Below, piece by piece: positions 1 to 64,000 of a stretch of DNA of 64,000 nt (its first letter is position 1; each line of letters starts with the position of its first letter). The translations under genes and the position numbers were made by a program. The stretch covers positions 372,001-436,000 of the forward strand of contig NZ_JACHWU010000002.1 in assembly GCF_014191605.1 (NCBI RefSeq), read 5' to 3'. Below the pieces are notes generated by a model, which saw only the letters and a program-made list of their open reading frames with translations, made no database searches and had not been told where the DNA came from. This DNA comes from Prauserella isguenensis. GTDB taxonomy: Bacteria; Actinomycetota; Actinomycetes; Mycobacteriales; Pseudonocardiaceae.

Positions 1-541
1 GCGGCACCAGTCCGAAGTGGATCGTCTCCGGGTCACCCAGCGTCCGACCCTCGGCGACCTTGACGGGGTCGACGTCGCCGATCAGGTCTCCCACGGACGT
101 GTCGGGGGTGGCGAGCTTCTCGGCGTACCGCTCGCCGCGGTGCAGCCACCTGACCGGCAGCTCGTCACCGAGCTCGGCCGCGCGGCGCACCGACGCGGGC
201 GTGATCGGGTTCAGCGGGTGCTCGGCGAGTTCGGAGCCCTCGATCGCCGGGGTCCACTCGTCGAGCAGTCCGGCAAGCGTGCGCAGCAGGCGTGTCTTGC
301 CCTGGCCGCGTTCGCCGAGCAGCGCGACGTCGTGTCGGGCCAGCAGCGCGCGTTCCAACTGCGGCACGACCGTGGCGCCGAACCCGACGATGCCCGGCCA
401 GGGATCGCGGCCCTCGCGCAACGCCGCGAGCAGGTTGTCGGCGATCTCGTCCTTCACACCACGGGGCGTGTGACCGGCGGCGCGCAGCTGTCCCACCGTG
501 CGGGGCAGGTCCGCGGGCACGGTCTCCTCTGGGGCCTTCAC
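1..541 (-). CDS. Mg-chelatase/MoxR-like AAA+ ATPase, N-terminal part
   Basis: Only the first ~180 residues are present; the gene runs off the left edge. Reading leftwards from GTG at 541, a short leader is followed by a Walker A motif GERGQGKT at about residues 76-83 inside the stretch LLGERGQGKTRLLRTLAG. This fits the magnesium-chelatase ChlI/MoxR-like AAA+ ATPases that actinobacteria carry (Mtb Rv0958 type). These enzymes usually act with a VWA-domain partner that would lie further left, beyond the window. The start is inferred from the reading frame; no strong ribosome-binding site is visible and another start is possible. The gene is divergent from the unknown gene at 660. Confidence 0.8.
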   Translation of the reverse strand, partial: MKAPEETVPADLPRTVGQLRAAGHTPRGVKDEIADNLLAALREGRDPWPGIVGFGATVVPQLERALLARHDVALLGERGQGKTRLLRTLAGLLDEWTPAIEGSELAEHPLNPITPASVRRAAELGDELPVRWLHRGERYAEKLATPDTSVGDLIGDVDPVKVAEGRTLGDPETIHFGLVP

Positions 542-659
542 CTCGACCAGCCTATCCCCGCTGCGACGGTCGCGTCACGATCGGCGATCGCCCGGGATCG
601 CCCTGTGGCTCCGGGCGGTACCCTCGGGCCCTGTGTGTTGTCCCAGTGCGACTCTGGCC

Positions 660-1448
660 GTGTGGTCCTCGGCATGGCTCCACGGCGCGGCCGCGTCCGA
701 CAACGTGCTCGACTCCCTGCTGCCGTGGGGCGAAGCGCACGAGGTCGTCGCCGCCGACGATGCCACCGGTTCCACCCTCGACCTGCCCGTGACGGGCGGT
801 TTCCCGGCTCAGCCCGCCCAACTGCTCGGCACGCTCCGCCGGCTCGGCACACCCGACGCACGGCTGGTCCTGCCCGTGCCGGGCGACCTCCGCGGACTCG
901 GCGGTGGCGGGGAGCTGCCCAAGGCGGCGCTGGCCGCGGGTGAGGCCGTCGTCCTGCCCGGCGCCGGCTACGGCATCGTGCCGCACCACATCGCCGAAGG
1001 CCTCGTCCGCTGGACCGTCCACCCCCTCGCGACCCCGGGCCCGGTCACGCCCCAGGACGTCGGTCTCGAGCACATCGGCCTCGCCGAGGCCGAACACGGC
1101 CTGACCGACGCGATCCGTGACAGCGCGGGCGCCCTGCAGGCGCTCGACGTGGCCAGCGAACGGCCGAGCGTGCGCGCCGAGCTGTCGGCACGGCTCCGCG
1201 CGCGGCCCTCACCCGACTGGCCCGACGGCATGCCCGGTCGCGCCCTGCGGGTGCTGCAGCGCGCCGAAGAGATCGGGGCGATCCTCGACGTCGCCTCCGC
1301 CGAGGAACCGGGTGGCGCGCTGTCGGCGTCGGCCGCAGAGCGGCGCGCCGATGCGCTGCGGCCCCTGTCCGAAGCGGTGCGCACCGCGAGGTGCGCGGCG
1401 GTCAACGAAGCCGTGCGCGTGTTCGCCGATCAGGCGAACCGGCCGTGA
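660..1448 (+). CDS. conserved hypothetical protein, ~262 aa
   Basis: I do not recognise a named domain. The protein is soluble, Ala/Gly/Leu rich and has no signal peptide or membrane segment. A loop PVPGDLRGLGGGGELPKAAL and the motif LPGAGYGIVPHH in the first half, then an amphipathic helical second half, look like a genuine folded protein with actinobacterial codon use. Start is uncertain: GTG at 660 gives a start just ahead of a plausible helix, and an in-frame GTG at 633 would add nine residues. Its TGA stop lies inside the 32-bp perfect palindrome at 1435-1466, and it converges on hemH. Confidence 0.6.
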   Translation: MWSSAWLHGAAASDNVLDSLLPWGEAHEVVAADDATGSTLDLPVTGGFPAQPAQLLGTLRRLGTPDARLVLPVPGDLRGLGGGGELPKAALAAGEAVVLPGAGYGIVPHHIAEGLVRWTVHPLATPGPVTPQDVGLEHIGLAEAEHGLTDAIRDSAGALQALDVASERPSVRAELSARLRARPSPDWPDGMPGRALRVLQRAEEIGAILDVASAEEPGGALSASAAERRADALRPLSEAVRTARCAAVNEAVRVFADQANRP

Positions 1449-1466
1449 CGCGTCACGGCCGGTTCG
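1435..1466. terminator. 32-bp perfect palindrome over a stop codon
   Basis: Two 16-base arms, CGAACCGGCCGTGACG and its exact complement, abut with no spacer. The stop codon of the upstream gene (1446-1448) is inside the left arm. A GC-rich hairpin between convergent genes suggests a bidirectional, T-tract-less terminator. A dimer-binding site is the alternative. Confidence 0.7.
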
Positions 1467-1481
1467 TATAGGACGTTATAC
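1465..1481 (+). repeat. 17-nt palindromic element, copy 1 (CGTATAGGACGTTATAC)
   Basis: GTATA and TATAC arms flank the 6-bp spacer GGACGT. The identical 17 nt recurs in the same orientation at 28529-28545, also between convergent genes. The AT-rich arms stand out in this GC-rich DNA. Function is unknown. Confidence 0.75.
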
Positions 1482-1530
1482 ACAACGGAGAGGTCGGCGG
1501 CCGTGTGCCGTAGAGGCCCACCACGCCGCC

Positions 1531-1575
1531 GCCCCGCACGTCACCGCCCCGCACGTCACCGCCCCGCACGTCGGA
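1531..1575 (+). repeat. 15-bp tandem repeat, 3 copies
   Basis: Unit GCCCCGCACGTCACC; the third copy is diverged at its end. It lies between two convergent genes, just past the stop of hemH. Confidence 0.85.
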
Positions 1576-1600
1576 CGTCACCACGTCGGCACGTCCGCGG

Positions 1601-2653
1601 CTAATCCGCCGCGGACCGCTTCACCGGCGCACAGCACCCCTCCGCGCACGGCGCGCCGTTGCGGGTGCAGCCCGCCACCGGAAACACCTCGGACAGCTTG
1701 CGCACTCCCCCGCCTGCGAGGTGTTCCTGCGCCAGTTCCACGACCAGTTCGGCGAACCGCGGATCTCCGTTCGGGGTGGCCGCACGGGCGAAACCCATGC
1801 CCAGTTCGGCCGCCCGGTCCGCGGCCTCGTTGTCGAGGTCCCACACCACTTCGAGATGGTCGGAGACGAAACCGATAGGGCTCACCACCACGGCCCCGAC
1901 ACCCTCCTCGTGCAGCGCGTCGATGTGGTCGACGACGTCCGGCTCGAGCCACGGGATGTGCGGCGGACCGGAACGGGACTGCCAGACCACGTCGTGCTCG
2001 GCGACGCCGGCCTGCGCGGCGACCAGCCGCGCCGCCTCGAAGACCTGCTTCGAGTACCACTCCCCGCCCGTCTCCGGCGGCCCCGCCGCCGCGTCGGCGG
2101 CCGTGGGGATCGAGTGGGCGGTGAACACGGTGCGCGCCGGCCGTCCGAGTTCCGCGTGGGCGGCCCTGACGGCGTCGGCGTTCGCGGCGACGAACAGCGG
2201 ATGGTCGAAGAATTGGCGGAGCTTGACCAACTCCGGCGCTCCCTCGCCCACGGCCGCGCGGGCACGCACGATGTCCTCGTCGTACTGACGGCACGCCGAG
2301 TAGCCGCCGTAGGCGCTCGTCGGGAAGACCAGCGCCTGTCGCACGCCGTCGGCCTGCATCCGCGCGAGGGTGTCCTCGACCATCGGATGCCAGTTCCGAT
2401 TGCCGAAGTACACCGGCAGATCGATGCCGCGGGAGGCCAGTTCCTTCTCCACCGCGGCCATCGCCTCGCGGTTGAGGCGGTTGATGGGCGAGACCCCGCC
2501 GAAGTGGCGGTAGTGCTCCGCCACCTCCTCGAGTCGCTCCCGCGGCACTCCCCTGCCCCGCGTCACGTTCTCCAGGAACGGCATCACGTCGTCCGGGCCC
2601 TCCGGTCCGCCGAACGACAACCACAGCAGCGCGTCGTAACTCACGGTGTCCAT
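1601..2653 (-). CDS. hemH: ferrochelatase (coproporphyrin type), Fe-S containing
   Basis: Inserts Fe2+ into the porphyrin at the end of haem synthesis; in actinobacteria the family is the coproporphyrin ferrochelatase (CpfC). The 350-residue length is typical. The catalytic His180 is in FTAHSIP and the acidic partner Glu268 in SDHLEV. The C-terminal tail has Cys329, 336, 340 and 341 ([13 protein letters not shown]), which with an internal Cys, probably 121, would bind the [2Fe-2S] cluster known in actinobacterial members. Start ATG at 2653 gives the family N-terminus [17 protein letters not shown]. It is last in fabG-inhA-hemH, the same order as Mtb fabG1-inhA-hemH, with 128 bp after inhA. 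Confidence 0.96.
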
Positions 2654-2781
2654 CTTTCCGCTGTGGCCCACGGCACGCAGCACCGGGTACACCGACGCTG
2701 TCCGCCCCGCGACCCGAGGCGTGAACCTTCCTGCTCCGGCGAGGCCGGGAGCGGCCGGAACCGACCCGCCGGGGCAGGCGG

Positions 2782-3549
2782 TTACTGGCCGGTCGCGTGC
2801 ACGCCGCCGTCGACCATGATCATCGAGCCGGTCGTGGCGGGCATCCAGTCGGACAGCGCGGCGCAGATGGTCTTCGCCACCGGCGTCGGGTCCGTGGTGT
2901 CCCAGCCCAGCGGGGCGCGGTCGCCCCAGCCGTCCTCGAGTTCGCCGAACCCGGGGATCGACTTGGCCGCCATGGTCTTGACCGGTCCCGCCGATACGAG
3001 GTTGACGCGCACGCCGTGCGGTCCCAGATCGCGGGCGAGGTACCGGTTGACCGATTCCAGTGCCGCCTTCGCAACACCCATCCAGTTGTAGGCGGGCCAC
3101 GCGACACGGGCGTCGAAGTCCATGCCCACCAGCGCCGAACCGGGGCTCAGCAGCGGCAGCACGGCCTTGGCGAGCGCCTTGTACGAGTAGGCGGACACGT
3201 CGACGGCCTTGCCGACGTCCTCCGACGGCGCGTCCATGAACGGGGCACCCAGGCAGCTCTCCGGCGCGAACGCGATCGAGTGCAGCACGCCGTCGAGCCC
3301 GTCGACGTGCTCGGCCACCCGGTCGGCGAGCGTGTCGAGATGTTCCGGGTTCTGCACGTCCAGTTCGATCACGGGCGCAGGCTCGGGCAGCCGCTTGGCG
3401 ATGCGCTCGATGAGCGACATCCTGCCGAAGCCGGTCAGCACCACCTGCGCGCCCTGTTCCTGTGCCGTCCTCGCGGCGTGGAACGCGATCGACGCGTCCG
3501 TGATGACGCCGGTGATCAACAGGCGCTTACCTTCGAGCAGTCCGGACAC
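2782..3549 (-). CDS. inhA: enoyl-ACP reductase (NADH), InhA type
   Basis: Reduces trans-2-enoyl-ACP in type II fatty-acid synthesis. 255 residues. The modified Rossmann motif [10 protein letters not shown] is at 14-23, and the catalytic Tyr154 and Lys161 are in AYNWMGVAK. Ser91 in HSIAF corresponds to the Mtb Ser94 linked to isoniazid resistance and is the usual residue. C-terminal half [21 protein letters not shown] matches the family. GTG start at 3549 is preceded by GGGAAG and gives MSGLLEGKR, parallel to Mtb MTGLLDGKR. It lies downstream of fabG with a 236-bp gap in which I see no gene, and upstream of hemH. Confidence 0.97.
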
Positions 3550-3785
3550 GGAATTCTTCCCTTCGCTGTGTACCGATGGTCGCGGCGGTGATGCCGGGTG
3601 AACGGGATGTACGGGATGTGGATGCACGGGTACCGGGCGACCGTGACCCGGCACACGGTCCACGACACCGGCCGCCGGGCGCGGCGCGAACGGCGGCGTC
3701 CGGATGCGGCCCGTGCCGCGTGCCGGGTCAGTGTCCCGCGGCGGCCCCGCGTGACTCGCGGCGGCCCGGCGGGGCCTGCGGCGGC

Positions 3786-5287
<1,502 letters not shown>

Positions 5288-5302
5288 CTGCCGGAGCGGC
5301 GC

Positions 5303-6286
5303 TCAGTCGGGCAGGCGCCGTCCGATGAGCAGCGAACTGGCCGCCGCACCGAACAGCACGAGCGTGCCCAGCACCACCCAGGGCCTGCTGGCGTCGGTGT
5401 CCTTGGTCTCGTACCCGATCTGCTCGCCGAGGCTCTCGTAGACCTCCCCGAGCTCCTCGGCCGTGGCCGCCTTGTAGAAGTCGCCACCGGACAGTCGGGC
5501 GATCTCACGCATCGACGCGTCGTCGACCTGGACCGGCACGTCCTTGCCCTCGATCTCGACACTGCCGTGCGAGGTGCCGAAGGAGATGGTGCTGACCGGG
5601 ATGTCCTTCTCCTTGGCCTTCGTCGCCGCGGTGAACGCGCCCCGCGGGGCGTACTCGTCCTGCGGCACTGTCTGCTTGCCGTCGGTCATCAGCACGATGC
5701 GCGCGGGCGGCGGCCCCTGTCTACCACCCACGACCGCGGAGAAGCTCTCCACCGACTGCAGCGCGGCGAAGATGCCCTCACCGGTCGCCGTGGACTGGGC
5801 CAGCTTCAGATTCCGGATGGCACTGGTGACACCGTCGCGTTCGGTGGTGGGTGCCACCAGCACGGTCGCCGTGCCCGCGAACGAGATCAGCCCCAGGTTC
5901 ACGCCCGGGGTGAGTCCCTCGGCGAACTGCGACGCGGCGTCCTGGGCCGCCTTCAGCCGCGTCGGCTCGACGTCGGTCGCCTCCATCGACAGCGACACGT
6001 CCATCACGAGCATGACCGTCGCCCGGTTCCTCGGAACCTTCTGCTCCGCCGTCGGCCCTGCCAGAGCGAACGTCAACAGCAGCAGCGACACCATCAGCAG
6101 CGCCGACGGCACGTGCCGCGTCCACCGCCTGCCGGCGGGTGCGACCCGTTCCAGCAACGCGAGGTTCGAGAACCGCATCGTGCGTTTGCGCCGCGAGCGC
6201 ACCGCCAGCACGTAGCCGACCGCGACCGCGGCGACGACGATGAGCAGCAGGAACCACCAGGGCGACGCGAAGCCGGTCAGGTTCAT
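5303..6286 (-). CDS. VWA-domain membrane protein, BatA-like
   Basis: 327 residues. Membrane segments at about 8-28 and 60-77, then an extracytoplasmic von Willebrand A domain whose metal-binding motif DVSLS is at 96-100, and a last membrane helix near 303-321. This is the architecture of BatA-like proteins and of Mtb Rv1481. It probably works with the MoxR chaperone and DUF58 protein encoded just upstream; their genes overlap by four bases (ATGA), so they are co-translated. The biochemical role of these trios is not established, though several affect envelope stability. Confidence 0.9.
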   Translation of the reverse strand: MNLTGFASPWWFLLLIVVAAVAVGYVLAVRSRRKRTMRFSNLALLERVAPAGRRWTRHVPSALLMVSLLLLTFALAGPTAEQKVPRNRATVMLVMDVSLSMEATDVEPTRLKAAQDAASQFAEGLTPGVNLGLISFAGTATVLVAPTTERDGVTSAIRNLKLAQSTATGEGIFAALQSVESFSAVVGGRQGPPPARIVLMTDGKQTVPQDEYAPRGAFTAATKAKEKDIPVSTISFGTSHGSVEIEGKDVPVQVDDASMREIARLSGGDFYKAATAEELGEVYESLGEQIGYETKDTDASRPWVVLGTLVLFGAAASSLLIGRRLPD

Positions 6287-7272
6287 GAGGCCGCCCCGGA
6301 CCAGCCGCGTTTGCGCGCGACCACGAACCGCACCGTGTCGGCGATCCAGTCGGAGTCGGTGCGCAGCACGAGATGCCCGGCGCCGGCCTGGCGCAGCGCC
6401 CGGGCCACCTCACCGCGGTGCTGCTGGGCCGCGGCGGCGAACTCCTTGCGCAGCTGCGCCGACGCGTGCACCTCGCGCTGCCTGCCGGTCTCCGGGTCGG
6501 CGAGCACGATGTCGCCGACCTCCGGCAGGTCCACGTCCCGCGGATCGAGGACCTCGACACCGATCAGGTCGTGCCGTCCGGACAGACCGCGCAACGGCCG
6601 CTGCCAGGCGATGTCGCCGAGGAAGTCGGAGACGACCACGGCGAGCCCGCGCCGTCGCGGCGGGCGGCGCAACTGGTCGACGAGCTCGGCCAGATTCCCG
6701 CGCGTGCCCTCCTCGGCCCGGGGCATCTCGGCGATCGTGCGCACCAGGTTGCGTGCGTGTGCGCGTCCCCCTCGCGCGGGCACGCGCACGGTCTCGGCGC
6801 CGTTCGAGACGAGCGCGCCCACGCGGTTCCCGCCACCGAGGGTCAGGTGCGTGACCGCAGCGGCGGCGCACACGACGAGGTCGCGTTTCTCGCACGCGGC
6901 GGTGCCGAAGTCGAGGCTCGCCGAGACGTCCGCGACGATCCACGTCTCCAGTTCCCGGTCGGCGATCGTCTCGCGGATGTGCGGCGTCGTGGTGCGGGCC
7001 GTCACCGCCCAGTCCATGCGGCGCACGTCGTCACCGGGCTGGTACGGCCGCGCCTCCCCCGGTTCGGAGCCCGGGCCGGGCACCAGGCCGAGGTGGTTGC
7101 CCTGCAGAAGGCCGTCGAGCCGACCCCGTACCTCGAGTTCCAGGGTTCGCAGGCCGGCCGCCATACGGTCACCCCGCAGCACGGGCGGAGCCCACGACGG
7201 CCGCCCCTCGCGACTGCCCGCGCCGGACGCGCCCACACCGAGCGGGTCTCCGGGGTCGTTCGTGCGCGCCAT
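6283..7272 (-). CDS. DUF58 domain protein
   Basis: 329 residues, soluble. Contains the DUF58 signature YQPGDDVRRMDW near residue 80-90, followed by a VWA-like core with IVADVSASLDFG. DUF58 proteins are constant partners of MoxR ATPases, as in Mtb Rv1480 between moxR1 and the VWA gene Rv1481; the same order is kept here. ATG at 7272 follows the moxR stop by 9 bp, and the 3' end overlaps the VWA gene. Function is inferred only from this association. Confidence 0.9.
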   Translation of the reverse strand: MARTNDPGDPLGVGASGAGSREGRPSWAPPVLRGDRMAAGLRTLELEVRGRLDGLLQGNHLGLVPGPGSEPGEARPYQPGDDVRRMDWAVTARTTTPHIRETIADRELETWIVADVSASLDFGTAACEKRDLVVCAAAAVTHLTLGGGNRVGALVSNGAETVRVPARGGRAHARNLVRTIAEMPRAEEGTRGNLAELVDQLRRPPRRRGLAVVVSDFLGDIAWQRPLRGLSGRHDLIGVEVLDPRDVDLPEVGDIVLADPETGRQREVHASAQLRKEFAAAAQQHRGEVARALRQAGAGHLVLRTDSDWIADTVRFVVARKRGWSGAAS

Positions 7273-7281
7273 GTCGACGGA

Positions 7282-8355
7282 CTACCTGCCCGGCACGCCG
7301 GCGGCGACGGACGGCTGACCACCCTGCGGACCCTGCGGCCGCGCGGTGACCTGCGGCAGCGGTACGGTCTGCAGAATGCGGCTCACGATGTGGTCGAGCG
7401 GTACGCCGTCGGCGAGCGCGTCGTAGGACAGCACCAGCCGGTGGCGCAGCACGTCCCCGGCCACGTCGACGATGTCCTGCGGCAGCACGTAGTCGCGGCC
7501 ACGGACCAGCGCGAGCGCGCGGGCCGCGGAGATGATGCCGAGGCTGGCGCGCGGCGAGGCGCCGTAGGACACCCAGCCCGCGACGTCGGTCAGCCCGTGC
7601 TCACCGGGCGTCCGGGTCGCGAGGACGAGGCGGACCACGTAGTCGACGAGCGCGTGGTGGACGAACACCTGCGAGGCCACGCCCTGCAACCGGACGAGTT
7701 CGTCCGGGGTGAGGACCGTCTGCGGTTCGGGCGCGGCGACACCCATCCGGTAGACGATCTCGCGCTCCTCCTCGGCCGTCGGGTACTCGACGATGATCTT
7801 GAAGAGGAACCGGTCGCGCTGGGCCTCGGGAAGCGGGTACACGCCCTCGTTCTCGATCGGGTTCTGCGTGGCCAGCACGAGGAACGGGTCGGGCATCGGG
7901 AAGGTCTCGCCACCGAGGGAGACATGCCGTTCGGCCATCACCTCGAGCATGGCCGACTGGACCTTCGCCGGGGCGCGGTTGATCTCGTCGGCGAGCACGA
8001 AGTTGGCGACCACCGGGCCGAGTTCGACGTCGAACTTCTCGCTGCCCTGGCGGTAGATGCGGGTGCCGAGAATGTCGGCGGGCACCAGGTCGGGGGTGAA
8101 CTGCACACGCGAGAACGATCCGCCGACGACCTTCGCGAACGTCTCGACCGCCAGGGTCTTCGCGACGCCGGGCACGCCCTCGAGCAGCAGGTGGCCCTTC
8201 GCGAGCAGCCCCACGAGCATGCGCTCGACCAACCGGTCCTGGCCGACGATGACGCGCTTGACCTCGAACACGGTGCGTTCGAGCAGCTGGGCGTCGCGTG
8301 CCGGTGCGCCGGGTTCCGCCCCGTTCGCGTTGTCGGGGGTGCCGGGCTCGGTCAC
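7282..8355 (-). CDS. MoxR-family AAA+ ATPase
   Basis: ATP-driven chaperone-like enzyme thought to remodel or insert cofactors into VWA-domain partners. 357 residues; Walker A GVPGVAKT at 60-67, Walker B VLADEIN, and the sensor region ATQNPIENEGVYPLPEAQ. The GTG start at 8355 is chosen because AAGGAGG lies about seven bases upstream; a longer reading lacks a ribosome-binding site. First gene of the moxR-DUF58-VWA set, homologous to Mtb Rv1479-Rv1481. A 129-bp gap separates it from the mobA-like gene. Confidence 0.95.
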   Translation of the reverse strand: MTEPGTPDNANGAEPGAPARDAQLLERTVFEVKRVIVGQDRLVERMLVGLLAKGHLLLEGVPGVAKTLAVETFAKVVGGSFSRVQFTPDLVPADILGTRIYRQGSEKFDVELGPVVANFVLADEINRAPAKVQSAMLEVMAERHVSLGGETFPMPDPFLVLATQNPIENEGVYPLPEAQRDRFLFKIIVEYPTAEEEREIVYRMGVAAPEPQTVLTPDELVRLQGVASQVFVHHALVDYVVRLVLATRTPGEHGLTDVAGWVSYGASPRASLGIISAARALALVRGRDYVLPQDIVDVAGDVLRHRLVLSYDALADGVPLDHIVSRILQTVPLPQVTARPQGPQGGQPSVAAGVPGR

Positions 8356-8484
8356 ACCTAACCTCCTTGCGGTGATCTTCCCTCTCGCCGGGACCGTACC
8401 GCTCGCGGGCGCGCACCCGGCGGGTGAGGTGGAGGGTTCCATGGAACCCGAGTCCCGGTATGACGCCTGTGAACCACTCCGCCC

Positions 8485-9108
8485 TCACGGCAGGTCGTCG
8501 GCGGTGTCGACGTCGGCGGCCTCGTCGCCGCGCGCGGGCACGTCGACGATCACGAGCCCGCCGAGCACCCGGCGCACCGATGCGCCAGCGGGGTCGGCGG
8601 GAAGGGCAGCACGGAGCGACGCCGTCCGCCAGGCTCCGAGCAGCCACTGCCTGCGACCGTCCGCGTCGACGAGGACCGCGCCGTCCGGCGTATCGGCGTG
8701 GTCGCCGTCGTCGGGCCCGTCGAGCGCCTCCAGCAGGCGGTCGACGACGGCCGCCGTGACGCCGCGCAGATCCCCGGCCAGTACCACCACGCGCGCCTGT
8801 TGCACGAACGCCAGCCCGGCGGCGAGTGCCGCGAGCGGGCCGGCCCCCGGCGGCTGCTCCCGGGTCCAGACCACGCCGTCCACCCCTGGTCGCCGCGGCC
8901 CGACCACCACCACCGGATCGGCACCGGACAGGGCTGCCAGTGATCGCGCAAGCAGGGTGCGTCCGCCGACCTCGAGCATCGGCTTGTCCACCCCGCCGAG
9001 CCGCTCGGCGGCACCACCGGCGACGACGACACCCGCGTACGAGCTCGGCCCGGTCGCCGGCTCTGCGTGTCCCGTCTCGGCCCGCCGGGGCCCGCGCGCC
9101 GCGATCAC
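8485..9108 (-). CDS. MobA-like molybdenum cofactor guanylyltransferase/NTP transferase
   Basis: 207 residues. Starts with the nucleotide-binding signature GVVVAGGAAERLGGVDKPML, a variant of the MobA GGxSxRMGxDK motif, and carries LAGDLRGV at the position of the metal-binding Asp loop. It would transfer GMP to molybdopterin, or be a related sugar-nucleotide transferase. The classical GG-x-S-x-R-M is changed to GGAAERL, so the exact substrate is uncertain. Its GTG overlaps the stop codon of the upstream peptidoglycan hydrolase gene (GTGA), so the two are translationally coupled. Confidence 0.8.
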   Translation of the reverse strand: MIAARGPRRAETGHAEPATGPSSYAGVVVAGGAAERLGGVDKPMLEVGGRTLLARSLAALSGADPVVVVGPRRPGVDGVVWTREQPPGAGPLAALAAGLAFVQQARVVVLAGDLRGVTAAVVDRLLEALDGPDDGDHADTPDGAVLVDADGRRQWLLGAWRTASLRAALPADPAGASVRRVLGGLVIVDVPARGDEAADVDTADDLP

Positions 9109-10496
9109 CCGATGAGGCGAGTGGCGTACGGGAGGATGTCGCCGTACCGCACCGGGACCACGCGGACGTGCCCGCCGGAGTACGGCGCCTCGATCATCTG
9201 CCCGTTGCCGAGGTACAGCGCGACGTGGTGGATGCCGCCGTTGCCCCAGAACAACATGTCGCCGCGCCGCATCTGCGACAGCGGCACCTTCCGTCCCGCG
9301 TCGTACTGGTACCCGCTGTAGTGCGGCAGTGCCTGCACCCCGGCGAAGGCGTAGATCATCAGGCCGGAACAGTCGAAGCCGATCTTGGCGTAGTCGCCGT
9401 GGGCGTCGGCGACGCCGCCGTCCCGGATGCCGTACGTCGGGCCGTGCGCGTTGCCGCCGCCCCAGGCGTACTGCACCCCGAGCTGGGACATCGCGCGCTG
9501 GACGACGGTTTCGACGCTCGCGCCCGTCGGGACCGACGCGGCCTGGGGCTGCTGGGCCGGAGCCGACGCGCCCCCGCCGGACGTCCCGCCGCCGGACGCC
9601 GCGGCGGCCGCCTGCTGCGCCTGGGCCGCCTCTTCGGCCTCCTTCTCGGCGAGCCAAGCCTCGTACCGGTCACGCTGCCCCTCGAGCCCGCCGACGTGGG
9701 AGCGCGCCTCCTGCAACTGCTGCTCGACGGCGCTCTTCTCGGCCCGGACTTCCTCGGCACGGGAGGCCTGGCCGTTGCGCGCCTCGACGGCCGCCTGCTG
9801 CGCCTGCTCGGCGGCGGTCTTCGCCCGCGCCGCCGCGGCCCTCTTCTGGCGCGCGTTCTCCAACGCCTGCCGGGCGGCCGCCTCCTTGTTCGACTTGCGC
9901 ACCTGCGCACGCTTCATGCTGCCCAGCGCGTCCAGCTCGCTGCCGCCGACGGCGCCCAGCAACTGCTCACGGGCGAGCAGGTCCTTCGGCGAATCGGCCC
10001 CCAGGTAGGCGCTCAGCGACCCGACCGTGGTCCCCTGTCGGTGGCTCGCGGCCACGAAGCGATCCAGGGACTGCCGCGCGTTGCTGATGGCGCCCGAGGC
10101 GGTCCGGACCTCGGCGCGCGCCGACTCCGCTTCGGAGTCGGCCGTGTCCGCCTCCGCCCGCGCCCGCTGCAGGTCCACCCGGGCCTTGTTGGCCTGCTCC
10201 AGCTTCCGCTCCACCCGGTTGCGGAGGGTGGTCAGTTTGGCCTCGGCGTCGGCGAGACGGCTGGTGAGTCGTCCGACCTCGCCGGCTTTCTCGGACGCTT
10301 CCGCGCGGCTCGCGTCGAGTTCGGCGTCGCTCGGGTTCGGCGGCGGCGGTGGCACCGCGACGGCCGCGGGCGGAGCCGCCAGCAGCACCGCGAGCGCGAA
10401 CACCCCGGCCGCGAGCCCCTTTCCGGACCTCCGTCCACCCGGTCGCGTCGACGACGACGCCGACGTCCGCGCCGTTCGGTCCACGCTCGTCCGCAT
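9105..10496 (-). CDS. secreted NlpC/P60 peptidoglycan endopeptidase, RipA-like
   Basis: 463 residues. A signal peptide spans about 25-48 (GLAAGVFALAVLLAAPPAAVA), followed by a proline stretch, a long Ala/Glu/Arg coiled coil (about 55-285), a Gly/Ser/Ala linker and a C-terminal NlpC/P60 domain. The catalytic Cys376 is in FDCSGL and the His is 423 or 424 (GGIHHVALYLG); EAPYSGG supplies the likely third residue. This is the architecture of RipA, which cleaves D-Glu-mDAP bonds at the septum. ATG at 10496 follows AGGAGGTGGG. It heads the group that includes mobA and matches ripA upstream of moxR1 in Mtb. Confidence 0.93.
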   Translation of the reverse strand: MRTSVDRTARTSASSSTRPGGRRSGKGLAAGVFALAVLLAAPPAAVAVPPPPPNPSDAELDASRAEASEKAGEVGRLTSRLADAEAKLTTLRNRVERKLEQANKARVDLQRARAEADTADSEAESARAEVRTASGAISNARQSLDRFVAASHRQGTTVGSLSAYLGADSPKDLLAREQLLGAVGGSELDALGSMKRAQVRKSNKEAAARQALENARQKRAAAARAKTAAEQAQQAAVEARNGQASRAEEVRAEKSAVEQQLQEARSHVGGLEGQRDRYEAWLAEKEAEEAAQAQQAAAAASGGGTSGGGASAPAQQPQAASVPTGASVETVVQRAMSQLGVQYAWGGGNAHGPTYGIRDGGVADAHGDYAKIGFDCSGLMIYAFAGVQALPHYSGYQYDAGRKVPLSQMRRGDMLFWGNGGIHHVALYLGNGQMIEAPYSGGHVRVVPVRYGDILPYATRLIG

Positions 10497-10642
10497 CCGA
10501 TCCCACCTCCTGCTACTCCGAGCAGAACTCTGCCATTACGACCCCGGCATCACCATTCGCCACATGGGAAACATCGGTCTCGCTTGTCACATTTCCCCGA
10601 GGTGGGGGATCTCGACCCGGAATGTCTGGCGTACCGCGCAGG

Positions 10643-11164
10643 ATGAGACGTATGCCCAGCACCCGTGCGACGGCGGTCGTGGCGCGCCTCGTCGCGAGCG
10701 CACTCACCGGCATCGGCGTCGTCCTCACCGTCGTCGGCACGTTCCTGCCGTGGTTCTTCTCCGGTGCGGTGACCCGCAACAGTTACGAGGCCGCGGGCCT
10801 CGTCGAGCGTTTCGACCTCGCGGGCGGTGCCGAACAGGCACTGGCCGGGTGGGCGGCCGTGCCGCTGCTGGCCGCGGTCTGCGCCGCCGCACTGGTCACC
10901 CGGTTCGTCCGCACCGCCGCGGCGGCGTGCCTGATTCTCTCCCTCGCCGTGGGAACCGTCGGGGTGCTCGTCGCCGTCCAAGCGGGCGACCACGACGGAT
11001 TGATCGGGATCGACCGAACCGGCCCCGTGGTGACCGCCCTCGGCGCAGGACTGGCGTTCGTCGCGGCCCTCGCCGCCGTGGCGCTCGCCGGCCGCGCGGC
11101 CGGGCCCCGGCCCCCGCGGGCGGCGGCCACCGCGGGGGCCGGCACGCCACCCCGACACCGCTGA
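10643..11164 (+). CDS. small four-helix membrane protein
   Basis: 173 residues with four hydrophobic stretches (about 10-36, 70-90, 92-115 and 128-150) and a basic N-terminus MRRMPSTR. TFLPWFFSGAVTRNSYEAAGL is an extracytoplasmic loop between helices one and two. No enzyme motif is visible. Such small proteins with a WFFSG-type first loop are common in actinobacteria but uncharacterised. ATG at 10652 is an alternative start. It precedes the Pro/Gln-rich membrane protein by 74 bp and is probably co-transcribed. Confidence 0.75.
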   Translation: MRRMPSTRATAVVARLVASALTGIGVVLTVVGTFLPWFFSGAVTRNSYEAAGLVERFDLAGGAEQALAGWAAVPLLAAVCAAALVTRFVRTAAAACLILSLAVGTVGVLVAVQAGDHDGLIGIDRTGPVVTALGAGLAFVAALAAVALAGRAAGPRPPRAAATAGAGTPPRHR

Positions 11165-11238
11165 CCGGCCGGCGAGCCGGAGCACCACCGGTGCACGCGC
11201 CCGCGCGCACCGGGATCGACACAGAGCAGGTGGGAATC

Positions 11239-12735
11239 GTGACCACTCCGCAAGGCCCCGGGAATCCCTGGGCGAACCAGCCGGGCGGACATCCGGGGCG
11301 GCAGGGTCCGTACGGACAGGCCGGACCACAGCAGCCCGGACCACCGTACGGCCAGCAGCCGGGCGGGTATGCGCCCCACGGGCAGCCGCCGTACGGCGGG
11401 CAGCCGCAGCCGCCCCACGGGCAGCCGCAGTCCCGGCAGGGCTACGGCGGGCCCGGGTATCCGCAGCAGCCCTACGGCCCGCCCGGTCCGTACCAGCCCG
11501 GCGGAGCCGTGCCCCCGCCTCCAGCGGGCACCGGGCGGAAGCGCGGTCTGATCATCGGGCTCGTCGTCGCGTTGGTCGTCGCCGCGGGCGCGGTGGGCAG
11601 CTATTTCGCGTTTCTCCAGCAGAGCTCCGTGGCAGCCGGCGCCTCGTCGCCGACCGAAGCCGTGCGCACACTCGCCACGTCGTTCGAGGGTGGTGACCTC
11701 GCCGGGGCGCTGACGAGCCTCGCCCCGTCCGAGTCCGCACTGCTCACCGACCCGCTCGACGAGGCGGTCGCCGAGTACAAACGCCTGGGCGTGTTCACCG
11801 AGGACGCCGACCCGGAACAGCTCAGCGGCCTCAGCGTCACCGCGAGGAACCTGCGGTTCGACGAGCAGGCCGAGGAACGGGTCAACGACCGCGTCGCGAT
11901 CACCAAGCTCACCGGCGGCACCATCACGATCAAGGGCGATGCCGCCGAGTTGCCGCTGACGCCCGAGTTCAAGGAGCGGATGTTCGACGGCGACACCACC
12001 GTCACGGACACCGAGACCGTCGACCTCGCCGAGGACGTCGACGAACCGGTCCGCATCGCCGCCGTCAAGGAGAACGGCGAATGGTACCCGAGCCTCTTCT
12101 ACACGATCGCCGACAACGCCCTGCAGGACGAAGGCCTCGCCTGGCCCTCGCAGTCGATCCCCGCAGAAGGCGCCGGCTCGCCCGACGAGGCGATCAAGGG
12201 CGTCGTCAACGCCGCCCTGGGCGGGGACCTGGAACGCGTCATCGAGTTGCTGCCGCCGGACGAGATGGCGGTGCTGCACGACGCGGGCCCGCTGCTGCTC
12301 GAGGAGGCGGGCGACCTGGAAGGCGCGCCCGGAGCCGAGGTCACCGACCTGCAGACCGAGAACACCGAGGTCCAGGGCGGCACGCGGGCCACGATCACGT
12401 CGGTCACGGTCTCGGTCCAGGGCGACAGCGTCACGGTCACCAAGTCCGGCGATTGCTACGAGATGCAGGCCCGGGGCCGGAGCGAGCGGCTGTGCGCCGA
12501 CCAACTCGCCCAGCTGGCCGCGGGCGAGGACGCCGCGGACATGCCGCCCGCCGTGGCCGGAATGGTCTCCAACCTCGTCGGCGGGATCATGGAGCAGGGA
12601 GTCGGCGTGGTCACCACCGAGGTCGACGGCAAGCACTACGTCAGCCCGGTGCGCACGCTCACCGAGCTGGGCCTGACGGTCATGCGCAGCATGCAGCCGG
12701 GCGACCTCAGGGGGATCATGCTCGGCGGCAACTGA
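11239..12735 (+). CDS. Pro/Gly/Gln-rich single-pass membrane protein
   Basis: 498 residues. The cytoplasmic N-terminus (1-95) is a repeat-like run of PYGQ and PPHGQ units. One membrane helix (about 103-122, LIIGLVVALVVAAGAVGSYF) follows, then a ~370-residue extracytoplasmic region made of two similar segments: SPTEAVRTLATSFEGGDLAGAL and SPDEAIKGVVNAALGGDLER both open such a segment. A Cys pair (SGDCYEM and RLCADQ) may form a disulphide. It resembles other actinobacterial proteins with a proline-rich tail and an external lipid- or ligand-binding-like domain, but I cannot name a function. GTG at 11239 follows AGGTGGG. Confidence 0.8.
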   Translation: MTTPQGPGNPWANQPGGHPGRQGPYGQAGPQQPGPPYGQQPGGYAPHGQPPYGGQPQPPHGQPQSRQGYGGPGYPQQPYGPPGPYQPGGAVPPPPAGTGRKRGLIIGLVVALVVAAGAVGSYFAFLQQSSVAAGASSPTEAVRTLATSFEGGDLAGALTSLAPSESALLTDPLDEAVAEYKRLGVFTEDADPEQLSGLSVTARNLRFDEQAEERVNDRVAITKLTGGTITIKGDAAELPLTPEFKERMFDGDTTVTDTETVDLAEDVDEPVRIAAVKENGEWYPSLFYTIADNALQDEGLAWPSQSIPAEGAGSPDEAIKGVVNAALGGDLERVIELLPPDEMAVLHDAGPLLLEEAGDLEGAPGAEVTDLQTENTEVQGGTRATITSVTVSVQGDSVTVTKSGDCYEMQARGRSERLCADQLAQLAAGEDAADMPPAVAGMVSNLVGGIMEQGVGVVTTEVDGKHYVSPVRTLTELGLTVMRSMQPGDLRGIMLGGN

Positions 12736-12745
12736 GCCGCCGACC

Positions 12746-12789
12746 CGAACGCGGGCCCGGTGCCGGGGACGTCGGCGGGCCCGCGTTCG
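12746..12789. terminator. bidirectional terminator hairpin
   Basis: Perfect 13-base arms CGAACGCGGGCCC / GGGCCCGCGTTCG around an 18-base loop, in the 68 bp between two convergent genes. Confidence 0.8.
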
Positions 12790-12803
12790 TCGTGCCGCGC
12801 GCG

Positions 12804-13502
12804 TCAGCGCCGGGAGTGGACGCCCCACGCTCCCCAGTGCACGACCTCCTCGACCGGGGCCCGTTTCGGCCGCGCCCACCGGCCGCGCTCCGGGTAGCCC
12901 ATCGGGATGAGCGCCATGGTCAGGGCGTCCTCCGGCAGTCCGAGGAGCGTGCGGAGCTCGTCCTCGTGTCCGGCGTAGAGCGTGGTCAGCGACGTGCCGA
13001 TGCCGTGTACCCGGGCGGCCAGGCACAGGTTCTGCACGGCGCCGTAGATCGACGCGCCCGTGCGGGGGTCGGTGGCCGCCGCCGCTCCCCGCAGCACGGG
13101 GAACACCCACACCGGCGCCTCTTCGAGATGGTGCGCCAGGTGCTCGGCGCCCCGGAACCCGGCGGGGCTCAGCCCCTCGGCCGTGCCCGCGAGGAACTCC
13201 GCCCGCCGGTGACCGTAGGCCCGCTCCCAGTTGGCGCGGTACCAGGGCGCGATCCGACGTTTCACCTCCGGGTCGGTGACCACGACCCAGCCCCAGTCCT
13301 GCCGGTTGCCGCCGGAGGGGCCCCTGACCGCGGCGTCCAGGATCTCCCACAGCACCTCGTCCGGAATCGGCTCCGGCGACAGATAGCGGCGGGCCGGCGT
13401 CGAATACAGGACGTCAAGTGCCCTCGGCTCCTCGCCGGGCCGCTCCTCGTCGGCGGTTCGGGTGTCGCCGGTGCGGGTGGCGGCGGTCGCGCCGTCGGTC
13501 AT
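12804..13502 (-). CDS. nitroreductase family protein
   Basis: 232 residues, an FMN-dependent nitroreductase fold: N-terminal FMN-binding motif TPARRYLSPEPIPDEVLWEI, then GPSGGNRQDWGWVVV, a central variable region, and the second motif IYGAVQNLCLAARVHGIG with a final IPMGYPERG. It probably reduces nitro or quinone compounds, or an unknown flavin substrate. The ATG at 13502 is preceded by GGGAGGG, and the first ~35 residues are a disordered Thr/Arg/Glu leader. Monocistronic and convergent with the gene on its left. Confidence 0.9.
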   Translation of the reverse strand: MTDGATAATRTGDTRTADEERPGEEPRALDVLYSTPARRYLSPEPIPDEVLWEILDAAVRGPSGGNRQDWGWVVVTDPEVKRRIAPWYRANWERAYGHRRAEFLAGTAEGLSPAGFRGAEHLAHHLEEAPVWVFPVLRGAAAATDPRTGASIYGAVQNLCLAARVHGIGTSLTTLYAGHEDELRTLLGLPEDALTMALIPMGYPERGRWARPKRAPVEEVVHWGAWGVHSRR

Positions 13503-13705
13503 GATCGGGTCCCTCCCGGGTGATCGGTGGCCCGGCACGGGCCGGATGCCCGTGCCGCCGGCCTGTCCAAGCCTTATCACCGCGACGGCCGCCGTGTGTG
13601 CCCGACCGCCCGGGACCCGAGCTGCCGGCCGTCGCCGGGCACATGCCCGACCGGGACGGCGGCGGATATCACACACGTTCCGGCGGCATCCGGCCGCACC
13701 CTTGG

Positions 13706-13734
13706 TTGAATACAAAAAAGGACAAGCGTACTGT
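13706..13734 (+). promoter_or_regulatory. acn promoter
   Basis: TTGAAT (13706-13711), a 17-bp spacer and TACTGT (13729-13734), 100 bp before the acn start. It stands out as an A-rich patch and overlaps the AcnR-type operator. Confidence 0.65.
13718..13733 (+). promoter_or_regulatory. AcnR-type operator in the acn promoter
   Basis: AAGGACAAGCGTACTG matches the Corynebacterium AcnR motif, which I recall as CAGNACnnnCGTACTG, at all but the first base. It covers the spacer and -10 of the acn promoter, where a repressor would block polymerase. The matching regulator gene is at 23008. Confidence 0.7.
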
Positions 13735-13831
13735 TTATGGCGCAGGGATTGTCCGAGCCCACCTCTGCGGGCGCGACGGGGGTGCGCAAGACTCGGCCCT
13801 GGGTACCCGAACTAACCGCCGCATGGAGTGA

Positions 13832-16660
<2,829 letters not shown>

Positions 16661-16679
16661 TTCCGTTCCATGCGACAGA

Positions 16680-16711
16680 CGGCGCCGCGGGCCCTCCGGC
16701 TCGCGGCGCCG
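16680..16711 (+). terminator. terminator hairpin after acn
   Basis: Arms CGGCGCCGCG / CGCGGCGCCG around a 12-base loop, starting 20 bp after the acn stop. No T-tract. Confidence 0.65.
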
Positions 16712-16820
16712 TTCGCGTCCCGTGCCCCGTGCGATCGTGTGGTCGGGACCTGTCGGTGCGATACGTCCGTCCCGGCGATAATCGGTCGCGCGCACGCCCC
16801 GGTGATGGTTCCGTGTCGGG

Positions 16821-17381
16821 GTGATCCCCTCCGACGTCTTTCGCGACCTACCGGTGCTGACCGACGACCGGGTGCGCCTCGTGCCGCTCGCCGAAAAGCA
16901 TTTCGACGGAGTGCGGCGGATGCTGGACGACCCGGTGGGTCGCAGGCTGACCGGGACGCACCACACGTTCAGCGACGAGGAGGTGCGGCGGCACCTCGCC
17001 ACCCGGGCGGACCATCACGACCGGGCGGACTGGGCCATCACCGACGCAGCCACGGGAGCGTTCCTCGGCGAGGCGGTGCTGCACGAGCTGGACGCACCCA
17101 ACGCCGCGGCGGGTTACCGCATCTCGCTGCTCGGGCCCGAGGTCTTCAGCCGCGGCTACGGCACGGAGTCGACCCGGCTGGTGCGCGACTACGCCTTCGA
17201 CGTGGCCGGACTGCACCGGGTGGGACTCGAGGTGTTCGACTTCAACGTACGGGCCCAGCGGGTTTACGAGAAGTGCGGGTTCGTCCGCGAAGGGATCCAC
17301 CGCAGCGCACTGTTCTGGGACGGCATCTGGCACGACGTGATCGTGATGGGCATCATCGCGAGCGATCCGCGTCCGGGGTGA
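16821..17381 (+). CDS. GNAT N-acetyltransferase, RimJ/RimL type
   Basis: 186 residues. Begins LPVLTDDRVRLVPLAEKHFD, the usual RimJ/RimL opening, and has the acetyl-CoA-binding part at GPEVFSRGYGTESTRLVRDYAF and the C-terminal motif NVRAQRVYEKCGFVREGIHR. Substrate unknown: ribosomal protein N-termini, other proteins or small amines are all possible. GTG at 16821 is the only sensible start, without a clear ribosome-binding site. Its 3' end overlaps the convergent deazaflavin-type gene by 29 bp. Confidence 0.9.
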   Translation: MIPSDVFRDLPVLTDDRVRLVPLAEKHFDGVRRMLDDPVGRRLTGTHHTFSDEEVRRHLATRADHHDRADWAITDAATGAFLGEAVLHELDAPNAAAGYRISLLGPEVFSRGYGTESTRLVRDYAFDVAGLHRVGLEVFDFNVRAQRVYEKCGFVREGIHRSALFWDGIWHDVIVMGIIASDPRPG

Positions 17382-17919
17382 GCACGAAGATCGGGAAGTC
17401 GCGGCCCGCCTCGTCGCGTTCCATCGCGTAACCGGGCCAGAACCCGAGCAGGCGCCGCCACATGGCCTCGCGGTCCAGACCGGTGAGTTCACGGGCACGC
17501 ACCGGGACGTCACTGCCGCGCACGAGCACCCGCGCGTCCGGGCAGGCGCGCAGGTTCAGCGCCCAGGCCGGCTCGTGGGCGCGCCCCCAGTTCGATCCGG
17601 TGACGACGAAGACCTCGTCGCCGTCGCCCACCCCCTCCCCTGTGGCGCATCCACTGTTCCGTGTCCGGCCCGCGCGGTTCGGGGTGTCGCGGTCGGGCAT
17701 GTAGAGCAGGTTGTTCTCCCGCAACCGGCCGGTCCGCCGCCCCGTCGTGATCAGCCGCAGCGACGGCAGCCCGGCGATGCCGACCAGGCTCGCCCGGCCC
17801 CGGGAGGCGCGATGCAGGCGGGTGTCGGCCCACACGATGCCCTCGGCGAGCTTCATCAACGACCGCCGACGGCCGAGCACCCGGGCGACGGTGGGCAAAG
17901 GGTTCCGCATACCGGACAT
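17353..17919 (-). CDS. deazaflavin (F420)-dependent nitroreductase-family protein
   Basis: About 188 residues. The DDN/DUF385 features are ITTGRRTGRLRENNLLYM (substrate/F420 region), VTGSNWGRAHEPAWALNLRA and a C-terminal FPIFVLTP. Compared with usual members there is a ~25-residue insertion rich in Arg, Gly and Asp between LLYMPD and GDEVFVV, in the loop that normally has only a few residues. Members bind F420 and act as quinone or nitro reductases. The start at 17919 (MSGMRNP) is a choice among several; 17910 is equally possible. Confidence 0.8.
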   Translation of the reverse strand: MSGMRNPLPTVARVLGRRRSLMKLAEGIVWADTRLHRASRGRASLVGIAGLPSLRLITTGRRTGRLRENNLLYMPDRDTPNRAGRTRNSGCATGEGVGDGDEVFVVTGSNWGRAHEPAWALNLRACPDARVLVRGSDVPVRARELTGLDREAMWRRLLGFWPGYAMERDEAGRDFPIFVLTPDADRSR

Positions 17920-18057
17920 TCGACCATTCCGGACCACGGCACTGCACACCGATTCTCCCGACTGCTGCACGACACCGCGCGGCAGTCGCGTCTCAGCGGT
18001 CCGAACGCAGGCACGCGGGGCGGAGTGCAGGCACGCGGGTGGGGCTCCCGCGGCCGG

Positions 18058-19029
18058 TCAGACGGCGCGGGCGAGGGAGACGCCGAACCGGTTCGCCTCG
18101 TCGGTCCACCAGTGTTCACGCGTGAAGCCCGCGTCGGCGAGTTCGGCCCGCACGCCGTCGGGTCGGAATTTGGCGGAGACCTCGGTCCGCAGGTGCTCAC
18201 CCTCACGGAACTCGACGTCCAGTCCGGCACCCGGCACGTGCACGACGAGATCGCGGCGGGCGCGCAGGCGCATCTCGATCCACTCGTGCTCGGCGTCCCA
18301 GGCGGCCACGTGCTCGAAATCGGCCGGGTCGGCATCGGCGCCGAGGCGACTGTTCAGCACGGTCAGCACGTTGCGGTTGAACTCGGCCGTCACACCGCGC
18401 GCATCGTCGTAGGCGGCCACGAGCGTGGCGGGGTCCTTCACCAGGTCCGTTCCGAGCAGCAGCCACTCCCCCGGCTTCAATACCTCTCTCACCGACCGCA
18501 GGAACGTGGCGCGCTCGGCGGGCGGGAAGTTGCCGATCGTGCCGCCCAGGAACGCCACCACTCGCGGCGGCGTGCCGGGCAGCTCGCCGAGGTTCACCGT
18601 GAAGTCCCCGACGACGCCGTGCACGACGAGGTCCGGATAGTCCGCGGCGATCGCCTCGGCCGCCTCGGTCAGCGCCGAGGCGGACACGTCCTGCGGCACG
18701 AAGCCTGTCAACGTCCCGGCCGACCGCAGCGCGTCGAGCAGCGCCCGCGTCTTCTCGCTCGAGCCGGCGCCCAGCTCCACGAGGGTGCGGGCCCCGGTCG
18801 CCGCGGCGATCGCCGGGGCCTCGCGCAACAGCACCTCGCGCTCGGCGCGTGTCGGGTAGTACTCGGGCAGCGCGGTGATCTGTTCGAACAGGTCGCTGCC
18901 CCGTGCGTCGTAGAACCACGTCGCGGGCAGCCATTTCTGAGGCGCCGACAGTCCTTCCCGGACGTCGCGGCGCAGCGCCGCGGTCAGATCCTCCCCGGTG
19001 CGGTGTCGTTCGATGATCACGTCGTTCAC
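18058..19029 (-). CDS. egtD: L-histidine N-alpha-methyltransferase, EgtD
   Basis: SAM-dependent trimethylation of histidine to hercynine, the first committed step of ergothioneine synthesis. 323 residues, the EgtD length. SAM-binding motif LVELGAGSSEKTRALL, then FLGGTIGNFPPAER and LLLGTDLVKD, all family hallmarks; the C-terminal domain has EWIEMRLRA, where Glu contacts the histidine amine. The GTG overlaps the egtC stop (GTGA), so it is translationally coupled as the last gene of egtA-B-C-D. Confidence 0.97.
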   Translation of the reverse strand: MNDVIIERHRTGEDLTAALRRDVREGLSAPQKWLPATWFYDARGSDLFEQITALPEYYPTRAEREVLLREAPAIAAATGARTLVELGAGSSEKTRALLDALRSAGTLTGFVPQDVSASALTEAAEAIAADYPDLVVHGVVGDFTVNLGELPGTPPRVVAFLGGTIGNFPPAERATFLRSVREVLKPGEWLLLGTDLVKDPATLVAAYDDARGVTAEFNRNVLTVLNSRLGADADPADFEHVAAWDAEHEWIEMRLRARRDLVVHVPGAGLDVEFREGEHLRTEVSAKFRPDGVRAELADAGFTREHWWTDEANRFGVSLARAV

Positions 19030-19799
19030 GCGGATCTCCGTTCGTCGAGGGTCATGATCCGGTCGATGGCTGCACCGGTGCCGTCCCGGCGGGCCACGAC
19101 GAGGTGGCGATCGGGCACGGATCGCCACGCCGGATCGTCGTCGTACGGTTCCGAGGCCACGACCACGCCGCCGGAACGGGCCAGGACCGACAGCGAATGG
19201 GTCCATGCCGTCGCGACCAGCAGGTCGCGGCCGGTAAGCAGGAGGTTCAGCCGAGACCCCGGAGCCGCGCGCTCCACATCGGACACCAACTGCGCGACCT
19301 CGGTCACCGGGTCGCCACCGGAGGCCAGCCGCTGCCGCAGCAGCGCCCACAGCAACGCCGAATCGGTGCGTGCCTCCATGCCCAGCAGATCCACGACGGG
19401 CAGCTTCTCCGCGAGGCCCGCCACCGAGGACGGCCAGCCGGTCACCACGCCGTTGTGGCTGAACATCCACCGGTCGTCGACCATCGGCGCGCAGGCACCC
19501 TCCTCGACCGGCATCCCCGGGGTGCCCGATCGCACCGCGCCGACGAACGCCGCCGACCGTAACGTCTCGGCCAGCCGCGGCAGCGTCTCATCGGTCCACA
19601 CGGGACGCGCGCGCCGGTACCGCACCGGTGGTCCGCCGTCGTCGGCCAGCCAGGCGAGGCCGAAGCCGTCGGCGTTGACGGTGCCGCCACCGCGCATGTC
19701 CGCGGGGGCGTGGGCCTGCACGAGCAACGCGTGCGGCGCCCCCACGAGCGGACCTGCGGGAGAGGCCGGTGTTCCGAGGTACGCGAGATGGCGGCACAC
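19026..19799 (-). CDS. egtC: gamma-glutamyl-hercynylcysteine S-oxide hydrolase, EgtC
   Basis: Removes glutamate from the gamma-glutamyl hercynylcysteine sulfoxide made by EgtB. 257 residues. Class II glutamine-amidotransferase fold with the nucleophile Cys2 right after the initiator Met (MCRHLAYLG), then NADGFGLAW and MFSHNGVVTGW. The start is fixed because Cys2 must be exposed by Met removal. Placed 3 bp after the egtB stop and overlapping egtD. Confidence 0.96.
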   Translation of the reverse strand: MCRHLAYLGTPASPAGPLVGAPHALLVQAHAPADMRGGGTVNADGFGLAWLADDGGPPVRYRRARPVWTDETLPRLAETLRSAAFVGAVRSGTPGMPVEEGACAPMVDDRWMFSHNGVVTGWPSSVAGLAEKLPVVDLLGMEARTDSALLWALLRQRLASGGDPVTEVAQLVSDVERAAPGSRLNLLLTGRDLLVATAWTHSLSVLARSGGVVVASEPYDDDPAWRSVPDRHLVVARRDGTGAAIDRIMTLDERRSA

Positions 19800-19802
19800 C
19801 GC

Positions 19803-21203
19803 TCACATCACCTCGTCGCGCGTCAGGTCGCGGGCACAGCGGAAACCGGTGAAGATCTGCCTGCGGATCGGGTAGTCCCAGTTGCGGAACGTGCCGCGGA
19901 TCGCCACCGGATCGGTGCCGAACGAGCCGCCACGGAGCACCTTGTGGTCGCCGCCGAAGAACACCTCGGAGTACTCGCGGTACGGGAACGCGGTGAACCC
20001 CGGGTAGCCGCAGAAGTCCGTGGACGTCCATTCCCACACGTCGCCGATCAGGTGGTGCGCCCCCACCGGCGAAGCACCGTCCGGGTAGGCGCCGACCGGT
20101 GCGGGACGCAGGTGACGTTGACCGAGGTTGGCGCGATCGGCCGTCGGGTCGTCGTCCCCCCATGGGTAGCGCAGGGACCGGCCGGAGACCGGATCGTGGC
20201 GGGCCGCCTTCTCCCATTCCGCCTCGGTCGGCAGCCGCTTACCCGCCCATGCCGCGTAGGCCTCCGCCTCGTGGAACGACACGTGCAGGACCGGCTCGTC
20301 GGCAGGCACCGGCTCGTCCACGCCGAACCGACACCTCCGCCAGCGACCGCCGTCGCGGTACCAGAACCGTGGCGCGGTGATGCCGTGGCCGGACACGTAC
20401 GCCCAGCCCGCCTCGCTCCACCAACGCGGATCGTCGTACCCGCCGGCCTCGAGGAACGCGGCATAGCGCTCGCACGTCACGGGGACCGTGTCGAGGGCGA
20501 ACCCGTCGACGTGCACCTCGTGGGCGGGCCGTTCGTTGTCGAGCGCCCACGGCTCCACCGACGTGCCCATGACGAACGAGCCCGCGGGGACGACGACCTC
20601 CTCCGGCAGCGGGCCGGCGCGCCTGCCGGGCGGTGCCGGCGCGTCGAGCAGCGGATCACCCCGCCGCAGCTGGTGGGTGGCGAGCATCGTTTCGTCGTGC
20701 TGCTGCTCGTGCTGGGCGATCATGCCGAAGGCGAAACCCGACTTCGTGAGCCGGTCGCCCTGCAGCGGGACACGGTCGAGCGCGTCGAGCGCCTTCTCCC
20801 GCACCTGGCCGACATAGGCGCGTGCCTCGTCCGGGCCGAGCAGCGGCAGTTCGGGCCGGTCGGCGCGCGGGTGCTGGAACGCGTCGTAGAGATCGTCGAT
20901 GTCGGGCCGCAGCGGTTCGCGGCCGCCGACGTCGCGCACGAGCCAGATCTCCTCCTGGCTGCCGACGTGCGCGAGGTCCCACACCAGCGGCGACATGAGT
21001 TTCGAATGCTGCCGGGTGAGCTCGGCGTCGTCGATGTCGGTGAGCGTCGCCGTGCGCCGGCGCGCCCGATCCAGCGCCGCCGCGGCGTGAGCACGCAGCG
21101 CGTCGGCGCCCTCCGCACTCGGGCCCGCGCCTGCGGTGCCGGTCGTGTCGGGAGCGGCGACGACGTCCTGGGCGGACGCCGGGGAACGGTCGAACGCGGC
21201 CAT
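19803..21203 (-). CDS. egtB: hercynine oxygenase (sulfoxide synthase), EgtB
   Basis: Iron- and oxygen-dependent joining of gamma-glutamylcysteine to hercynine. 466 residues: N-terminal DinB-like domain with the three iron ligands His79 (LAHV), His165 and His169 (HEQQH), and a C-terminal formylglycine-generating-type domain with GSFVMG, RLPTEAEWEKAAR and the final GTFRNWDYPIRRQIFTGFRC. Use of gamma-glutamylcysteine, as in mycobacteria, is inferred from the presence of egtA and egtC. ATG at 21203 follows GAGGAGG. The first ~35 residues are a disordered extension. Confidence 0.96.
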   Translation of the reverse strand: MAAFDRSPASAQDVVAAPDTTGTAGAGPSAEGADALRAHAAAALDRARRRTATLTDIDDAELTRQHSKLMSPLVWDLAHVGSQEEIWLVRDVGGREPLRPDIDDLYDAFQHPRADRPELPLLGPDEARAYVGQVREKALDALDRVPLQGDRLTKSGFAFGMIAQHEQQHDETMLATHQLRRGDPLLDAPAPPGRRAGPLPEEVVVPAGSFVMGTSVEPWALDNERPAHEVHVDGFALDTVPVTCERYAAFLEAGGYDDPRWWSEAGWAYVSGHGITAPRFWYRDGGRWRRCRFGVDEPVPADEPVLHVSFHEAEAYAAWAGKRLPTEAEWEKAARHDPVSGRSLRYPWGDDDPTADRANLGQRHLRPAPVGAYPDGASPVGAHHLIGDVWEWTSTDFCGYPGFTAFPYREYSEVFFGGDHKVLRGGSFGTDPVAIRGTFRNWDYPIRRQIFTGFRCARDLTRDEVM

Positions 21204-21210
21204 GTTTCCT

Positions 21211-21240
21211 CCTCGAACGGGACTGCCTCGAACGGGACTG
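21211..21240 (+). repeat. 15-bp direct repeat, 2 copies
   Basis: Two exact copies of CCTCGAACGGGACTG directly upstream of egtB, then two degenerate GC-rich copies ending CGGGACTG / GGCGGGAC. They lie in the 119-bp egtA-egtB gap. Confidence 0.85.
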
Positions 21241-21322
21241 CGTGGTGGGCGGGACTGCGTGGTGGCGGGACACGGACGGGATACCCGCGCGGCCTTCCGG
21301 GCGATGCCGGCCGGCCGGAGGG

Positions 21323-22795
21323 TCAGCCGGGCTGCGAGCCGAGCCGGACGTCGACGGCGGCCGTGATCTCGTCGATCAGTGCCGGTGGCAGACCGAGGTC
21401 TGCCAGCCCGTCGCAACCGAGCTCGGCGACGGCGCGAGCACCGCGGTGCAGCGCCGGGTCGGCGAGCCCGAAGTGGGCGGCGTCGACCCACCGGCCCTCG
21501 GTGGGGGCACAGACCTCACGGACGCGGTCGACCACGGCAGGCCCCCGGAGCAGTGCTGCCACCAGCGCCACGGGATCGACCCACCGGCCTGCGGGCTGCG
21601 CGTCGACGTAACGCAGCTCGAGGTGCCCGCGCGGCCGAACCGGCGTGAACAGCGTGGTCAGGTGGTAGTCGAGATCTCCGAAGGTCGGCGGCGGCCAGTG
21701 CCGGGCGACGCCGCGGCGGGCGATCCAGTCGGCGAACGTCAGCCGGTCGGGCGCGTCCCACGCTCCGCTCGTGCGCCTGCGAACCATGAGCGGCGTGTCC
21801 AGCACGCGGGCGGCCCAGCGCGCGGGCGGATCATCGACCGCGCCTCCGGCTGCAGCCGGGTCGGTACGCGCCGGCTCGGTCTCCATCACGGCACGCCAGC
21901 GCGCCGAGGCGTGCCCGGTGTCGCGACCGGTGTGCCTGCGCGAGTTGGCGAACAGGGCGAGCAGGACCGGGCCGAGCGCGTGGACGGCCGCCCACCGGGA
22001 CTCCAGCGTGCCGGGCTCACCGGCGTCGACGCACACCTGCACCGCCGCGGTACTGCACATCATCGTGGCGCCCGCGGGTCCGATGGCGGCGAACCGCCGT
22101 TGCATCGCCGCGTAGCGCGCCGTGTCGAGCAGCAGCCGCGGCGGGCGCAGAGGGTCGATGGCCTGCTCGCCGAGGACCAGCCCCTCACCGGCGAGCAGAT
22201 CGGTGACGTAAGCCAGGTCGGTGCCCGCGTCGGACACCAAGGCCGGGATCGAGGCGTGCGGACGGGTGGAGATCTCCACCTGACCGCCCGGTTCGAGGGT
22301 GAGCGCCGATCCGGACGGCAGTGGAGCCGCGCGGCCGCCGGCGGCGAGCGTGGGCGGGGCATGCCGGCCGAGCGCGCGGCACAGCCGGTCGCGGTCCGGG
22401 GCTCTGCGCGGGTCGGCGGCGTCGTGGACGAGGAACTCGAGTTCGGCACCGGTCAGTCGCGGCGGTCCGTGCTTGAAACAGACGGAGGCGACGTACGCCT
22501 CCCCTTCGGCACGATCGGCGATCGCGCATGCGGCGACCTCGGCGGCCGTCTCCCGCGCTGCGTCCGGCACCGGGGCGTCGGGACCGTCCGGGCCCGGTGT
22601 GCCCGGTGCACGTTCGTGCCGGGTCGTGGCGCCCGAGCCGACCCTGCCGGGGGCTGTGCTGTCCGGGATTGGACTGTCGGGCGCTGTGCTGTCGGGGACT
22701 GTGCTGTAGGGCGCTGTGCTGTCCGGGGTCGGGCGTTCCCGTTCCGGGGTTGTGGCGCCCGGGGTTGGTGTGACAGAACCGTGCATCGCCGTCAT
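21323..22795 (-). CDS. egtA: glutamate-cysteine ligase, EgtA
   Basis: Makes gamma-glutamylcysteine from Glu, Cys and ATP, the sulfur donor for EgtB. 490 residues. The catalytic domain starts with LTGAELEFLVHD and contains LEPGGQVEISTRP, ATMMCSTAAVQVCVD and HLELRYVDAQPAGRW, all typical of the GCS2/EgtA branch. The first ~55 residues are an unusual low-complexity extension of five-residue units rich in Pro-Asp-Ser-Thr-Ala, encoded by a 15-bp DNA repeat; the catalytic domain does not need it. ATG at 22795 has a second in-frame ATG nine bases later. First gene of egtA-B-C-D. Confidence 0.94.
   Translation of the reverse strand: MTAMHGSVTPTPGATTPERERPTPDSTAPYSTVPDSTAPDSPIPDSTAPGRVGSGATTRHERAPGTPGPDGPDAPVPDAARETAAEVAACAIADRAEGEAYVASVCFKHGPPRLTGAELEFLVHDAADPRRAPDRDRLCRALGRHAPPTLAAGGRAAPLPSGSALTLEPGGQVEISTRPHASIPALVSDAGTDLAYVTDLLAGEGLVLGEQAIDPLRPPRLLLDTARYAAMQRRFAAIGPAGATMMCSTAAVQVCVDAGEPGTLESRWAAVHALGPVLLALFANSRRHTGRDTGHASARWRAVMETEPARTDPAAAGGAVDDPPARWAARVLDTPLMVRRRTSGAWDAPDRLTFADWIARRGVARHWPPPTFGDLDYHLTTLFTPVRPRGHLELRYVDAQPAGRWVDPVALVAALLRGPAVVDRVREVCAPTEGRWVDAAHFGLADPALHRGARAVAELGCDGLADLGLPPALIDEITAAVDVRLGSQPG
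22649..22723 (+). repeat. 15-bp tandem repeat inside egtA, 5 copies
   Basis: Degenerate units such as GGGCGCTGTGCTGTC, in register, encode the Pro/Asp/Ser/Thr/Ala repeats at the EgtA N-terminus. The period of 15 keeps the frame. Confidence 0.85.
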
Positions 22796-22856
22796 GCGAC
22801 CACCGCATCCGCTCGAGGACCGTCGGTGTCGGACGCTACCGGCGCCCACCGACAAT

Positions 22857-22900
22857 CGCAGCCTTCCGCTACCCCCTGCCCCGCAGCCTTCCGCTACCCC
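22857..22900 (+). repeat. 19-bp direct repeat, 2 copies, egtA/acnR gap
   Basis: CGCAGCCTTCCGCTACCCC at 22857-22875 and again at 22882-22900, a 25-bp step. It lies upstream of egtA, between the divergent egtA and acnR-like genes. Role unknown; it could be a duplicated regulatory site for egtA. Confidence 0.75.
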
Positions 22901-22954
22901 GGTGTCCCCGGGGCCGGGCGGGCAGGCCGCGGAGCGGGCACGACACGCCACTCC

Positions 22955-22970
22955 CAGTACGTACGTACGG
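22955..22970 (+). promoter_or_regulatory. AcnR-type operator before the acnR-like gene
   Basis: CAGTACGTACGTACGG matches CAGNACnnnCGTACTG except one base near the end. It sits one base before the -35 of the gene at 23008, as expected for autoregulation. Confidence 0.6.
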
Positions 22971-22971
22971 T

Positions 22972-23000
22972 TTGCATCCGGTGCACACGCGGTGTCAAGA
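22972..23000 (+). promoter_or_regulatory. promoter of the acnR-like gene, probably leaderless
   Basis: TTGCAT (22972-22977), 17-bp spacer, TCAAGA (22995-23000). Transcription would begin about at the ATG at 23008, which has no ribosome-binding site, so the transcript may be leaderless. Confidence 0.5.
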
Positions 23001-23007
23001 TCGATGA

Positions 23008-23586
23008 ATGCCACGGGTCAGCCAGGACCACCTCGAGGCGCGCCGGCGCCAGATCCTCGACGGGGCACGTCTGTGTTTCGGACGGTTCGGCTACGAAGGT
23101 GCCACCGTCCGCAGGCTCGAAGACGCCACCGGCCTGTCACGCGGCGCCATCTTCCACCACTTCCGGGACAAGGAGTCACTCTTCCTCGCCCTCGCCGAGG
23201 ACGACGCCGCCCGCATGGCCGACGTCGTCGCGCAGCAGGGACTGGTCCAGGTGATGCGCGATCTGCTGGCGGGCGACTCCGAACATCCCGCCGACTGGCT
23301 CGGCACCCGGTTGGAGGTCTCCCGCAGGCTGCGCACGGATCCCGAGTTCCGCGGCCGGTGGGCCGAGCACTCGCAACAGCTCACGACGGCCACCCGCAAG
23401 CGACTCGAATGGCAGCGCCGGTCCGGCAACCTGCGCGACGACATCGGCGTCGACGTGCTCGCCGAGTACCTTCAGCTCGTCCTGGAAGGCCTTGTCTCGC
23501 ACCTCGCCATGGGCCTGCCCGCCGACGACCTGGAACCCGTCCTGGACGTCGTCGAGGACAGCGTCCGCCGGCACCGGGGCGACTGA
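23008..23586 (+). CDS. acnR: TetR-family repressor, AcnR-like
   Basis: 192 residues. Helix-turn-helix in the first 60 residues: ILDGARLCFGRFGYEGATV then RRLEDATGLSRGAIFHHF. The stretch continues DKESLFLALAEDDAARMADV, which resembles the Corynebacterium aconitase repressor AcnR as I remember it, and the Mtb homologue Rv1474c next to acn. Here the gene is 6.3 kb from acn, separated by the egt operon, but AcnR-type operators occur in front of both acn and this gene. Predicted role: repression of acn and of itself. Divergent from egtA. Confidence 0.8.
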   Translation: MPRVSQDHLEARRRQILDGARLCFGRFGYEGATVRRLEDATGLSRGAIFHHFRDKESLFLALAEDDAARMADVVAQQGLVQVMRDLLAGDSEHPADWLGTRLEVSRRLRTDPEFRGRWAEHSQQLTTATRKRLEWQRRSGNLRDDIGVDVLAEYLQLVLEGLVSHLAMGLPADDLEPVLDVVEDSVRRHRGD

Positions 23587-23830
23587 CCGTTCCCCGGTGC
23601 GGGCAGCCCGGTCACCCACACCCGCCCGGTTCGGGAACGCCGCCACCGTCACCGCCGTTTGTCCTGGTTAAGATACCCGTATCCCCTGTTGGCCCGTGTT
23701 CTCGAGGAGTGACGTCGTTCGTGCGCGATGCGCAGTCACCGGGAGACAGTATTCGGCCGGGTGACAGACCCGGCTCGCTGATGTCTCCCCCTGCCCGCCC
23801 CGCCCATCCGGCCCCGGGCGGCGCATTCTG

Positions 23831-25147
23831 ATGGACGTCCTGCTCACCATCGGGGGCCTGCTGGTCGTACTGCTGCTGACCGTCGGCACCGGCCTCGCGG
23901 TGGCCGCCGAGTTCTCGCTCACCACGCTCGAACGCAGCACCATCGAGGCCAACGTCCGCCAGGTCGGCGACCGGCGGTCCCGAACCGTGCTCAAGGCGCA
24001 CCGCACCCTCTCGTTCCAACTCTCCGGAGCCCAGGTCGCGATCACGCTGACGACCCTGCTGACCGGTTACGTCGCCGAACCGCTGCTGGGCCAGGTCATC
24101 CGCCCGGTGCTGACCGGAATCGGACTGCCCGACGGCGCCGCCCGGGGCACGTCGCTGGTGCTGTCGATGCTGCTGGCCACGGCGCTCTCGATGGTGATCG
24201 GCGAGATGGTGCCGAAGAACCTGGCCGTCTCGCTCCCCCTCAAGACGGCGCGGGCCGTCGCCGGGTACCACTCCCGGTTCTCGGCGCTGTTCCGCTGGCT
24301 CATCGCGCTCATGAACAACAGCGCCAACGTCGTCGTCCGCAAGCTCGGCATCGAGCCGCAGGAGGAACTGCGCTCGGCGCGCTCACCCCAGGAGCTCGGC
24401 TCGATCGTGCGCACGAGCGCCGCGAGCGGCACGCTCGACATCGCGACCGCCCAGCTGCTCGACCGCTCCCTGCGCTTCGGGGAACGCACCGCGGCGGAAC
24501 TGATGACCCCGCGCGTCCGTGTCGAATCGCTGCACGTCGAGGACACGGTCGCCGACCTCGTCGACCTGTCGCGCAGCACCGGCGTGTCCCGCTTCCCCGT
24601 GTACCGCGAGGACCTCGACGACGTACAGGGCGCGGTGCACGTCAAGCAGGCGTTCACGGTCCATGCGGATGAACGCCGCACCGTGTCGATCGGCTCGGTG
24701 ATGCGGCCCGTCCCGACCGTGCCGGAGTCGCTGCCGGGCGACGCGCTGCTCGACAGGCTCCGCGCGTCCCGGTTCCAGCTCGCGATCGTGGTCGACGAGT
24801 ACGGCGGCAGCGCCGGGCTCGTCACGCTCGAGGACGTGGTCGAGGAGATCATCGGCGACGTCCGCGACGAGCACGACGACCGCGAGGAACCCTCCTCCCA
24901 GCAGATCGGCGTCGACAGCTGGGCCGTGTCCGGCCAACTGCGCGGTGACGAGGTCGCCGACATCACCGGGTTCGCCATGCCCGACGGCGACTACGAGACG
25001 ATCGCCGGGCTGATCCTCGAACGGCTGGGCCGGATCCCCGACGTCGACGACGCGGTCGACATCGACGGCTGGCGGCTCACCGTCACCGAGATGGACCGGC
25101 ACCGCATCGCCGAGATCCGCGTCGAACGACGGGAGGTGCCTGCGTGA
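23831..25147 (+). CDS. CNNM/CorC-type (hemolysin-family) membrane protein 1
   Basis: 438 residues. N-terminal DUF21 transmembrane domain (about 1-190) with the helix VLLLTVGTGLAVAAEFSL and the conserved VIGEMVPKNLAVS; two CBS domains (about 210-335, MTPRVRVESLHV ... VDEYGGSAGLVTLEDVVEEI); C-terminal CorC/HlyC domain. Proteins of this family export Mg2+ or related cations; the hemolysin label is historical. It is the first of a tandem pair that overlaps by four bases (GTGA) with the next gene. The pair corresponds to Mtb Rv1842c/Rv1841c. Confidence 0.93.
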   Translation: MDVLLTIGGLLVVLLLTVGTGLAVAAEFSLTTLERSTIEANVRQVGDRRSRTVLKAHRTLSFQLSGAQVAITLTTLLTGYVAEPLLGQVIRPVLTGIGLPDGAARGTSLVLSMLLATALSMVIGEMVPKNLAVSLPLKTARAVAGYHSRFSALFRWLIALMNNSANVVVRKLGIEPQEELRSARSPQELGSIVRTSAASGTLDIATAQLLDRSLRFGERTAAELMTPRVRVESLHVEDTVADLVDLSRSTGVSRFPVYREDLDDVQGAVHVKQAFTVHADERRTVSIGSVMRPVPTVPESLPGDALLDRLRASRFQLAIVVDEYGGSAGLVTLEDVVEEIIGDVRDEHDDREEPSSQQIGVDSWAVSGQLRGDEVADITGFAMPDGDYETIAGLILERLGRIPDVDDAVDIDGWRLTVTEMDRHRIAEIRVERREVPA

Positions 25148-26190
25148 ACGACTGGGTCGCCATCTCCCTCATCGGGGTCCTGCTGGCGTTGAACGCGTTC
25201 TTCGTCGGCGCCGAGTTCGCGCTCATCTCGTCCCGGCGCGACCGTCTCGAAGCACTGCTGGAAGCCGGTAAGGGCCGAGCCAGAATCGTCATCAAGGCGG
25301 GCCGGAACGTCTCGCTGATGCTCGCCGGGGCGCAACTGGGCATCACCGTGTGTTCGCTGCTGCTGCTCCAGTTCGGCGAACCTGCCGTGGCGCACCGGCT
25401 CGAGGCTGCCGTGCACGCGCTCGGTGTGCCACTGCCCGCGTACGTCGTCCACGCCGTCGCCTTCGTCGTCACGCTCGTCGCCATCACGCTGCTGCACGTG
25501 CTGGTCGGCGAGATGGTGCCGAAGAACATCGCGATCGCCGAGCCCGAGCGGATGGCGTTGTGGCTCGTGCCCGTGCACGTCGCGTGGGTCCGGCTGGTGA
25601 ACCCGTTCCTGTGGCTGCTCAACGGCATCGCCAACGGCGTGCTGCGGCTCATGCGGGTCGAGCCGAGGGACGAGGTCGACACCGGCTACACCTCCGACGA
25701 GCTGGCCGCGCTGCTCAGCGAGTCGCGGCGGGAAGGTCTCCTCGAGCACGCCGAACACCGGCGGCTGTCGCAGACCCTCTCGTCGGCCGACAAGACCGTC
25801 GCCGACATCATCGTGCCGATGTCCGACCTGAGGACGGTGCCGGACCATCCGACGCTCGGCGACGTGGAGGCCGCCGTGTCCGCCACGGGCTTCTCCCGCT
25901 ACCCACTGCGGACCGGCGACGGCACGCTCGTCGGGTACCTGCACGTCAAGGACGTGCTCGCCCACCTCGGCGACGACTCCGACGCGCGGGTTCCGGCGAA
26001 CAAGATCCGCAGACTGACCCAGCTGCCGGTGCACGCCCGGCTGGACACGGCGTTGTCCGCGATGCGCAGGGAAGGCAGCCACCTGGCGACCGCCACCGAC
26101 GACGACGGCGAGGTCGTCGGGGTGGCGGCGTTGGAGGACCTCGTGGAGGAGTACGTCGGCACGGTGCGGGACGGCACACATGTCACCTGA
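25144..26190 (+). CDS. CNNM/CorC-type (hemolysin-family) membrane protein 2
   Basis: 348 residues. Same DUF21 domain (AFFVGAEFALISSRRDRLEA, LVGEMVPKNIAIAEPER) followed by two CBS domains, ending soon after DDDGEVVGVAALEDLVEEYV. Unlike its upstream neighbour it lacks the C-terminal CorC domain, so the two proteins may form an asymmetric pair. GTG at 25144 overlaps the previous stop. Its end overlaps the next gene by 11 bases. Confidence 0.92.
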   Translation: MNDWVAISLIGVLLALNAFFVGAEFALISSRRDRLEALLEAGKGRARIVIKAGRNVSLMLAGAQLGITVCSLLLLQFGEPAVAHRLEAAVHALGVPLPAYVVHAVAFVVTLVAITLLHVLVGEMVPKNIAIAEPERMALWLVPVHVAWVRLVNPFLWLLNGIANGVLRLMRVEPRDEVDTGYTSDELAALLSESRREGLLEHAEHRRLSQTLSSADKTVADIIVPMSDLRTVPDHPTLGDVEAAVSATGFSRYPLRTGDGTLVGYLHVKDVLAHLGDDSDARVPANKIRRLTQLPVHARLDTALSAMRREGSHLATATDDDGEVVGVAALEDLVEEYVGTVRDGTHVT

Positions 26191-27076
26191 CACGGTGCTC
26201 GGCGAACCGGAGTGGCGCGCCCGCGAGGAGACCCACGTCGCCCGCATGCGGCCGTGGACGGGCCCGCACCAGGCCCGCCGGTCCCGGGGCGAGAAACATC
26301 CGGTGCTGGACTTCCTGTTCACGTACTACTCCCTGCCGCCCGCTCAGTTGGAGCGCTGGCAGCCCGGCGCCGGCGTGCTGCTGACCGGCGAGCGCGCCCG
26401 CCGGTTCCTCGACCGCACGGGATACGTGGAGACGCCCGACGGCGTTCACGCCGATCCGGTGCTGCCGCCGAAGCGCGCCCGCATGGCGGGCCGCGCCGTC
26501 TCGCTGTTGGAGGCGACGGCGGCGCGCCCACCTCGTCTGAACTGTTTCGGCCTCCACGAATGGGCGATGGTGTATCGCCACCCGCCGGACGAGGTTCGAC
26601 ACGCTCAGTTACCGCTGAGGTTGGGATCCAGCGGCACCGACGACGTCGTCGAGAGCCTCGACATCCGGTGCGGCCATTTCGACGCCTTCCGGTTCTTCAC
26701 CGAGCAGGCACGACCGCTCAACATGCTGCAGCCGACCAGGGAGACACAGCGCGACCTGGACCAGCCCGGCTGCCTGCACGTCGGTATGGACCTGTACAAA
26801 TGGGCCTACAAGCTCGGTCCGCTCGTGCCGTCGGAGCTGCTCGGCGACTGTTTCGAGTTGGCCGCCGACATCCGCGTGCTCGACATGCGGGCCAGTCCGT
26901 ACGACCTGTCGGCGCTCGGCTACTCGCCCGTGCCGATCGAGACCGCGGCCGGCCGGGCCGAGTACGCCCGGCACCAGGCTGCCTTCGCCCGACGCGCGGC
27001 TCCGTTACGCGAACGGTTGATCACCCTCTACCGCGGGTTGCTTTCGGGAACGGAAGTCGGATCCGAATCACAGTGA
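26180..27076 (+). CDS. protein annotated in relatives as 3-methyladenine DNA glycosylase
   Basis: 298 residues, soluble. Recognisable segments are HPVLDFLFTYYSLPPAQLERW near 42-62, LNCFGLHEWAMVYR, the metal-like cluster LDIRCGHFDAFRFF, and CLHVGMDLYKWAYKLGPL. Actinobacterial homologues are commonly labelled 3-methyladenine DNA glycosylase, but I see neither a helix-hairpin-helix nor the AAG fold signatures, so the activity should be treated as unproven. It is co-translated with the CorC-type pair (11-base overlap). Confidence 0.7.
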   Translation: MSPDTVLGEPEWRAREETHVARMRPWTGPHQARRSRGEKHPVLDFLFTYYSLPPAQLERWQPGAGVLLTGERARRFLDRTGYVETPDGVHADPVLPPKRARMAGRAVSLLEATAARPPRLNCFGLHEWAMVYRHPPDEVRHAQLPLRLGSSGTDDVVESLDIRCGHFDAFRFFTEQARPLNMLQPTRETQRDLDQPGCLHVGMDLYKWAYKLGPLVPSELLGDCFELAADIRVLDMRASPYDLSALGYSPVPIETAAGRAEYARHQAAFARRAAPLRERLITLYRGLLSGTEVGSESQ

Positions 27077-27162
27077 TCCGACGGGCTGGGCTGTTAGGGT
27101 GGTTACGTTTTTGTCACGTCGACAGAGTGTGATCGGCACTCCGTGCAGGTGAGAGGACGCGA

Positions 27163-28449
27163 ATGGGGCGGCACTACAGAGCCGACGATCCGGCTCCCGG
27201 GCAGCCTGATCCGCTGCGCAAGGCGAGACAGGCCATCGGCGGAGCGAACACGGGCGGCGGCACGCCGGACGACTGGTTCCGCGATACGACGACGCCGCCT
27301 GCGGCCTACCGCAGCACGCCCGGCTATGCACCGGCCCCGGACGACGTCCTGTCCACGTCACCCGCGATGCACCCCGTCGCGCCGCGCCGCACGGCCGACG
27401 AGAGCGCGACCGAACTGACCACTCGCCTCGATCCCGTCCCACCCGCCGGACCGACCTCGGCCCACGACAGCGCAGGCCACGACACGAGCCCGGCGACGCC
27501 CGATCGTTCCACGGCCACGGAGCGGCCCCCGCACCCCCGGCCGCGGCCCGACGGCCGCCCCCGCTTCCACGGCGCCGGTCACGCCGCGGGCGAACACCCG
27601 CCCGCGGCGGCGCGCCACGACGCCGCGCCCTCCGACCGGGCTCACGACACCGGTACGGACGACCACGATGCGCACGCCGCGCAGGCCGCCGCGAGCTCTC
27701 GCGACACGACGCCCGGCCGAACGACCGACACCGACCGTGACCCGGTCACGTCCACCGGCGGGCGCCGCCGCGTCACCTCGACAGGCAGGCACAGCACCGT
27801 CAGCGCCACGGGCGGCCACCGTGCCGTCACGTCCACGGGCCGGCACGGCACGGTCACGTCGACGGGCAGCCACCGCGCAGTGGACAAGAAGCCGAAACGC
27901 AGGGTCGCGGCATGGCCCGTGGCCTGCGGAGTGCTGGTCGTACTCGTCGTGGCGGGTTTCTTCGGCTGGAACTGGGCCGACGGGGTCCTGTCGAACCGCG
28001 CCGAGGCCCAGGCCGCGGCCTGCCAGGAGGGCCGGTCGACGCTGCGGGTGGCGACCGACCCCGCCGTGGCCGAGCCCGTACAGCAGGCCGCCAAGGCCTG
28101 GAACGACGACGACACGGTGGTTCACGGGCACTGCATCACCGTGAAGGTGCAGCCGGGCACCTCGCAGGTGGTGTACGGCGACCTGACCGGCAATCGGACC
28201 CGCGGCACTCCCGGCGCCTGGATCATGGCCGACACGAAGTGGGCGGACCGGCTCGGCTCGGAGCAGCCCGACCGCATCGGCGCGTCGCCGGAGAAGATCG
28301 CCTCCGGCCCCGACGGCACGTTCACCTACGTCAGCCTCGCAGGCGACGGCGTGGACACCGTGCAGCAGCGGGCTGCCCAGTCCTTCCGCTCGCACCTCAC
28401 CTCGCCGCAGCAGCAGAAGCGGTTCGAGCAGGCCGGCTTCACCGGCTGA
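27163..28449 (+). CDS. membrane-anchored protein with 9-residue repeats and a short binding-like domain
   Basis: 428 residues. A long disordered cytoplasmic part (1-245) ends in five copies of a nine-residue repeat VTSTGxHxx. One membrane helix follows (about 248-268, AWPVACGVLVVLVVAGFFGW), then an external domain starting CQEGRSTLRVATDPAVAEPV. That domain resembles the first part of extracellular solute-binding modules fused to VWA domains, including its final FRSHLTSPQQQKRFEQAGF, but the middle is much shorter and no VWA domain follows. Function unknown. The ATG at 27163 has GAGAGG upstream. Confidence 0.75.
   Translation: MGRHYRADDPAPGQPDPLRKARQAIGGANTGGGTPDDWFRDTTTPPAAYRSTPGYAPAPDDVLSTSPAMHPVAPRRTADESATELTTRLDPVPPAGPTSAHDSAGHDTSPATPDRSTATERPPHPRPRPDGRPRFHGAGHAAGEHPPAAARHDAAPSDRAHDTGTDDHDAHAAQAAASSRDTTPGRTTDTDRDPVTSTGGRRRVTSTGRHSTVSATGGHRAVTSTGRHGTVTSTGSHRAVDKKPKRRVAAWPVACGVLVVLVVAGFFGWNWADGVLSNRAEAQAAACQEGRSTLRVATDPAVAEPVQQAAKAWNDDDTVVHGHCITVKVQPGTSQVVYGDLTGNRTRGTPGAWIMADTKWADRLGSEQPDRIGASPEKIASGPDGTFTYVSLAGDGVDTVQQRAAQSFRSHLTSPQQQKRFEQAGFTG
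27745..27879 (+). repeat. 27-bp (9-residue) repeat, 5 copies
   Basis: Encodes successive VTSTGGRRR, VTSTGRHST, VSATGGHRA, VTSTGRHGT and VTSTGSHRA. It lies in the basic stalk just before the membrane helix; positively charged His/Arg alternate with a Thr/Ser-rich core. Confidence 0.9.
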
Positions 28450-28493
28450 CCGGTCGCCTCCCGGCCTGTTCGTGACGAGCTCCCCAGGCTGGG

Positions 28494-28510
28494 CGCCTCG
28501 CGCCGAGGCG
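28494..28510. terminator. short hairpin after the 27163 gene
   Basis: CGCCTCG CGC CGAGGCG, 45 bp past the stop codon. Likely terminator stem. Confidence 0.55.
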
Positions 28511-28528
28511 AGAACCGGAACGGCCCGC

Positions 28529-28545
28529 CGTATAGGACGTTATAC
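28529..28545 (+). repeat. 17-nt palindromic element, copy 2 (CGTATAGGACGTTATAC)
   Basis: Exact copy of the element at 1465-1481, same orientation, again between convergent genes and flanked by hairpins. Here the right arm extends to TATACGAA, whereas in copy 1 the left arm extends to TTCGTATA. Confidence 0.75.
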
Positions 28546-28565
28546 GAAATGCGGATCACAGACGG

Positions 28566-28600
28566 CGGCGCCCGGACACTCCATGAGCGTTCGGGCGCCG
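28566..28600. terminator. bidirectional terminator hairpin
   Basis: Arms CGGCGCCCGgAC / GTtCGGGCGCCG (one mismatched pair) around an 11-base loop, between convergent genes and 42 bp beyond the merR stop. Confidence 0.7.
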
Positions 28601-28641
28601 CGTGCGTCGTAGGTCGAGTGGCCTACTCGTGAACGGATCGC

Positions 28642-29214
28642 TCAGCCGGTACGGCGGGCGTTGCGTCGCTGCGACAACTCGTCTGCCGCCGCGGGCGTGT
28701 CGAGCTCGCCACCGTCGGCCCGTTCGGCCGGGAACTCGTGCAGCGAACCACTGATCTCCTGCATCGCCCCGCTGACAGCGATGCCGAACACACCCTGACC
28801 GCCCTGAAGCAGATCGACGATCTCCTCCGGCGACGTACATTCGTAGACGGTCGTCCCGTCGGAGAACAGGGTCACCCGGGCCAGGTCGCGCACTCCCCTG
28901 CCGCGCAGGTGGTCGACCGCGACGCGGATGTTCTGCAGCGAGATACCCGTGTCGAGCAGCCGCTTGATGATCTTGAGGACCAACAGGTCCTTGAACGAGT
29001 AGAGCCGCTGGGAGCCCGAACCGTGCGCAGTGCGGATACTCGGCGCGATCAACTTGGTGCGCGCCCAGTAGTCCAGCTGGCGGTAGGTGATACCGGCGAT
29101 CTGACAGGCCGCTGGACCACGGTAGCCAACCAGCTCATCCGGCAGCGAGTCGTCAGGGAACAGCGCTCCCTGCTCGCCACCGTCGATGCCCCTGATCGGA
29201 CTGTCGTCGACCAC
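28642..29214 (-). CDS. MerR-family regulator (Mtb Rv1830 type)
   Basis: 190 residues. Winged helix in the first half: GYRGPAACQIAGITYRQLDY, WARTKLIAPS and GSQRLYSFKDLLVLKIIKRL. The remainder, with FSDGTTVYECTSPEEIVDLL and VFGIAVSGAMQEI, is a small dimer/effector region without Cys clusters, so it is not a metal sensor. It corresponds to the second MerR gene of the conserved garA block. GTG at 29214 follows GAGGAGG. Confidence 0.9.
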   Translation of the reverse strand: MVDDSPIRGIDGGEQGALFPDDSLPDELVGYRGPAACQIAGITYRQLDYWARTKLIAPSIRTAHGSGSQRLYSFKDLLVLKIIKRLLDTGISLQNIRVAVDHLRGRGVRDLARVTLFSDGTTVYECTSPEEIVDLLQGGQGVFGIAVSGAMQEISGSLHEFPAERADGGELDTPAAADELSQRRNARRTG

Positions 29215-29412
29215 GCATGCCTCCTCTCGCCCGGCCGCGCGGCCGACGAAACAAGACCGCCGGCCCGGATGGGCCGACCGGTACGACTACGCCCGTGCGG
29301 CCCGGTCGCCGGCCACGGCGCGTTTCGTCGCTCTTCGAACGGTATGCCTGCCCCACGGGGCGGTCAACGCGACGCGCGGACGCCGTGGCGACATCTCGAC
29401 CGGATTACCCGC

Positions 29413-29441
29413 TTGCGATGTTTTACCCACCCGAGTAATTT
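29413..29441 (+). promoter_or_regulatory. promoter of the TetR gene at 29449, leaderless
   Basis: TTGCGA (29413-29418), 17-bp spacer, TAATTT (29436-29441). The -10 ends seven bases before the ATG and no ribosome-binding site exists, so the mRNA is probably leaderless. Confidence 0.65.
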
Positions 29442-29448
29442 GTTACTC
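29433..29448. promoter_or_regulatory. palindromic operator GAGTAA-TTTG-TTACTC
   Basis: Perfect 6-base arms, 4-base centre, covering the -10 and touching the start codon of the TetR gene. Most simply its own autoregulatory operator. Confidence 0.7.
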
Positions 29449-30117
29449 ATGCAGGTAACTACTCCACCCGATGACACGTCCGGCGCCGACGGCAGCGACC
29501 TCAGCACGTTCGGCGCAGGAGCCGGCCTCACCCCCACCGAAGACGTCCGGCGCAGGCAGATCGTCGACGCCACCATCGCCGTACTCGCCGAACTGGGCTA
29601 CGCCAAGACGTCCTTCGCCCGCATCGTCGAACGGGCGGGGCTGTCGAGCACGCGGATGGTCTCCTACCACTTCGCCGGCAAGAACGACCTCGTCCAGGCG
29701 ACCCTCGGCACGATCATCGACCGGCAGGACGCGTTCGTCGCCGAGCGTCTCGGCGACGAGAAGGATCTCCGACGGCTCCTACTGGGCCAACTGGCCGCGG
29801 AGGTCGCGTTCGTCGCCACCCACCCGCGGGAATCGACCGCGCTCGTCGAGATCGCCTCCCATGCCGGGACGGCCGACGACGCGGACATCTCGCCGCATGT
29901 CGTGTACGCGGTCCGAGTGGGCAGGCTCGAGCGCCAACTCGTCCAGGGCAGGCGCCACGGTGTGTTCCGCGACTGCGATCCGAAGGTGATGGCACTCGCC
30001 ATGCGGCAGGCGGTCGACGGCGTCACCCTCCGGCTCCGACGGGAACCGGATCTCGACCTCGACGCCTACGGCCGCGAACTCGGCGAGCTGTTCGACCGGG
30101 CTGTCCGGGCGGACTGA
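29449..30117 (+). CDS. TetR-family transcriptional regulator
   Basis: 222 residues. After a ~32-residue disordered leader (MQVTTPPDDTSGADGSD), the helix-turn-helix reads RRQIVDATIAVLAELGYAKT and ARIVERAGLSSTRMVSYHF. The ligand-binding half is all-helical with no recognisable specificity. It is inserted, in opposite orientation, between the nuclease gene and merR of the otherwise conserved garA block, suggesting later acquisition. The target other than itself is unknown; no divergently transcribed structural gene is close except merR. Confidence 0.9.
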   Translation: MQVTTPPDDTSGADGSDLSTFGAGAGLTPTEDVRRRQIVDATIAVLAELGYAKTSFARIVERAGLSSTRMVSYHFAGKNDLVQATLGTIIDRQDAFVAERLGDEKDLRRLLLGQLAAEVAFVATHPRESTALVEIASHAGTADDADISPHVVYAVRVGRLERQLVQGRRHGVFRDCDPKVMALAMRQAVDGVTLRLRREPDLDLDAYGRELGELFDRAVRAD

Positions 30118-30221
30118 AGCATCGGGCTCGCGCACCACGTCGGCGGGCCGGCGGCATCGGGCGCCGGCAGCGCCGCAGGTGCGGAGCCCGGCGGTGTTCG
30201 CGATCTCCGTTGCGGTGCCGA

Positions 30222-30695
30222 CTACGTGTCAGCGCCGCGGAAGTCCTCCGGCGAGACGGAGTCGAGGAACTCGCGGAACTTCTCGACCTCGTCCTCCTGC
30301 TCGTCCGGAATGATCAGGCCCGCTTCGTCGAGCACGCCTTCCTCCGCGTGAATCGGCACGCCCATGCGGAGCGCGAGGGCGACGGAGTCGCTGGGCCGTG
30401 CGGAGACCCGGACGTCCCCGTCGAACACGAGCTCGGCGAAGAAGGTGCTCTCCTGCAGGTCGGTGATGACGACCTGTTCGAGTTCACGGCCGAGGCCACC
30501 GATGACGTCCTTGAGCAGATCGTGAGTCAGCGGACGGGCCGGCCGCACGCCTTGCTGTTCCAAGGCGATCGCGGTCGCCTCCACCGAGCCGATCCAGATC
30601 GGCAGGTACCGCTCGCCTTCCGTCTCCCGCAGCAACAAGATCGGCTGGTTCGCGGGCAGCTCGACCCGGACGCCGACGACGCGCATCTCGCTCAT
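30222..30695 (-). CDS. bifunctional nuclease domain protein (DUF151)
   Basis: 157 residues. Opens MSEMRVVGVRVELPANQPILL and contains LPIWIGSVEATAIALEQQGV, RPLTHDLLKDVIGGL and DVRVSARPSDSVALALRMGVPI, the full DUF151 signature, with an acidic tail. Named after a plant member with DNase and RNase activity; the bacterial role is unclear. In Mtb (Rv1829) it sits between the two merR genes as here. ATG at 30695 follows GGGAGG. The 293 bp upstream (30696-30988) contain no gene that I can support. Confidence 0.92.
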   Translation of the reverse strand: MSEMRVVGVRVELPANQPILLLRETEGERYLPIWIGSVEATAIALEQQGVRPARPLTHDLLKDVIGGLGRELEQVVITDLQESTFFAELVFDGDVRVSARPSDSVALALRMGVPIHAEEGVLDEAGLIIPDEQEDEVEKFREFLDSVSPEDFRGADT

Positions 30696-30988
30696 CGGGC
30701 TTCGCCTCCCTCTCTGCGCGCGGGCTGCAACGCTTCGCAGTGGATCATCCGTTCGGCCGGCCCACGCGAAAACTCCGCGCGGACACCGCCGACGCTACCC
30801 GCCATCGCTGCGCTGTGCTCGCTTCTCACTCTCGCCGGCCCGGTCTCTTCGAGCCCGCCTTCAACCGTACGTCATCCCGGGGGCTCCACCGAAGCTTCGC
30901 CGCCCGGCTTCTGAATCCGTGGCCGCCGCACTGCTCCGTCCGAACGTGTCCCGGCCGCCGAACGCCGTCCCCACCGCCGCCGACGGCC

Positions 30989-31765
30989 TCACCCGTGGGT
31001 CATCCCCCGGATACCCGCCTTGACGAGGAGCGTGTGCAACGTGACCGACAGTGCCGCCAGCTCCCGGACGAGCTCGTCGCCGCGTTCGCGGGCGCCGTCG
31101 TCGCGATGCCGGTACACCGGCGCCGCGACCTGTTCGAGCAACCCGACCTCACGATCGGCCGAGACCCGCAACGCGCGCAGGTGCCGCGGTTCGATGCCGA
31201 ACGCACCCATCGCGGTGACCGTCCTCGCGATGGCCACGGCGTCGGCGTCGTAGAACCCGCCCGCACCGGGTTTGATCAGCCCGTACTGGTCCAGTTCCGC
31301 GAGCAGCTCCTCGTCGATCTCTGCCTCGGCGAGCAGTCGCTCCCGGGACAGTCGGGACGGGGCCGTGACCGCGAAGTCGTCCGCCGTCGGCGCCGGAGCA
31401 TCGGTGTCGGGGGTGTCGAGCGGAACCAGCCGTGGCGGCCGGGGCTGTGATGCGGGTCCCGCCTCGCCTCTCGGATCACCGTCCGGCTCCAGAGCCGCGC
31501 CGCGGTCCGCGGCGTCCAACTGCTCCTTGATCACCTTCAGAGGCAGGTAGCGATCACGTTGCGCCGTCAGAACGAAGCGGAGCCGTTCCACGTCGGCGGT
31601 CGTGAACTGACGGTAGCCGGACGGCGTGCGAGCGGGCCGGACCAGGCCTTCGGATTCGAGGAACCTGATCTTCGAGATCGTCACCCCGGGGAAATCCGTG
31701 CGCAGTTGCGCCAGCACGGCCCCGATGCTCAGCCCCTCGCGTGGTTGCCGTCCGGCAGCCGTCAC
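30989..31765 (-). CDS. MerR-family regulator (Mtb Rv1828 type)
   Basis: 258 residues. N-terminal winged helix: SIGAVLAQLRTDFPGVTISK, then IRFLESEGLVRPARTPSGYR, then FTTADVERLRFVLTAQRDRY. The C-terminal half (ELDQYGLIKPGAGGFYDAD, AIARTVTAMGAFGIEPRHLR) is the unusual helical effector domain of the Rv1828 group, which lacks metal ligands. The GTG overlaps the garA stop (GTGA), coupling the two. Confidence 0.93.
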   Translation of the reverse strand: MTAAGRQPREGLSIGAVLAQLRTDFPGVTISKIRFLESEGLVRPARTPSGYRQFTTADVERLRFVLTAQRDRYLPLKVIKEQLDAADRGAALEPDGDPRGEAGPASQPRPPRLVPLDTPDTDAPAPTADDFAVTAPSRLSRERLLAEAEIDEELLAELDQYGLIKPGAGGFYDADAVAIARTVTAMGAFGIEPRHLRALRVSADREVGLLEQVAAPVYRHRDDGARERGDELVRELAALSVTLHTLLVKAGIRGMTHG

Positions 31766-32214
31766 TGCGCCCCCTGGCCTCCGGTCAGGAACACCAGACG
31801 GAACTTGCCGATCTGCACTTCGTCACCACCGGCGAGGACGGCCTGGTCGACCGGCTCGCGGTTGACGTACGTGCCGTTGAGGCTGCCGACGTCGATGACC
31901 ACGAAGGAACCACCTTCGCGGCGGAACTCCGCGTGCCTCCGGGACACGGTGACGTCGTCCAGGAAGATGTCGCTGTCGGGGTGCCGGCCCGCGCTCGTCG
32001 TGTCGCGGTCGAGCAGGAATCGCGACCCCGCGTTCGGGCCCCGCTTGACCACCAGCAACGCCGAGCCCGCGGGCAGCGCGTCAACGCCGGCCTCCTGCGG
32101 CTCCACCGCCGGCGCCTCCTGCCCCTCCCCTTCCGACAGGAAGTCCGCCCGGAACACGGAGGTCTTCTCCGGAGCTCCCTCCGGGGGAATCTCGGGCCCG
32201 TCGTTCGTGCTCAC
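31762..32214 (-). CDS. garA: FHA-domain regulator of central metabolism, GarA/OdhI
   Basis: 150 residues. The FHA domain occupies the second half (SAGRHPDSDIFLDDVTVSRR, HAEFRREG, SLNGTYVNREP). Unphosphorylated GarA inhibits 2-oxoglutarate dehydrogenase and stimulates glutamate synthase; PknB or PknG phosphorylation of an N-terminal TT pair switches it off. Here the motif reads EKTSVFRADFL: the second Thr (Thr18) is present but the first is Lys17. GTG at 32214 follows AAGGAGAG. Placed between gcvH and merR as in Mtb. Confidence 0.95.
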   Translation of the reverse strand: MSTNDGPEIPPEGAPEKTSVFRADFLSEGEGQEAPAVEPQEAGVDALPAGSALLVVKRGPNAGSRFLLDRDTTSAGRHPDSDIFLDDVTVSRRHAEFRREGGSFVVIDVGSLNGTYVNREPVDQAVLAGGDEVQIGKFRLVFLTGGQGAQ

Positions 32215-32352
32215 CTGAGCTCTCCTTACGCACTGACAGTGTGTCGCTTGGCTTTCTCACCGCCCGTGGTCGCGAAACCGCAGGCGGCCATGAAACCTGG
32301 TGCGCCTCAACGTACCGCGCGGGCGACCGCACGCAATGCCCGGGCTCCCCGA

Positions 32353-32745
32353 TCAACTCCCGGTCAGGCGCTGGTATGCCTCGGCGTCGAGCAGCCCCTC
32401 GAGAGTGTCCGGATCAGCGACACGGAGCTCGACGAGCCAGCCCTCGCCGTAGGGGTCGCCGTTGATCAGCTCCGGCGTGGCGGTGACGGCGTCGTTGGCC
32501 GCGATGATCTCGCCGTCCAGCGGGGCGTAGATCTCGGACACGCTCTTGGTCGACTCGACCTCGCCGAACGTGTCACCCGCGGCCACCTCGGTGCCGGGCT
32601 CCGGGAGATCGACGAACACCACGTCGCCCAGCTGGTCCTGGGCGTACTCGGTGATGCCCACCCGCACGACGCCCTCGCTCCGTTCGGCGACCCATTCGTG
32701 GTCCTCGGTGTAGCGCAGTTCCTCGGGTGTGGACTGTGCAGCCAA
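32353..32745 (-). CDS. gcvH: glycine cleavage system H protein
   Basis: Lipoyl carrier that shuttles the aminomethyl group between the P, T and L proteins. About 130 residues; it begins TPEELRYTEDHEWVA, the lipoyl lysine is in GEVESTKSVSEIYAPL, and it ends near DAEAYQRLTGS. I prefer TTG at 32745 because AAAGGGGAAC lies seven bases upstream. GTG at 32763 would add six residues and place that site inside the gene. No other glycine cleavage genes are in the window. Confidence 0.93.
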   Translation of the reverse strand: MAAQSTPEELRYTEDHEWVAERSEGVVRVGITEYAQDQLGDVVFVDLPEPGTEVAAGDTFGEVESTKSVSEIYAPLDGEIIAANDAVTATPELINGDPYGEGWLVELRVADPDTLEGLLDAEAYQRLTGS

Positions 32746-32949
32746 GGTTCGTTCCCCTTTCACTCCCTACGTGGCCACGAACGAGGGGAATCGTCGCACG
32801 GAGCCGCGGCCTCGTCAGGCCGACACCGGGCGCCCGGCTCCGCGCACTCGGTCCTACGGGCCCGCCGCACCGCCACCGCTCGTCTCGCGGCACCGGGCCC
32901 GCCGACCCGGGTGCGGCACCTCATCCCCACCGTGTCAGTCCCCACCGGG

Positions 32950-33789
32950 TCATTCCCTCACGGCGCCGGTCCCGTCACGACCTCGCGTGACGGCCAGCAC
33001 GGTCTGGGCGACGTACAGCGCGCCCGACCACAGGTAGAGCGCGCCGCCCCAGATCGTGAACGCGTACGCCAGCGGTGCGGCGATCGTGGCCGCGGTCGAA
33101 TCGCCCTGGACCAGCAGGAGCAGCGGGAAGGCGTACATGAGGACGAAGGTGGCGCCCTTGCCGACGTAGGTCACTTCCGGTGGTTCGAACCGGTAGTGCC
33201 GCAGGATCAGCAGGCACACTCCACCGGCGGCCTCGCGCAGCAACAGCGCGGCGACGGCCCACCACGGGATGATGTCGCGCAGCAGGAACGCCACGAGCGT
33301 GGCGACGATGTAGAGCCGGTCCGCGGCCGGGTCGAGCACCTGCCCGAGCCGGCTCATCTGGTTCAGCCATCGCGCGAGCTTGCCGTCGAGCCAGTCGGTG
33401 AGCCCGCTGAACACGAGAATCGCCAGCGCCCAGCCATCGGCGTGCGGCCCGAGCAGCAGCCACAGGAACACCGGAACGCCTGCGAGTCGCAGTACCGACA
33501 GCAGGTTCGGTGCCATCACCGCCTGTCGCAGCAGTGAGGGTTCGCCTGCCCCCGGATCGCCGCCGGACGCCGTCGTCACCCCAGCGCCGCCCGACACCGC
33601 GGTACCGCCCGGCACCCCACGGCCGCCCGACACAGCGCGACTCGAAACCCCAGCGCCACTCGCGACTCCAGCGCCACTCGACACCCCCGAGTCCCCCGTG
33701 CCTGCCGCCCCGTCTTCGACATCGGCGGACCGGCCCGCCACCTCGTCGCGGCCGTTCCGCCCCGCACGCTGCCCCTCCGCGTCGTTCAC
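32950..33789 (-). CDS. pgsA: CDP-alcohol phosphatidyltransferase (PgsA-type)
   Basis: 279 residues. Membrane enzyme joining CDP-diacylglycerol to an alcohol, most likely glycerol 3-phosphate. The CDP-OH-P motif is complete: DWLDGKLARWLNQMSRLGQV followed by LDPAAD, with four to six hydrophobic helices after residue 90. The first ~85 residues are an odd Gly/Ala/Ser/Val-rich extension with repeated SGAGV units, not part of the enzyme fold. It keeps the Mtb order pgsA2 ... gcvH-garA. GTG start at 33789; a start inside the repeats cannot be excluded. Confidence 0.88.
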   Translation of the reverse strand: MNDAEGQRAGRNGRDEVAGRSADVEDGAAGTGDSGVSSGAGVASGAGVSSRAVSGGRGVPGGTAVSGGAGVTTASGGDPGAGEPSLLRQAVMAPNLLSVLRLAGVPVFLWLLLGPHADGWALAILVFSGLTDWLDGKLARWLNQMSRLGQVLDPAADRLYIVATLVAFLLRDIIPWWAVAALLLREAAGGVCLLILRHYRFEPPEVTYVGKGATFVLMYAFPLLLLVQGDSTAATIAAPLAYAFTIWGGALYLWSGALYVAQTVLAVTRGRDGTGAVRE

Positions 33790-33957
33790 GCACTCACCGT
33801 ATCGAGTCGTCGGACCCGGCGGGTGCGGCCGTGGTCAACCCGTCCGCGACCGGCACGCCGGTACCCGCACGCGAGCTCGGACCGGAGAGCGAGGTCGGGA
33901 CCGACGTCGGAACCGAGGTCGCGGCCGTGGGCCGCGGTGAGTGGTGCCCTCGGCCCG

Positions 33958-34329
33958 TCACCGGGCGCGGTGGTAACTCCATCCGCGGCGACGGAGCTCG
34001 TCGCCCGTGAGCGCCTGGGGCCTGCCGTGGCGATCCATGCCCATCCACCGCGGGCGGCCCGCCGCGCTCTCCAGCACGTACGGCCTGCCCTGGCTCCACA
34101 CGACGGTGCACGGCGTGGTCGGCGGCGCAGTCGTGTGCCGCCGAGCCGGTGCCTGCAGCGGCGCGGTGCTCTGCTGCGAGGACGGGAGTTGCCGCGGGGC
34201 GGTGTTGTACCGCGCCTCGGTGTTGTACCGCGCCTCGGTGTCCTGCCGCGGCGCGGTGCTCTGCCTCGCGGCGGTGGCGTGCCGCTCCGCATCGGCGGCC
34301 CGGGCGGTGGGGTGCTCACTGTCGTTCAT
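33958..34329 (-). CDS. small hypothetical protein with repeat-rich N-terminus
   Basis: About 123 residues. The first two thirds are low-complexity, with TEARYN tandem units encoded by an 18-bp DNA repeat. The C-terminal ~45 residues look folded and conserved: TVVWSQGRPYVLESAAGRPR, WMGMDRHGRPQALT and DELRRRGWSYHRAR. I do not recognise a family. A GTG at 34347 is an alternative start. It lies upstream of pgsA on the same strand, 168 bp away. Confidence 0.6.
   Translation of the reverse strand: MNDSEHPTARAADAERHATAARQSTAPRQDTEARYNTEARYNTAPRQLPSSQQSTAPLQAPARRHTTAPPTTPCTVVWSQGRPYVLESAAGRPRWMGMDRHGRPQALTGDELRRRGWSYHRAR
34203..34238 (+). repeat. 18-bp tandem repeat, 2 exact copies
   Basis: Unit TGTTGTACCGCGCCTCGG, followed by two diverged copies; encodes TEARYN repeats on the minus strand. 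Confidence 0.85.
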
Positions 34330-34448
34330 CACCGTCGTTATCGGCACGTGACCCGCCGGCGTTAACCGCTCGCCGCACGGTTCACCCGTCCGCGACGCGC
34401 CCGCCTTCTGTCCACTGTGGACATCGAGGCGGGCCGGTCGGCGTCCGA

Positions 34449-36173
34449 TCAGCCCTTCAACCCCGGGAAGTCGTCGTCGCGGAACTCCCCCGCCGGACGG
34501 TCGGTGGCGTCGTTCTCCCTGCCGCGCAGTTCGACCCGGCGGATCTTGCCGGAGATCGTCTTCGGCAGCTCGGCGAACTCGAGCCTGCGCACCCGCTTGT
34601 ACGGCGCGAGGTGCTCACGGGTGAACGTGAAGATGCGCTCCGCCGTCGCCTCGTCGGCGGCGTGCCCGGAGGCCAACACCACGTACGCCTTCGGCACCGC
34701 CAGGCGGATCGGGTCCGGAGCGGGCACGACGGCCGCCTCGGCGACCGCCTCGTGCTCCAGCAGCACGCTCTCCAGCTCGAACGGCGAGATGCGGTAGTCC
34801 GAGGCCTTGAACACGTCGTCGGTGCGGCCGACGTAGGTGATGTAGCCGTCCTCGTCGATCGAGCCGACATCGCCCGTGTGGTAGTAGCCGTTCGCGAACG
34901 CCGTGGCCGTGCGATCCTCGTCGCCCGCATACCCGACCATCAACCCGGTCGGCCTGCGCGACAGGTCCAGGCACAACTCGCCCTCGGTGGCCGGCTCGCC
35001 GCTCGCCGGGTCGACCAGCACGACGTCGAAGCCCGGCACGGCCCGTCCCATCGACCCCGGCTTGACCTCCTGGCCCGGGGTGTTGGCGATCTGCACCGTG
35101 GTCTCGGTCTGGCCGAACCCGTCACGGATCGTCACGCCCCAGGCGTCCCGCACCTGCTCGATGACCTCCGGGTTCAACGGTTCACCCGCGCCGACGACCT
35201 TGGTGGGCGGCGTCGGCAGCGTGCTCAGGTCGGCCTGGATGAGCATCCGCCACACCGTCGGCGGGGCGCAGAAACTCGTGACGCCGCACCGCTCCAGCTG
35301 GGCCAGCAGGGCGTCGGCGTCGAACCGCGAGTAGTTGTAGAGGAAGACCGTGGCCTCGGCGTTCCACGGTGCGAACACGTTGCTCCAGGCGTGTTTCGCC
35401 CAGCCCGGCGAGGCGACGTTCAGGTGCACGTCGCCGGGCTCGAGGCCGATCCAGTACATCGTCGACAGGTGCCCCGCCGGGTACGACACGTGCGTGTGCT
35501 GCACCAGCTTCGGCTTCGCCGTCGTGCCGGACGTGAAGTAGAGCAGCAGCGGATCGGCCGCCTGTGTCGGCCCGTCCGGGGTGAACGCGTCGTCGGCGGA
35601 ATAGGCGTCGCCGTACGACAGCCAGCCACCGGGGCGCTCTCCGACGGCGATGCGCGTGTAGTCGCCCGGCACGTCGGTGAACTTCTCCGCGTCGGCCGAC
35701 CGCGCCACCACGTGCCGCGCCTCTCCGCGGTCGACACGGTCCCGCAGATCGGCGGGGCCGAGCAGGGTAGTCGCCGGGATGAGCACGGCGCCGAGCTTGA
35801 TGGCGGCGAGGATCGTCTCCCACAGCTCGACCTGGTTGCCGAGCATGAGGATCATCCGGTCGCCGCGCCGCACGCCCTGGGCGCGCAGCCAGTTCGCCAC
35901 CTGGTTCGACCGCCGCGACAGCTCGGGGTAGGTCCAGCGGCCCTCGGTGCCGTCCTCCTCGACGATCCACAGCGCGTAGCGCTCGGCGTTGGCCGGGTCC
36001 GCCGCCACGCGGTCGAACCAGTCGAGCGCCCAGTTGAACTCGGTCAGCTCGGGCCAACGGAACTCCGCGCGGGCCGTGTCGTAGTCCTCCCGGTGGGCGA
36101 CCAGGAAGTCCCGGGCCCGACGGAACTCGTCGTGACCCGCGTTCGGGTGGGCGGTGTGGGCCTCGTTGCTCAC
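34449..36173 (-). CDS. AMP-forming acyl-CoA synthetase
   Basis: 574 residues. Activates a carboxylate through an acyl-AMP to the CoA thioester. Motifs in order: the P-loop-like LYFTSGTTAKPKLVQHTH near 225-242, GFGQTETT near 360, YHTGDVGSIDEDGYITYVGR and DVFKASDYRISPFELES near 450-480, and the catalytic Lys in PKTISGKIRR close to the C-terminus. The sequence style (YWIGLEPGDVHLNVASPGWA) suggests the medium-chain/MACS group. GTG at 36173 follows GAGGAGAAG. A dienoyl-CoA isomerase-like gene lies just upstream, so both probably serve fatty- or aromatic-acid degradation. Confidence 0.93.
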   Translation of the reverse strand: MSNEAHTAHPNAGHDEFRRARDFLVAHREDYDTARAEFRWPELTEFNWALDWFDRVAADPANAERYALWIVEEDGTEGRWTYPELSRRSNQVANWLRAQGVRRGDRMILMLGNQVELWETILAAIKLGAVLIPATTLLGPADLRDRVDRGEARHVVARSADAEKFTDVPGDYTRIAVGERPGGWLSYGDAYSADDAFTPDGPTQAADPLLLYFTSGTTAKPKLVQHTHVSYPAGHLSTMYWIGLEPGDVHLNVASPGWAKHAWSNVFAPWNAEATVFLYNYSRFDADALLAQLERCGVTSFCAPPTVWRMLIQADLSTLPTPPTKVVGAGEPLNPEVIEQVRDAWGVTIRDGFGQTETTVQIANTPGQEVKPGSMGRAVPGFDVVLVDPASGEPATEGELCLDLSRRPTGLMVGYAGDEDRTATAFANGYYHTGDVGSIDEDGYITYVGRTDDVFKASDYRISPFELESVLLEHEAVAEAAVVPAPDPIRLAVPKAYVVLASGHAADEATAERIFTFTREHLAPYKRVRRLEFAELPKTISGKIRRVELRGRENDATDRPAGEFRDDDFPGLKG

Positions 36174-36216
36174 GTTCGTGCTTCTCCTCGTTCGTGCCGG
36201 TTCCGCTGCCGCGCCG

Positions 36217-37074
36217 CTATTCGCCGGTGAAGTGGGGCGGGCGCTTCTCGAGGAATGCCTGCACCGCCTCACCGAGGTCCTTGCTGGGCAGGAACGCCGC
36301 GTTCCACGCGGACACGTACCGCAGCCCGGCGTCGACCTGCTGCTCGGTGCCCATGGACAGTACGTCCTTGATCCCCCGCACCACCAGCGGAGGATTGGCC
36401 GCGAGCTCGGCGCCCAGCGCACGGGCGGCGGCGAGCAGCGCGTCGCGGTCGGCGTAGGTGTCGTTGACCAGTCCGATCCTCTCGGCCCGCGCGGCGTCGA
36501 TGTCCTTGCCCGTGAGGGCGAGCTCCCGCAGGTGGCCCTCCCCGATGACGGCGCCGAGCCGCTGCAGACTGCCGATGTCGGCGACGATGGCGACCTTGAC
36601 CTCGCGCACGCTGAACCGCGCGTCGGCGCTGGCCAACCGGATGTCGGCGCCGGCGATGAGGTCGACGCCGCCGCCGATGCACCAGCCGGCGACCGCGGCG
36701 ACGACGGGCGTCCGGCACTTGGCGACGGAGCTGACGGCCTCCTGCATCGTCCGGACCTCGTCGAGGAACCGCGTACGCGGACCCGCCTGTGCGTCACCGG
36801 CGAGGAACTCGGACCAACCCGGCAGCATCGCGTTCAGGTCCAGGCCGTACGAGAAGTGCTGGCCGCTTCCGGTCAGCACGATCGCCCGCACGTCGGGGTC
36901 GGCGTCCAGGGCACGGAAGACCAGCGGCAGTTCGCGCCAGAAGTCCGGGCCCATCGCGTTGCCCTTGGCGGGACCGAGGAGCGTGACCTCGGCGACGTGA
37001 CCGTCCCTGCGGACGTCGAAGGCGACCAGGTCGTCGGGCAGTTCTGCGGTGTGCGCGGCGTTCATGGCCGTCAT
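36217..37074 (-). CDS. crotonase-family enzyme, dienoyl-CoA isomerase-like
   Basis: 285 residues. The oxyanion-hole segments are GSGQHFSYGLDLNAM and AVAGWCIGGGVDLIAGADIR. The active-site part reads REVKVAIVADIGSLQRL; an Asp in ADxGxLxRL, instead of a second Glu, is typical of delta(3,5)-delta(2,4)-dienoyl-CoA isomerases. ATG at 37074 or the ATG nine bases later, which has better ribosome-binding-site spacing, could be the start. Adjacent to the acyl-CoA synthetase, 43 bp before it. Confidence 0.88.
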   Translation of the reverse strand: MTAMNAAHTAELPDDLVAFDVRRDGHVAEVTLLGPAKGNAMGPDFWRELPLVFRALDADPDVRAIVLTGSGQHFSYGLDLNAMLPGWSEFLAGDAQAGPRTRFLDEVRTMQEAVSSVAKCRTPVVAAVAGWCIGGGVDLIAGADIRLASADARFSVREVKVAIVADIGSLQRLGAVIGEGHLRELALTGKDIDAARAERIGLVNDTYADRDALLAAARALGAELAANPPLVVRGIKDVLSMGTEQQVDAGLRYVSAWNAAFLPSKDLGEAVQAFLEKRPPHFTGE

Positions 37075-37189
37075 CCTCGCTCACTCCCCCGCCACCACCG
37101 ACAGGGCCCACCCGGACCGGCCTGCCGCCGTGTCGGCCGGCGTCGGGACGGCGCGGGCCGACGCGGCGGATCGCCACCCGGCCCGCGCT

Positions 37190-37459
37190 TCACGCCCCGT
37201 CGTGATCGGTGGCGACGACCTCGGCGAGTTCGTCCAGGACACGCTCGGCGTCGGGCCCGTCGGCGCGCAGGACGACCTCGTCGCCGTTGCGGGCACCGAG
37301 CCCGATCACCGAGAGCACGCTGCGCGCGTCGACCGGATCGGCATCGGCTTTGCCGATCGTCACCGGCACCGGCTGGCTCGCCGCCGCCTTGGCGAACACG
37401 GCAGCGGGCCTGGCGTGCAGGCCCACCGCCGAGCCCACGGTCACGTGACGTTCCACCAT
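37190..37459 (-). CDS. ptsH: HPr phosphocarrier of the PTS
   Basis: 89 residues. Accepts phosphate from enzyme I on His15 (VGLHARPAAVFAKAA) and passes it to EIIA. The region around Ser47 (DARSVLSVIGLGA) is the usual second helix. Last gene of the fructose operon, 21 bp after EIIBC. Enzyme I is not in this window. As the only visible HPr gene, it may serve other PTS sugars too. Confidence 0.96.
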   Translation of the reverse strand: MVERHVTVGSAVGLHARPAAVFAKAAASQPVPVTIGKADADPVDARSVLSVIGLGARNGDEVVLRADGPDAERVLDELAEVVATDHDGA

Positions 37460-37480
37460 CAGGTGCTCCTTCCGTTGCGG

Positions 37481-39052
37481 CTACCCCTGCCGGGCGCCGA
37501 CGAGTCCGTGTACCGGTGCCCCGGCCGGGTCGTCCCGCCGGGCGGGCCGCTCGCGGCGGCCGAGGAAACTCTTGGCCGCGACGAGGCAGCCGCAGGTGAC
37601 GACCATGCCGGCGGCGACGGCGACGAGATACAGCAGCGGCGAGCCGACCAGTCCGAGCACCCAGATCCCGCCGTGCGGTGCGGGCGAGGTGGCGCCGAAC
37701 GCCACGACGAGCGCACCGGTCGTCGCACTGCCCGCCATCAACGACGGGATCACGCGCAGCGGATCGGCCGCGGCGAACGGGATGGCGCCCTCGGTGATGA
37801 ACGACAGCCCGAGCAGCCAGGCGGCCTTGCCCGCGTCGCGCTCCGCACGCGTGAACAACCGTCCACGAACGACGGTCGCGAGCGCCAGCCCCAGCGGGGG
37901 CGTCATCCCGGCCGCCATGACCGCCGCCATGATGACGGTGTCCCCACTGGCCAGTGCCGCGATGCCGAACGTGTAGGCGACCTTGTTCACCGGGCCGCCC
38001 GTGTCGAAGGCCATCATGAGGCCGAGCAGACCCCCGAGCAGCCACGCCGTACCGCCGGAGAGCCCGGCGAGCCAGTCCGTCATCCCGCTCTGTGCAGCGG
38101 CGATCGGTTCGCCGACGACCACGAGCATCAACAGGCCCACCACGAAGCACGCCACGAGCGGGATGACCACGACCGGCATCACCCCGGCCACACCCCGCGG
38201 CACCCTGATCCGCTTCAACCCCATGACGACGAAACCCGCCAGCAGACCGGACACGAGGCCGCCGAGGAACCCGGCGCCGATCGCGCTCGCCAGCAGCCCG
38301 CCGACGATGCCCGGCGCGATACCGGGCCGGTCGGCCATGCCGAACGCGATGAACCCGGACAGCACCGGAACGAGCATGTCGAACGCCGTGGAGCCGACCT
38401 TGAACAGCACACCCGCGATCCCCGCCTCGCCGAGGAGGTCGGACGGGTCGGAGATGCCGTCGTAGTGCACGCCGCGGAAGTCTCCGCCGTCGACCACGGC
38501 CGCGATCTCGGCACCGCCGATCAGGAACGCGATCGCGATGAGAATGCCGCCGGCCGCGACGAACGGGATCATGTAGCTCACGCCGGTCATCAGCCACTGG
38601 CGCACCCGCGTGCCCGCCCCGGTGTGCGCTTCGACCGCGCGCTCCGGTTCGGCTGCCGACGGGGCCGATTCCGGCACGCCTGCCGACTCGGCCTCGGTCC
38701 CGGCGTGGGTCCCGGCCTCCCTCCCGGCCTCGGCGGGCGCCACACCGGACCGGACGGCGGTCGTGGCCTGCTCGATGAGCGCGGCGGCATCGTTGATCGC
38801 GGCCTTCACACCCGCCGTGACCTGTGGCTTGTCCGCGAACCGCTCACGGTCGCGCACGTCGACGTCGGCGGCGAACACGACCGCGTCGGCGGCCGCGATG
38901 TCGTCGGCACCCAGCGGGGCCGAGCCGGCCGAGCCCTGCGTCTCGACGGCGATCTCGTGCCCGGCGGCCGTCGCGGCCTGTTCGAGGGCTTCGGCGGCCA
39001 TGTAGGTGTGCGCGATGCCGGTGGGGCACGCCGTGACGGCGACGAACTTCAT
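37481..39052 (-). CDS. PTS fructose transporter, fused EIIB-EIIC
   Basis: 523 residues. The EIIB domain (about 1-100) carries the phosphorylated Cys9 in VTACPTGIAHTYMAAEAL. An Ala/Glu/Ser-rich linker (100-150) leads to EIIC (150-495) with about eight to ten membrane helices and the fructose-family signature FGMADRPGIAPG. It imports fructose and phosphorylates it at C1. ATG at 39052 overlaps the EIIA stop (ATGA). Confidence 0.95.
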   Translation of the reverse strand: MKFVAVTACPTGIAHTYMAAEALEQAATAAGHEIAVETQGSAGSAPLGADDIAAADAVVFAADVDVRDRERFADKPQVTAGVKAAINDAAALIEQATTAVRSGVAPAEAGREAGTHAGTEAESAGVPESAPSAAEPERAVEAHTGAGTRVRQWLMTGVSYMIPFVAAGGILIAIAFLIGGAEIAAVVDGGDFRGVHYDGISDPSDLLGEAGIAGVLFKVGSTAFDMLVPVLSGFIAFGMADRPGIAPGIVGGLLASAIGAGFLGGLVSGLLAGFVVMGLKRIRVPRGVAGVMPVVVIPLVACFVVGLLMLVVVGEPIAAAQSGMTDWLAGLSGGTAWLLGGLLGLMMAFDTGGPVNKVAYTFGIAALASGDTVIMAAVMAAGMTPPLGLALATVVRGRLFTRAERDAGKAAWLLGLSFITEGAIPFAAADPLRVIPSLMAGSATTGALVVAFGATSPAPHGGIWVLGLVGSPLLYLVAVAAGMVVTCGCLVAAKSFLGRRERPARRDDPAGAPVHGLVGARQG

Positions 39053-39501
39053 TGTCCGAACACCTCCTCGCGGACGAGCCGCACGACGGACTCCGCGTCG
39101 GAGGCGTCGAGCAGCGACTGGCGGAACGACTGGTGCATCAGGCGCCGCGCGAGCGCGCCGAGCACGGTGAGGTGCTCATCGCCGCCGCCCTCGGGCGCGG
39201 CGATGAGGAAGATCAGGTGTGCCGGGCCGTCCGAGGCGCCGAAGTCCACACCGGACTCGCTACGTCCGAAACCCAGTGTGGGTTCGGTGACGTGCGCCGA
39301 CCGTGCGTGCGGGATGCCGATGCCACCTTCGATGCCGGTGGGCATCTGCGCCTCACGTTCGCGCAGGTCGGCGAGGAATCCGTCGAGATCGCCGACGCGG
39401 CCCGCGCCGGCCAGCCGCTTCGCGAGGTCGGCGGTGACCTCCTCGCGGTCGCTGCCGTGGAGATCGAGGTCGACGAGTTCGGCGGTGATGAGTTCGGCCA
39501 T
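39049..39501 (-). CDS. PTS fructose EIIA protein
   Basis: 150 residues, stand-alone EIIA of the fructose/mannitol type. The phosphorylated His is in GGIGIPHARSAHVTEP, with PAHLIFLIAAPEGGGDEHL following. It receives phosphate from HPr and gives it to EIIB. ATG at 39501 lies one base after the fruK stop codon; its end overlaps EIIBC by four bases. In many bacteria the three domains are fused; here A is separate from BC. Confidence 0.95.
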   Translation of the reverse strand: MAELITAELVDLDLHGSDREEVTADLAKRLAGAGRVGDLDGFLADLREREAQMPTGIEGGIGIPHARSAHVTEPTLGFGRSESGVDFGASDGPAHLIFLIAAPEGGGDEHLTVLGALARRLMHQSFRQSLLDASDAESVVRLVREEVFGQ

Positions 39502-39502
39502 G

Positions 39503-40447
39503 TCAGCGCTCCTGTTCGAGTACGCGGTCGCCGTCGACCGCGGGGTGGATCGTGACGCCGACACGGTCGACGTCGGGCGGCGCCGGCATCCGGCTGCCGG
39601 CGAGCCCGGTGGCGGCGGCGCCCCAGGCGAGCGCCGGGCCGAGCGCGTCCCTCCCGCCGCCGGCGGCGAGGAACCCGGCGAGCAACGCGTCCCCTGCGCC
39701 CACGCTGCTGCGGGCGGCGTGGACGGGCGCCTCGCCGTGGAGGACGCCGCGGGCGTCGGCGAGCACGGCGCCGTCGGGACCGAGGCTCGCGAGCACGGTC
39801 CGCGCCCCGCGGGCCCGCAGCACCTCGGCGGCCCGGGCGGCGTCGCCGAGGGTGCGGACGGGAACGCCCGCGCACGCCGCGAGCTCCTCCCGGTTCGGTT
39901 TGACCAGGTCGGGCTCGGCGCCGAGGCACCGCGCGAGTGCGAGACCCGACGAGTCGACGGCCACGCGGGCACCTGCCGCATGCGCCGAGACGACCAGCCG
40001 CGCATAACAGTCGTCGGCGGCCTCAGGCGGCAGGCTGCCGCACCCTGCGATCCAGGTCGTGTCGTGACCGCACGCGGCGAGCGTGGCGTCGAGCAGGGCG
40101 TTGAGTTCCGTGTCCGTGCACGCCGGCCCCGGCAGGTTGAGCTTGGTGACCGTGCCGTCCGGCTCCGCGAGCGTGATGTTGGTACGGGTCCCCTCGGCAA
40201 CCGGCACCGCGTGCACTGCAACGCCCTGCTCGTCGAGCAGCTCGGTGAGCCGCGCGCCCTCGGCACCACCCGCGAGCAGCACGGCGGCGGTCTTGCGGCC
40301 GTGTGCGGCGAGCGCGCGGGAGACGTTGACTCCCTTGCCGCCGGGGTCCACATGCGACCGCTGCGCCCGTAGCACCTCGCCGCGGCGCAGGGACCCCACT
40401 TCGACGGTGTGGTCGATGCTCGGGTTGGGGGTCATGGTGACGATCAC
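39503..40447 (-). CDS. fruK: 1-phosphofructokinase
   Basis: 314 residues. Phosphorylates fructose 1-phosphate to fructose 1,6-bisphosphate. PfkB-family signatures: MTPNPSIDHTVEV at the start, DPGGKGVNVSRALAAHG near 35-50, and the catalytic Asp in SSVGAGDALLAGFLAAGG near 255-272. GTG overlaps the fruR stop (GTGA). Confidence 0.96.
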   Translation of the reverse strand: MIVTMTPNPSIDHTVEVGSLRRGEVLRAQRSHVDPGGKGVNVSRALAAHGRKTAAVLLAGGAEGARLTELLDEQGVAVHAVPVAEGTRTNITLAEPDGTVTKLNLPGPACTDTELNALLDATLAACGHDTTWIAGCGSLPPEAADDCYARLVVSAHAAGARVAVDSSGLALARCLGAEPDLVKPNREELAACAGVPVRTLGDAARAAEVLRARGARTVLASLGPDGAVLADARGVLHGEAPVHAARSSVGAGDALLAGFLAAGGGRDALGPALAWGAAATGLAGSRMPAPPDVDRVGVTIHPAVDGDRVLEQER

Positions 40448-41205
40448 GACCGCACCACCTCGGGCCCTGCTGCGGCGAGCTGTTCCTCCAGTTCGGGAGC
40501 CAGTCCGCTGTCGGTGACGATCACGTCCGCATCGGAAAGGTCGCCGAAGCGCGCGAGACAGTCGTTGCCTGCCTTCGTGTGATCGGCGAGCACGACCACC
40601 CGGCGGGCGGCGTGGATCATCGCCCGTTTCACCGCGGCCTCGCCGGTGTCAGGGGTGGTCAGGCCACGTTCGGCCGACATGCCGTTGGTGCCGAGAAAGG
40701 CGACGTCGACGTAGGTGTCGGCGAGTGCGCGCAGCGTCCAGTCCTCGACCGCCGCCATCGTGCGGCCCCGGACCTTCCCTCCCAGCAGCAGGACCGTCAG
40801 CTGCGGCCGTACCGCCAGCGACGCGACGAGCGGCACCGCGTTGGTCACGACGGTCAGCTCACGATCGCTGGGCAGGATCTCGGCGAACCGCGCGGTGGTG
40901 GTGCCCGCGTCGAGCAGGATCGAGCCCTCGTCGGGCAGTTCGGCGAGGGCGGCCTTCGCGATGCGCTCCTTCTCGGCGGTCAGGACCGCGTCGCGGTCGG
41001 CGAGGCCGGGCTCGAACCCGAGCCGTTCGACCGGGATCGCGCCCCCGTGCACGCGGCGGAGCAGGCCCTGCCGTTCGAGGACGGTGAGGTCCCGCCGGAC
41101 CGTCTCCGTGGTGACGTCGAAGTCGGCGGCGAGCTCGGCCACGTCGGCGCGCCCCTCGGCGCGGGCCCGCTCGGCGATCTTCCGCTGACGCTCCTGTGCG
41201 TACAT
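40444..41205 (-). CDS. fruR: DeoR-family repressor of the fructose operon
   Basis: 253 residues. The N-terminal HTH reads MYAQERQRKIAERARAEGRA, then DVTTETVRRDLTVLERQGLL, the DeoR pattern. The C-terminal sugar-phosphate-binding domain has ILLDAGTTTARFAEIL and GTNGMSAERGLTTPDTGEA. It is the first gene of its own operon and likely represses it until fructose 1-phosphate accumulates. A consensus promoter and phased GGTTW boxes precede it. Confidence 0.94.
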   Translation of the reverse strand: MYAQERQRKIAERARAEGRADVAELAADFDVTTETVRRDLTVLERQGLLRRVHGGAIPVERLGFEPGLADRDAVLTAEKERIAKAALAELPDEGSILLDAGTTTARFAEILPSDRELTVVTNAVPLVASLAVRPQLTVLLLGGKVRGRTMAAVEDWTLRALADTYVDVAFLGTNGMSAERGLTTPDTGEAAVKRAMIHAARRVVVLADHTKAGNDCLARFGDLSDADVIVTDSGLAPELEEQLAAAGPEVVRS

Positions 41206-41220
41206 GTGGCTTTCCTTGCC

Positions 41221-41255
41221 GGTTTGCTTTGGTTTAGTTGGTTATATGTGGGTTA
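41221..41255. promoter_or_regulatory. candidate FruR operator, four phased GGTTW boxes
   Basis: GGTTT at 41221 and 41231, GGTTA at 41240 and 41251, roughly one helical turn apart, overlapping the -10 of the fruR promoter. Direct repeats are the usual architecture for DeoR-family operators. Confidence 0.6.
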
Positions 41256-41269
41256 CGGGCGCATGTCAA
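41241..41269 (-). promoter_or_regulatory. consensus promoter of the fructose operon
   Basis: On the minus strand TTGACA (41269-41264), 17-bp spacer, TATAAC (41246-41241), 36 bp upstream of the fruR ATG. The closest match to the sigma-70-type consensus that I found in the window. Confidence 0.8.
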
Positions 41270-41722
41270 CCGTCAACGCAGTACGAACTCCAACACCGGA
41301 CGCCGTGTTGCTGGTTCGAGAGCGCGCGTGGCAGACACGCGGGCGGGTGATGCGGGTCCGTCGAGAGCACGCGTTGTGGATCCGGGGGCTCGTGATGCGG
41401 ATCCGGGCGTCATGGACCGGCCACCGACCACAACGACGCGACCACAACGACGCGGGGAGAACGGGGCCGTACAAGGACGGGGCCGTGAAGTGACAAGACG
41501 GGCACGGCGAAGAAGTAGGCGCGGCACAGTCGGCCCGGCGCTGGACGGGGGCGGGCGAGCCCGTCCACGGCGACGGGCACCGCGCTCAGGCGGGGATCAC
41601 GGTGGCGGCGCGTGCATCGACGGGCGTCGCCCGTGAGCCTCCTGCGGGTACGTGCCGGACGCACCGTCGTACCGGCAGGAGACCTCCGGGGTCAGCCTGT
41701 CACGCCGTCGACTGCGCCGCGG
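41270..41722. other. gene-free interval between fruR promoter and cysG
   Basis: 453 bp without a supportable gene. Several reading frames stay open on both strands, but none has a ribosome-binding site or a recognisable protein. 41300-41430 is internally repetitive (GTGATGCGG..., GATCCGGG... units). Confidence 0.5.
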
Positions 41723-42982
41723 TCAGGACTCCTGGCCGAACAGGTCGACGACCGGACCGATCACCGTCACCGCAGGCGGGCGCATGCCCTCGCGGGCGGC
41801 GTCGGCACCGATCTCCTTCAGCGTCGAGCGGAGCACCTTCTGCCCTGCCATCGTGCCGTCCTGGATCATCGCGACCGGGGTGTCGGCGGGCCTGCCCGCG
41901 GTCATCAGCGCATCGGCGAACCGGTCGATCCGCTCGACGCCCATCATCAGCACGATCGTGCCCCGCATGCGGCCGAGCGCGTCCCAGTCGGTCAGCGACG
42001 TCTCGTGGTCCGGCGGCACGTGCCCGGAGACGACGACCACCTCGTGGGTCACGCCGCGGTGCGTCACCGGCACGTCGGCCAGCGCCGGGACGGCGAACGC
42101 ACTGGTGATGCCGGGCACGACCGACACCTTCACGCCGGCCTCCGCGCAGGCGAGTAGTTCTTCGAAACCGCGGCCGAACACGTACGGATCGCCGCCTTTG
42201 AGGCGGACCACGAACCGGCCGGCCTTGGCGTTGTCGATCAGCGCGCTGTTGATGACGTCCTGACTGGCCGCGCGGCCGTACGGGATCTTCGCCGCGTCGA
42301 TCACCTCGACGTGCGGCGGCAGTTCGTCGAGCAGATCACGTGGTGCGAGCCGGTCGGTGACCACCACGTCGGCGCGCGCGAGCAGCCTGCGACCGCGCAC
42401 GGTGATCAGCTCCGGGTCGCCGGGGCCGCCGCCGACCAGCGCGACCCCGGGTTCCGGTCTGCGGTCGTCCTCCCCCTCGCCCTGGCCGTAGCCGCGCCCC
42501 GGGTCCGCGGCGGCTCCGGAGCGGAGCGCGTCCAGGAGACCGTCGCGCACGACGGCGGAACGCTGGGGCTCACCACCGGACAGCACGCCCACGAGCACGC
42601 CGTCGTTCTCGCCCGCCGCGGGCGTCACCGCACTGCCGTCGGGCCCGGAATCCGCGCGGACGCAGAACATGCGCCTGCGGTCGGCCTCCGCGCACACGGC
42701 GGCGTTGACGTCCGCGTCGTCCGTGCACGCCAGGGCGTACCAGGCGTCGGCGAGATCGCCGTCGGCGTACTCCCGCCGGGTCCAGGTGATCTCGCCCTCG
42801 TCCGCCATCGCTCCGACCGACGGGGTGGTGTCCGGGGACACGAGTTCGATGACGGCCCCGGCCTTGACCAGCCGTGGCAACCGTCGCTGAGCGACGGTGC
42901 CGCCGCCCACGACGACCACACGCCGCCCGGTGAGGTCGAGTCCGACCAGGTAGTGCTCCTCCTGCGCCATGCCAGTCAGCAT
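41723..42982 (-). CDS. cysG: siroheme synthase: precorrin-2 dehydrogenase fused to uroporphyrinogen-III methyltransferase
   Basis: 419 residues. The N-terminal half is SirC-like: NAD-binding GRRVVVVGGGTVAQRRLPRL near 19-38. A charged linker (GYGQGEGEDDRRPEPG) leads to the SAM-dependent methyltransferase half from ~175: VALVGGGPGDPELITVRGRR, VVRLKGGDPYVFGRGFEEL and VPGITSAFAVPALADVPVTH. It would make siroheme for sulfite or nitrite reductase; the ferrochelatase step may use the N-terminal half. It stands alone here. Confidence 0.95.
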   Translation of the reverse strand: MLTGMAQEEHYLVGLDLTGRRVVVVGGGTVAQRRLPRLVKAGAVIELVSPDTTPSVGAMADEGEITWTRREYADGDLADAWYALACTDDADVNAAVCAEADRRRMFCVRADSGPDGSAVTPAAGENDGVLVGVLSGGEPQRSAVVRDGLLDALRSGAAADPGRGYGQGEGEDDRRPEPGVALVGGGPGDPELITVRGRRLLARADVVVTDRLAPRDLLDELPPHVEVIDAAKIPYGRAASQDVINSALIDNAKAGRFVVRLKGGDPYVFGRGFEELLACAEAGVKVSVVPGITSAFAVPALADVPVTHRGVTHEVVVVSGHVPPDHETSLTDWDALGRMRGTIVLMMGVERIDRFADALMTAGRPADTPVAMIQDGTMAGQKVLRSTLKEIGADAAREGMRPPAVTVIGPVVDLFGQES

Positions 42983-43008
42983 GACGGCACCCTTTCAGGT
43001 CCGTGCGC

Positions 43009-43461
43009 TCAGGGCCTACGCAACGTGAGCAGTTCCTCTGCGCCGAACATCCGCGCGGTCTCCACCGCGGTCGGCTGTCCCGCTTCCGGATCGGCACCGC
43101 CGCCGAGCAGGGCACGCGCGACCTCCGCCTCGCCCTTGAACACGGCGCCTGCCAGAGGGCTCTGGCCGCGGTCGTTGAGCCGGTTCGGGTCGGCACCGCG
43201 GCGCAGCAGTGCGGCGACCGTCCCGGCGTGGCCGTGGTAGGCGGCGAGCATCACGAGGGTGTCGCCACTGTCGTTGGACAGGTTCACCGGAACGCCGGCG
43301 TCCACGTATGCGGCCAGTGTGTCGGTGTCGCCGTGACGGGCGAAGTCGAAGACGCGTCCCGCGAGTTCGAGCAGTTCGGGGTCGATCTCGGTACCGGCGG
43401 CGTGCGGCCGCTCGGTCGCCTCGGTCCGGCCGGGCGCGGGATCCGGATGCCGCTCCGTCAT
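43009..43461 (-). CDS. ankyrin-repeat protein
   Basis: 150 residues. Three ankyrin repeats after residue ~45: GDTDTLAAYVDAGVPVNLSN, SGDTLVMLAAYHGHAGTVAA, RGADPNRLNDRGQSPLAGAV, and a final GEAEVARALLGGGADPEAGQ. The N-terminal 30 residues are Pro/Glu-rich. A protein-interaction module with no enzymatic domain. ATG at 43461 is preferred; no strong ribosome-binding site. Confidence 0.85.
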   Translation of the reverse strand: MTERHPDPAPGRTEATERPHAAGTEIDPELLELAGRVFDFARHGDTDTLAAYVDAGVPVNLSNDSGDTLVMLAAYHGHAGTVAALLRRGADPNRLNDRGQSPLAGAVFKGEAEVARALLGGGADPEAGQPTAVETARMFGAEELLTLRRP

Positions 43462-43565
43462 GGGGCCAGGGTGGCACGTTCCGGGCCGGAACGCTCGGCG
43501 CCGGAACGTGCCCGCCTGGCCCGCGGCCACGCCGCGGTCTTCACCGCCTCGACCTGCGCGGGTTC

Positions 43566-43796
43566 TCAGCCCTTCTTCACCGGATACGGCAGCAGCGCCA
43601 TCTCACGCGCGTTCTTGATCGCCCTGGCGACGTCCTTCTGCTCCGCCGGGGTCAGGCCCGTGATGCGGCGGGCTCGGATCTTGCCGCGGTCGGACAAGAA
43701 CTCGCGCAGCAGCGCCGTGTCCTTCCAGTCGACGTGCTCGACGCCTTCGGCGCGCAGCAGGTTCCGCTTGCGGCGCTTCTGTGGTGCCGGCTTCAC
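43566..43796 (-). CDS. rpsR: ribosomal protein S18, zinc-free paralogue
   Basis: 76 residues, no cysteine. Typical S18 core: [37 protein letters not shown] and [12 protein letters not shown]. Last gene of the rpmB-rpmG-rpsN-rpsR cluster, which in actinobacteria encodes paralogues lacking zinc ribbons and is expressed when zinc is scarce. GTG at 43796 follows TAGGAGGAG. Confidence 0.95.
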
Positions 43797-43806
43797 CGAT
43801 CTCCTC

Positions 43807-44112
43807 CTACCAGCTCGACTTGCTCACGCCGGGCAGCTCGCCCCGGTGTGCCATCTCGCGCAACCGGATCCGGGACAGCCCGAAGGCGCCGTAGTAGGCC
43901 CGCGGGCGGCCGTCGACGGCGTCGCGGTTGCGGATACGGGTCGGGCTCGCGTCGCGCGGCATCCTCTGCAGCTCCGCGACGGCCACGGCCTTCTCCTCCG
44001 GGGTGGACCGGGGCGAACGGATCGCCTCCTTGAGCTGTGCGCGGCGTTCGGCGTGACGCGCGGCGACGACCTTGCGCTGTTCGTTCTTCGCGATCTTCGA
44101 CTTCTTGGCCAT
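43807..44112 (-). CDS. rpsN: ribosomal protein S14, zinc-free (long) form
   Basis: 101 residues, no CxxC motif. Starts [20 protein letters not shown], contains [20 protein letters not shown] and ends [18 protein letters not shown]. Replaces the zinc-binding S14 under zinc limitation. ATG at 44112 follows GAGGAG by six bases; 10 bp before rpsR. Confidence 0.96.
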
Positions 44113-44188
44113 CACGGCTCCTCGGTGCTCTGCGGGACACCCACACCCGGCCGCGCCGACGGGCCGGAGGCTTCGCGAGGGTGGCTCA

Positions 44189-44356
44189 TCAGCGCTCCTC
44201 CCTGAACTCGACGTGCCTGCGCGCGACCGGGTCGTACTTGCGCAGCACCATGCGGTCCGGGTCGTTGCGCCGGTTCTTGCGCGTCACGTACGTGTAGCCG
44301 GTTCCGGCGGTGGAACGAAGCTTGACGATCGGGCGCACATCGGTGGTGCTCGCCAT
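44189..44356 (-). CDS. rpmG: ribosomal protein L33, zinc-free paralogue
   Basis: 55 residues, no cysteines. [20 protein letters not shown] and [18 protein letters not shown] are the L33 core. Its ATG overlaps the rpmB stop by one base, so the two are coupled. Confidence 0.96.
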
Positions 44357-44592
44357 CAGAGCTTCACCCCTCGCGCGCGCAGGTCGGCCACGACGGCGTC
44401 GATCCCGCGCTTGTCGATCGTCTTCATGCCCTTGACCGACACCCGCAGGCGCACCCAACGGCTCTCGGACGGAACCCAGTACCGGCGCGCCTGGATGTTC
44501 GGTTCCCAGCGGCGCGAGGTACGCCGGTGTGAATGCGACACCTGCTTGCCGTAGCCCGGCGCGCGACCGGTGACCTGACAGATCGCCGACAT
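44356..44592 (-). CDS. rpmB: ribosomal protein L28, zinc-free paralogue
   Basis: 78 residues. [20 protein letters not shown] keeps a single Cys where zinc-binding L28 has a CxxC pair. [15 protein letters not shown] is the L28 core. First gene of the leftward cluster; a Zur box lies 20 bp upstream of its ATG. Confidence 0.96.
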
Positions 44593-44611
44593 CGACCCTC
44601 CCTAGTTGGTG

Positions 44612-44640
44612 TTGATAATCGTTTTCATTTACAGTACACG
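44612..44640 (+). promoter_or_regulatory. probable rpmE promoter
   Basis: TTGATA (44612-44617), 17-bp spacer and TACACG (44635-44640). The Zur box fills the spacer. Confidence 0.5.
44613..44627. promoter_or_regulatory. Zur box between rpmB and rpmE
   Basis: TGATAATCGTTTTCA, symmetric as TGA-x-AA...TT-x-TCA, closely matches the actinobacterial Zur consensus (TGAnAATGATTTTCA type). It is shared by the divergent zinc-free ribosomal protein genes on both sides. Confidence 0.88.
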
Positions 44641-44695
44641 GCATGGCCGCTCCGCAACGAACGCCCCCTGGGCCGGCCATTCGACAGGAGGAACG

Positions 44696-44959
44696 ATGAA
44701 GCCCGACATCCATCCCGACTACCACCCGGTGGTCTTCCAGGACGCCAACACCGGTGACCGGTTCCTGACCCGGTCGACGGCCACCTCGGAACGCACCACC
44801 GAATGGGAGGACGGCAACACTTACCCGCTGGTGACCGTGGACATCAGTTCCGCGTCGCACCCCTTCTGGACGGGCACGCAACGGATCATGGACACCGCGG
44901 GCCAGGTCGAGAAGTTCCGCCGTCGCTACGGCGACGCATCGGCCGTGCGGGGCCGGTAG
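44696..44959 (+). CDS. rpmE2: ribosomal protein L31 type B, zinc-free
   Basis: 87 residues, no Cxx[21 protein letters not shown], then [19 protein letters not shown] and VEKFRRRYG are type B L31 hallmarks. ATG at 44696 follows CAGGAGG. Divergent from rpmB across the Zur box. Its last 34 bases overlap the convergent PLP-lyase gene. Confidence 0.95.
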
Positions 44960-46434
44960 AGCGTCCCGAGGAACTCGGCGAGCAGCCGCTCGCGCAGCCG
45001 CGGCGACGCGGCCGCCAGCATGGCGTTGATCCCGGCCATCCGGTCCGGCAACCGCATCGGTCGGCCGGGATCCCCGCTCTGTCCGTCACCGTCCTCATCG
45101 CGGCCCGCGCCGAGACCCGCCGCGGCGAGCAGACCCGCGAACTGCTCCGGCGTGAGCGCCTCGGGGTCGAGGGCTCCGATCAGTGCCCGCAGGTCGTCGT
45201 CGATCGTCACCGGCCCCGCGGCCACGGCCGACATCACGGCCTCGCGCATCGCCGTCAGCAACGCGTCCTCGTGGCCGCGGTTGGCGGCGGTCACCGTCAG
45301 GTGCAGGTTCGCGGGCGATGACTCGTACGGGAACTGGGGTTGCACGTACCAGCCGCGGGCGGCCAGCTCGTCGGCCACCGTGAACACGTCGAACCCCGGT
45401 TCCCCGTCGAGCGCGACCGCGAGCAGCGTCGAGTCGGGTTCGCCGAGCACACGCAGTCCGTCGATCGCCGTGATCCCGGCCCGGATCGCCTCGGTCGCCG
45501 CGCGCGCCGTGCGGGCGAGGGCGGCGTAGCCCTCGTCGCCGACGTGCCGGACGACCGCCCACGCCGCCGCGAGCGGGCCACCCGACCTGGTCGACTGCAG
45601 CGTGGGGTTGAGCATCGTGTACCCGGGCCAGTCGGCGCTGGCGAAGTAGTGGCCGCGGCGCAGCTGCGCGTCGGCGTGGAGCAGCACGGACACGCCTTTC
45701 GTGCAGTAGGCGTACTTGTGCAGGTCCACCGACAGGCTCGTGACTCCGGGGACGGACAGGTCGAACGCGGGCGCACGGGTGCCTGCCACGTCCCGGTGCA
45801 GGTACGGCAACACCCAGCCGCCGATGCACGCGTCGACGTGCAGGCGGACACCCCGTTCGCGGGTCACCGCGGCGATCTCGGGAATCGGATCGACGACCCC
45901 GTGGGCGTACGACGGCGCGCTCGCGACGACGAGCACCGTCGTGTCGTCGATCGCCGCGGCCGTCGCGTCCGCGTCCGCCCGGAAGGTCACGGGGTCCACC
46001 GGCACGCTCACCACACGGACACCGAACAGGTGGCCCGCCTTGCGGAACGCGGCGTGCACCGTCGACGGGACGACCATCGACGGGTCGGCGACGTCCGGCC
46101 GACCCTCGCGCGCCGCCAGCACGGCCAGCAGACACGACTCCGTGCCGCCCGACGTGACCGTGCCGACCGCGGCCTGCCCTCCGCCCAGCAGGTCGATCGC
46201 GGCACCGACGAGGTCGTTCTCCATGCGCAGCAGACTGGGAAACGCCGTCGGGTCCAAGCCGTTGGCCGAGGCGGCCGCGGCGTGCGCCCGCGCCGCCAGC
46301 GCGTCGAGATCGCCGAGACCGCTGTCGTAGACGTAGGCCAGCGTGCGGCCGCCGTGCGTCGGTGCGTCACCGGCCCGCAGCCGGGTCAGCTCCGCGAGAA
46401 CCTCGTCGCCGCCGGGGCCCACGCCGGGAATCAT
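44926..46434 (-). CDS. PLP-dependent lyase/decarboxylase, sphingosine-phosphate-lyase-like
   Basis: 502 residues. The PLP lysine is Lys240 in [19 protein letters not shown], the cofactor Asp201 in HVDACIGGW, and [15 protein letters not shown] binds phosphate. The HKY-x-x-x-x-KG arrangement is that of sphingosine-1-phosphate lyases rather than of glutamate decarboxylases. The C-terminal ~100 residues (after [12 protein letters not shown]) are an extra helical region. Substrate unknown. Coupled to the transporter gene upstream, whose stop overlaps its ATG. Confidence 0.87.
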
Positions 46435-47783
46435 GCACCGCCCCCTCCTGCCGTGGCCGCGGCATCGGCGTCACCGCCGGGACGGCGGTCCCCCAGCACG
46501 CTGCGCCGCAGCAACGGCAACGCCAGCGCGACGAACACCGCGGGCAGTGCGGAGAAGCCGACGGTGATGGCCGTGATCGCGCTCTCGGGCTGGGTCGCCA
46601 CCGACTGCCCGCTCGAGACGTACCCGCCGATCGAGAGCACGAGTCCGAACAGGCCGGGGCCGACGGCGAGCCCGAGCGTCTCGGCCGCCGTCCAGACGCC
46701 CGCGGTGATCCCGGCGCGGGTGGCACCGGTGCGTTCCTCCTCTGCGGAGATCAGGTCCGGCAGGATCGCCAGCGGGAACACCTGGATCCCCGCGTATCCC
46801 ACACCCGCGAGCGCGACGAACACGAACACCAACGGCGTCGCCATCGCCGGCGAGAACGCCAGGGCGCCGAGCGCGGCCGCCAGCAGTGCCGACGAGACGC
46901 GGAAGCCCGTGAGTTTGCCGCCGCTGCGGCCGATGCGGTCCCACACCGGCATGACGAGCAACGCCGGGCCGACGAACCCCGCGAAGAGCGCCGACTGCAG
47001 ATCGGGATCACCGAGGACGTACCGCGCGACGTAGTTGACACCGGCCAGCAGCGTGGCGACGCCGAGTGCCTGCAGGAAGTAGACCGCCAGCAGCCACCGG
47101 AACGCGCGCCAGGACCGCATGGTGGCGAGCAGTTCGCGCCACCCCGGCGTGGGCTCACGCAGCCTGCCGACGGGCGCCCCGCGTGTACCGGCGTAGACGG
47201 CGACCGCGCCGAGCGCGATGAGCACGCCGACGAACACGCCCATGACGCGATAGCCCGCGGCGCCGCCGAGCCCGCTCGCGATGGCCGGTGCGACCGCGCC
47301 CGACACCAGGATGGCGAGTGCCAGCACAGCGATCCGCCAGGTCGTCAGCCGCGTCCGCTCGTGGTAGTCCTCGGTCAGTTCCGCGGGCAGCGCGTTGAAC
47401 GGCACCTGGAAGAAGGCGAACGCTGTGGCGCACACGAAGAACACGACGACGACGTAGGCGGCGTCCGCGGCCGTCGAACCGAGTCCGGGCCCCGCGAACA
47501 GCGCGGCGAAACACGCGGCCAGCACCAGGCCGCCGACCACCAGGAACGGCCTGCGGCTGCCGTGTCTGCGCAGCGCGCTGTCCGAGATCCGCCCGGCGAC
47601 CGGGTTGAACAGCACGTCCCACGCCTTCGGCAGCAGCACGATCGCACCCGCCACGGCGGCGGGCACGGCCATCGTGTCGGTCAGGTACGGCAGGAGCAGC
47701 AGCCCCGGCACCGTTCCGAACGCGCCCGTCGCGAACGACCCGAGCGAGTACCCGAGACGAGTCCTGGTCCCCAGCGCCGACAT
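46431..47783 (-). CDS. MFS/GPH-type cation-coupled transporter
   Basis: 450 residues with about twelve membrane helices. It starts LGYSLGSFATGAFGTVPGLL, has the GPH-type loop KAWDVLFNPVAGRISDSALR after helix two, and AFAFFQVPFNALPAELTEDY in the middle, all as in MelB-like symporters. Substrate unknown; coupling with the PLP lyase (ATGA overlap) suggests the pair handles one compound. ATG at 47783 follows GAGGAGG. Confidence 0.88.
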   Translation of the reverse strand: MSALGTRTRLGYSLGSFATGAFGTVPGLLLLPYLTDTMAVPAAVAGAIVLLPKAWDVLFNPVAGRISDSALRRHGSRRPFLVVGGLVLAACFAALFAGPGLGSTAADAAYVVVVFFVCATAFAFFQVPFNALPAELTEDYHERTRLTTWRIAVLALAILVSGAVAPAIASGLGGAAGYRVMGVFVGVLIALGAVAVYAGTRGAPVGRLREPTPGWRELLATMRSWRAFRWLLAVYFLQALGVATLLAGVNYVARYVLGDPDLQSALFAGFVGPALLVMPVWDRIGRSGGKLTGFRVSSALLAAALGALAFSPAMATPLVFVFVALAGVGYAGIQVFPLAILPDLISAEEERTGATRAGITAGVWTAAETLGLAVGPGLFGLVLSIGGYVSSGQSVATQPESAITAITVGFSALPAVFVALALPLLRRSVLGDRRPGGDADAAATAGGGGA

Positions 47784-47874
47784 GCTCCTCCTCGGACGGT
47801 GCGCGTGGAGGAATCGTGCCACCCCCGCACCGTCACCCGGATGCGACCCCGGCCCACACCGAGGCCACACCGCG

Positions 47875-48894
47875 TCACCCGAGCACGTCGGCCACCCGGC
47901 GCAGCATCGCGGCGTCACCGCGCACGAGCAGCGTGGTCACGACCGTCTCCTCCCACGCCTGCAGTTCGTCCCGGATCTTCGCGGGCGGCCCGATGAGCGA
48001 GGTGTCCTCGACCAGCGACGTCGGGATCGCCGCCGTGGCCTCCTCCTTGCGGCCCGCCAGGTACAGGTCCTGCACCGTGTCGGCCACGTCGGCGTAGCCC
48101 ATGCGCGCGAACACGTCGTGGTGGAAGTTCACGTCCTTCGCACCCATGCCGCCGATGTAGAGCGCCAGCGACGGCTTGATCATCGACGCGGCCCGCTCGA
48201 CATCGTCGTGCACGATCACCGGCACCGACGCGGCGACCTCGAAGCCCTCCGGCCGCCGCCCGCGCGCGGCGAACCCCTCGTCGAGGGCCGCTCGGTAGAA
48301 CGCGTCGCTCCTCGGGGAGAAGAACAGCGGCAGCCAGCCGTCGCAGATCTCCGCCGACAACGCCACGTTCTTCGGCCCCTCGGCGGCCAGGTGGATGGGG
48401 ATGTGGGGCCGCAGCGGGTGCACGGTGGACTTGAGCGGTTTACCCAGGCCGGTGCCGCCCTGCAGCGGCAGTTGGTACTGCCTGCCGTCGTGCACGACCG
48501 GCGCCTCGCGCGCCACCACCTGACGCACGATGTCGACGTACTCGCGGGTCCTGGCGAGCGGCCTCGGGTACGGCCGGCCGTACCAGCCTTCGACGACCTG
48601 GGGCCCGGACGCGCCGAGTCCGAGGACGAACCGGCCGCCCGATAGATGGTCGAGCGTCATCGCCGCCATCGCCGTGGCCGTCGGCGTACGGGCCGACATC
48701 TGGATGATGTTGGTACCGAGCGTGACGCGGGAGGTCGCCGATCCCCACCAGGCGAGCGGGGTCAGGGCGTCGGAGCCGTAACCCTCGGCGGTCCAGACCG
48801 AGTCGAACCCGAGTTGTTCGGCCGTCGTGACCGCCTCGAGCGCACCCTCCGGTGGGCCCGACGACCAGTATCCGAGGTGGTAACCCAGCTTCAC
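47875..48894 (-). CDS. LLM-class F420-dependent oxidoreductase
   Basis: 339 residues, luciferase-like TIM barrel. MKLGYHLGYWSSGPPEG, TAEQLGFDSVWTAEGYGSDA, ARTPTATAMAAMTLDHLSGG and FVLGLGASGPQVVEGWYG are the usual LLM/F420 segments, near those of Mtb Rv3520c. Substrate unknown. ATG at 48894 follows a weak GAGAAT. Lies beside the MpaB-family and meta-cleavage genes, which suggests a catabolic role. Confidence 0.9.
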   Translation of the reverse strand: MKLGYHLGYWSSGPPEGALEAVTTAEQLGFDSVWTAEGYGSDALTPLAWWGSATSRVTLGTNIIQMSARTPTATAMAAMTLDHLSGGRFVLGLGASGPQVVEGWYGRPYPRPLARTREYVDIVRQVVAREAPVVHDGRQYQLPLQGGTGLGKPLKSTVHPLRPHIPIHLAAEGPKNVALSAEICDGWLPLFFSPRSDAFYRAALDEGFAARGRRPEGFEVAASVPVIVHDDVERAASMIKPSLALYIGGMGAKDVNFHHDVFARMGYADVADTVQDLYLAGRKEEATAAIPTSLVEDTSLIGPPAKIRDELQAWEETVVTTLLVRGDAAMLRRVADVLG

Positions 48895-48932
48895 GTCGCA
48901 TTCTCCTTCAGCCGCACTGTCGTCGGATGCCG

Positions 48933-48992
48933 CCTGTCTCCGGTGGTCCTGTCTCCGGTGGTCCTGTCTCCGGTGGTCCTGTCTCCGGTGGC
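48933..48992 (+). repeat. 15-bp tandem repeat, 4 copies
   Basis: Unit CCTGTCTCCGGTGGT, three exact copies and a fourth that diverges at the end. It is intergenic, downstream of the MpaB-family gene and upstream of the oxidoreductase gene. Confidence 0.9.
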
Positions 48993-49020
48993 GCTGTTGC
49001 CCTTCCGGGCCGGGTCGTCG

Positions 49021-50082
49021 TCAGCTCGCGGGCCGGTGTTCGGCGGGCACGTAGTGGATGGGCCGCGACCGCTCGGCCACGGGCGGCAGGTTCCGCGGCG
49101 GGGTCTCGGCGGTGGGGGTGCCTGCCGGGTCCATGCCGAGCGCGCGCCGCCAGCCCGCCCGGGCCCGCGGATGGTATCGACGCTGCCACGGGACGAACCG
49201 GAACGCGACCCCGATCGCTTGTCCCACCAGCCGGTGCAGTCGCTCGTCGCGCGGCGACCACGAGTAGCCGAGACGTGCGCGTACCGGTTCGTCGTACATG
49301 CCGACCGTCAGCCACACGAAGCTGCGATGCACGAGCGGCCGGACGAGTGTCCACACGGGACGCGGCAGCCACGTCAGCAGTGGTGGCCTGCCGATCCGGG
49401 AGATGTCGAGGACGTCGCGGGTGGCCTTGTTGTCCTCGAGCACCTGGCGGCACATGTGGTCCCAGTACTCCTGGAAGTCCTCCCACGTGTCCGGCACCGG
49501 GCGCATCGACATGCCGTACATCCGGTACCAGCGCTTGTGCTCGTCGAACAGTTGCCGGCGCTGCGGTTCGGTGAGCCCGCCCATGAAGTTCTCGGCGATG
49601 ATGATCGTGCTGACGAAGAACGTCGCGTGCGCCCAGTAGAACGTGCCGGGGTTCAGGGCGTGGTAGCGGCGGCCGAACCGGTCGGTGCCCTTGATCGTGT
49701 CGTGGTAACCGCGCACCTCGAGAGCCGTGGCGTGGGCACGCGGCCCGTCGTAGATCACCCCGCCGATCGGGTACAGCGAGCGGAACAGCCGTTCCCAGCG
49801 TTCGTCGAAGAATCGGGAGTGCTGCTCGACCCCGGCACCGAGTTCGGGGTGCATGTTCTGCATGCTGCCCGCCCACAGCGCGATGAGCAGTCCCCGCCAG
49901 TCGCCGAAGATCCGCCAGGTCAGCGAGTCCGGTCCGAGCGGCTCGGGACCGTGTCCACCGGCGGCGTGCGAGGCGGCCGCGTCCGCTTCGCACGCCGGCG
50001 CCGCCGGCTGTACCCCCGCGGAGTCCTGTGCGGACGGTTCTTGCGGGGACGGCACGCCGTCGCGCGACCCGCTCTGCGTCAT
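49021..50082 (-). CDS. MpaB-family (DUF2236) oxygenase-like protein
   Basis: 353 residues. Core signatures: MQNMHPELGAGVEQHSRFF, the central YHDTIKGTDRFGRRYHALNP, then GTFYWAHATFFVS, and WEDFQEYWDHMCRQVL. These His-rich segments match the haem-containing MpaB/Lcp-like family, which includes polymer- and latex-cleaving oxygenases and a mycophenolate-pathway enzyme. Substrate unknown. ATG at 50082 follows GGAG; an upstream GTG at 50121 is in the promoter-proximal region and less likely. Divergent from, and probably repressed by, the TetR gene at 50171. Confidence 0.88.
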   Translation of the reverse strand: MTQSGSRDGVPSPQEPSAQDSAGVQPAAPACEADAAASHAAGGHGPEPLGPDSLTWRIFGDWRGLLIALWAGSMQNMHPELGAGVEQHSRFFDERWERLFRSLYPIGGVIYDGPRAHATALEVRGYHDTIKGTDRFGRRYHALNPGTFYWAHATFFVSTIIIAENFMGGLTEPQRRQLFDEHKRWYRMYGMSMRPVPDTWEDFQEYWDHMCRQVLEDNKATRDVLDISRIGRPPLLTWLPRPVWTLVRPLVHRSFVWLTVGMYDEPVRARLGYSWSPRDERLHRLVGQAIGVAFRFVPWQRRYHPRARAGWRRALGMDPAGTPTAETPPRNLPPVAERSRPIHYVPAEHRPAS

Positions 50083-50106
50083 CGTCGACTCCAAGGTGAC
50101 TACGAC

Positions 50107-50144
50107 CGTTGTCAGCTTCACCGGTCACGGTACGGTTGACAACG
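50107..50144. promoter_or_regulatory. inverted-repeat operator in the MpaB/TetR divergent promoter
   Basis: CGTTGTCA (50107-50114) and its complement TGACAACG (50137-50144), centres 30 bp apart, three helical turns. The second arm lies in the -35/-10 spacer of the leftward promoter. Likely target of the adjacent TetR protein. Confidence 0.65.
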
Positions 50145-50155
50145 TTCGTGGTCAA
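50127..50155 (-). promoter_or_regulatory. promoter of the MpaB-family gene
   Basis: On the minus strand TTGACC (50155-50150), 17-bp spacer, TACCGT (50132-50127), 45 bp upstream of the ATG. Confidence 0.6.
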
Positions 50156-50170
50156 TCGAGGGAAGCTGAC

Positions 50171-50782
50171 ATGACTGCCGAAAGCCGCACCTGGGCGGGC
50201 ACCACCCTGGCCGACCGCAAGGCCGGCCGGCGACGCCGACTGCTGGACTCCGGGCTGACCTTGCTCGGCGCCGAGGACGGCACCGCCCTCAGCGTGCGCG
50301 CCGTCTGCCGTCACAGCAGGCTCACCGAACGCTACTTCTACGAGAACTTCGCCGACCGCGACGAGCTCATCGTCGCGGTCTACGACGAGCTGGTCTCCGA
50401 GGCCCACCGCGTGCTCGTCGACGCAGTGGCAGCCGCACCCGCCGACGACCGGCCCGCCCGGGCACGGGCAGCCGTCACCACCTTCGTCGAGCTGATCATC
50501 GACGACCCCCGCAAGGGCCGGGTGCTGCTGCTCGCACCGCTCACCCACCCGGCGCTGAGCCGCAGTGGCGTGCAGCGTATCCCGATGTTCGCCGGATTGG
50601 TCCGCGACGAGCTCTCCGCCAACGTCGACGAGGAGGACCGCGCGATGACCGCCACCGCGCTGGTCGGCGGGCTCGCGAACCTGTTCACCGCCTACCTCGA
50701 CGGCACGCTCGACGTCGGCCGCGAGCGGCTCGTCGGCCACTGCGTCAAACTGGTCCTCGGCATCGACGCATTGCACAGCTGA
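50171..50782 (+). CDS. TetR-family transcriptional regulator
   Basis: 203 residues. HTH: DRKAGRRRRLLDSGLTLLGA, then LSVRAVCRHSRLTERYFYEN and FADRDELIVAVYDELVSE. The effector domain is helical and not diagnostic. ATG at 50171 follows GGGAAGC. Divergent from the MpaB-family gene with an inverted-repeat operator between them, so it most likely represses that gene. Confidence 0.92.
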   Translation: MTAESRTWAGTTLADRKAGRRRRLLDSGLTLLGAEDGTALSVRAVCRHSRLTERYFYENFADRDELIVAVYDELVSEAHRVLVDAVAAAPADDRPARARAAVTTFVELIIDDPRKGRVLLLAPLTHPALSRSGVQRIPMFAGLVRDELSANVDEEDRAMTATALVGGLANLFTAYLDGTLDVGRERLVGHCVKLVLGIDALHS

Positions 50783-50827
50783 GCGTTGCACAGCTGAGTC
50801 CTGCACAGTCGAGCGCTCCACGGCCGA
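50768..50827 (+). repeat. 15-bp degenerate tandem repeat, 4 copies
   Basis: Units GCATTGCACAGCTGA, GCGTTGCACAGCTGA, GTCCTGCACAGTCGA and GCGCTCCACGGCCGA. The first contains the stop codon of the TetR gene; the array fills the gap to the convergent aldolase gene. Confidence 0.85.
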
Positions 50828-50836
50828 GTCCACCGC

Positions 50837-51865
50837 TCACGCGCCCGCGACGTTCTTCTTCTCCTCGACCAGTTCGAGCGCGATGTCGATGATCATGTCC
50901 TCCTGGCCGCCGACGTAGCGGCGCTCGCCGACACGGTAGAGGATCTCGTGCGCGGGCACGCCGTAGCGCTCGGCCGCGCGCTCGGCGTGGAGCAGGAAGC
51001 TCGAGTACACCCCGGCGAAGCCCTGCACGATCGAGGAGCGATCCATCACCGGAAGCCGCGTGATGAACGGCTTGACGACGTTGTCCGCCGCGTCCATCAG
51101 CGCATCCTTGTCGACGCCCGTCTCGACGCCGAGTCGTTCGAACGTCGCGGCCAGCACCTCGGTCGGCGAGTTGCCCGCGCCGGCGCCCAGTGCGACGAGC
51201 GAGCCGTCGATCTGGCGGGCACCCGCCCGGTGGGCCAGCACCGAGTTGGCCACACCGAAGCTGAGGTTCTGGTGCCCGTGGTAGCCGACCTGCGCGTCGT
51301 CGCCGAGTTCGGCCACCAGAGCGGCGACCCGGTCCGAGGCGTCCTCGAGGATCAGCGCACCCGCGGAGTCGACGACGTACACGCACTGGCAACCGGCGTC
51401 GGCCATGATCCGGGCCTGCTTCGCCAGCATCTCCGGTTCGGCCATGTGCGAGAGCATGAGGAACCCGACGGTCTCGAGTCCGAGTTCCCGGGCTGCGGTG
51501 AAGTGCTGCACCGACACGTCGGCCTCGGTGCAGTGGGTCGCGATGCGCACCGCGCCCGCGCCGAGATCCGCCGCGGCGCGCAGGTCGGTCACCGTGCCGA
51601 GCCCGGGCAGGAGCAGCACCGCGATGCGTGCCTGCAGCGCCTCCTCGACGGCCGCGGCGATCAGCGTGCGTTCGTCGACGAGGGAGAAGCCGTAGTTGAA
51701 CGTCGACCCGCCGAGGCCGTCGCCGTGGGTGACCTCGACGAGCGACACCCCGGCCTCGTCGAGCGCCCGCACGGTGTCGCGCACGTGTTGTTCGGTGAAC
51801 CGGTGCGCCATGGCGTGGCTGCCGTCGCGCAGGGTCGTGTCGACGATCCGGACCGGGGCCGTCAT
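50837..51865 (-). CDS. dmpG: 4-hydroxy-2-oxovalerate aldolase
   Basis: 342 residues. Cleaves 4-hydroxy-2-oxoacids to pyruvate and an aldehyde at the end of meta-cleavage pathways. [18 protein letters not shown] carries the metal-site Asp and catalytic Arg; [18 protein letters not shown] and [16 protein letters not shown] hold the other metal ligands. It pairs with the dehydrogenase gene upstream (four-base overlap), forming the known channelling complex. The HsaF homologue of steroid degradation is the closest actinobacterial type. Confidence 0.96.
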
Positions 51866-52797
51866 GCGTGCACCGCCTTCTTCTCGGGGCCGCTGTTCGG
51901 GTCGAGGAGCCGCTCCGCCATGAGCTCGCCGACGCGCGCCGCCGCGGCCGTCATGATGTCCAGGTTGCCGGCGTAGGCCGGCAGGTAGTCGCCGCCACCC
52001 GCCACTTCGAGGAACACGCCCACCCGGGCGCGGCCGTTCCAGTCGGGCCGCGGGTCGTCGAACTGCGGCTCGGCCTTCAGCGTGTAGCCGGGCACGTACT
52101 CCTGCACGCGCCGAACCGTGTCGTGAATGGACTGTGCGACGGCCGCACGGTCGGCGTCCGGGTCGATCGCGCAGAACACCGTGTCCCGCATGATCATCGG
52201 AGGTTCCATCGGGTTGATGATGATGACCGCCTTGCCGCGCCTTGCCCCGCCGACGACTTCGATTCCGCGCGCCGTCGTCTCGGTGAACTCGTCGATGTTG
52301 GCACGCGTACCGGGGCCGGCCGACCGCGACGACACGGACGCCACGATCTCCGCGTACGGCACGTCGGTGACGCTGCTGACGGCGTGCACGATGGGGATGG
52401 TCGCCTGCCCGCCGCAGGTGATCATGTTCACGTTGGGCACCTCGAGGCGTTCCGGCGGGTGCACGACGGGGCATGTGAACGGGCCGGTCGCTGCCGGCGT
52501 CAGGTCGATCGCCCGGATGCCGGCCTCGGCGTAGCGCGGAGCGGCGGCCAGGTGCGCCTTCGCCGACGTCGCGTCGAACACCAGGTCCGGCATCTCGTCC
52601 CTCTCCAGCAGCCAGTCGACACCGCCCGCCGAGGCCTCCACGCCGAGCGCCTCCGCGCGGGCGAGGCCCTCCGAGGCCGGATCGACGCCCACCATGTACC
52701 GCACGTCGACCAGGTCGCTGCGCTGCAGTTTCGCGAGCAGGTCGGTGCCGATGTTGCCGGGGCCGACGATCGCGGCCACCGCTCGAGGTGTGGTCAT
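51862..52797 (-). CDS. dmpF: acetaldehyde/propionaldehyde dehydrogenase (CoA-acylating)
   Basis: 311 residues. NAD-binding [17 protein letters not shown] near 8-24; the catalytic Cys128 is in [34 protein letters not shown] follows. Converts the aldehyde from the aldolase to acetyl- or propionyl-CoA (HsaG/DmpF). Upstream in-frame ATG at 52821 is less likely. The hydratase gene that usually precedes this pair is absent here; an IclR gene diverges instead. Confidence 0.96.
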
Positions 52798-52808
52798 GGG
52801 GATGACGC

Positions 52809-52820
52809 TGCGGCACCGCA
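52809..52820. promoter_or_regulatory. small inverted repeat TGCGG-CA-CCGCA
   Basis: Lies in the 40-bp gap between the divergent dmpF and IclR genes; a candidate site for the IclR regulator. Short arms, so weak. Confidence 0.35.
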
Positions 52821-52837
52821 TACGCCAGGATCAACGT

Positions 52838-53686
52838 ATGTGTCCCGCTCATCGGAACAACGCGTCACCTTCGGACTCGGGCGGTGCCGGCGCGTCGCCC
52901 GCTCCGGAAGGCATGACACCGTCCGGCGCCCCGCCCGCGACCGCCGGCAGCGACGGCGTCGCGTCCACGGCCGCCCGGGTGGCGGCGTTGCTCTCGGCGT
53001 TCCGGCCCGGCGACGAGGCGCTGGGCGTGTCCGAACTGGCCCGGCGCACGGGCGTACCGAAGTCGACCACGCACCGGCTCGCCGCGCACCTGACCGACCA
53101 GGGACTGCTCGAGCCGGCGGGCAGGGGCAGGCTGCGGCTCGCACTGAAACTGTTCGAGATCGGCCAGCTGGCCGCGGCCCAGCGGGGCCTCGTCGACGCG
53201 GCCCGGCCGTACCTCGCCGATCTCCGCGAAGCGACCCGCAACACCGCGCACCTGGCCGTGCTGGAGGGGACCGAGGTCGTCTACCTCGACATCCTCCGCG
53301 GACCCGACGCGCCGACGCTGCCCTCCCGCGTGGGCGGCCGGTTTCCCGCGCACGCCACGTCGGTCGGCAAGGCCATCCTGGCGTTCTCCTCGCAGTCCGT
53401 TGTGGACGGTGTGGTGACCGCGGGACTGCCGCGGATCAGCCCGCGGACCGTGACCGCGCCCGGGATCTTCCGCACACAGCTGGCGACGATCGCGCGCGAC
53501 GGAATCGCTTACGACCGCGAGGAATCCGGGGTCGGAGTGGTCTGCGCCGGCGCGCCGCTGCTGGGCTCGGACGGGACCGCCGTCGGCGCGCTGTCGCTGT
53601 CCGGCTGGACCAACCGGATGCGACTCGACCGTGTCGCCCCCGCCGTCCGCACGGCTGCGCTGGCCCTCTCCCGCCTACTGCCCTGA
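52838..53686 (+). CDS. IclR-family transcriptional regulator
   Basis: 282 residues. After a Pro/Ala-rich leader (~45 residues), the [43 protein letters not shown] and [11 protein letters not shown]. The effector domain contains [15 protein letters not shown] and [19 protein letters not shown], typical of IclR. ATG at 52838 follows CCAGGA. Divergent from dmpF-dmpG with only 40 bp between, so it probably controls them. Confidence 0.92.
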
Positions 53687-53767
53687 GCACGAGTGCCGAG
53701 GTACCCGCAACCGCACCGACCGACGCCGCCTCACCGACCGAAGCCCCGCCCCACTTAGGGTGTGCGT

Positions 53768-54175
53768 ATGGCCTCCGACACCGCACCCGACTCCCCCACC
53801 GGGGCACTGACCGAGTTCTGGCGCGAGCGTCACATCGCGACGTTGACGACGCCGCGCGCCGACGGCACACCACACGTGGTCCCGGTGGGTGTGACCGTCG
53901 ACGAGGAGTTCGCCGTCGCCCGGGTGATCTGCTCCGGCGACAGCGTCAAGGCGCGCAACATCCGCCGCGCCGGACCCGAGGGTGCGCCCGTGGCGGTCAG
54001 CCAGGTCGACGGCCGCCGGTGGTCGACACTCGAAGGACGCGCCGTCGTCCGTGACGACGCCGATGCGGTGGCCGAGGCCGAGCACCGCTACGCCGAGCGG
54101 TACCGCACGCCCCGCGTCAACCCGAAACGCGTCGTCCTCGAGATCACGCTCACTCGCAGGCTGGGCATGCGCTGA
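53768..54175 (+). CDS. PPOX-class F420-dependent oxidoreductase-like protein
   Basis: 135 residues, split-barrel fold. FWRERHIATLTTPRADGTPH, VVPVGVTVDEEF and GDSVKARNIRRAGPEGAPVA are the usual signature of the flavin/deazaflavin oxidoreductases. Substrate unknown. A GTG six bases upstream is in frame; ATG is preferred because AGGG then has proper spacing. Confidence 0.88.
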   Translation: MASDTAPDSPTGALTEFWRERHIATLTTPRADGTPHVVPVGVTVDEEFAVARVICSGDSVKARNIRRAGPEGAPVAVSQVDGRRWSTLEGRAVVRDDADAVAEAEHRYAERYRTPRVNPKRVVLEITLTRRLGMR

Positions 54176-54209
54176 GCCCGACCGGACGCCGCGTACCGAC
54201 GGTCCGGGC

Positions 54210-54917
54210 TCAGCCGCCGAACATCGCCCGGAACTGCTCCGACGACGAGGCGCGGTAGACGAAGTTGTTCTCGGTGACCTCGGACAGCGGCGCCGACGGC
54301 TCGGCCGAGTACAGATGTCCGGGATGCACCACAGGGTCGCCGGAGAGGCGCGCGAGTGCCTGCAGGCTGTGGTACATCGCGTCGACGTCCCCTCCGGGAA
54401 AGTCGGTGCGCCCACAACCTTCGAGGAACAGCGTGTCACCCGCGACGAGCTTGTCGCCGACGAGGAAACACTGGCTGCCGGGCGTGTGCCCCGGCGTGTG
54501 CAGCAACCGGATGCCGACGGCGCCCACCTCGAGCCGGTCGTCGTGCTCGTGCGCGACGAGATCGCCGGACACGCCCGTCGTGCGGCGCACCCATTCGGCC
54601 TCGGCGTCACTGACGTGCACCGGCACCTGCTCGCGTTCCAGCAACTCGGCCAATCCCGGCAGCGAGAACCCCATGAAATCGCCGCCCACGTGGTCCGGGT
54701 GGTGGTGCGTGACGAGCACGCCGGTCAGCCGCATGTCGTCGGCGGCGAGCGTGTCGAGCAGGTCGCCCGCCGCGTACGCCGGGTCGACGACCACGGCCTC
54801 CCGCGTCTCGGCGTCGCCGATGAGGTAGGCGAAGTTACGCATCTGCGTCGCGACGGGATCGCCCACGGCGAAGTCCCGGCCCGCGAGCAACTGGCGGAAG
54901 TAGAGCCGATCGGACAT
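54210..54917 (-). CDS. metallo-beta-lactamase-fold hydrolase (glyoxalase II/persulfide dioxygenase-like)
   Basis: 235 residues. Metal motif VTHHHPDHVGGD at 69-80 (His71, His73, Asp75, His76), HTPGHTPGSQCFLVGDKLVA with the next His, DTLFLEGCGRTDFPGG with the bridging Asp, and a final VHPGHLYS. The GCGRTDFPGGD segment resembles persulfide dioxygenase/glyoxalase II relatives. Exact substrate not determined. Convergent with the gene on its left. Confidence 0.88.
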   Translation of the reverse strand: MSDRLYFRQLLAGRDFAVGDPVATQMRNFAYLIGDAETREAVVVDPAYAAGDLLDTLAADDMRLTGVLVTHHHPDHVGGDFMGFSLPGLAELLEREQVPVHVSDAEAEWVRRTTGVSGDLVAHEHDDRLEVGAVGIRLLHTPGHTPGSQCFLVGDKLVAGDTLFLEGCGRTDFPGGDVDAMYHSLQALARLSGDPVVHPGHLYSAEPSAPLSEVTENNFVYRASSSEQFRAMFGG

Positions 54918-55098
54918 GGCGCGCAGGGTACCGGCCGTCGCTGCCGGATAGGTCGCCGCAGTCCCGGGTACCCGTCCTCCGGGCTCCGAACGGCCACCGC
55001 GCGGCGGCCGTTCGGGCGGTATCGGCGGACGCGGTGCGTGGCCGGCCTGTCACGGGTGCGACAATTCCCGGACCTGAATCCGCCGGCGAGGAGGGCCC

Positions 55099-55602
55099 AT
55101 GCATCTCGGACGTGCCGCCGCCGGCGTGGTACTCGGCATCGCCATTCTGTTCACCGGGGCGGCCAGCGCGGCGCTCGAACCCACAGCGCTCGAACCCACG
55201 GCGCCCGACGCCACGCGGGCGGCCCCGCACACACCGTCGTCGCGCACGCCGTCGCCCTCCGATCCGCACCACTCCCCCGACCCCGCCCCGGACACGGCGG
55301 GCCCGCACACCGTGCGCATCCACGTGTCCGGTCCGGACGACACGCTCATGCGCGTTCTCCGCGGCGACCAGGGCACCCAGGTGGCGCTGGGCGGCGAACC
55401 CTTCGACCACTCCTTCACCGAACCGGCGGGCAGCGACGGGCACCTCGGTATCCGGGTGGCCGCGGCGAGCAAGCAGGCCGGCCACCCGGCCGTGCGGTGC
55501 CGCATCACCGTCGACGGCGACGTCGTGGCGCAGGAGCGGGCGACCGAGCGGGACGAGACCGGGCTGGCGCAGGTCCAGTGCGCGGTGCCCCGCGGGGTCT
55601 GA
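55099..55602 (+). CDS. secreted MmpS-like protein
   Basis: 167 residues. A signal peptide (about 1-24, GVVLGIAILFTGAASA) is followed by a Pro/Ser/Thr linker. The external domain starts HTVRIHVSGPDDTLMRVLRG and ends VRCRITVDGDVVAQERATER ... VQCAV; two Cys would pair. The CRITVDGxVV-x-E pattern resembles the C-terminus of mycobacterial MmpS proteins. No MmpL transporter is adjacent. A 15-bp repeat encodes LEPTA units after the signal peptide. Confidence 0.75.
   Translation: MHLGRAAAGVVLGIAILFTGAASAALEPTALEPTAPDATRAAPHTPSSRTPSPSDPHHSPDPAPDTAGPHTVRIHVSGPDDTLMRVLRGDQGTQVALGGEPFDHSFTEPAGSDGHLGIRVAAASKQAGHPAVRCRITVDGDVVAQERATERDETGLAQVQCAVPRGV
55171..55215 (+). repeat. 15-bp tandem repeat, 3 copies
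   Basis: Units GCGCTCGAACCCACA, GCGCTCGAACCCACG and GCGCCCGACGCCACG, in frame, encoding five-residue repeats just after the signal peptide. Confidence 0.85.
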
Positions 55603-55632
55603 CGCGGGTACCACCGGGCAGACTCGACGGCC

Positions 55633-56376
55633 ATGAACGGAACCGTCGTCGTCCTCGGCGGGCGCAGCGAGATCGGCGTCGCCGTCGCCCTGCGTCTGGT
55701 CCGCGCGGGCGCCACCGAAGTCGTCCTCGCCGCCCGCCGCAGCCACGATCTCGACGAGCAGGAACAGGTCCTCCGCGACGCAGGCGCCACGTCCGTGGCC
55801 CGCGTCGAGTTCGACGCCGACGACACGGCGCGGCACGCCGATGTCCTCGGCGAGATCATGACCGCCCATGGCCCGGTCGGCGTCGTCGTCACCTCGTTCG
55901 GGATCCTCGGCGACCAGGCTCGGGCCGAACGCGACGCCGGCCACGCGTTGCAGATCGTCCACACCGACTACACCGCGCACGTCAGCGCGCTGACCCATCT
56001 GGCGAACCTGCTGCGGGCCCAGGGCGGTGGCAGCCTCGTCGTGTTCTCCTCGGTCGCGGGCGTGCGCGTGCGACGAGCCAACTACGTCTACGGGTCGGCG
56101 AAGGCCGGCCTCGACGGCTTCGCGAGCGGCCTGGGTGACGCCCTCGCGGGCAGTGGCGTGCACCTGCTGCTGGTGCGGCCCGGGTTCGTCGTCGGCCGCA
56201 TGACGGAGGGCATGTCGCCGGCCCCCTTCTCCAGCACCCCGGACCAGGTCGCCGACGCCACCGTCGCCGCGCTGCGCGCGGGCAGGCACACCGCGTGGGT
56301 GCCGCGCGTCCTGCGGCCGGTGTTCTTCGGCATGCGCCTGCTGCCGCGCGTCCTCTGGCGGCGGCTGCCGCGCTGA
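55633..56376 (+). CDS. dprE2: short-chain reductase, DprE2-like
   Basis: 247 residues. NAD-binding VVLGGRSEIGVAVALRL near 6-22; the catalytic Tyr and Lys are in RVRRANYVYGSAKAGLDGFA, which closely resembles Mtb DprE2. DprE2 reduces the keto intermediate to decaprenylphosphoryl-arabinose, the donor for cell-wall arabinan. The C-terminal ends LRPVFFGMRLLPRVLWRRLP, like the membrane-associated end of DprE2. DprE1 is not in the window. An unrelated reductase is possible but less likely. Confidence 0.85.
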   Translation: MNGTVVVLGGRSEIGVAVALRLVRAGATEVVLAARRSHDLDEQEQVLRDAGATSVARVEFDADDTARHADVLGEIMTAHGPVGVVVTSFGILGDQARAERDAGHALQIVHTDYTAHVSALTHLANLLRAQGGGSLVVFSSVAGVRVRRANYVYGSAKAGLDGFASGLGDALAGSGVHLLLVRPGFVVGRMTEGMSPAPFSSTPDQVADATVAALRAGRHTAWVPRVLRPVFFGMRLLPRVLWRRLPR

Positions 56377-56553
56377 GACTCGCCGGCCGCTCGGCCGCCG
56401 CTGCCGCGGTGATCCGCGCCGCCGAGCCGCCCCGCGATGTCCCCGGCGCACGGGCGTATCGGGAAGCCCCGTGCGGAGTTTCGCCACGCCGTCGCCACCG
56501 GTCGTCGCGTACCGTCCCCGTAGGACGGACGTGATCACGAACGGGAGGCGCCG

Positions 56554-57465
56554 ATGACCGAAGCCGGCCGAGGCCAGGGACCCGTCGTCGTCGGAACCGA
56601 CGGTTCCGAGACCGCACTGCGCGGCGTGCAGTGGGCGGCGCGGGCGGCCGCGATCCGGCGCGCGCCCCTGCAGATCCTGCACGCCTCCGGCTACCCGGAG
56701 CGCTACACGGGCGAGTCGATGCTGCCGCCCGAGTCGTTCAAGGCCGAGCTGCGCCGCCAGCGGTGGGACTTCCTGCACGCGGCGCGGCAGTCGGCGATCG
56801 ACACCGTCGCGGCCGCCGGACTGCCCCGGCTCGACGTGGCGACCGTGCTCGATCCGGAACAGCCCATCCCGGCGCTCGTCCACGCCTCCGACGCCGCACG
56901 CCTGCTCGTCCTCGGCACGTCGGCGCACCGCAGCATCACCGGACTCATCGTCGGCTCCACGACCATCGCGCTGGTGGGCCACGCCCACAGTCCCGTCGTG
57001 TCCGTCCGCGGCGACGTCGCCGAGAGCGGCGAACCCGACCGCAGGCCGGTCGTGGTCGGCGTCGACGGCAGTCCGCTGAGCGAACGCGCCCTCGGGTGCG
57101 CGTTCGACGAGGCCTCGTTCCGGGGCGTCGCGCTCGTCGCGGTGCACACGTGGAGCGATTCGGACACCTCCGCGTTCCGCGACACATACGTCGACTGGGA
57201 ACCGCTGCGCGACACCGAGGAACGGCGGCTCGCCGAGCGCCTCGCGGGCTGGCGGGAACGCTACCCCGACGTGCCCGTGGAACGCGTCCTGGTCAAGGAC
57301 AAGCCGCGGCACGAATTGCTCGAATGGAGCAACCGGGCGCAGCTGGTCGTCGTGGGAAGCCGTGGCCGCGGTGGATTCCGTGGACTGCTCCTCGGCTCGA
57401 CCAGTCACGCCCTGATCCACAACGCCGGCTGTCCCGTGCTGGTCGCCCGCCCCGAGGAAGCGTGA
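56554..57465 (+). CDS. tandem universal stress protein
   Basis: 303 residues, two UspA domains (about 8-150 and 160-300). ATP-loop residues: VLGTSAHRSITGLIVGSTTI in the first domain and VVGSRGRGGFRGLLLGSTSH in the second, both fitting G-2x-G-9x-G(S/T). ATG at 56554 follows GGGAGG. Role in dormancy or stress inferred from the family. A strong hairpin follows the stop. Confidence 0.93.
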   Translation: MTEAGRGQGPVVVGTDGSETALRGVQWAARAAAIRRAPLQILHASGYPERYTGESMLPPESFKAELRRQRWDFLHAARQSAIDTVAAAGLPRLDVATVLDPEQPIPALVHASDAARLLVLGTSAHRSITGLIVGSTTIALVGHAHSPVVSVRGDVAESGEPDRRPVVVGVDGSPLSERALGCAFDEASFRGVALVAVHTWSDSDTSAFRDTYVDWEPLRDTEERRLAERLAGWRERYPDVPVERVLVKDKPRHELLEWSNRAQLVVVGSRGRGGFRGLLLGSTSHALIHNAGCPVLVARPEEA

Positions 57466-57473
57466 CCCCGTGC

Positions 57474-57508
57474 TGACCCGCTCTCGCGGCTGCCGCGAGA
57501 GCGGGTCA
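57474..57508. terminator. strong bidirectional hairpin
   Basis: Perfect 16-base arms TGACCCGCTCTCGCGG / CCGCGAGAGCGGGTCA with a 3-base loop CTG, between convergent genes. The right arm contains the stop codon of the DUF3048 gene (57506-57508). Confidence 0.85.
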
Positions 57509-58471
57509 GCGTGGAGTGAGCAGCACCCACACCGGGCCTTCGGCGACCGGCACACGCTGTCCGCCGCGAGTGCGGTACGTCGTCGGTTCCTCCGGCGACG
57601 GACGTGACCACGTGCCGTCGAACGCCTTCCCGTCGCGCAGGATCGTCGCCTCACCGCGCCCGACCGTCCCCGCGACGGGCGAGAGCTGTCCGCCGGAATC
57701 GCGCACCTGCCGGCCCTCGCGAACGGCCACTCGCTGTACGACGACCGTGCCCGCGGTGACCCGGCCCGCCTCGCGGGTCGTCAGCGGCGACCCGTCGAGC
57801 GAGATCCGCCAGCGGCCGTCGGCGCCCGACCACGTGAACCGGTAGCGCGCGTCGCGGAAGTCCACCGCGCGGGCGTCGACCGGTGTGCCACCCTCCGGCG
57901 CCGCACCCGGTCGGGTCACCGGCTCCGGCTCGCGCTCCCGCTGTTGCCCCGGTAGCCGCTGCGGGCGCACGTACAGGTTGTGCGGGATCGGCCGGTCATC
58001 CCCGCGGAAATAGGCCTCGGGCCGCGTCTTGTCCGTGACGAGGGTGATCGGCGCGCGCTTCAACAACGGCTCGATCTCCGGCGCACCACCCGAGTAGGCC
58101 AGCACCGGTGTGCCGAACTGCCGGACGAGCGCGATGTCCGTCTCCCGCGCGCTGCGCACCGGCCCGACCGCCTCGGGCAACCTGCTCGCATACACCGCGG
58201 CGAGCCGCGTCAGTCCACCTTCGACCGGTTCGACGTACACCACGTCCGCCGCCGACAGCCCGGCCTGCGGACGCGCCTGCTCGACGTTGTCGACCTTCAC
58301 AACCACGACCGGTCTGCGTGGGGAATCACTCGGCGCGGCACCAGGATCCGAGGGCGCCTCGTCCTCCCCGTCGCCGCCTCCCGGCAGCACCAGCAGTGTC
58401 ACCGCCAGGGCGGCGATGAGGAACACGACCACCGCGGCGATCAACCGGAACGCGGAACGCGACACCACCAT
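57506..58471 (-). CDS. DUF3048 domain membrane-anchored protein
   Basis: 321 residues. One N-terminal membrane helix (about 9-30, LIAAVVVFLIAALAVTLLVL), an acidic linker, and an external DUF3048 domain: VVVKVDNVEQARPQAGLSAA, DVVYVEPVEGGLTRLAAVY and AVGPVRSARETDIALVRQFG. Similar to Bacillus YerB-type lipoproteins, but lacking a lipobox. Function unknown. Confidence 0.9.
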   Translation of the reverse strand: MVVSRSAFRLIAAVVVFLIAALAVTLLVLPGGGDGEDEAPSDPGAAPSDSPRRPVVVVKVDNVEQARPQAGLSAADVVYVEPVEGGLTRLAAVYASRLPEAVGPVRSARETDIALVRQFGTPVLAYSGGAPEIEPLLKRAPITLVTDKTRPEAYFRGDDRPIPHNLYVRPQRLPGQQREREPEPVTRPGAAPEGGTPVDARAVDFRDARYRFTWSGADGRWRISLDGSPLTTREAGRVTAGTVVVQRVAVREGRQVRDSGGQLSPVAGTVGRGEATILRDGKAFDGTWSRPSPEEPTTYRTRGGQRVPVAEGPVWVLLTPR

Positions 58472-58606
58472 CGCCGTTACCCCGGAGGAGGCGCCACGGC
58501 GCGCCCCGTCATGGCACGCCCCGGCAGCACCGCACCGTACGTCGCAGACGCCCGCGTGGGGCCGGGCATCGCGGAACGGGTGGGAGCGGGCGCCGGGGTC
58601 ATGACA

Positions 58607-59206
58607 TCACTGCCGTGCCCAGTCCTGGGCCGCGCGCTGCCATTCGCGGTCCCACCACGCCTGCCGCGATCGTGCGAGCAGGGCGCGGAAGGCGCCGTAC
58701 CCGAGCCCGCCCGCGGCGGCGACCAGCAGCCACAGGGCGAGGCCCGCACTCGCACCGTCGACGACGGCGCCCGTCCGCGTCACGGGAGGCGATGCAACGG
58801 CCCCGCCGCGGTCGACCCAGATGGTGACCTCCGTGCCACGGGTGGCGCCGCGGTAGGCGGGCACCGAGCCGGTGCGCTCACCGCCTTCCGGCGCCGTCCA
58901 CCGCGCCGGGGCCCGCACGCCTCGCGCGTAACCCGCCGTCGCCGAGACCGGCGCCTTCGCGGTCAGTACGGCCGTAACCTGGTGTTTCGTCGCCGCATCA
59001 CGGGCGACGTCGTCCAGTCTGCTCCCGTACACGTCGCCGCCCCAGCCGACCGCAGCGGGCACGGCCGCGATCACGAGCACCACGAGCATCACGAGCAGAC
59101 GGCCGTCCCAGCGGTCGCCGCTGCGGGCCAACGGATTCTTGCCCGGACGGACCCGCCGCCATGCGCGCGTGAGCCGTCCGTCCGATCCCACGCCTCTCGC
59201 CGTCAC
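58607..59206 (-). CDS. Rv1733c-like two-helix membrane protein
   Basis: 199 residues. NPLARSGDRWDGRLLVMLVV is the usual opening, membrane helices at about 36-56 and 150-172, a ~90-residue external loop between them (ATKHQVTAVLTAKAPVSATA), and a cytoplasmic end RQAWWDREWQRAAQDWARQ. The layout matches mycobacterial Rv1733c, a dormancy-regulon antigen of unknown function. GTG at 59206 follows GGGGAGAA; the long upstream reading has no ribosome-binding site. Confidence 0.83.
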   Translation of the reverse strand: MTARGVGSDGRLTRAWRRVRPGKNPLARSGDRWDGRLLVMLVVLVIAAVPAAVGWGGDVYGSRLDDVARDAATKHQVTAVLTAKAPVSATAGYARGVRAPARWTAPEGGERTGSVPAYRGATRGTEVTIWVDRGGAVASPPVTRTGAVVDGASAGLALWLLVAAAGGLGYGAFRALLARSRQAWWDREWQRAAQDWARQ

Positions 59207-59337
59207 CGTTCTCCCCTCATCGGCCGCTAGGGGTGTGCGTCCTCGGACCACCGTCCTCGAACCGCCGCCCTCGGACCACGACACGCGGTCGGTACGCATG
59301 TCATGTTCCCGCCACGGCGGCGGGCTATTCAACACAT

Positions 59338-59375
59338 CGCCCGTCCGCCCACCGGAAAGTGGTGGCGGACGGGCG
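59338..59375. terminator. hairpin 1 after the conservon
   Basis: Arms CGCCCGTCCGCC / GGCGGACGGGCG around a 14-base loop. Part of a double terminator downstream of the styrene-monooxygenase-like gene. Confidence 0.75.
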
Positions 59376-59376
59376 A

Positions 59377-59413
59377 CGGCGGGCCGGCACATCGTCGATG
59401 TGCCGGCCCGCCG
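59377..59413. terminator. hairpin 2 after the conservon, near-perfect 37-bp palindrome
   Basis: Arms CGGCGGGCCGGCACATCG / CGATGTGCCGGCCCGCCG with one central base. Begins one base after hairpin 1. Together they would be a very strong stop for the minus-strand operon. Confidence 0.85.
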
Positions 59414-59486
59414 TGACAGCTGCCGAGAGGTGCCCCGCCGGCTCACCGCCGGAGCCGGGATGCCCCTCACCCCGAGAGGACTCCCG

Positions 59487-60716
59487 TCAGGAGACGCTGG
59501 CCAGGTAGTCCGCCGCCTTCTGCGGGTCCATGAACCAGTGCTGGTAGTCCGACGGGTCGGAGAAGCCGTTGGCGAACCGCTTCGCCACGACCGGGTTCTC
59601 CTGCGCCGCGCCCAGGATGTCCATGACATGCGGGGGCGGCGGGGTGAGCAGCGCGTTCGTCCAGTTCGTCACGTGCTGGGCGTAACCCCAGTACTTCTCG
59701 AACGTCTCGGTCATCCACGCGTCGTCGAACGGCTGGTCGCCGCGCTCGATGATCGAGTGCAGGTACGAGTCCGCGCACTTGGCCGCGTTGTTCGACCCCT
59801 GGCCGGTGATCGGGTCGTTGGCGACGACGACGTCGGCCATGCCCAGCACCTTGCCGCCCGACGGCAGCGTGCCGACCGGCTTGCGGATGACCGGGGTGTA
59901 GCCGCCGGCCAGCGTGGCGCGGTCGTCGGTCAGCTCGGCGTTCCGGGCACGGTCGTACTCCCACGGCAGGTACTTCTTCATCAGCGCCAGCGTGCGGTCG
60001 AGGTGCTCCTGCGGCGACGGACGGTCGGTGAAGCAGTCCAGCGGCCCACCCGGGATGCCCTCGAAGAACAGGATCTCGCAGTTCCCGCTCAACGTGAGTC
60101 CCGGGATCATGAACAGCTCGCCCACACCCGGGATCAGGTTGAACCGCACCGCCCGGTTGTTCGGGTGCTCCGGCCGCGGCTCGACTCCGTGCGCGTAGAC
60201 GACCGACAGCGCACGCTGCGGCTTCGTCCACACCGACCGCTCGTTGTCGCGGTCGAACAACTGCACCAGCTCACCCTTGCCCGCGGCGACGACCGTCAGG
60301 TCGTACATCGTGGACAGCGAGTTCAGGTCGGCCGTCGTCACCCCGTGGATGACGAGCTTGCCGCCACGCTGTTCGAACAGCTCCAGCCAGCCGGCCATCT
60401 TCACGCGCTGGTCGACCGACTGGCCGTAATTGTCGAGCCAGCCGATCCAGTTCAGGGCGCGGCTGGAGTCCTCACCGGCGATCGACACGCCGAGGCCGTC
60501 GACCGTCACGCACTCGGCCTCCCAGAGGTTGAGGCCTTCGTCGCGTTCGGTCTGCAGCGCGTCGTTGAACATGCACTGGGTCGACATCACGCGGCCGCCG
60601 CGGATCTCGTCCGGCGTCCGCGCCGACATCACGGTGACGTCGTACCCGTGCTGCTGCAGCGACAGCGCCAGCTGCAGTCCGGACTGGCCGGCTCCGACGA
60701 CCAGAATCTTACGCAT
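59487..60716 (-). CDS. styrene/indole monooxygenase-like flavoprotein
   Basis: 409 residues. FAD-binding KILVVGAGQSGLQLALSLQQ at 3-22; SIAGEDSSRALNWIGWLDN and GMADVVVANDPITGQGSNNA (second FAD contact) follow the styrene monooxygenase StyA pattern. StyA-type enzymes need a separate flavin reductase (StyB), which is not seen nearby. It is the last gene of the conservon: its ATG overlaps the GTPase gene by eight bases. Substrate unknown. Confidence 0.87.
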   Translation of the reverse strand: MRKILVVGAGQSGLQLALSLQQHGYDVTVMSARTPDEIRGGRVMSTQCMFNDALQTERDEGLNLWEAECVTVDGLGVSIAGEDSSRALNWIGWLDNYGQSVDQRVKMAGWLELFEQRGGKLVIHGVTTADLNSLSTMYDLTVVAAGKGELVQLFDRDNERSVWTKPQRALSVVYAHGVEPRPEHPNNRAVRFNLIPGVGELFMIPGLTLSGNCEILFFEGIPGGPLDCFTDRPSPQEHLDRTLALMKKYLPWEYDRARNAELTDDRATLAGGYTPVIRKPVGTLPSGGKVLGMADVVVANDPITGQGSNNAAKCADSYLHSIIERGDQPFDDAWMTETFEKYWGYAQHVTNWTNALLTPPPPHVMDILGAAQENPVVAKRFANGFSDPSDYQHWFMDPQKAADYLASVS

Positions 60717-61353
60717 GCGTTCGTGCCCTCCCGGGGTCAGACAGTTCGGCCAGCGCCAGCGTGTAGCTCACGAGCTCACGCAACGTCTCGGCCGTGGATT
60801 TCGGCTCCCGCGCGTCGACGGTGACCAGCGGAATCGACTCATCGAGGGCCAGCGCGTCCCTGACGTCCTCGATGTCGTGGTACATCTCGCCGTCGAACCG
60901 GTTGACCGCGACGATGAACGGCAGGTCCGAGTCGTTCTCGAAGTAGTTGATGGCCGCGAAGGACTGGTCGATCCGGCGCGTGTCGACGAGCACCACGGCG
61001 CCGAGCGCACCACGGGACAGGTCGTCCCACAGGAACCAGAACCGCGCCTGGCCGGGTGTGCCGAACAGGTACAGCAGCAGGTCGTCGTGCAGCGTGATCT
61101 TGCCGAAGTCCATCGCCACGGTCGTGGTCGACTTCTGGGCGGTGTCGGGCGCCTCGTCGATGCCCGTGCCCGCCTCGGTCATCCAGGCTTCACTGTTGAT
61201 CGGCGGCACTTCCGACACGGATCCGACGAACGTGGTCTTCCCGACGCCGAAGCCGCCGGCCACGACGATCTTCGCCGAGACCGCCAGCTGTTCCGGGTCG
61301 CCGCCGCCGGCCGCCGCCTGCGCGCCGTCAGACCGGTAGCCGCTTGAGTCCAT
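60709..61353 (-). CDS. conservon GTPase (CvnD-like ATP/GTP-binding protein)
   Basis: 214 residues. P-loop VAGGFGVGKTTFVGSVSE near 33-50; DFGKITLHDDLLLYLFGTPG carries the G3-like DxxG/GTPG; VAVNRFDGEMYHD stands for NKxD. This is the CvnD family (Streptomyces conservons; Mtb Rv3362c). ATG at 61353 follows GAGAGGATCC. It overlaps DUF742 by 26 bases, so all genes of this set are coupled. Confidence 0.94.
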   Translation of the reverse strand: MDSSGYRSDGAQAAAGGGDPEQLAVSAKIVVAGGFGVGKTTFVGSVSEVPPINSEAWMTEAGTGIDEAPDTAQKSTTTVAMDFGKITLHDDLLLYLFGTPGQARFWFLWDDLSRGALGAVVLVDTRRIDQSFAAINYFENDSDLPFIVAVNRFDGEMYHDIEDVRDALALDESIPLVTVDAREPKSTAETLRELVSYTLALAELSDPGRARTHA

Positions 61354-61714
61354 CGAGGATCCTCTCGAGTACGTTCCGATCGTGCGCGTACGCGTACGCC
61401 GTGGGGTGGATGTAGATCGCACCCTGGGCTGCCAGGTCGCTGACCAGCACGCGGATCACGCCCAACGGCAGTCCCAGCGACACCGACAGCTCGGCGATCG
61501 ACACACGCGTGCGCGCACGCTCGTACAGCCGACGCGACTCCGGCATCAGGGAGTCCGCCAGGCTCGGGTCATAACGCGGCACCGAAATCAGCGTCTCGAC
61601 GAGCAGGTCGTAACGCGGTTTGGTGCGGCCGCCGGTGAGCGCGTAAGGACGGATCCGCTTGCTGCGCATCCGGTTCGGCTGACCGGCCCCATTTTCTGTG
61701 GACACGGTGGTCAC
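61328..61714 (-). CDS. conservon DUF742 protein (CvnC-like)
   Basis: 128 residues. RIRPYALTGGRTKPRYDLLV near the start, SRRLYERARTRVSIAELSVS, then LGLPLGVIRVLVSDLAAQG and NVLERILDGLKRLPV are the complete DUF742 signature, a winged-helix-like fold. Partner of the roadblock protein and GTPase in G-protein-like signalling complexes. Start GTG at 61714. Confidence 0.94.
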   Translation of the reverse strand: MTTVSTENGAGQPNRMRSKRIRPYALTGGRTKPRYDLLVETLISVPRYDPSLADSLMPESRRLYERARTRVSIAELSVSLGLPLGVIRVLVSDLAAQGAIYIHPTAYAYAHDRNVLERILDGLKRLPV

Positions 61715-61733
61715 TTCCTCACCAGTGGGGTCG

Positions 61734-62171
61734 TCACGCCTGCGCCCTGCGGGCGGTCAGCACGCGTCGCATGTCGGCACGGATTTCCGGGGTCAGGGCG
61801 TGGCCGGCGTTACGGACGAACTGGGTCATCTCGTACGCCACCACCTTCATGTCGCAGTCGGGCCCGGTCAGCACGGCGAGGCCGGCGCCGTTCCCGATGC
61901 CCATGAACAGGAAGTAGCCGTGGGTGAGCCGGATGATGATCTGCTCACACCCGCCCTTGTCGAACAGCGTCGCACTGTTGCGCGCGAGGCTGAGCATCCC
62001 GCTCGCGATCGCCGCGAGCTGCTCCGATTCCTCCGTCGAGACCTCGTCGGACGCGGTGAGCGGAAACCCGTCGGAGGACATGATCAGCGCGTGCGTGACC
62101 CCGTGGACCTTGCGGACGAAGTCGTTGATCAACCACGCGAAGCTCTGTTTGCCTGAGGCCTGCGGGTTCAC
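61734..62171 (-). CDS. conservon roadblock/LC7 protein (CvnB-like)
   Basis: 145 residues. FAWLINDFVRKVHGVTHALI and MSSDGFPLTASDEVSTEESE are typical of roadblock domains; GCEQIIIRLTHGYFLFMGIG in the centre. Probably acts as a scaffold or GTPase modulator for the CvnD-like protein. Overlaps the kinase stop by four bases. Confidence 0.95.
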   Translation of the reverse strand: MNPQASGKQSFAWLINDFVRKVHGVTHALIMSSDGFPLTASDEVSTEESEQLAAIASGMLSLARNSATLFDKGGCEQIIIRLTHGYFLFMGIGNGAGLAVLTGPDCDMKVVAYEMTQFVRNAGHALTPEIRADMRRVLTARRAQA

Positions 62172-63598
62172 TCGGCCTCCTCACCGACGTCGTCGAGCCT
62201 GCGGTGCTTGGCCCGTGGAGCGTCCTCGCCGTCCTGACCCGCCTCGGCGTTCTCGGCGTTCTCGGCGGCGAGTTGCTCACCGTCGGAGAAGGCGTCCAGG
62301 TCGGCCAGCAGCCGATCGTGGCCGTCCTCCATCGACACCGGATCCTCGAGCACGTCCTCCGGAGCCGACGTCGGCTCCTGCGACCCGCCCGTACCCGCGC
62401 CGGAACCCGCACCCGCAGCGCTGGTGTCCTTCAGGCTCTGCGACACGCGGCGGGGCAGCCCGCTCGCGGTCGTACCGCCGGTCGCGTTCGACGACGGGCG
62501 CGGCCGCGGCGACGGGGGCTCCTCGGCCGGAGCCGTCGTGTCCACCGGGGCCGGAGCGGCCTCGGCCGGGGCGGCCTCGGCCGGAGGCGGCGGGGTCGCC
62601 GCCGCGCCGGTCTGCTGCGGCACGCGCTGCGGCAGCTGGCCCGAGATGGCCCCCGTCGAACGTTCCGACGGTTCGGGAGCAGGCTCGACCAGGCCCGGCC
62701 CCTGTGAGTAGAAGACCGTCTCGTTGCCCGACCACATCGCGTCGGGCACCTCGGTCACCAGCGCCAACGGCAGCAGGACGGTCGCGGTGGTACCGCTCGG
62801 CAGCCGGTTGGCCAGCGACACGGTGAGCTTGTGCCGGTCGGCCAGTCGCCGCACGACGGTCAGGCCCATGCTGCGGACCGCCTCGTCGTCGATGACCTCG
62901 TCGATGTCGGTCTCGGACGGCGACAGCCGCCGGTTGAGATCGTCCATCCGGTCCGGCGGCAGGCCGATGCCCTCGTCCTCGATCCGCAGCAGCACACTGC
63001 CGCTGTCGGTCAGGTGGGCACTGACCCGCACCGGAGCGTTGGGCGGCGACTGGTTCGCCGCGTTGTCCAGCAGCTCCGCCAGCAGTCGGCTGATGTCCTC
63101 CGCCGCGAACCCGGCGACGCCCAGCGACGCGACGCGCCCGATGGTGACGCGGGAGTACTGGTCGATCGACGACATGGCGCCACGCACGACGTCCACGAGC
63201 GACAACGCGTCCGTCGAGGGTCCACCGGCGTCCTTGCCCGCGAGCACCCGGAGGTTCTCCGCGTTCCGCCGTAGCCGCGCCGCGAGGTGGTCGAGGCGGT
63301 ACAGCTGCCCCAGCCGTTCCTCGTCCTCCTCGTCGACCTCCATCTTCTCGAGTTCCTGCAGCAGGGTGTCGACCAGGTTCAGGTCGCGGAGCGCGAGGTT
63401 CGCGCACATGTCGACCAGTGCCTGCTGCTCACCGCCCCGTGTCGGCAGGGGTTGCGCCAGGGCGGCGACCGCCGTCCCGTCGGATCCTTCCCCGTCCTGC
63501 CGCGGAGGATCCAGCAGCTGAGCCGCCGCCACCCGGGAGCGGTCAAGTAACACACGCGAGCGCTCCAGAATTTCCCGCGCTCTCGCCCGCCTCGCCAT
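62168..63598 (-). CDS. conservon sensor-like histidine kinase (CvnA-like), without membrane part
   Basis: 476 residues. The phospho-acceptor-type helix is QLYRLDHLAARLRRNAENLR near 105-124; ATPase boxes are LAELLDNAANQSPP (N), LRIEDEGIGLPPDRM (G1) and SMGLTVVRRLADRHKL (G2). A ~170-residue Pro/Ala/Glu-rich disordered tail follows. No membrane helix or extracellular sensor domain is visible, unlike standard CvnA proteins. The ATG at 63598 is chosen because residues before it would be non-conserved. First gene of the operon. Confidence 0.9.
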   Translation of the reverse strand: MARRARAREILERSRVLLDRSRVAAAQLLDPPRQDGEGSDGTAVAALAQPLPTRGGEQQALVDMCANLALRDLNLVDTLLQELEKMEVDEEDEERLGQLYRLDHLAARLRRNAENLRVLAGKDAGGPSTDALSLVDVVRGAMSSIDQYSRVTIGRVASLGVAGFAAEDISRLLAELLDNAANQSPPNAPVRVSAHLTDSGSVLLRIEDEGIGLPPDRMDDLNRRLSPSETDIDEVIDDEAVRSMGLTVVRRLADRHKLTVSLANRLPSGTTATVLLPLALVTEVPDAMWSGNETVFYSQGPGLVEPAPEPSERSTGAISGQLPQRVPQQTGAAATPPPPAEAAPAEAAPAPVDTTAPAEEPPSPRPRPSSNATGGTTASGLPRRVSQSLKDTSAAGAGSGAGTGGSQEPTSAPEDVLEDPVSMEDGHDRLLADLDAFSDGEQLAAENAENAEAGQDGEDAPRAKHRRLDDVGEEAE

Positions 63599-64000
63599 TC
63601 GGTGTCCACACTTTCTTGAGTCTCGCGTACGGGCCTCGGAATTCGGCCTATGTCCCCCGACCAACGGTGGCATATGCAAGCAGACGCCCTCCCCGATGTC
63701 CACTAGCAGTCCCTGCGTTGTCGCGCGCCGTGATGCCTTACTCTCACCACCGCAAAGAAGCGTGGCGTACACCCGTTCGCGGGACAGGAATCACCGTCCG
63801 TGTCCCGTGTACTGCCACACAGATCACACCTAGAGTGACCGGATCCTTGCCGGACGGGCGTCCGGACGTGCGATCCTCGCGGGGGCCACCCACCCGACCG
63901 TCGGGTAGGCCTGCGCCGTACCCGGACCACCCGGCGAGCCGGACCTGGACACGACAACCGAGCACCGACGACCGCATCGACAGCACCCTGGGGCCGCCGC
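63599..64000. other. right-edge intergenic region
   Basis: 402 bp. It contains the promoter of the leftward conservon operon and probably that of a rightward gene. On the plus strand a GTG at 63835 opens a frame that runs off the edge for 55 codons without a stop (VTGSLPDGRPDVRSSRGPPT...), Pro/Arg-rich, which could be the disordered start of a divergent gene. Too little is visible to name it. Confidence 0.35.

Follow-up and report, generated by a model that had tools for sequence, protein, structure and literature searches.

The window, as we call the whole 64-kb stretch of DNA that was analysed (G000:C2:372001-436000), belongs to the genome of Prauserella isguenensis, and two genes on its forward strand are considered here. 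The first, acn (13835..16660), has a GTG start and encodes the aconitate hydratase AcnA (NCBIfam PRK09277 and aconitase_1, both above cut-off), and the second, acnR (23008..23586), encodes a TetR-family regulator, P0001. They do not adjoin each other in the window: between them lie 6,351 bases (6.35 kb) with genes for a GNAT acetyltransferase and a deazaflavin-dependent nitroreductase-family protein, followed by egtDCBA (the EgtA product scores slightly under its curated cut-off, 348.8 vs 370.8), in agreement with the 6.3 kb and the egt operon given by the initial annotation of this DNA. Beyond acnR on the same strand stands a pair of genes for CNNM/CorC-type membrane proteins (23831-26190), and 64 of 80 named loci likewise have matches to both members of this pair downstream of acnR.

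Judged by sequence similarity, P0001 is an orthologue of AcnR from Corynebacterium glutamicum, whose solved structures are PDB 4af5, 4ac6 and 4aci. A phmmer comparison returned E-values of 1.2e-58 for 4af5 and 1.3e-58 for 4ac6, the next solved TetR structure following at 9.8e-10, and 96 of 174 aligned residues (55%) are identical to the C. glutamicum protein. Residues 44-51 (SRGAIFHH), in the region of the recognition helix, are invariant in all 123 rows of an alignment that includes 4af5 and that contains many near-duplicates, since the genome set and the named loci overlap. The resemblance to AcnR first remarked on in the initial annotation is thus borne out. Within its own genome the closest other match to P0001 reaches 1.1e-7 and covers 69 residues (11-79), which makes this protein the only close match to AcnR there. 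The Pfam model TetR_N was found, a C-terminal model fell slightly below its cut-off (25.8 vs 27), and no NCBIfam model reached its cut-off. Among named records, the most similar acnR genes are those of Prauserella aidingensis (98% over 192 residues), P. halophila and P. alba (97% each). One record among the named loci, L117, titled Rhodococcus rhodnii NRRL B-16535, has an acnR 83% identical to P0001 and the same perfect palindrome as Kibdelosporangium; it looks mislabelled or contaminated.

The promoter of acn was read manually as a probable -35 element TTGAAT (13706..13711), 17 nt of spacer and a probable -10 element TACTGT (13729..13734), the latter invariant in 35 aligned members of the window's own family, f1. 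A motif scan places a predicted AcnR operator of acn, the 16-mer AAGGACAAGCGTACTG (13718..13733, forward strand), across the spacer and the -10, so that TACTGT falls within the operator just as had been proposed, and the footprint conserved in the same 35 family members extends past the 16-mer through TTT to about 13736. A search of the leader for RNA elements gave no Rfam match up to E = 1 (13650-13900), and the consensus fold of its gapped alignment had an energy of 0, as did the shuffles.

In front of acnR, a second 16-mer, CAGTACGTACGTACGG, occupies 22955-22970 and forms part of a predicted AcnR operator of acnR, the 20-bp imperfect palindrome CAGTACGTACGTACGGTTTG (22955..22974, forward strand), identified by scanning and conservation. 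Its last bases lie inside the probable -35 element TTGCAT (22972..22977), of which TTG is invariant in 32 aligned members of f1. By manual reading, 18 nt separate TTGCAT from a probable -10 element, CAAGAT (22996..23001), to which a related hexamer stands at the same distance in most of the f1 members displayed; because this -10 lies only 6 nt before the ATG, the acnR mRNA is probably leaderless. The initial annotation had placed the acnR site one base upstream of the -35; the 16-mer does lie there, and the conserved operator proved to be 20 bp long, to overlap the TTG of the -35 and to have another centre of symmetry. Neither promoter is listed by a strict sigma-70 consensus scan.

The motif quoted in the initial annotation has the same form in the available part of PMC2723105, according to which AcnR of C. 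glutamicum binds CAGNACnnncGTACTG upstream of acn; the window's acn promoter carries this operator at 13718-13733 with one mismatch, and relatives conserve it. Scanned in the 64-kb window with at most one mismatch, CAGNACNNNCGTACTG gave three matches against 0.21 expected, a number reached by none of 100 shuffles, and all three fall at the two 16-mers reported earlier, 13718 and 22955, the latter being matched on both strands. With up to three mismatches, 78 matches compare with 55.9 expected, and looser matches therefore mean little. Across the genome (4.95 Mb, 15 contigs), the 16-mer with one mismatch occurs 22 times, compared with 17 for the reversed control; it is not discriminating at this scale, and the case therefore rests on comparison between genomes. 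When the core was extended by its right flank (ANNNCNNNCGTACKGWTT), four matches were found in 4.95 Mb and none in the reversed control; two are the acn and acnR promoters, and the other two overlap opposite-strand reading frames. Because the pattern derives from these same promoters and from related ones, it provides no independent test; the comparison between genomes does. The two sites have a common right half, CGTAC(T/G)G(A/T)TT.

For acn, that comparison covered 107 upstream regions of 300 bases, scanned on both strands, of which 61 came from 60 genomes (two from G055) and 46 were picked by family from 200; families are numbered f1-f16 as in the comparison set, and our guess is that f8 comprises mycobacteria and their kin and f15 Micromonosporaceae. 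The initial annotation had named a motif scan of orthologous acn promoters as a check and absence of the motif from them as a refutation. The motif is not absent: among 73 regions taken from genomes with acnR, 67 contain the 16-mer with at most two mismatches (none in 22, one in 28 and two in 17), always on the coding strand, counts that are not independent, the genomes being related, and for which no p-value is given. All six regions without a site (G044, G057, G085, G100, G120 and G154) belong to f10, and in these six genomes acnR immediately precedes acn in the same orientation, and the 20-mer stands before acnR with one or two mismatches. Where acnR was not detected, 31 of 34 acn regions have no site. 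The 34 are one region from each of 33 genomes and one from G055, upstream of its second aconitase; G055 has acnR, and this region has no site. The three of these 33 genomes that keep a site, G017, G048 and G115, are assemblies of 1020, 440 and 380 contigs with completeness of 74, 82 and 100%, and we read the missing acnR as lost in assembly gaps, a reading that falls short of proof. By comparison, 31 of 1070 first-order random sequences modelled on the same regions reach two mismatches. Across the order, the acn site goes with the presence of acnR. The f1 genome G008, which is 97% complete, has neither, and it was left out of the acn footprint alignment.

In G069, G146, G159 and G113 the neighbourhood of acn was searched for a degraded acnR, with no convincing match (best E 0.072). 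Two of these, the f4 genomes G146 (L251) and G159 (L252), have no acnR and a more distant aconitase, at 64% identity where the remaining f4 genomes listed show 73-82%; it looks as though acn was replaced at the time of the loss of acnR.

Upstream regions of acnR were drawn from two genome sets (44 from one and 27 picked from the other), with the split acnR of G058 left out. Of the 34 f1 genomes, 33 have CANNNCGTACGTACGGNTTG with no more than two mismatches in the 200 bases preceding acnR, 28 of them as an exact match; the operator usually starts 52-54 bases before the start codon (28 bases in G010), and only in G029 was none found in those 200 bases at up to two mismatches. In the 80 named loci, which overlap with the comparison genomes, the 20-mer block is present within two mismatches in every case (66 with none, 11 with one and three with two). 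When 32 f1 members were aligned on the site, G029 and G010 being left out, information content was about 2 bits at the core CGTACGTACGG and at TTG and mostly 0.1-0.5 in the preceding 30 bases; anchoring on the site favours the site in such an alignment, but it has no bearing on the constant distance to the gene. Elsewhere, an acnR operator within two mismatches was found in 12 of 14 f15 genomes (G102 and G136 being those without one), 7/7 in f10, 2/5 in f13, 1/3 in f5, 0/2 in f4 and 0/6 in f8; allowing three mismatches brings f13 to five of five, all 52-54 bases before the gene, and f5 to three of three. The best match before acnR in the six f8 genomes checked, where acn and acnR are adjacent, has 6-8 mismatches. 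Most f15 genomes share the start at 52-54 bases; the f5 and f10 sites begin 30-44 bases ahead of acnR, where they cover or adjoin the presumed -10. An operator before acnR is thus found where the gene stands apart from acn or ahead of it, and is absent from the f4 and f8 genomes checked, in which acnR directly follows acn; exceptions to this pattern are f13, where acnR lies about 100 bp behind acn and has its own site, and the separated genes of G029, G102 and G136, which have none.

The initial annotation had pointed out that both sites are retained despite the intervening genes. This holds across f1; what does not stand is the implication that the gap is peculiar to this genome, for separation of acn and acnR is the rule in the window's family and not special to P. 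isguenensis. Among the 34 f1 genomes with both genes, 28 carry them on the same strand of a single contig, separated by 2,650 to 29,467 bases, and five carry them on two contigs; G022 has them on opposite strands of a 9.44-Mb contig at a distance of 5.77 Mb, and both of its sites persist with one mismatch each. Adjacency is accordingly usual, not defining, for AcnR, because the protein and the sites hold without it in 34 f1 genomes. A shared role of the operator with divergent egt genes is not claimed; the 52-54-base position is kept in named loci where egtA/egtB lie several kb away.

The two operators differ in their symmetry. The published 16-mer is centred between bases 8 and 9, and the centre of the acnR palindrome lies two bases further on; in several relatives the acnR block is the perfect palindrome CAATCCGTACGTACGGATTG. 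In f1 the mean number of self-complementary positions is 15.9 of 20 for the acnR copy and 4.3 of 20 for the acn copy (for the latter, 9.4 of 16 about the centre of the 16-mer); the acn copy of f15 averages 12.3 of 20. The window's acnR copy fits both centres (14/20 and 14/16). A repeat of period 4 in this copy (22955-22974), GTACGTACGTAC, permits two registers, and the acn operator (13718-13737) is centred differently. Since the symmetry of the two sites differs, one dimer mode may not fit both: either one dimer may read both kinds of operator or two dimers may overlap at acnR, and we favour neither.

From these comparisons we consider it very likely that the protein encoded at 23008 is AcnR and that it would bind and repress acn at 13718 and its own gene at 22955. 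Acting as a TetR-type dimer, AcnR would bind the 13718 operator over the spacer and -10 of acn and so block RNA polymerase, and would bind the 20-bp palindrome at 22955 over the -35 of its own, probably leaderless promoter and so limit its own synthesis. Relief would come when a ligand lowers DNA binding, and this ligand may be citrate with Mg2+, as in C. glutamicum, or iron, as for the mycobacterial orthologue.

AcnR could instead repress acn and activate its own promoter. The operator is centred near -43 relative to the presumed start of transcription, close to the position of a class II activator; in f1 and in most f15 genomes the 20-mer starts 52-54 bases ahead of the start codon, and the transcript seems to have no leader. 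We nevertheless judge self-activation unlikely, as the TTG of the -35 falls within the conserved block, an overlap that speaks for occlusion, the f5 and f10 sites (30-44 bases before acnR, over or next to the presumed -10) occupy a position of repression, and AcnR is described as a repressor in the accessible portions of PMC1180825 and PMC10961391. It is also conceivable that the sites belong to another conserved regulator acting on both genes, given that several further regulators of acn in C. glutamicum appear in the part of PMC13001254 that was available. This seems very improbable when the acn site is missing from 30 of 33 genomes without detected acnR, G008 of f1 included, and when both sites have the same right half and the acn site matches the published AcnR motif. 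Scarcely credible, finally, is a likeness due to nothing more than -10 and -35 elements together with chance in a GC-rich genome: each site does coincide in part with a promoter hexamer, and one-mismatch 16-mers are common genome-wide (22 vs 17 reversed), but conserved positions extend beyond the hexamers, to AGGAC at acn and to the left arm at acnR, and the site is missing from 31 of the 34 upstream regions without detected acnR (one being the second aconitase).

Under repression of both genes by AcnR, a more tentative idea is that autoregulation has been selected in its own right, which we regard as possible but somewhat doubtful: an acnR that leaves the acn unit would carry its own, more palindromic operator and would shut its own gene before acn. 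On this reading the operator would have been placed in at least two ways, over the -35 (f1, f13, f15) and over or near the -10 (f5). Against it stand f13, with an operator of its own although acn is about 100 bp away, and the separated genes of G029, G102 and G136 without one.

The C. glutamicum AcnR and its acn operator were reportedly described by Krug et al. in 2005, and in Corynebacterium and Mycobacterium acnR presumably adjoins acn. The window shares with C. glutamicum an orthologous predicted repressor and a near-identical predicted operator in the acn promoter, but differs from the adjoining arrangement that we take that species to have in that acnR lies 6.35 kb off behind egtDCBA, with a probably leaderless promoter and a palindromic predicted operator of its own. 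Repression of acn by AcnR in C. glutamicum is stated in the parts of PMC2723105 and PMC1180825 that were available, and citrate-Mg2+ is given as the AcnR ligand, bound in a non-canonical pocket, in the accessible part of PMC4746285. In Mycobacterium tuberculosis, Rv1474c (Balakrishnan et al. 2017) is an iron-responsive TetR repressor of acn co-transcribed with it, according to the available portions of PMC10961391 and PMC8164766. The window's regulator would likewise be a TetR repressor of acn, but whereas Rv1474c is co-transcribed with acn and the six f8 genomes with adjacent genes have no operator before acnR, acnR here has its own predicted operator. The f10 neighbours share the regulator and the operator, but there acnR precedes acn, and one operator before acnR could serve both genes. 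AcnR, its motif and the repression of acn are established in C. glutamicum, and the split wiring is a variant of that known system. Our literature search, which most subscription papers lay beyond and which therefore does not prove unpublished status, found no AcnR described in Prauserella, Amycolatopsis or their family, and no account of acn and acnR lying apart or of acnR having an operator to itself. The comparisons suggest that a regulator and its target can be separated, in one genome by megabases, without loss of predicted control, that the place of the operator follows gene arrangement, and that the AcnR operator description holds beyond Corynebacterium and Mycobacterium; they also provide a prediction for the control of aconitase in Prauserella, Amycolatopsis and their relatives, many of which are antibiotic producers.

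The acn leader contains a second conserved block, TGCGC(A/G)AGACTCG (13783-13795, forward strand), which has a single match in the whole genome. In 30 of 36 f1 genomes a block within two mismatches of TGCGCGAGACTCG lies 52-74 bases downstream of the operator start, and G008, which has no acnR, has no good match to it. This block may be another -10 element or the site of another regulator.
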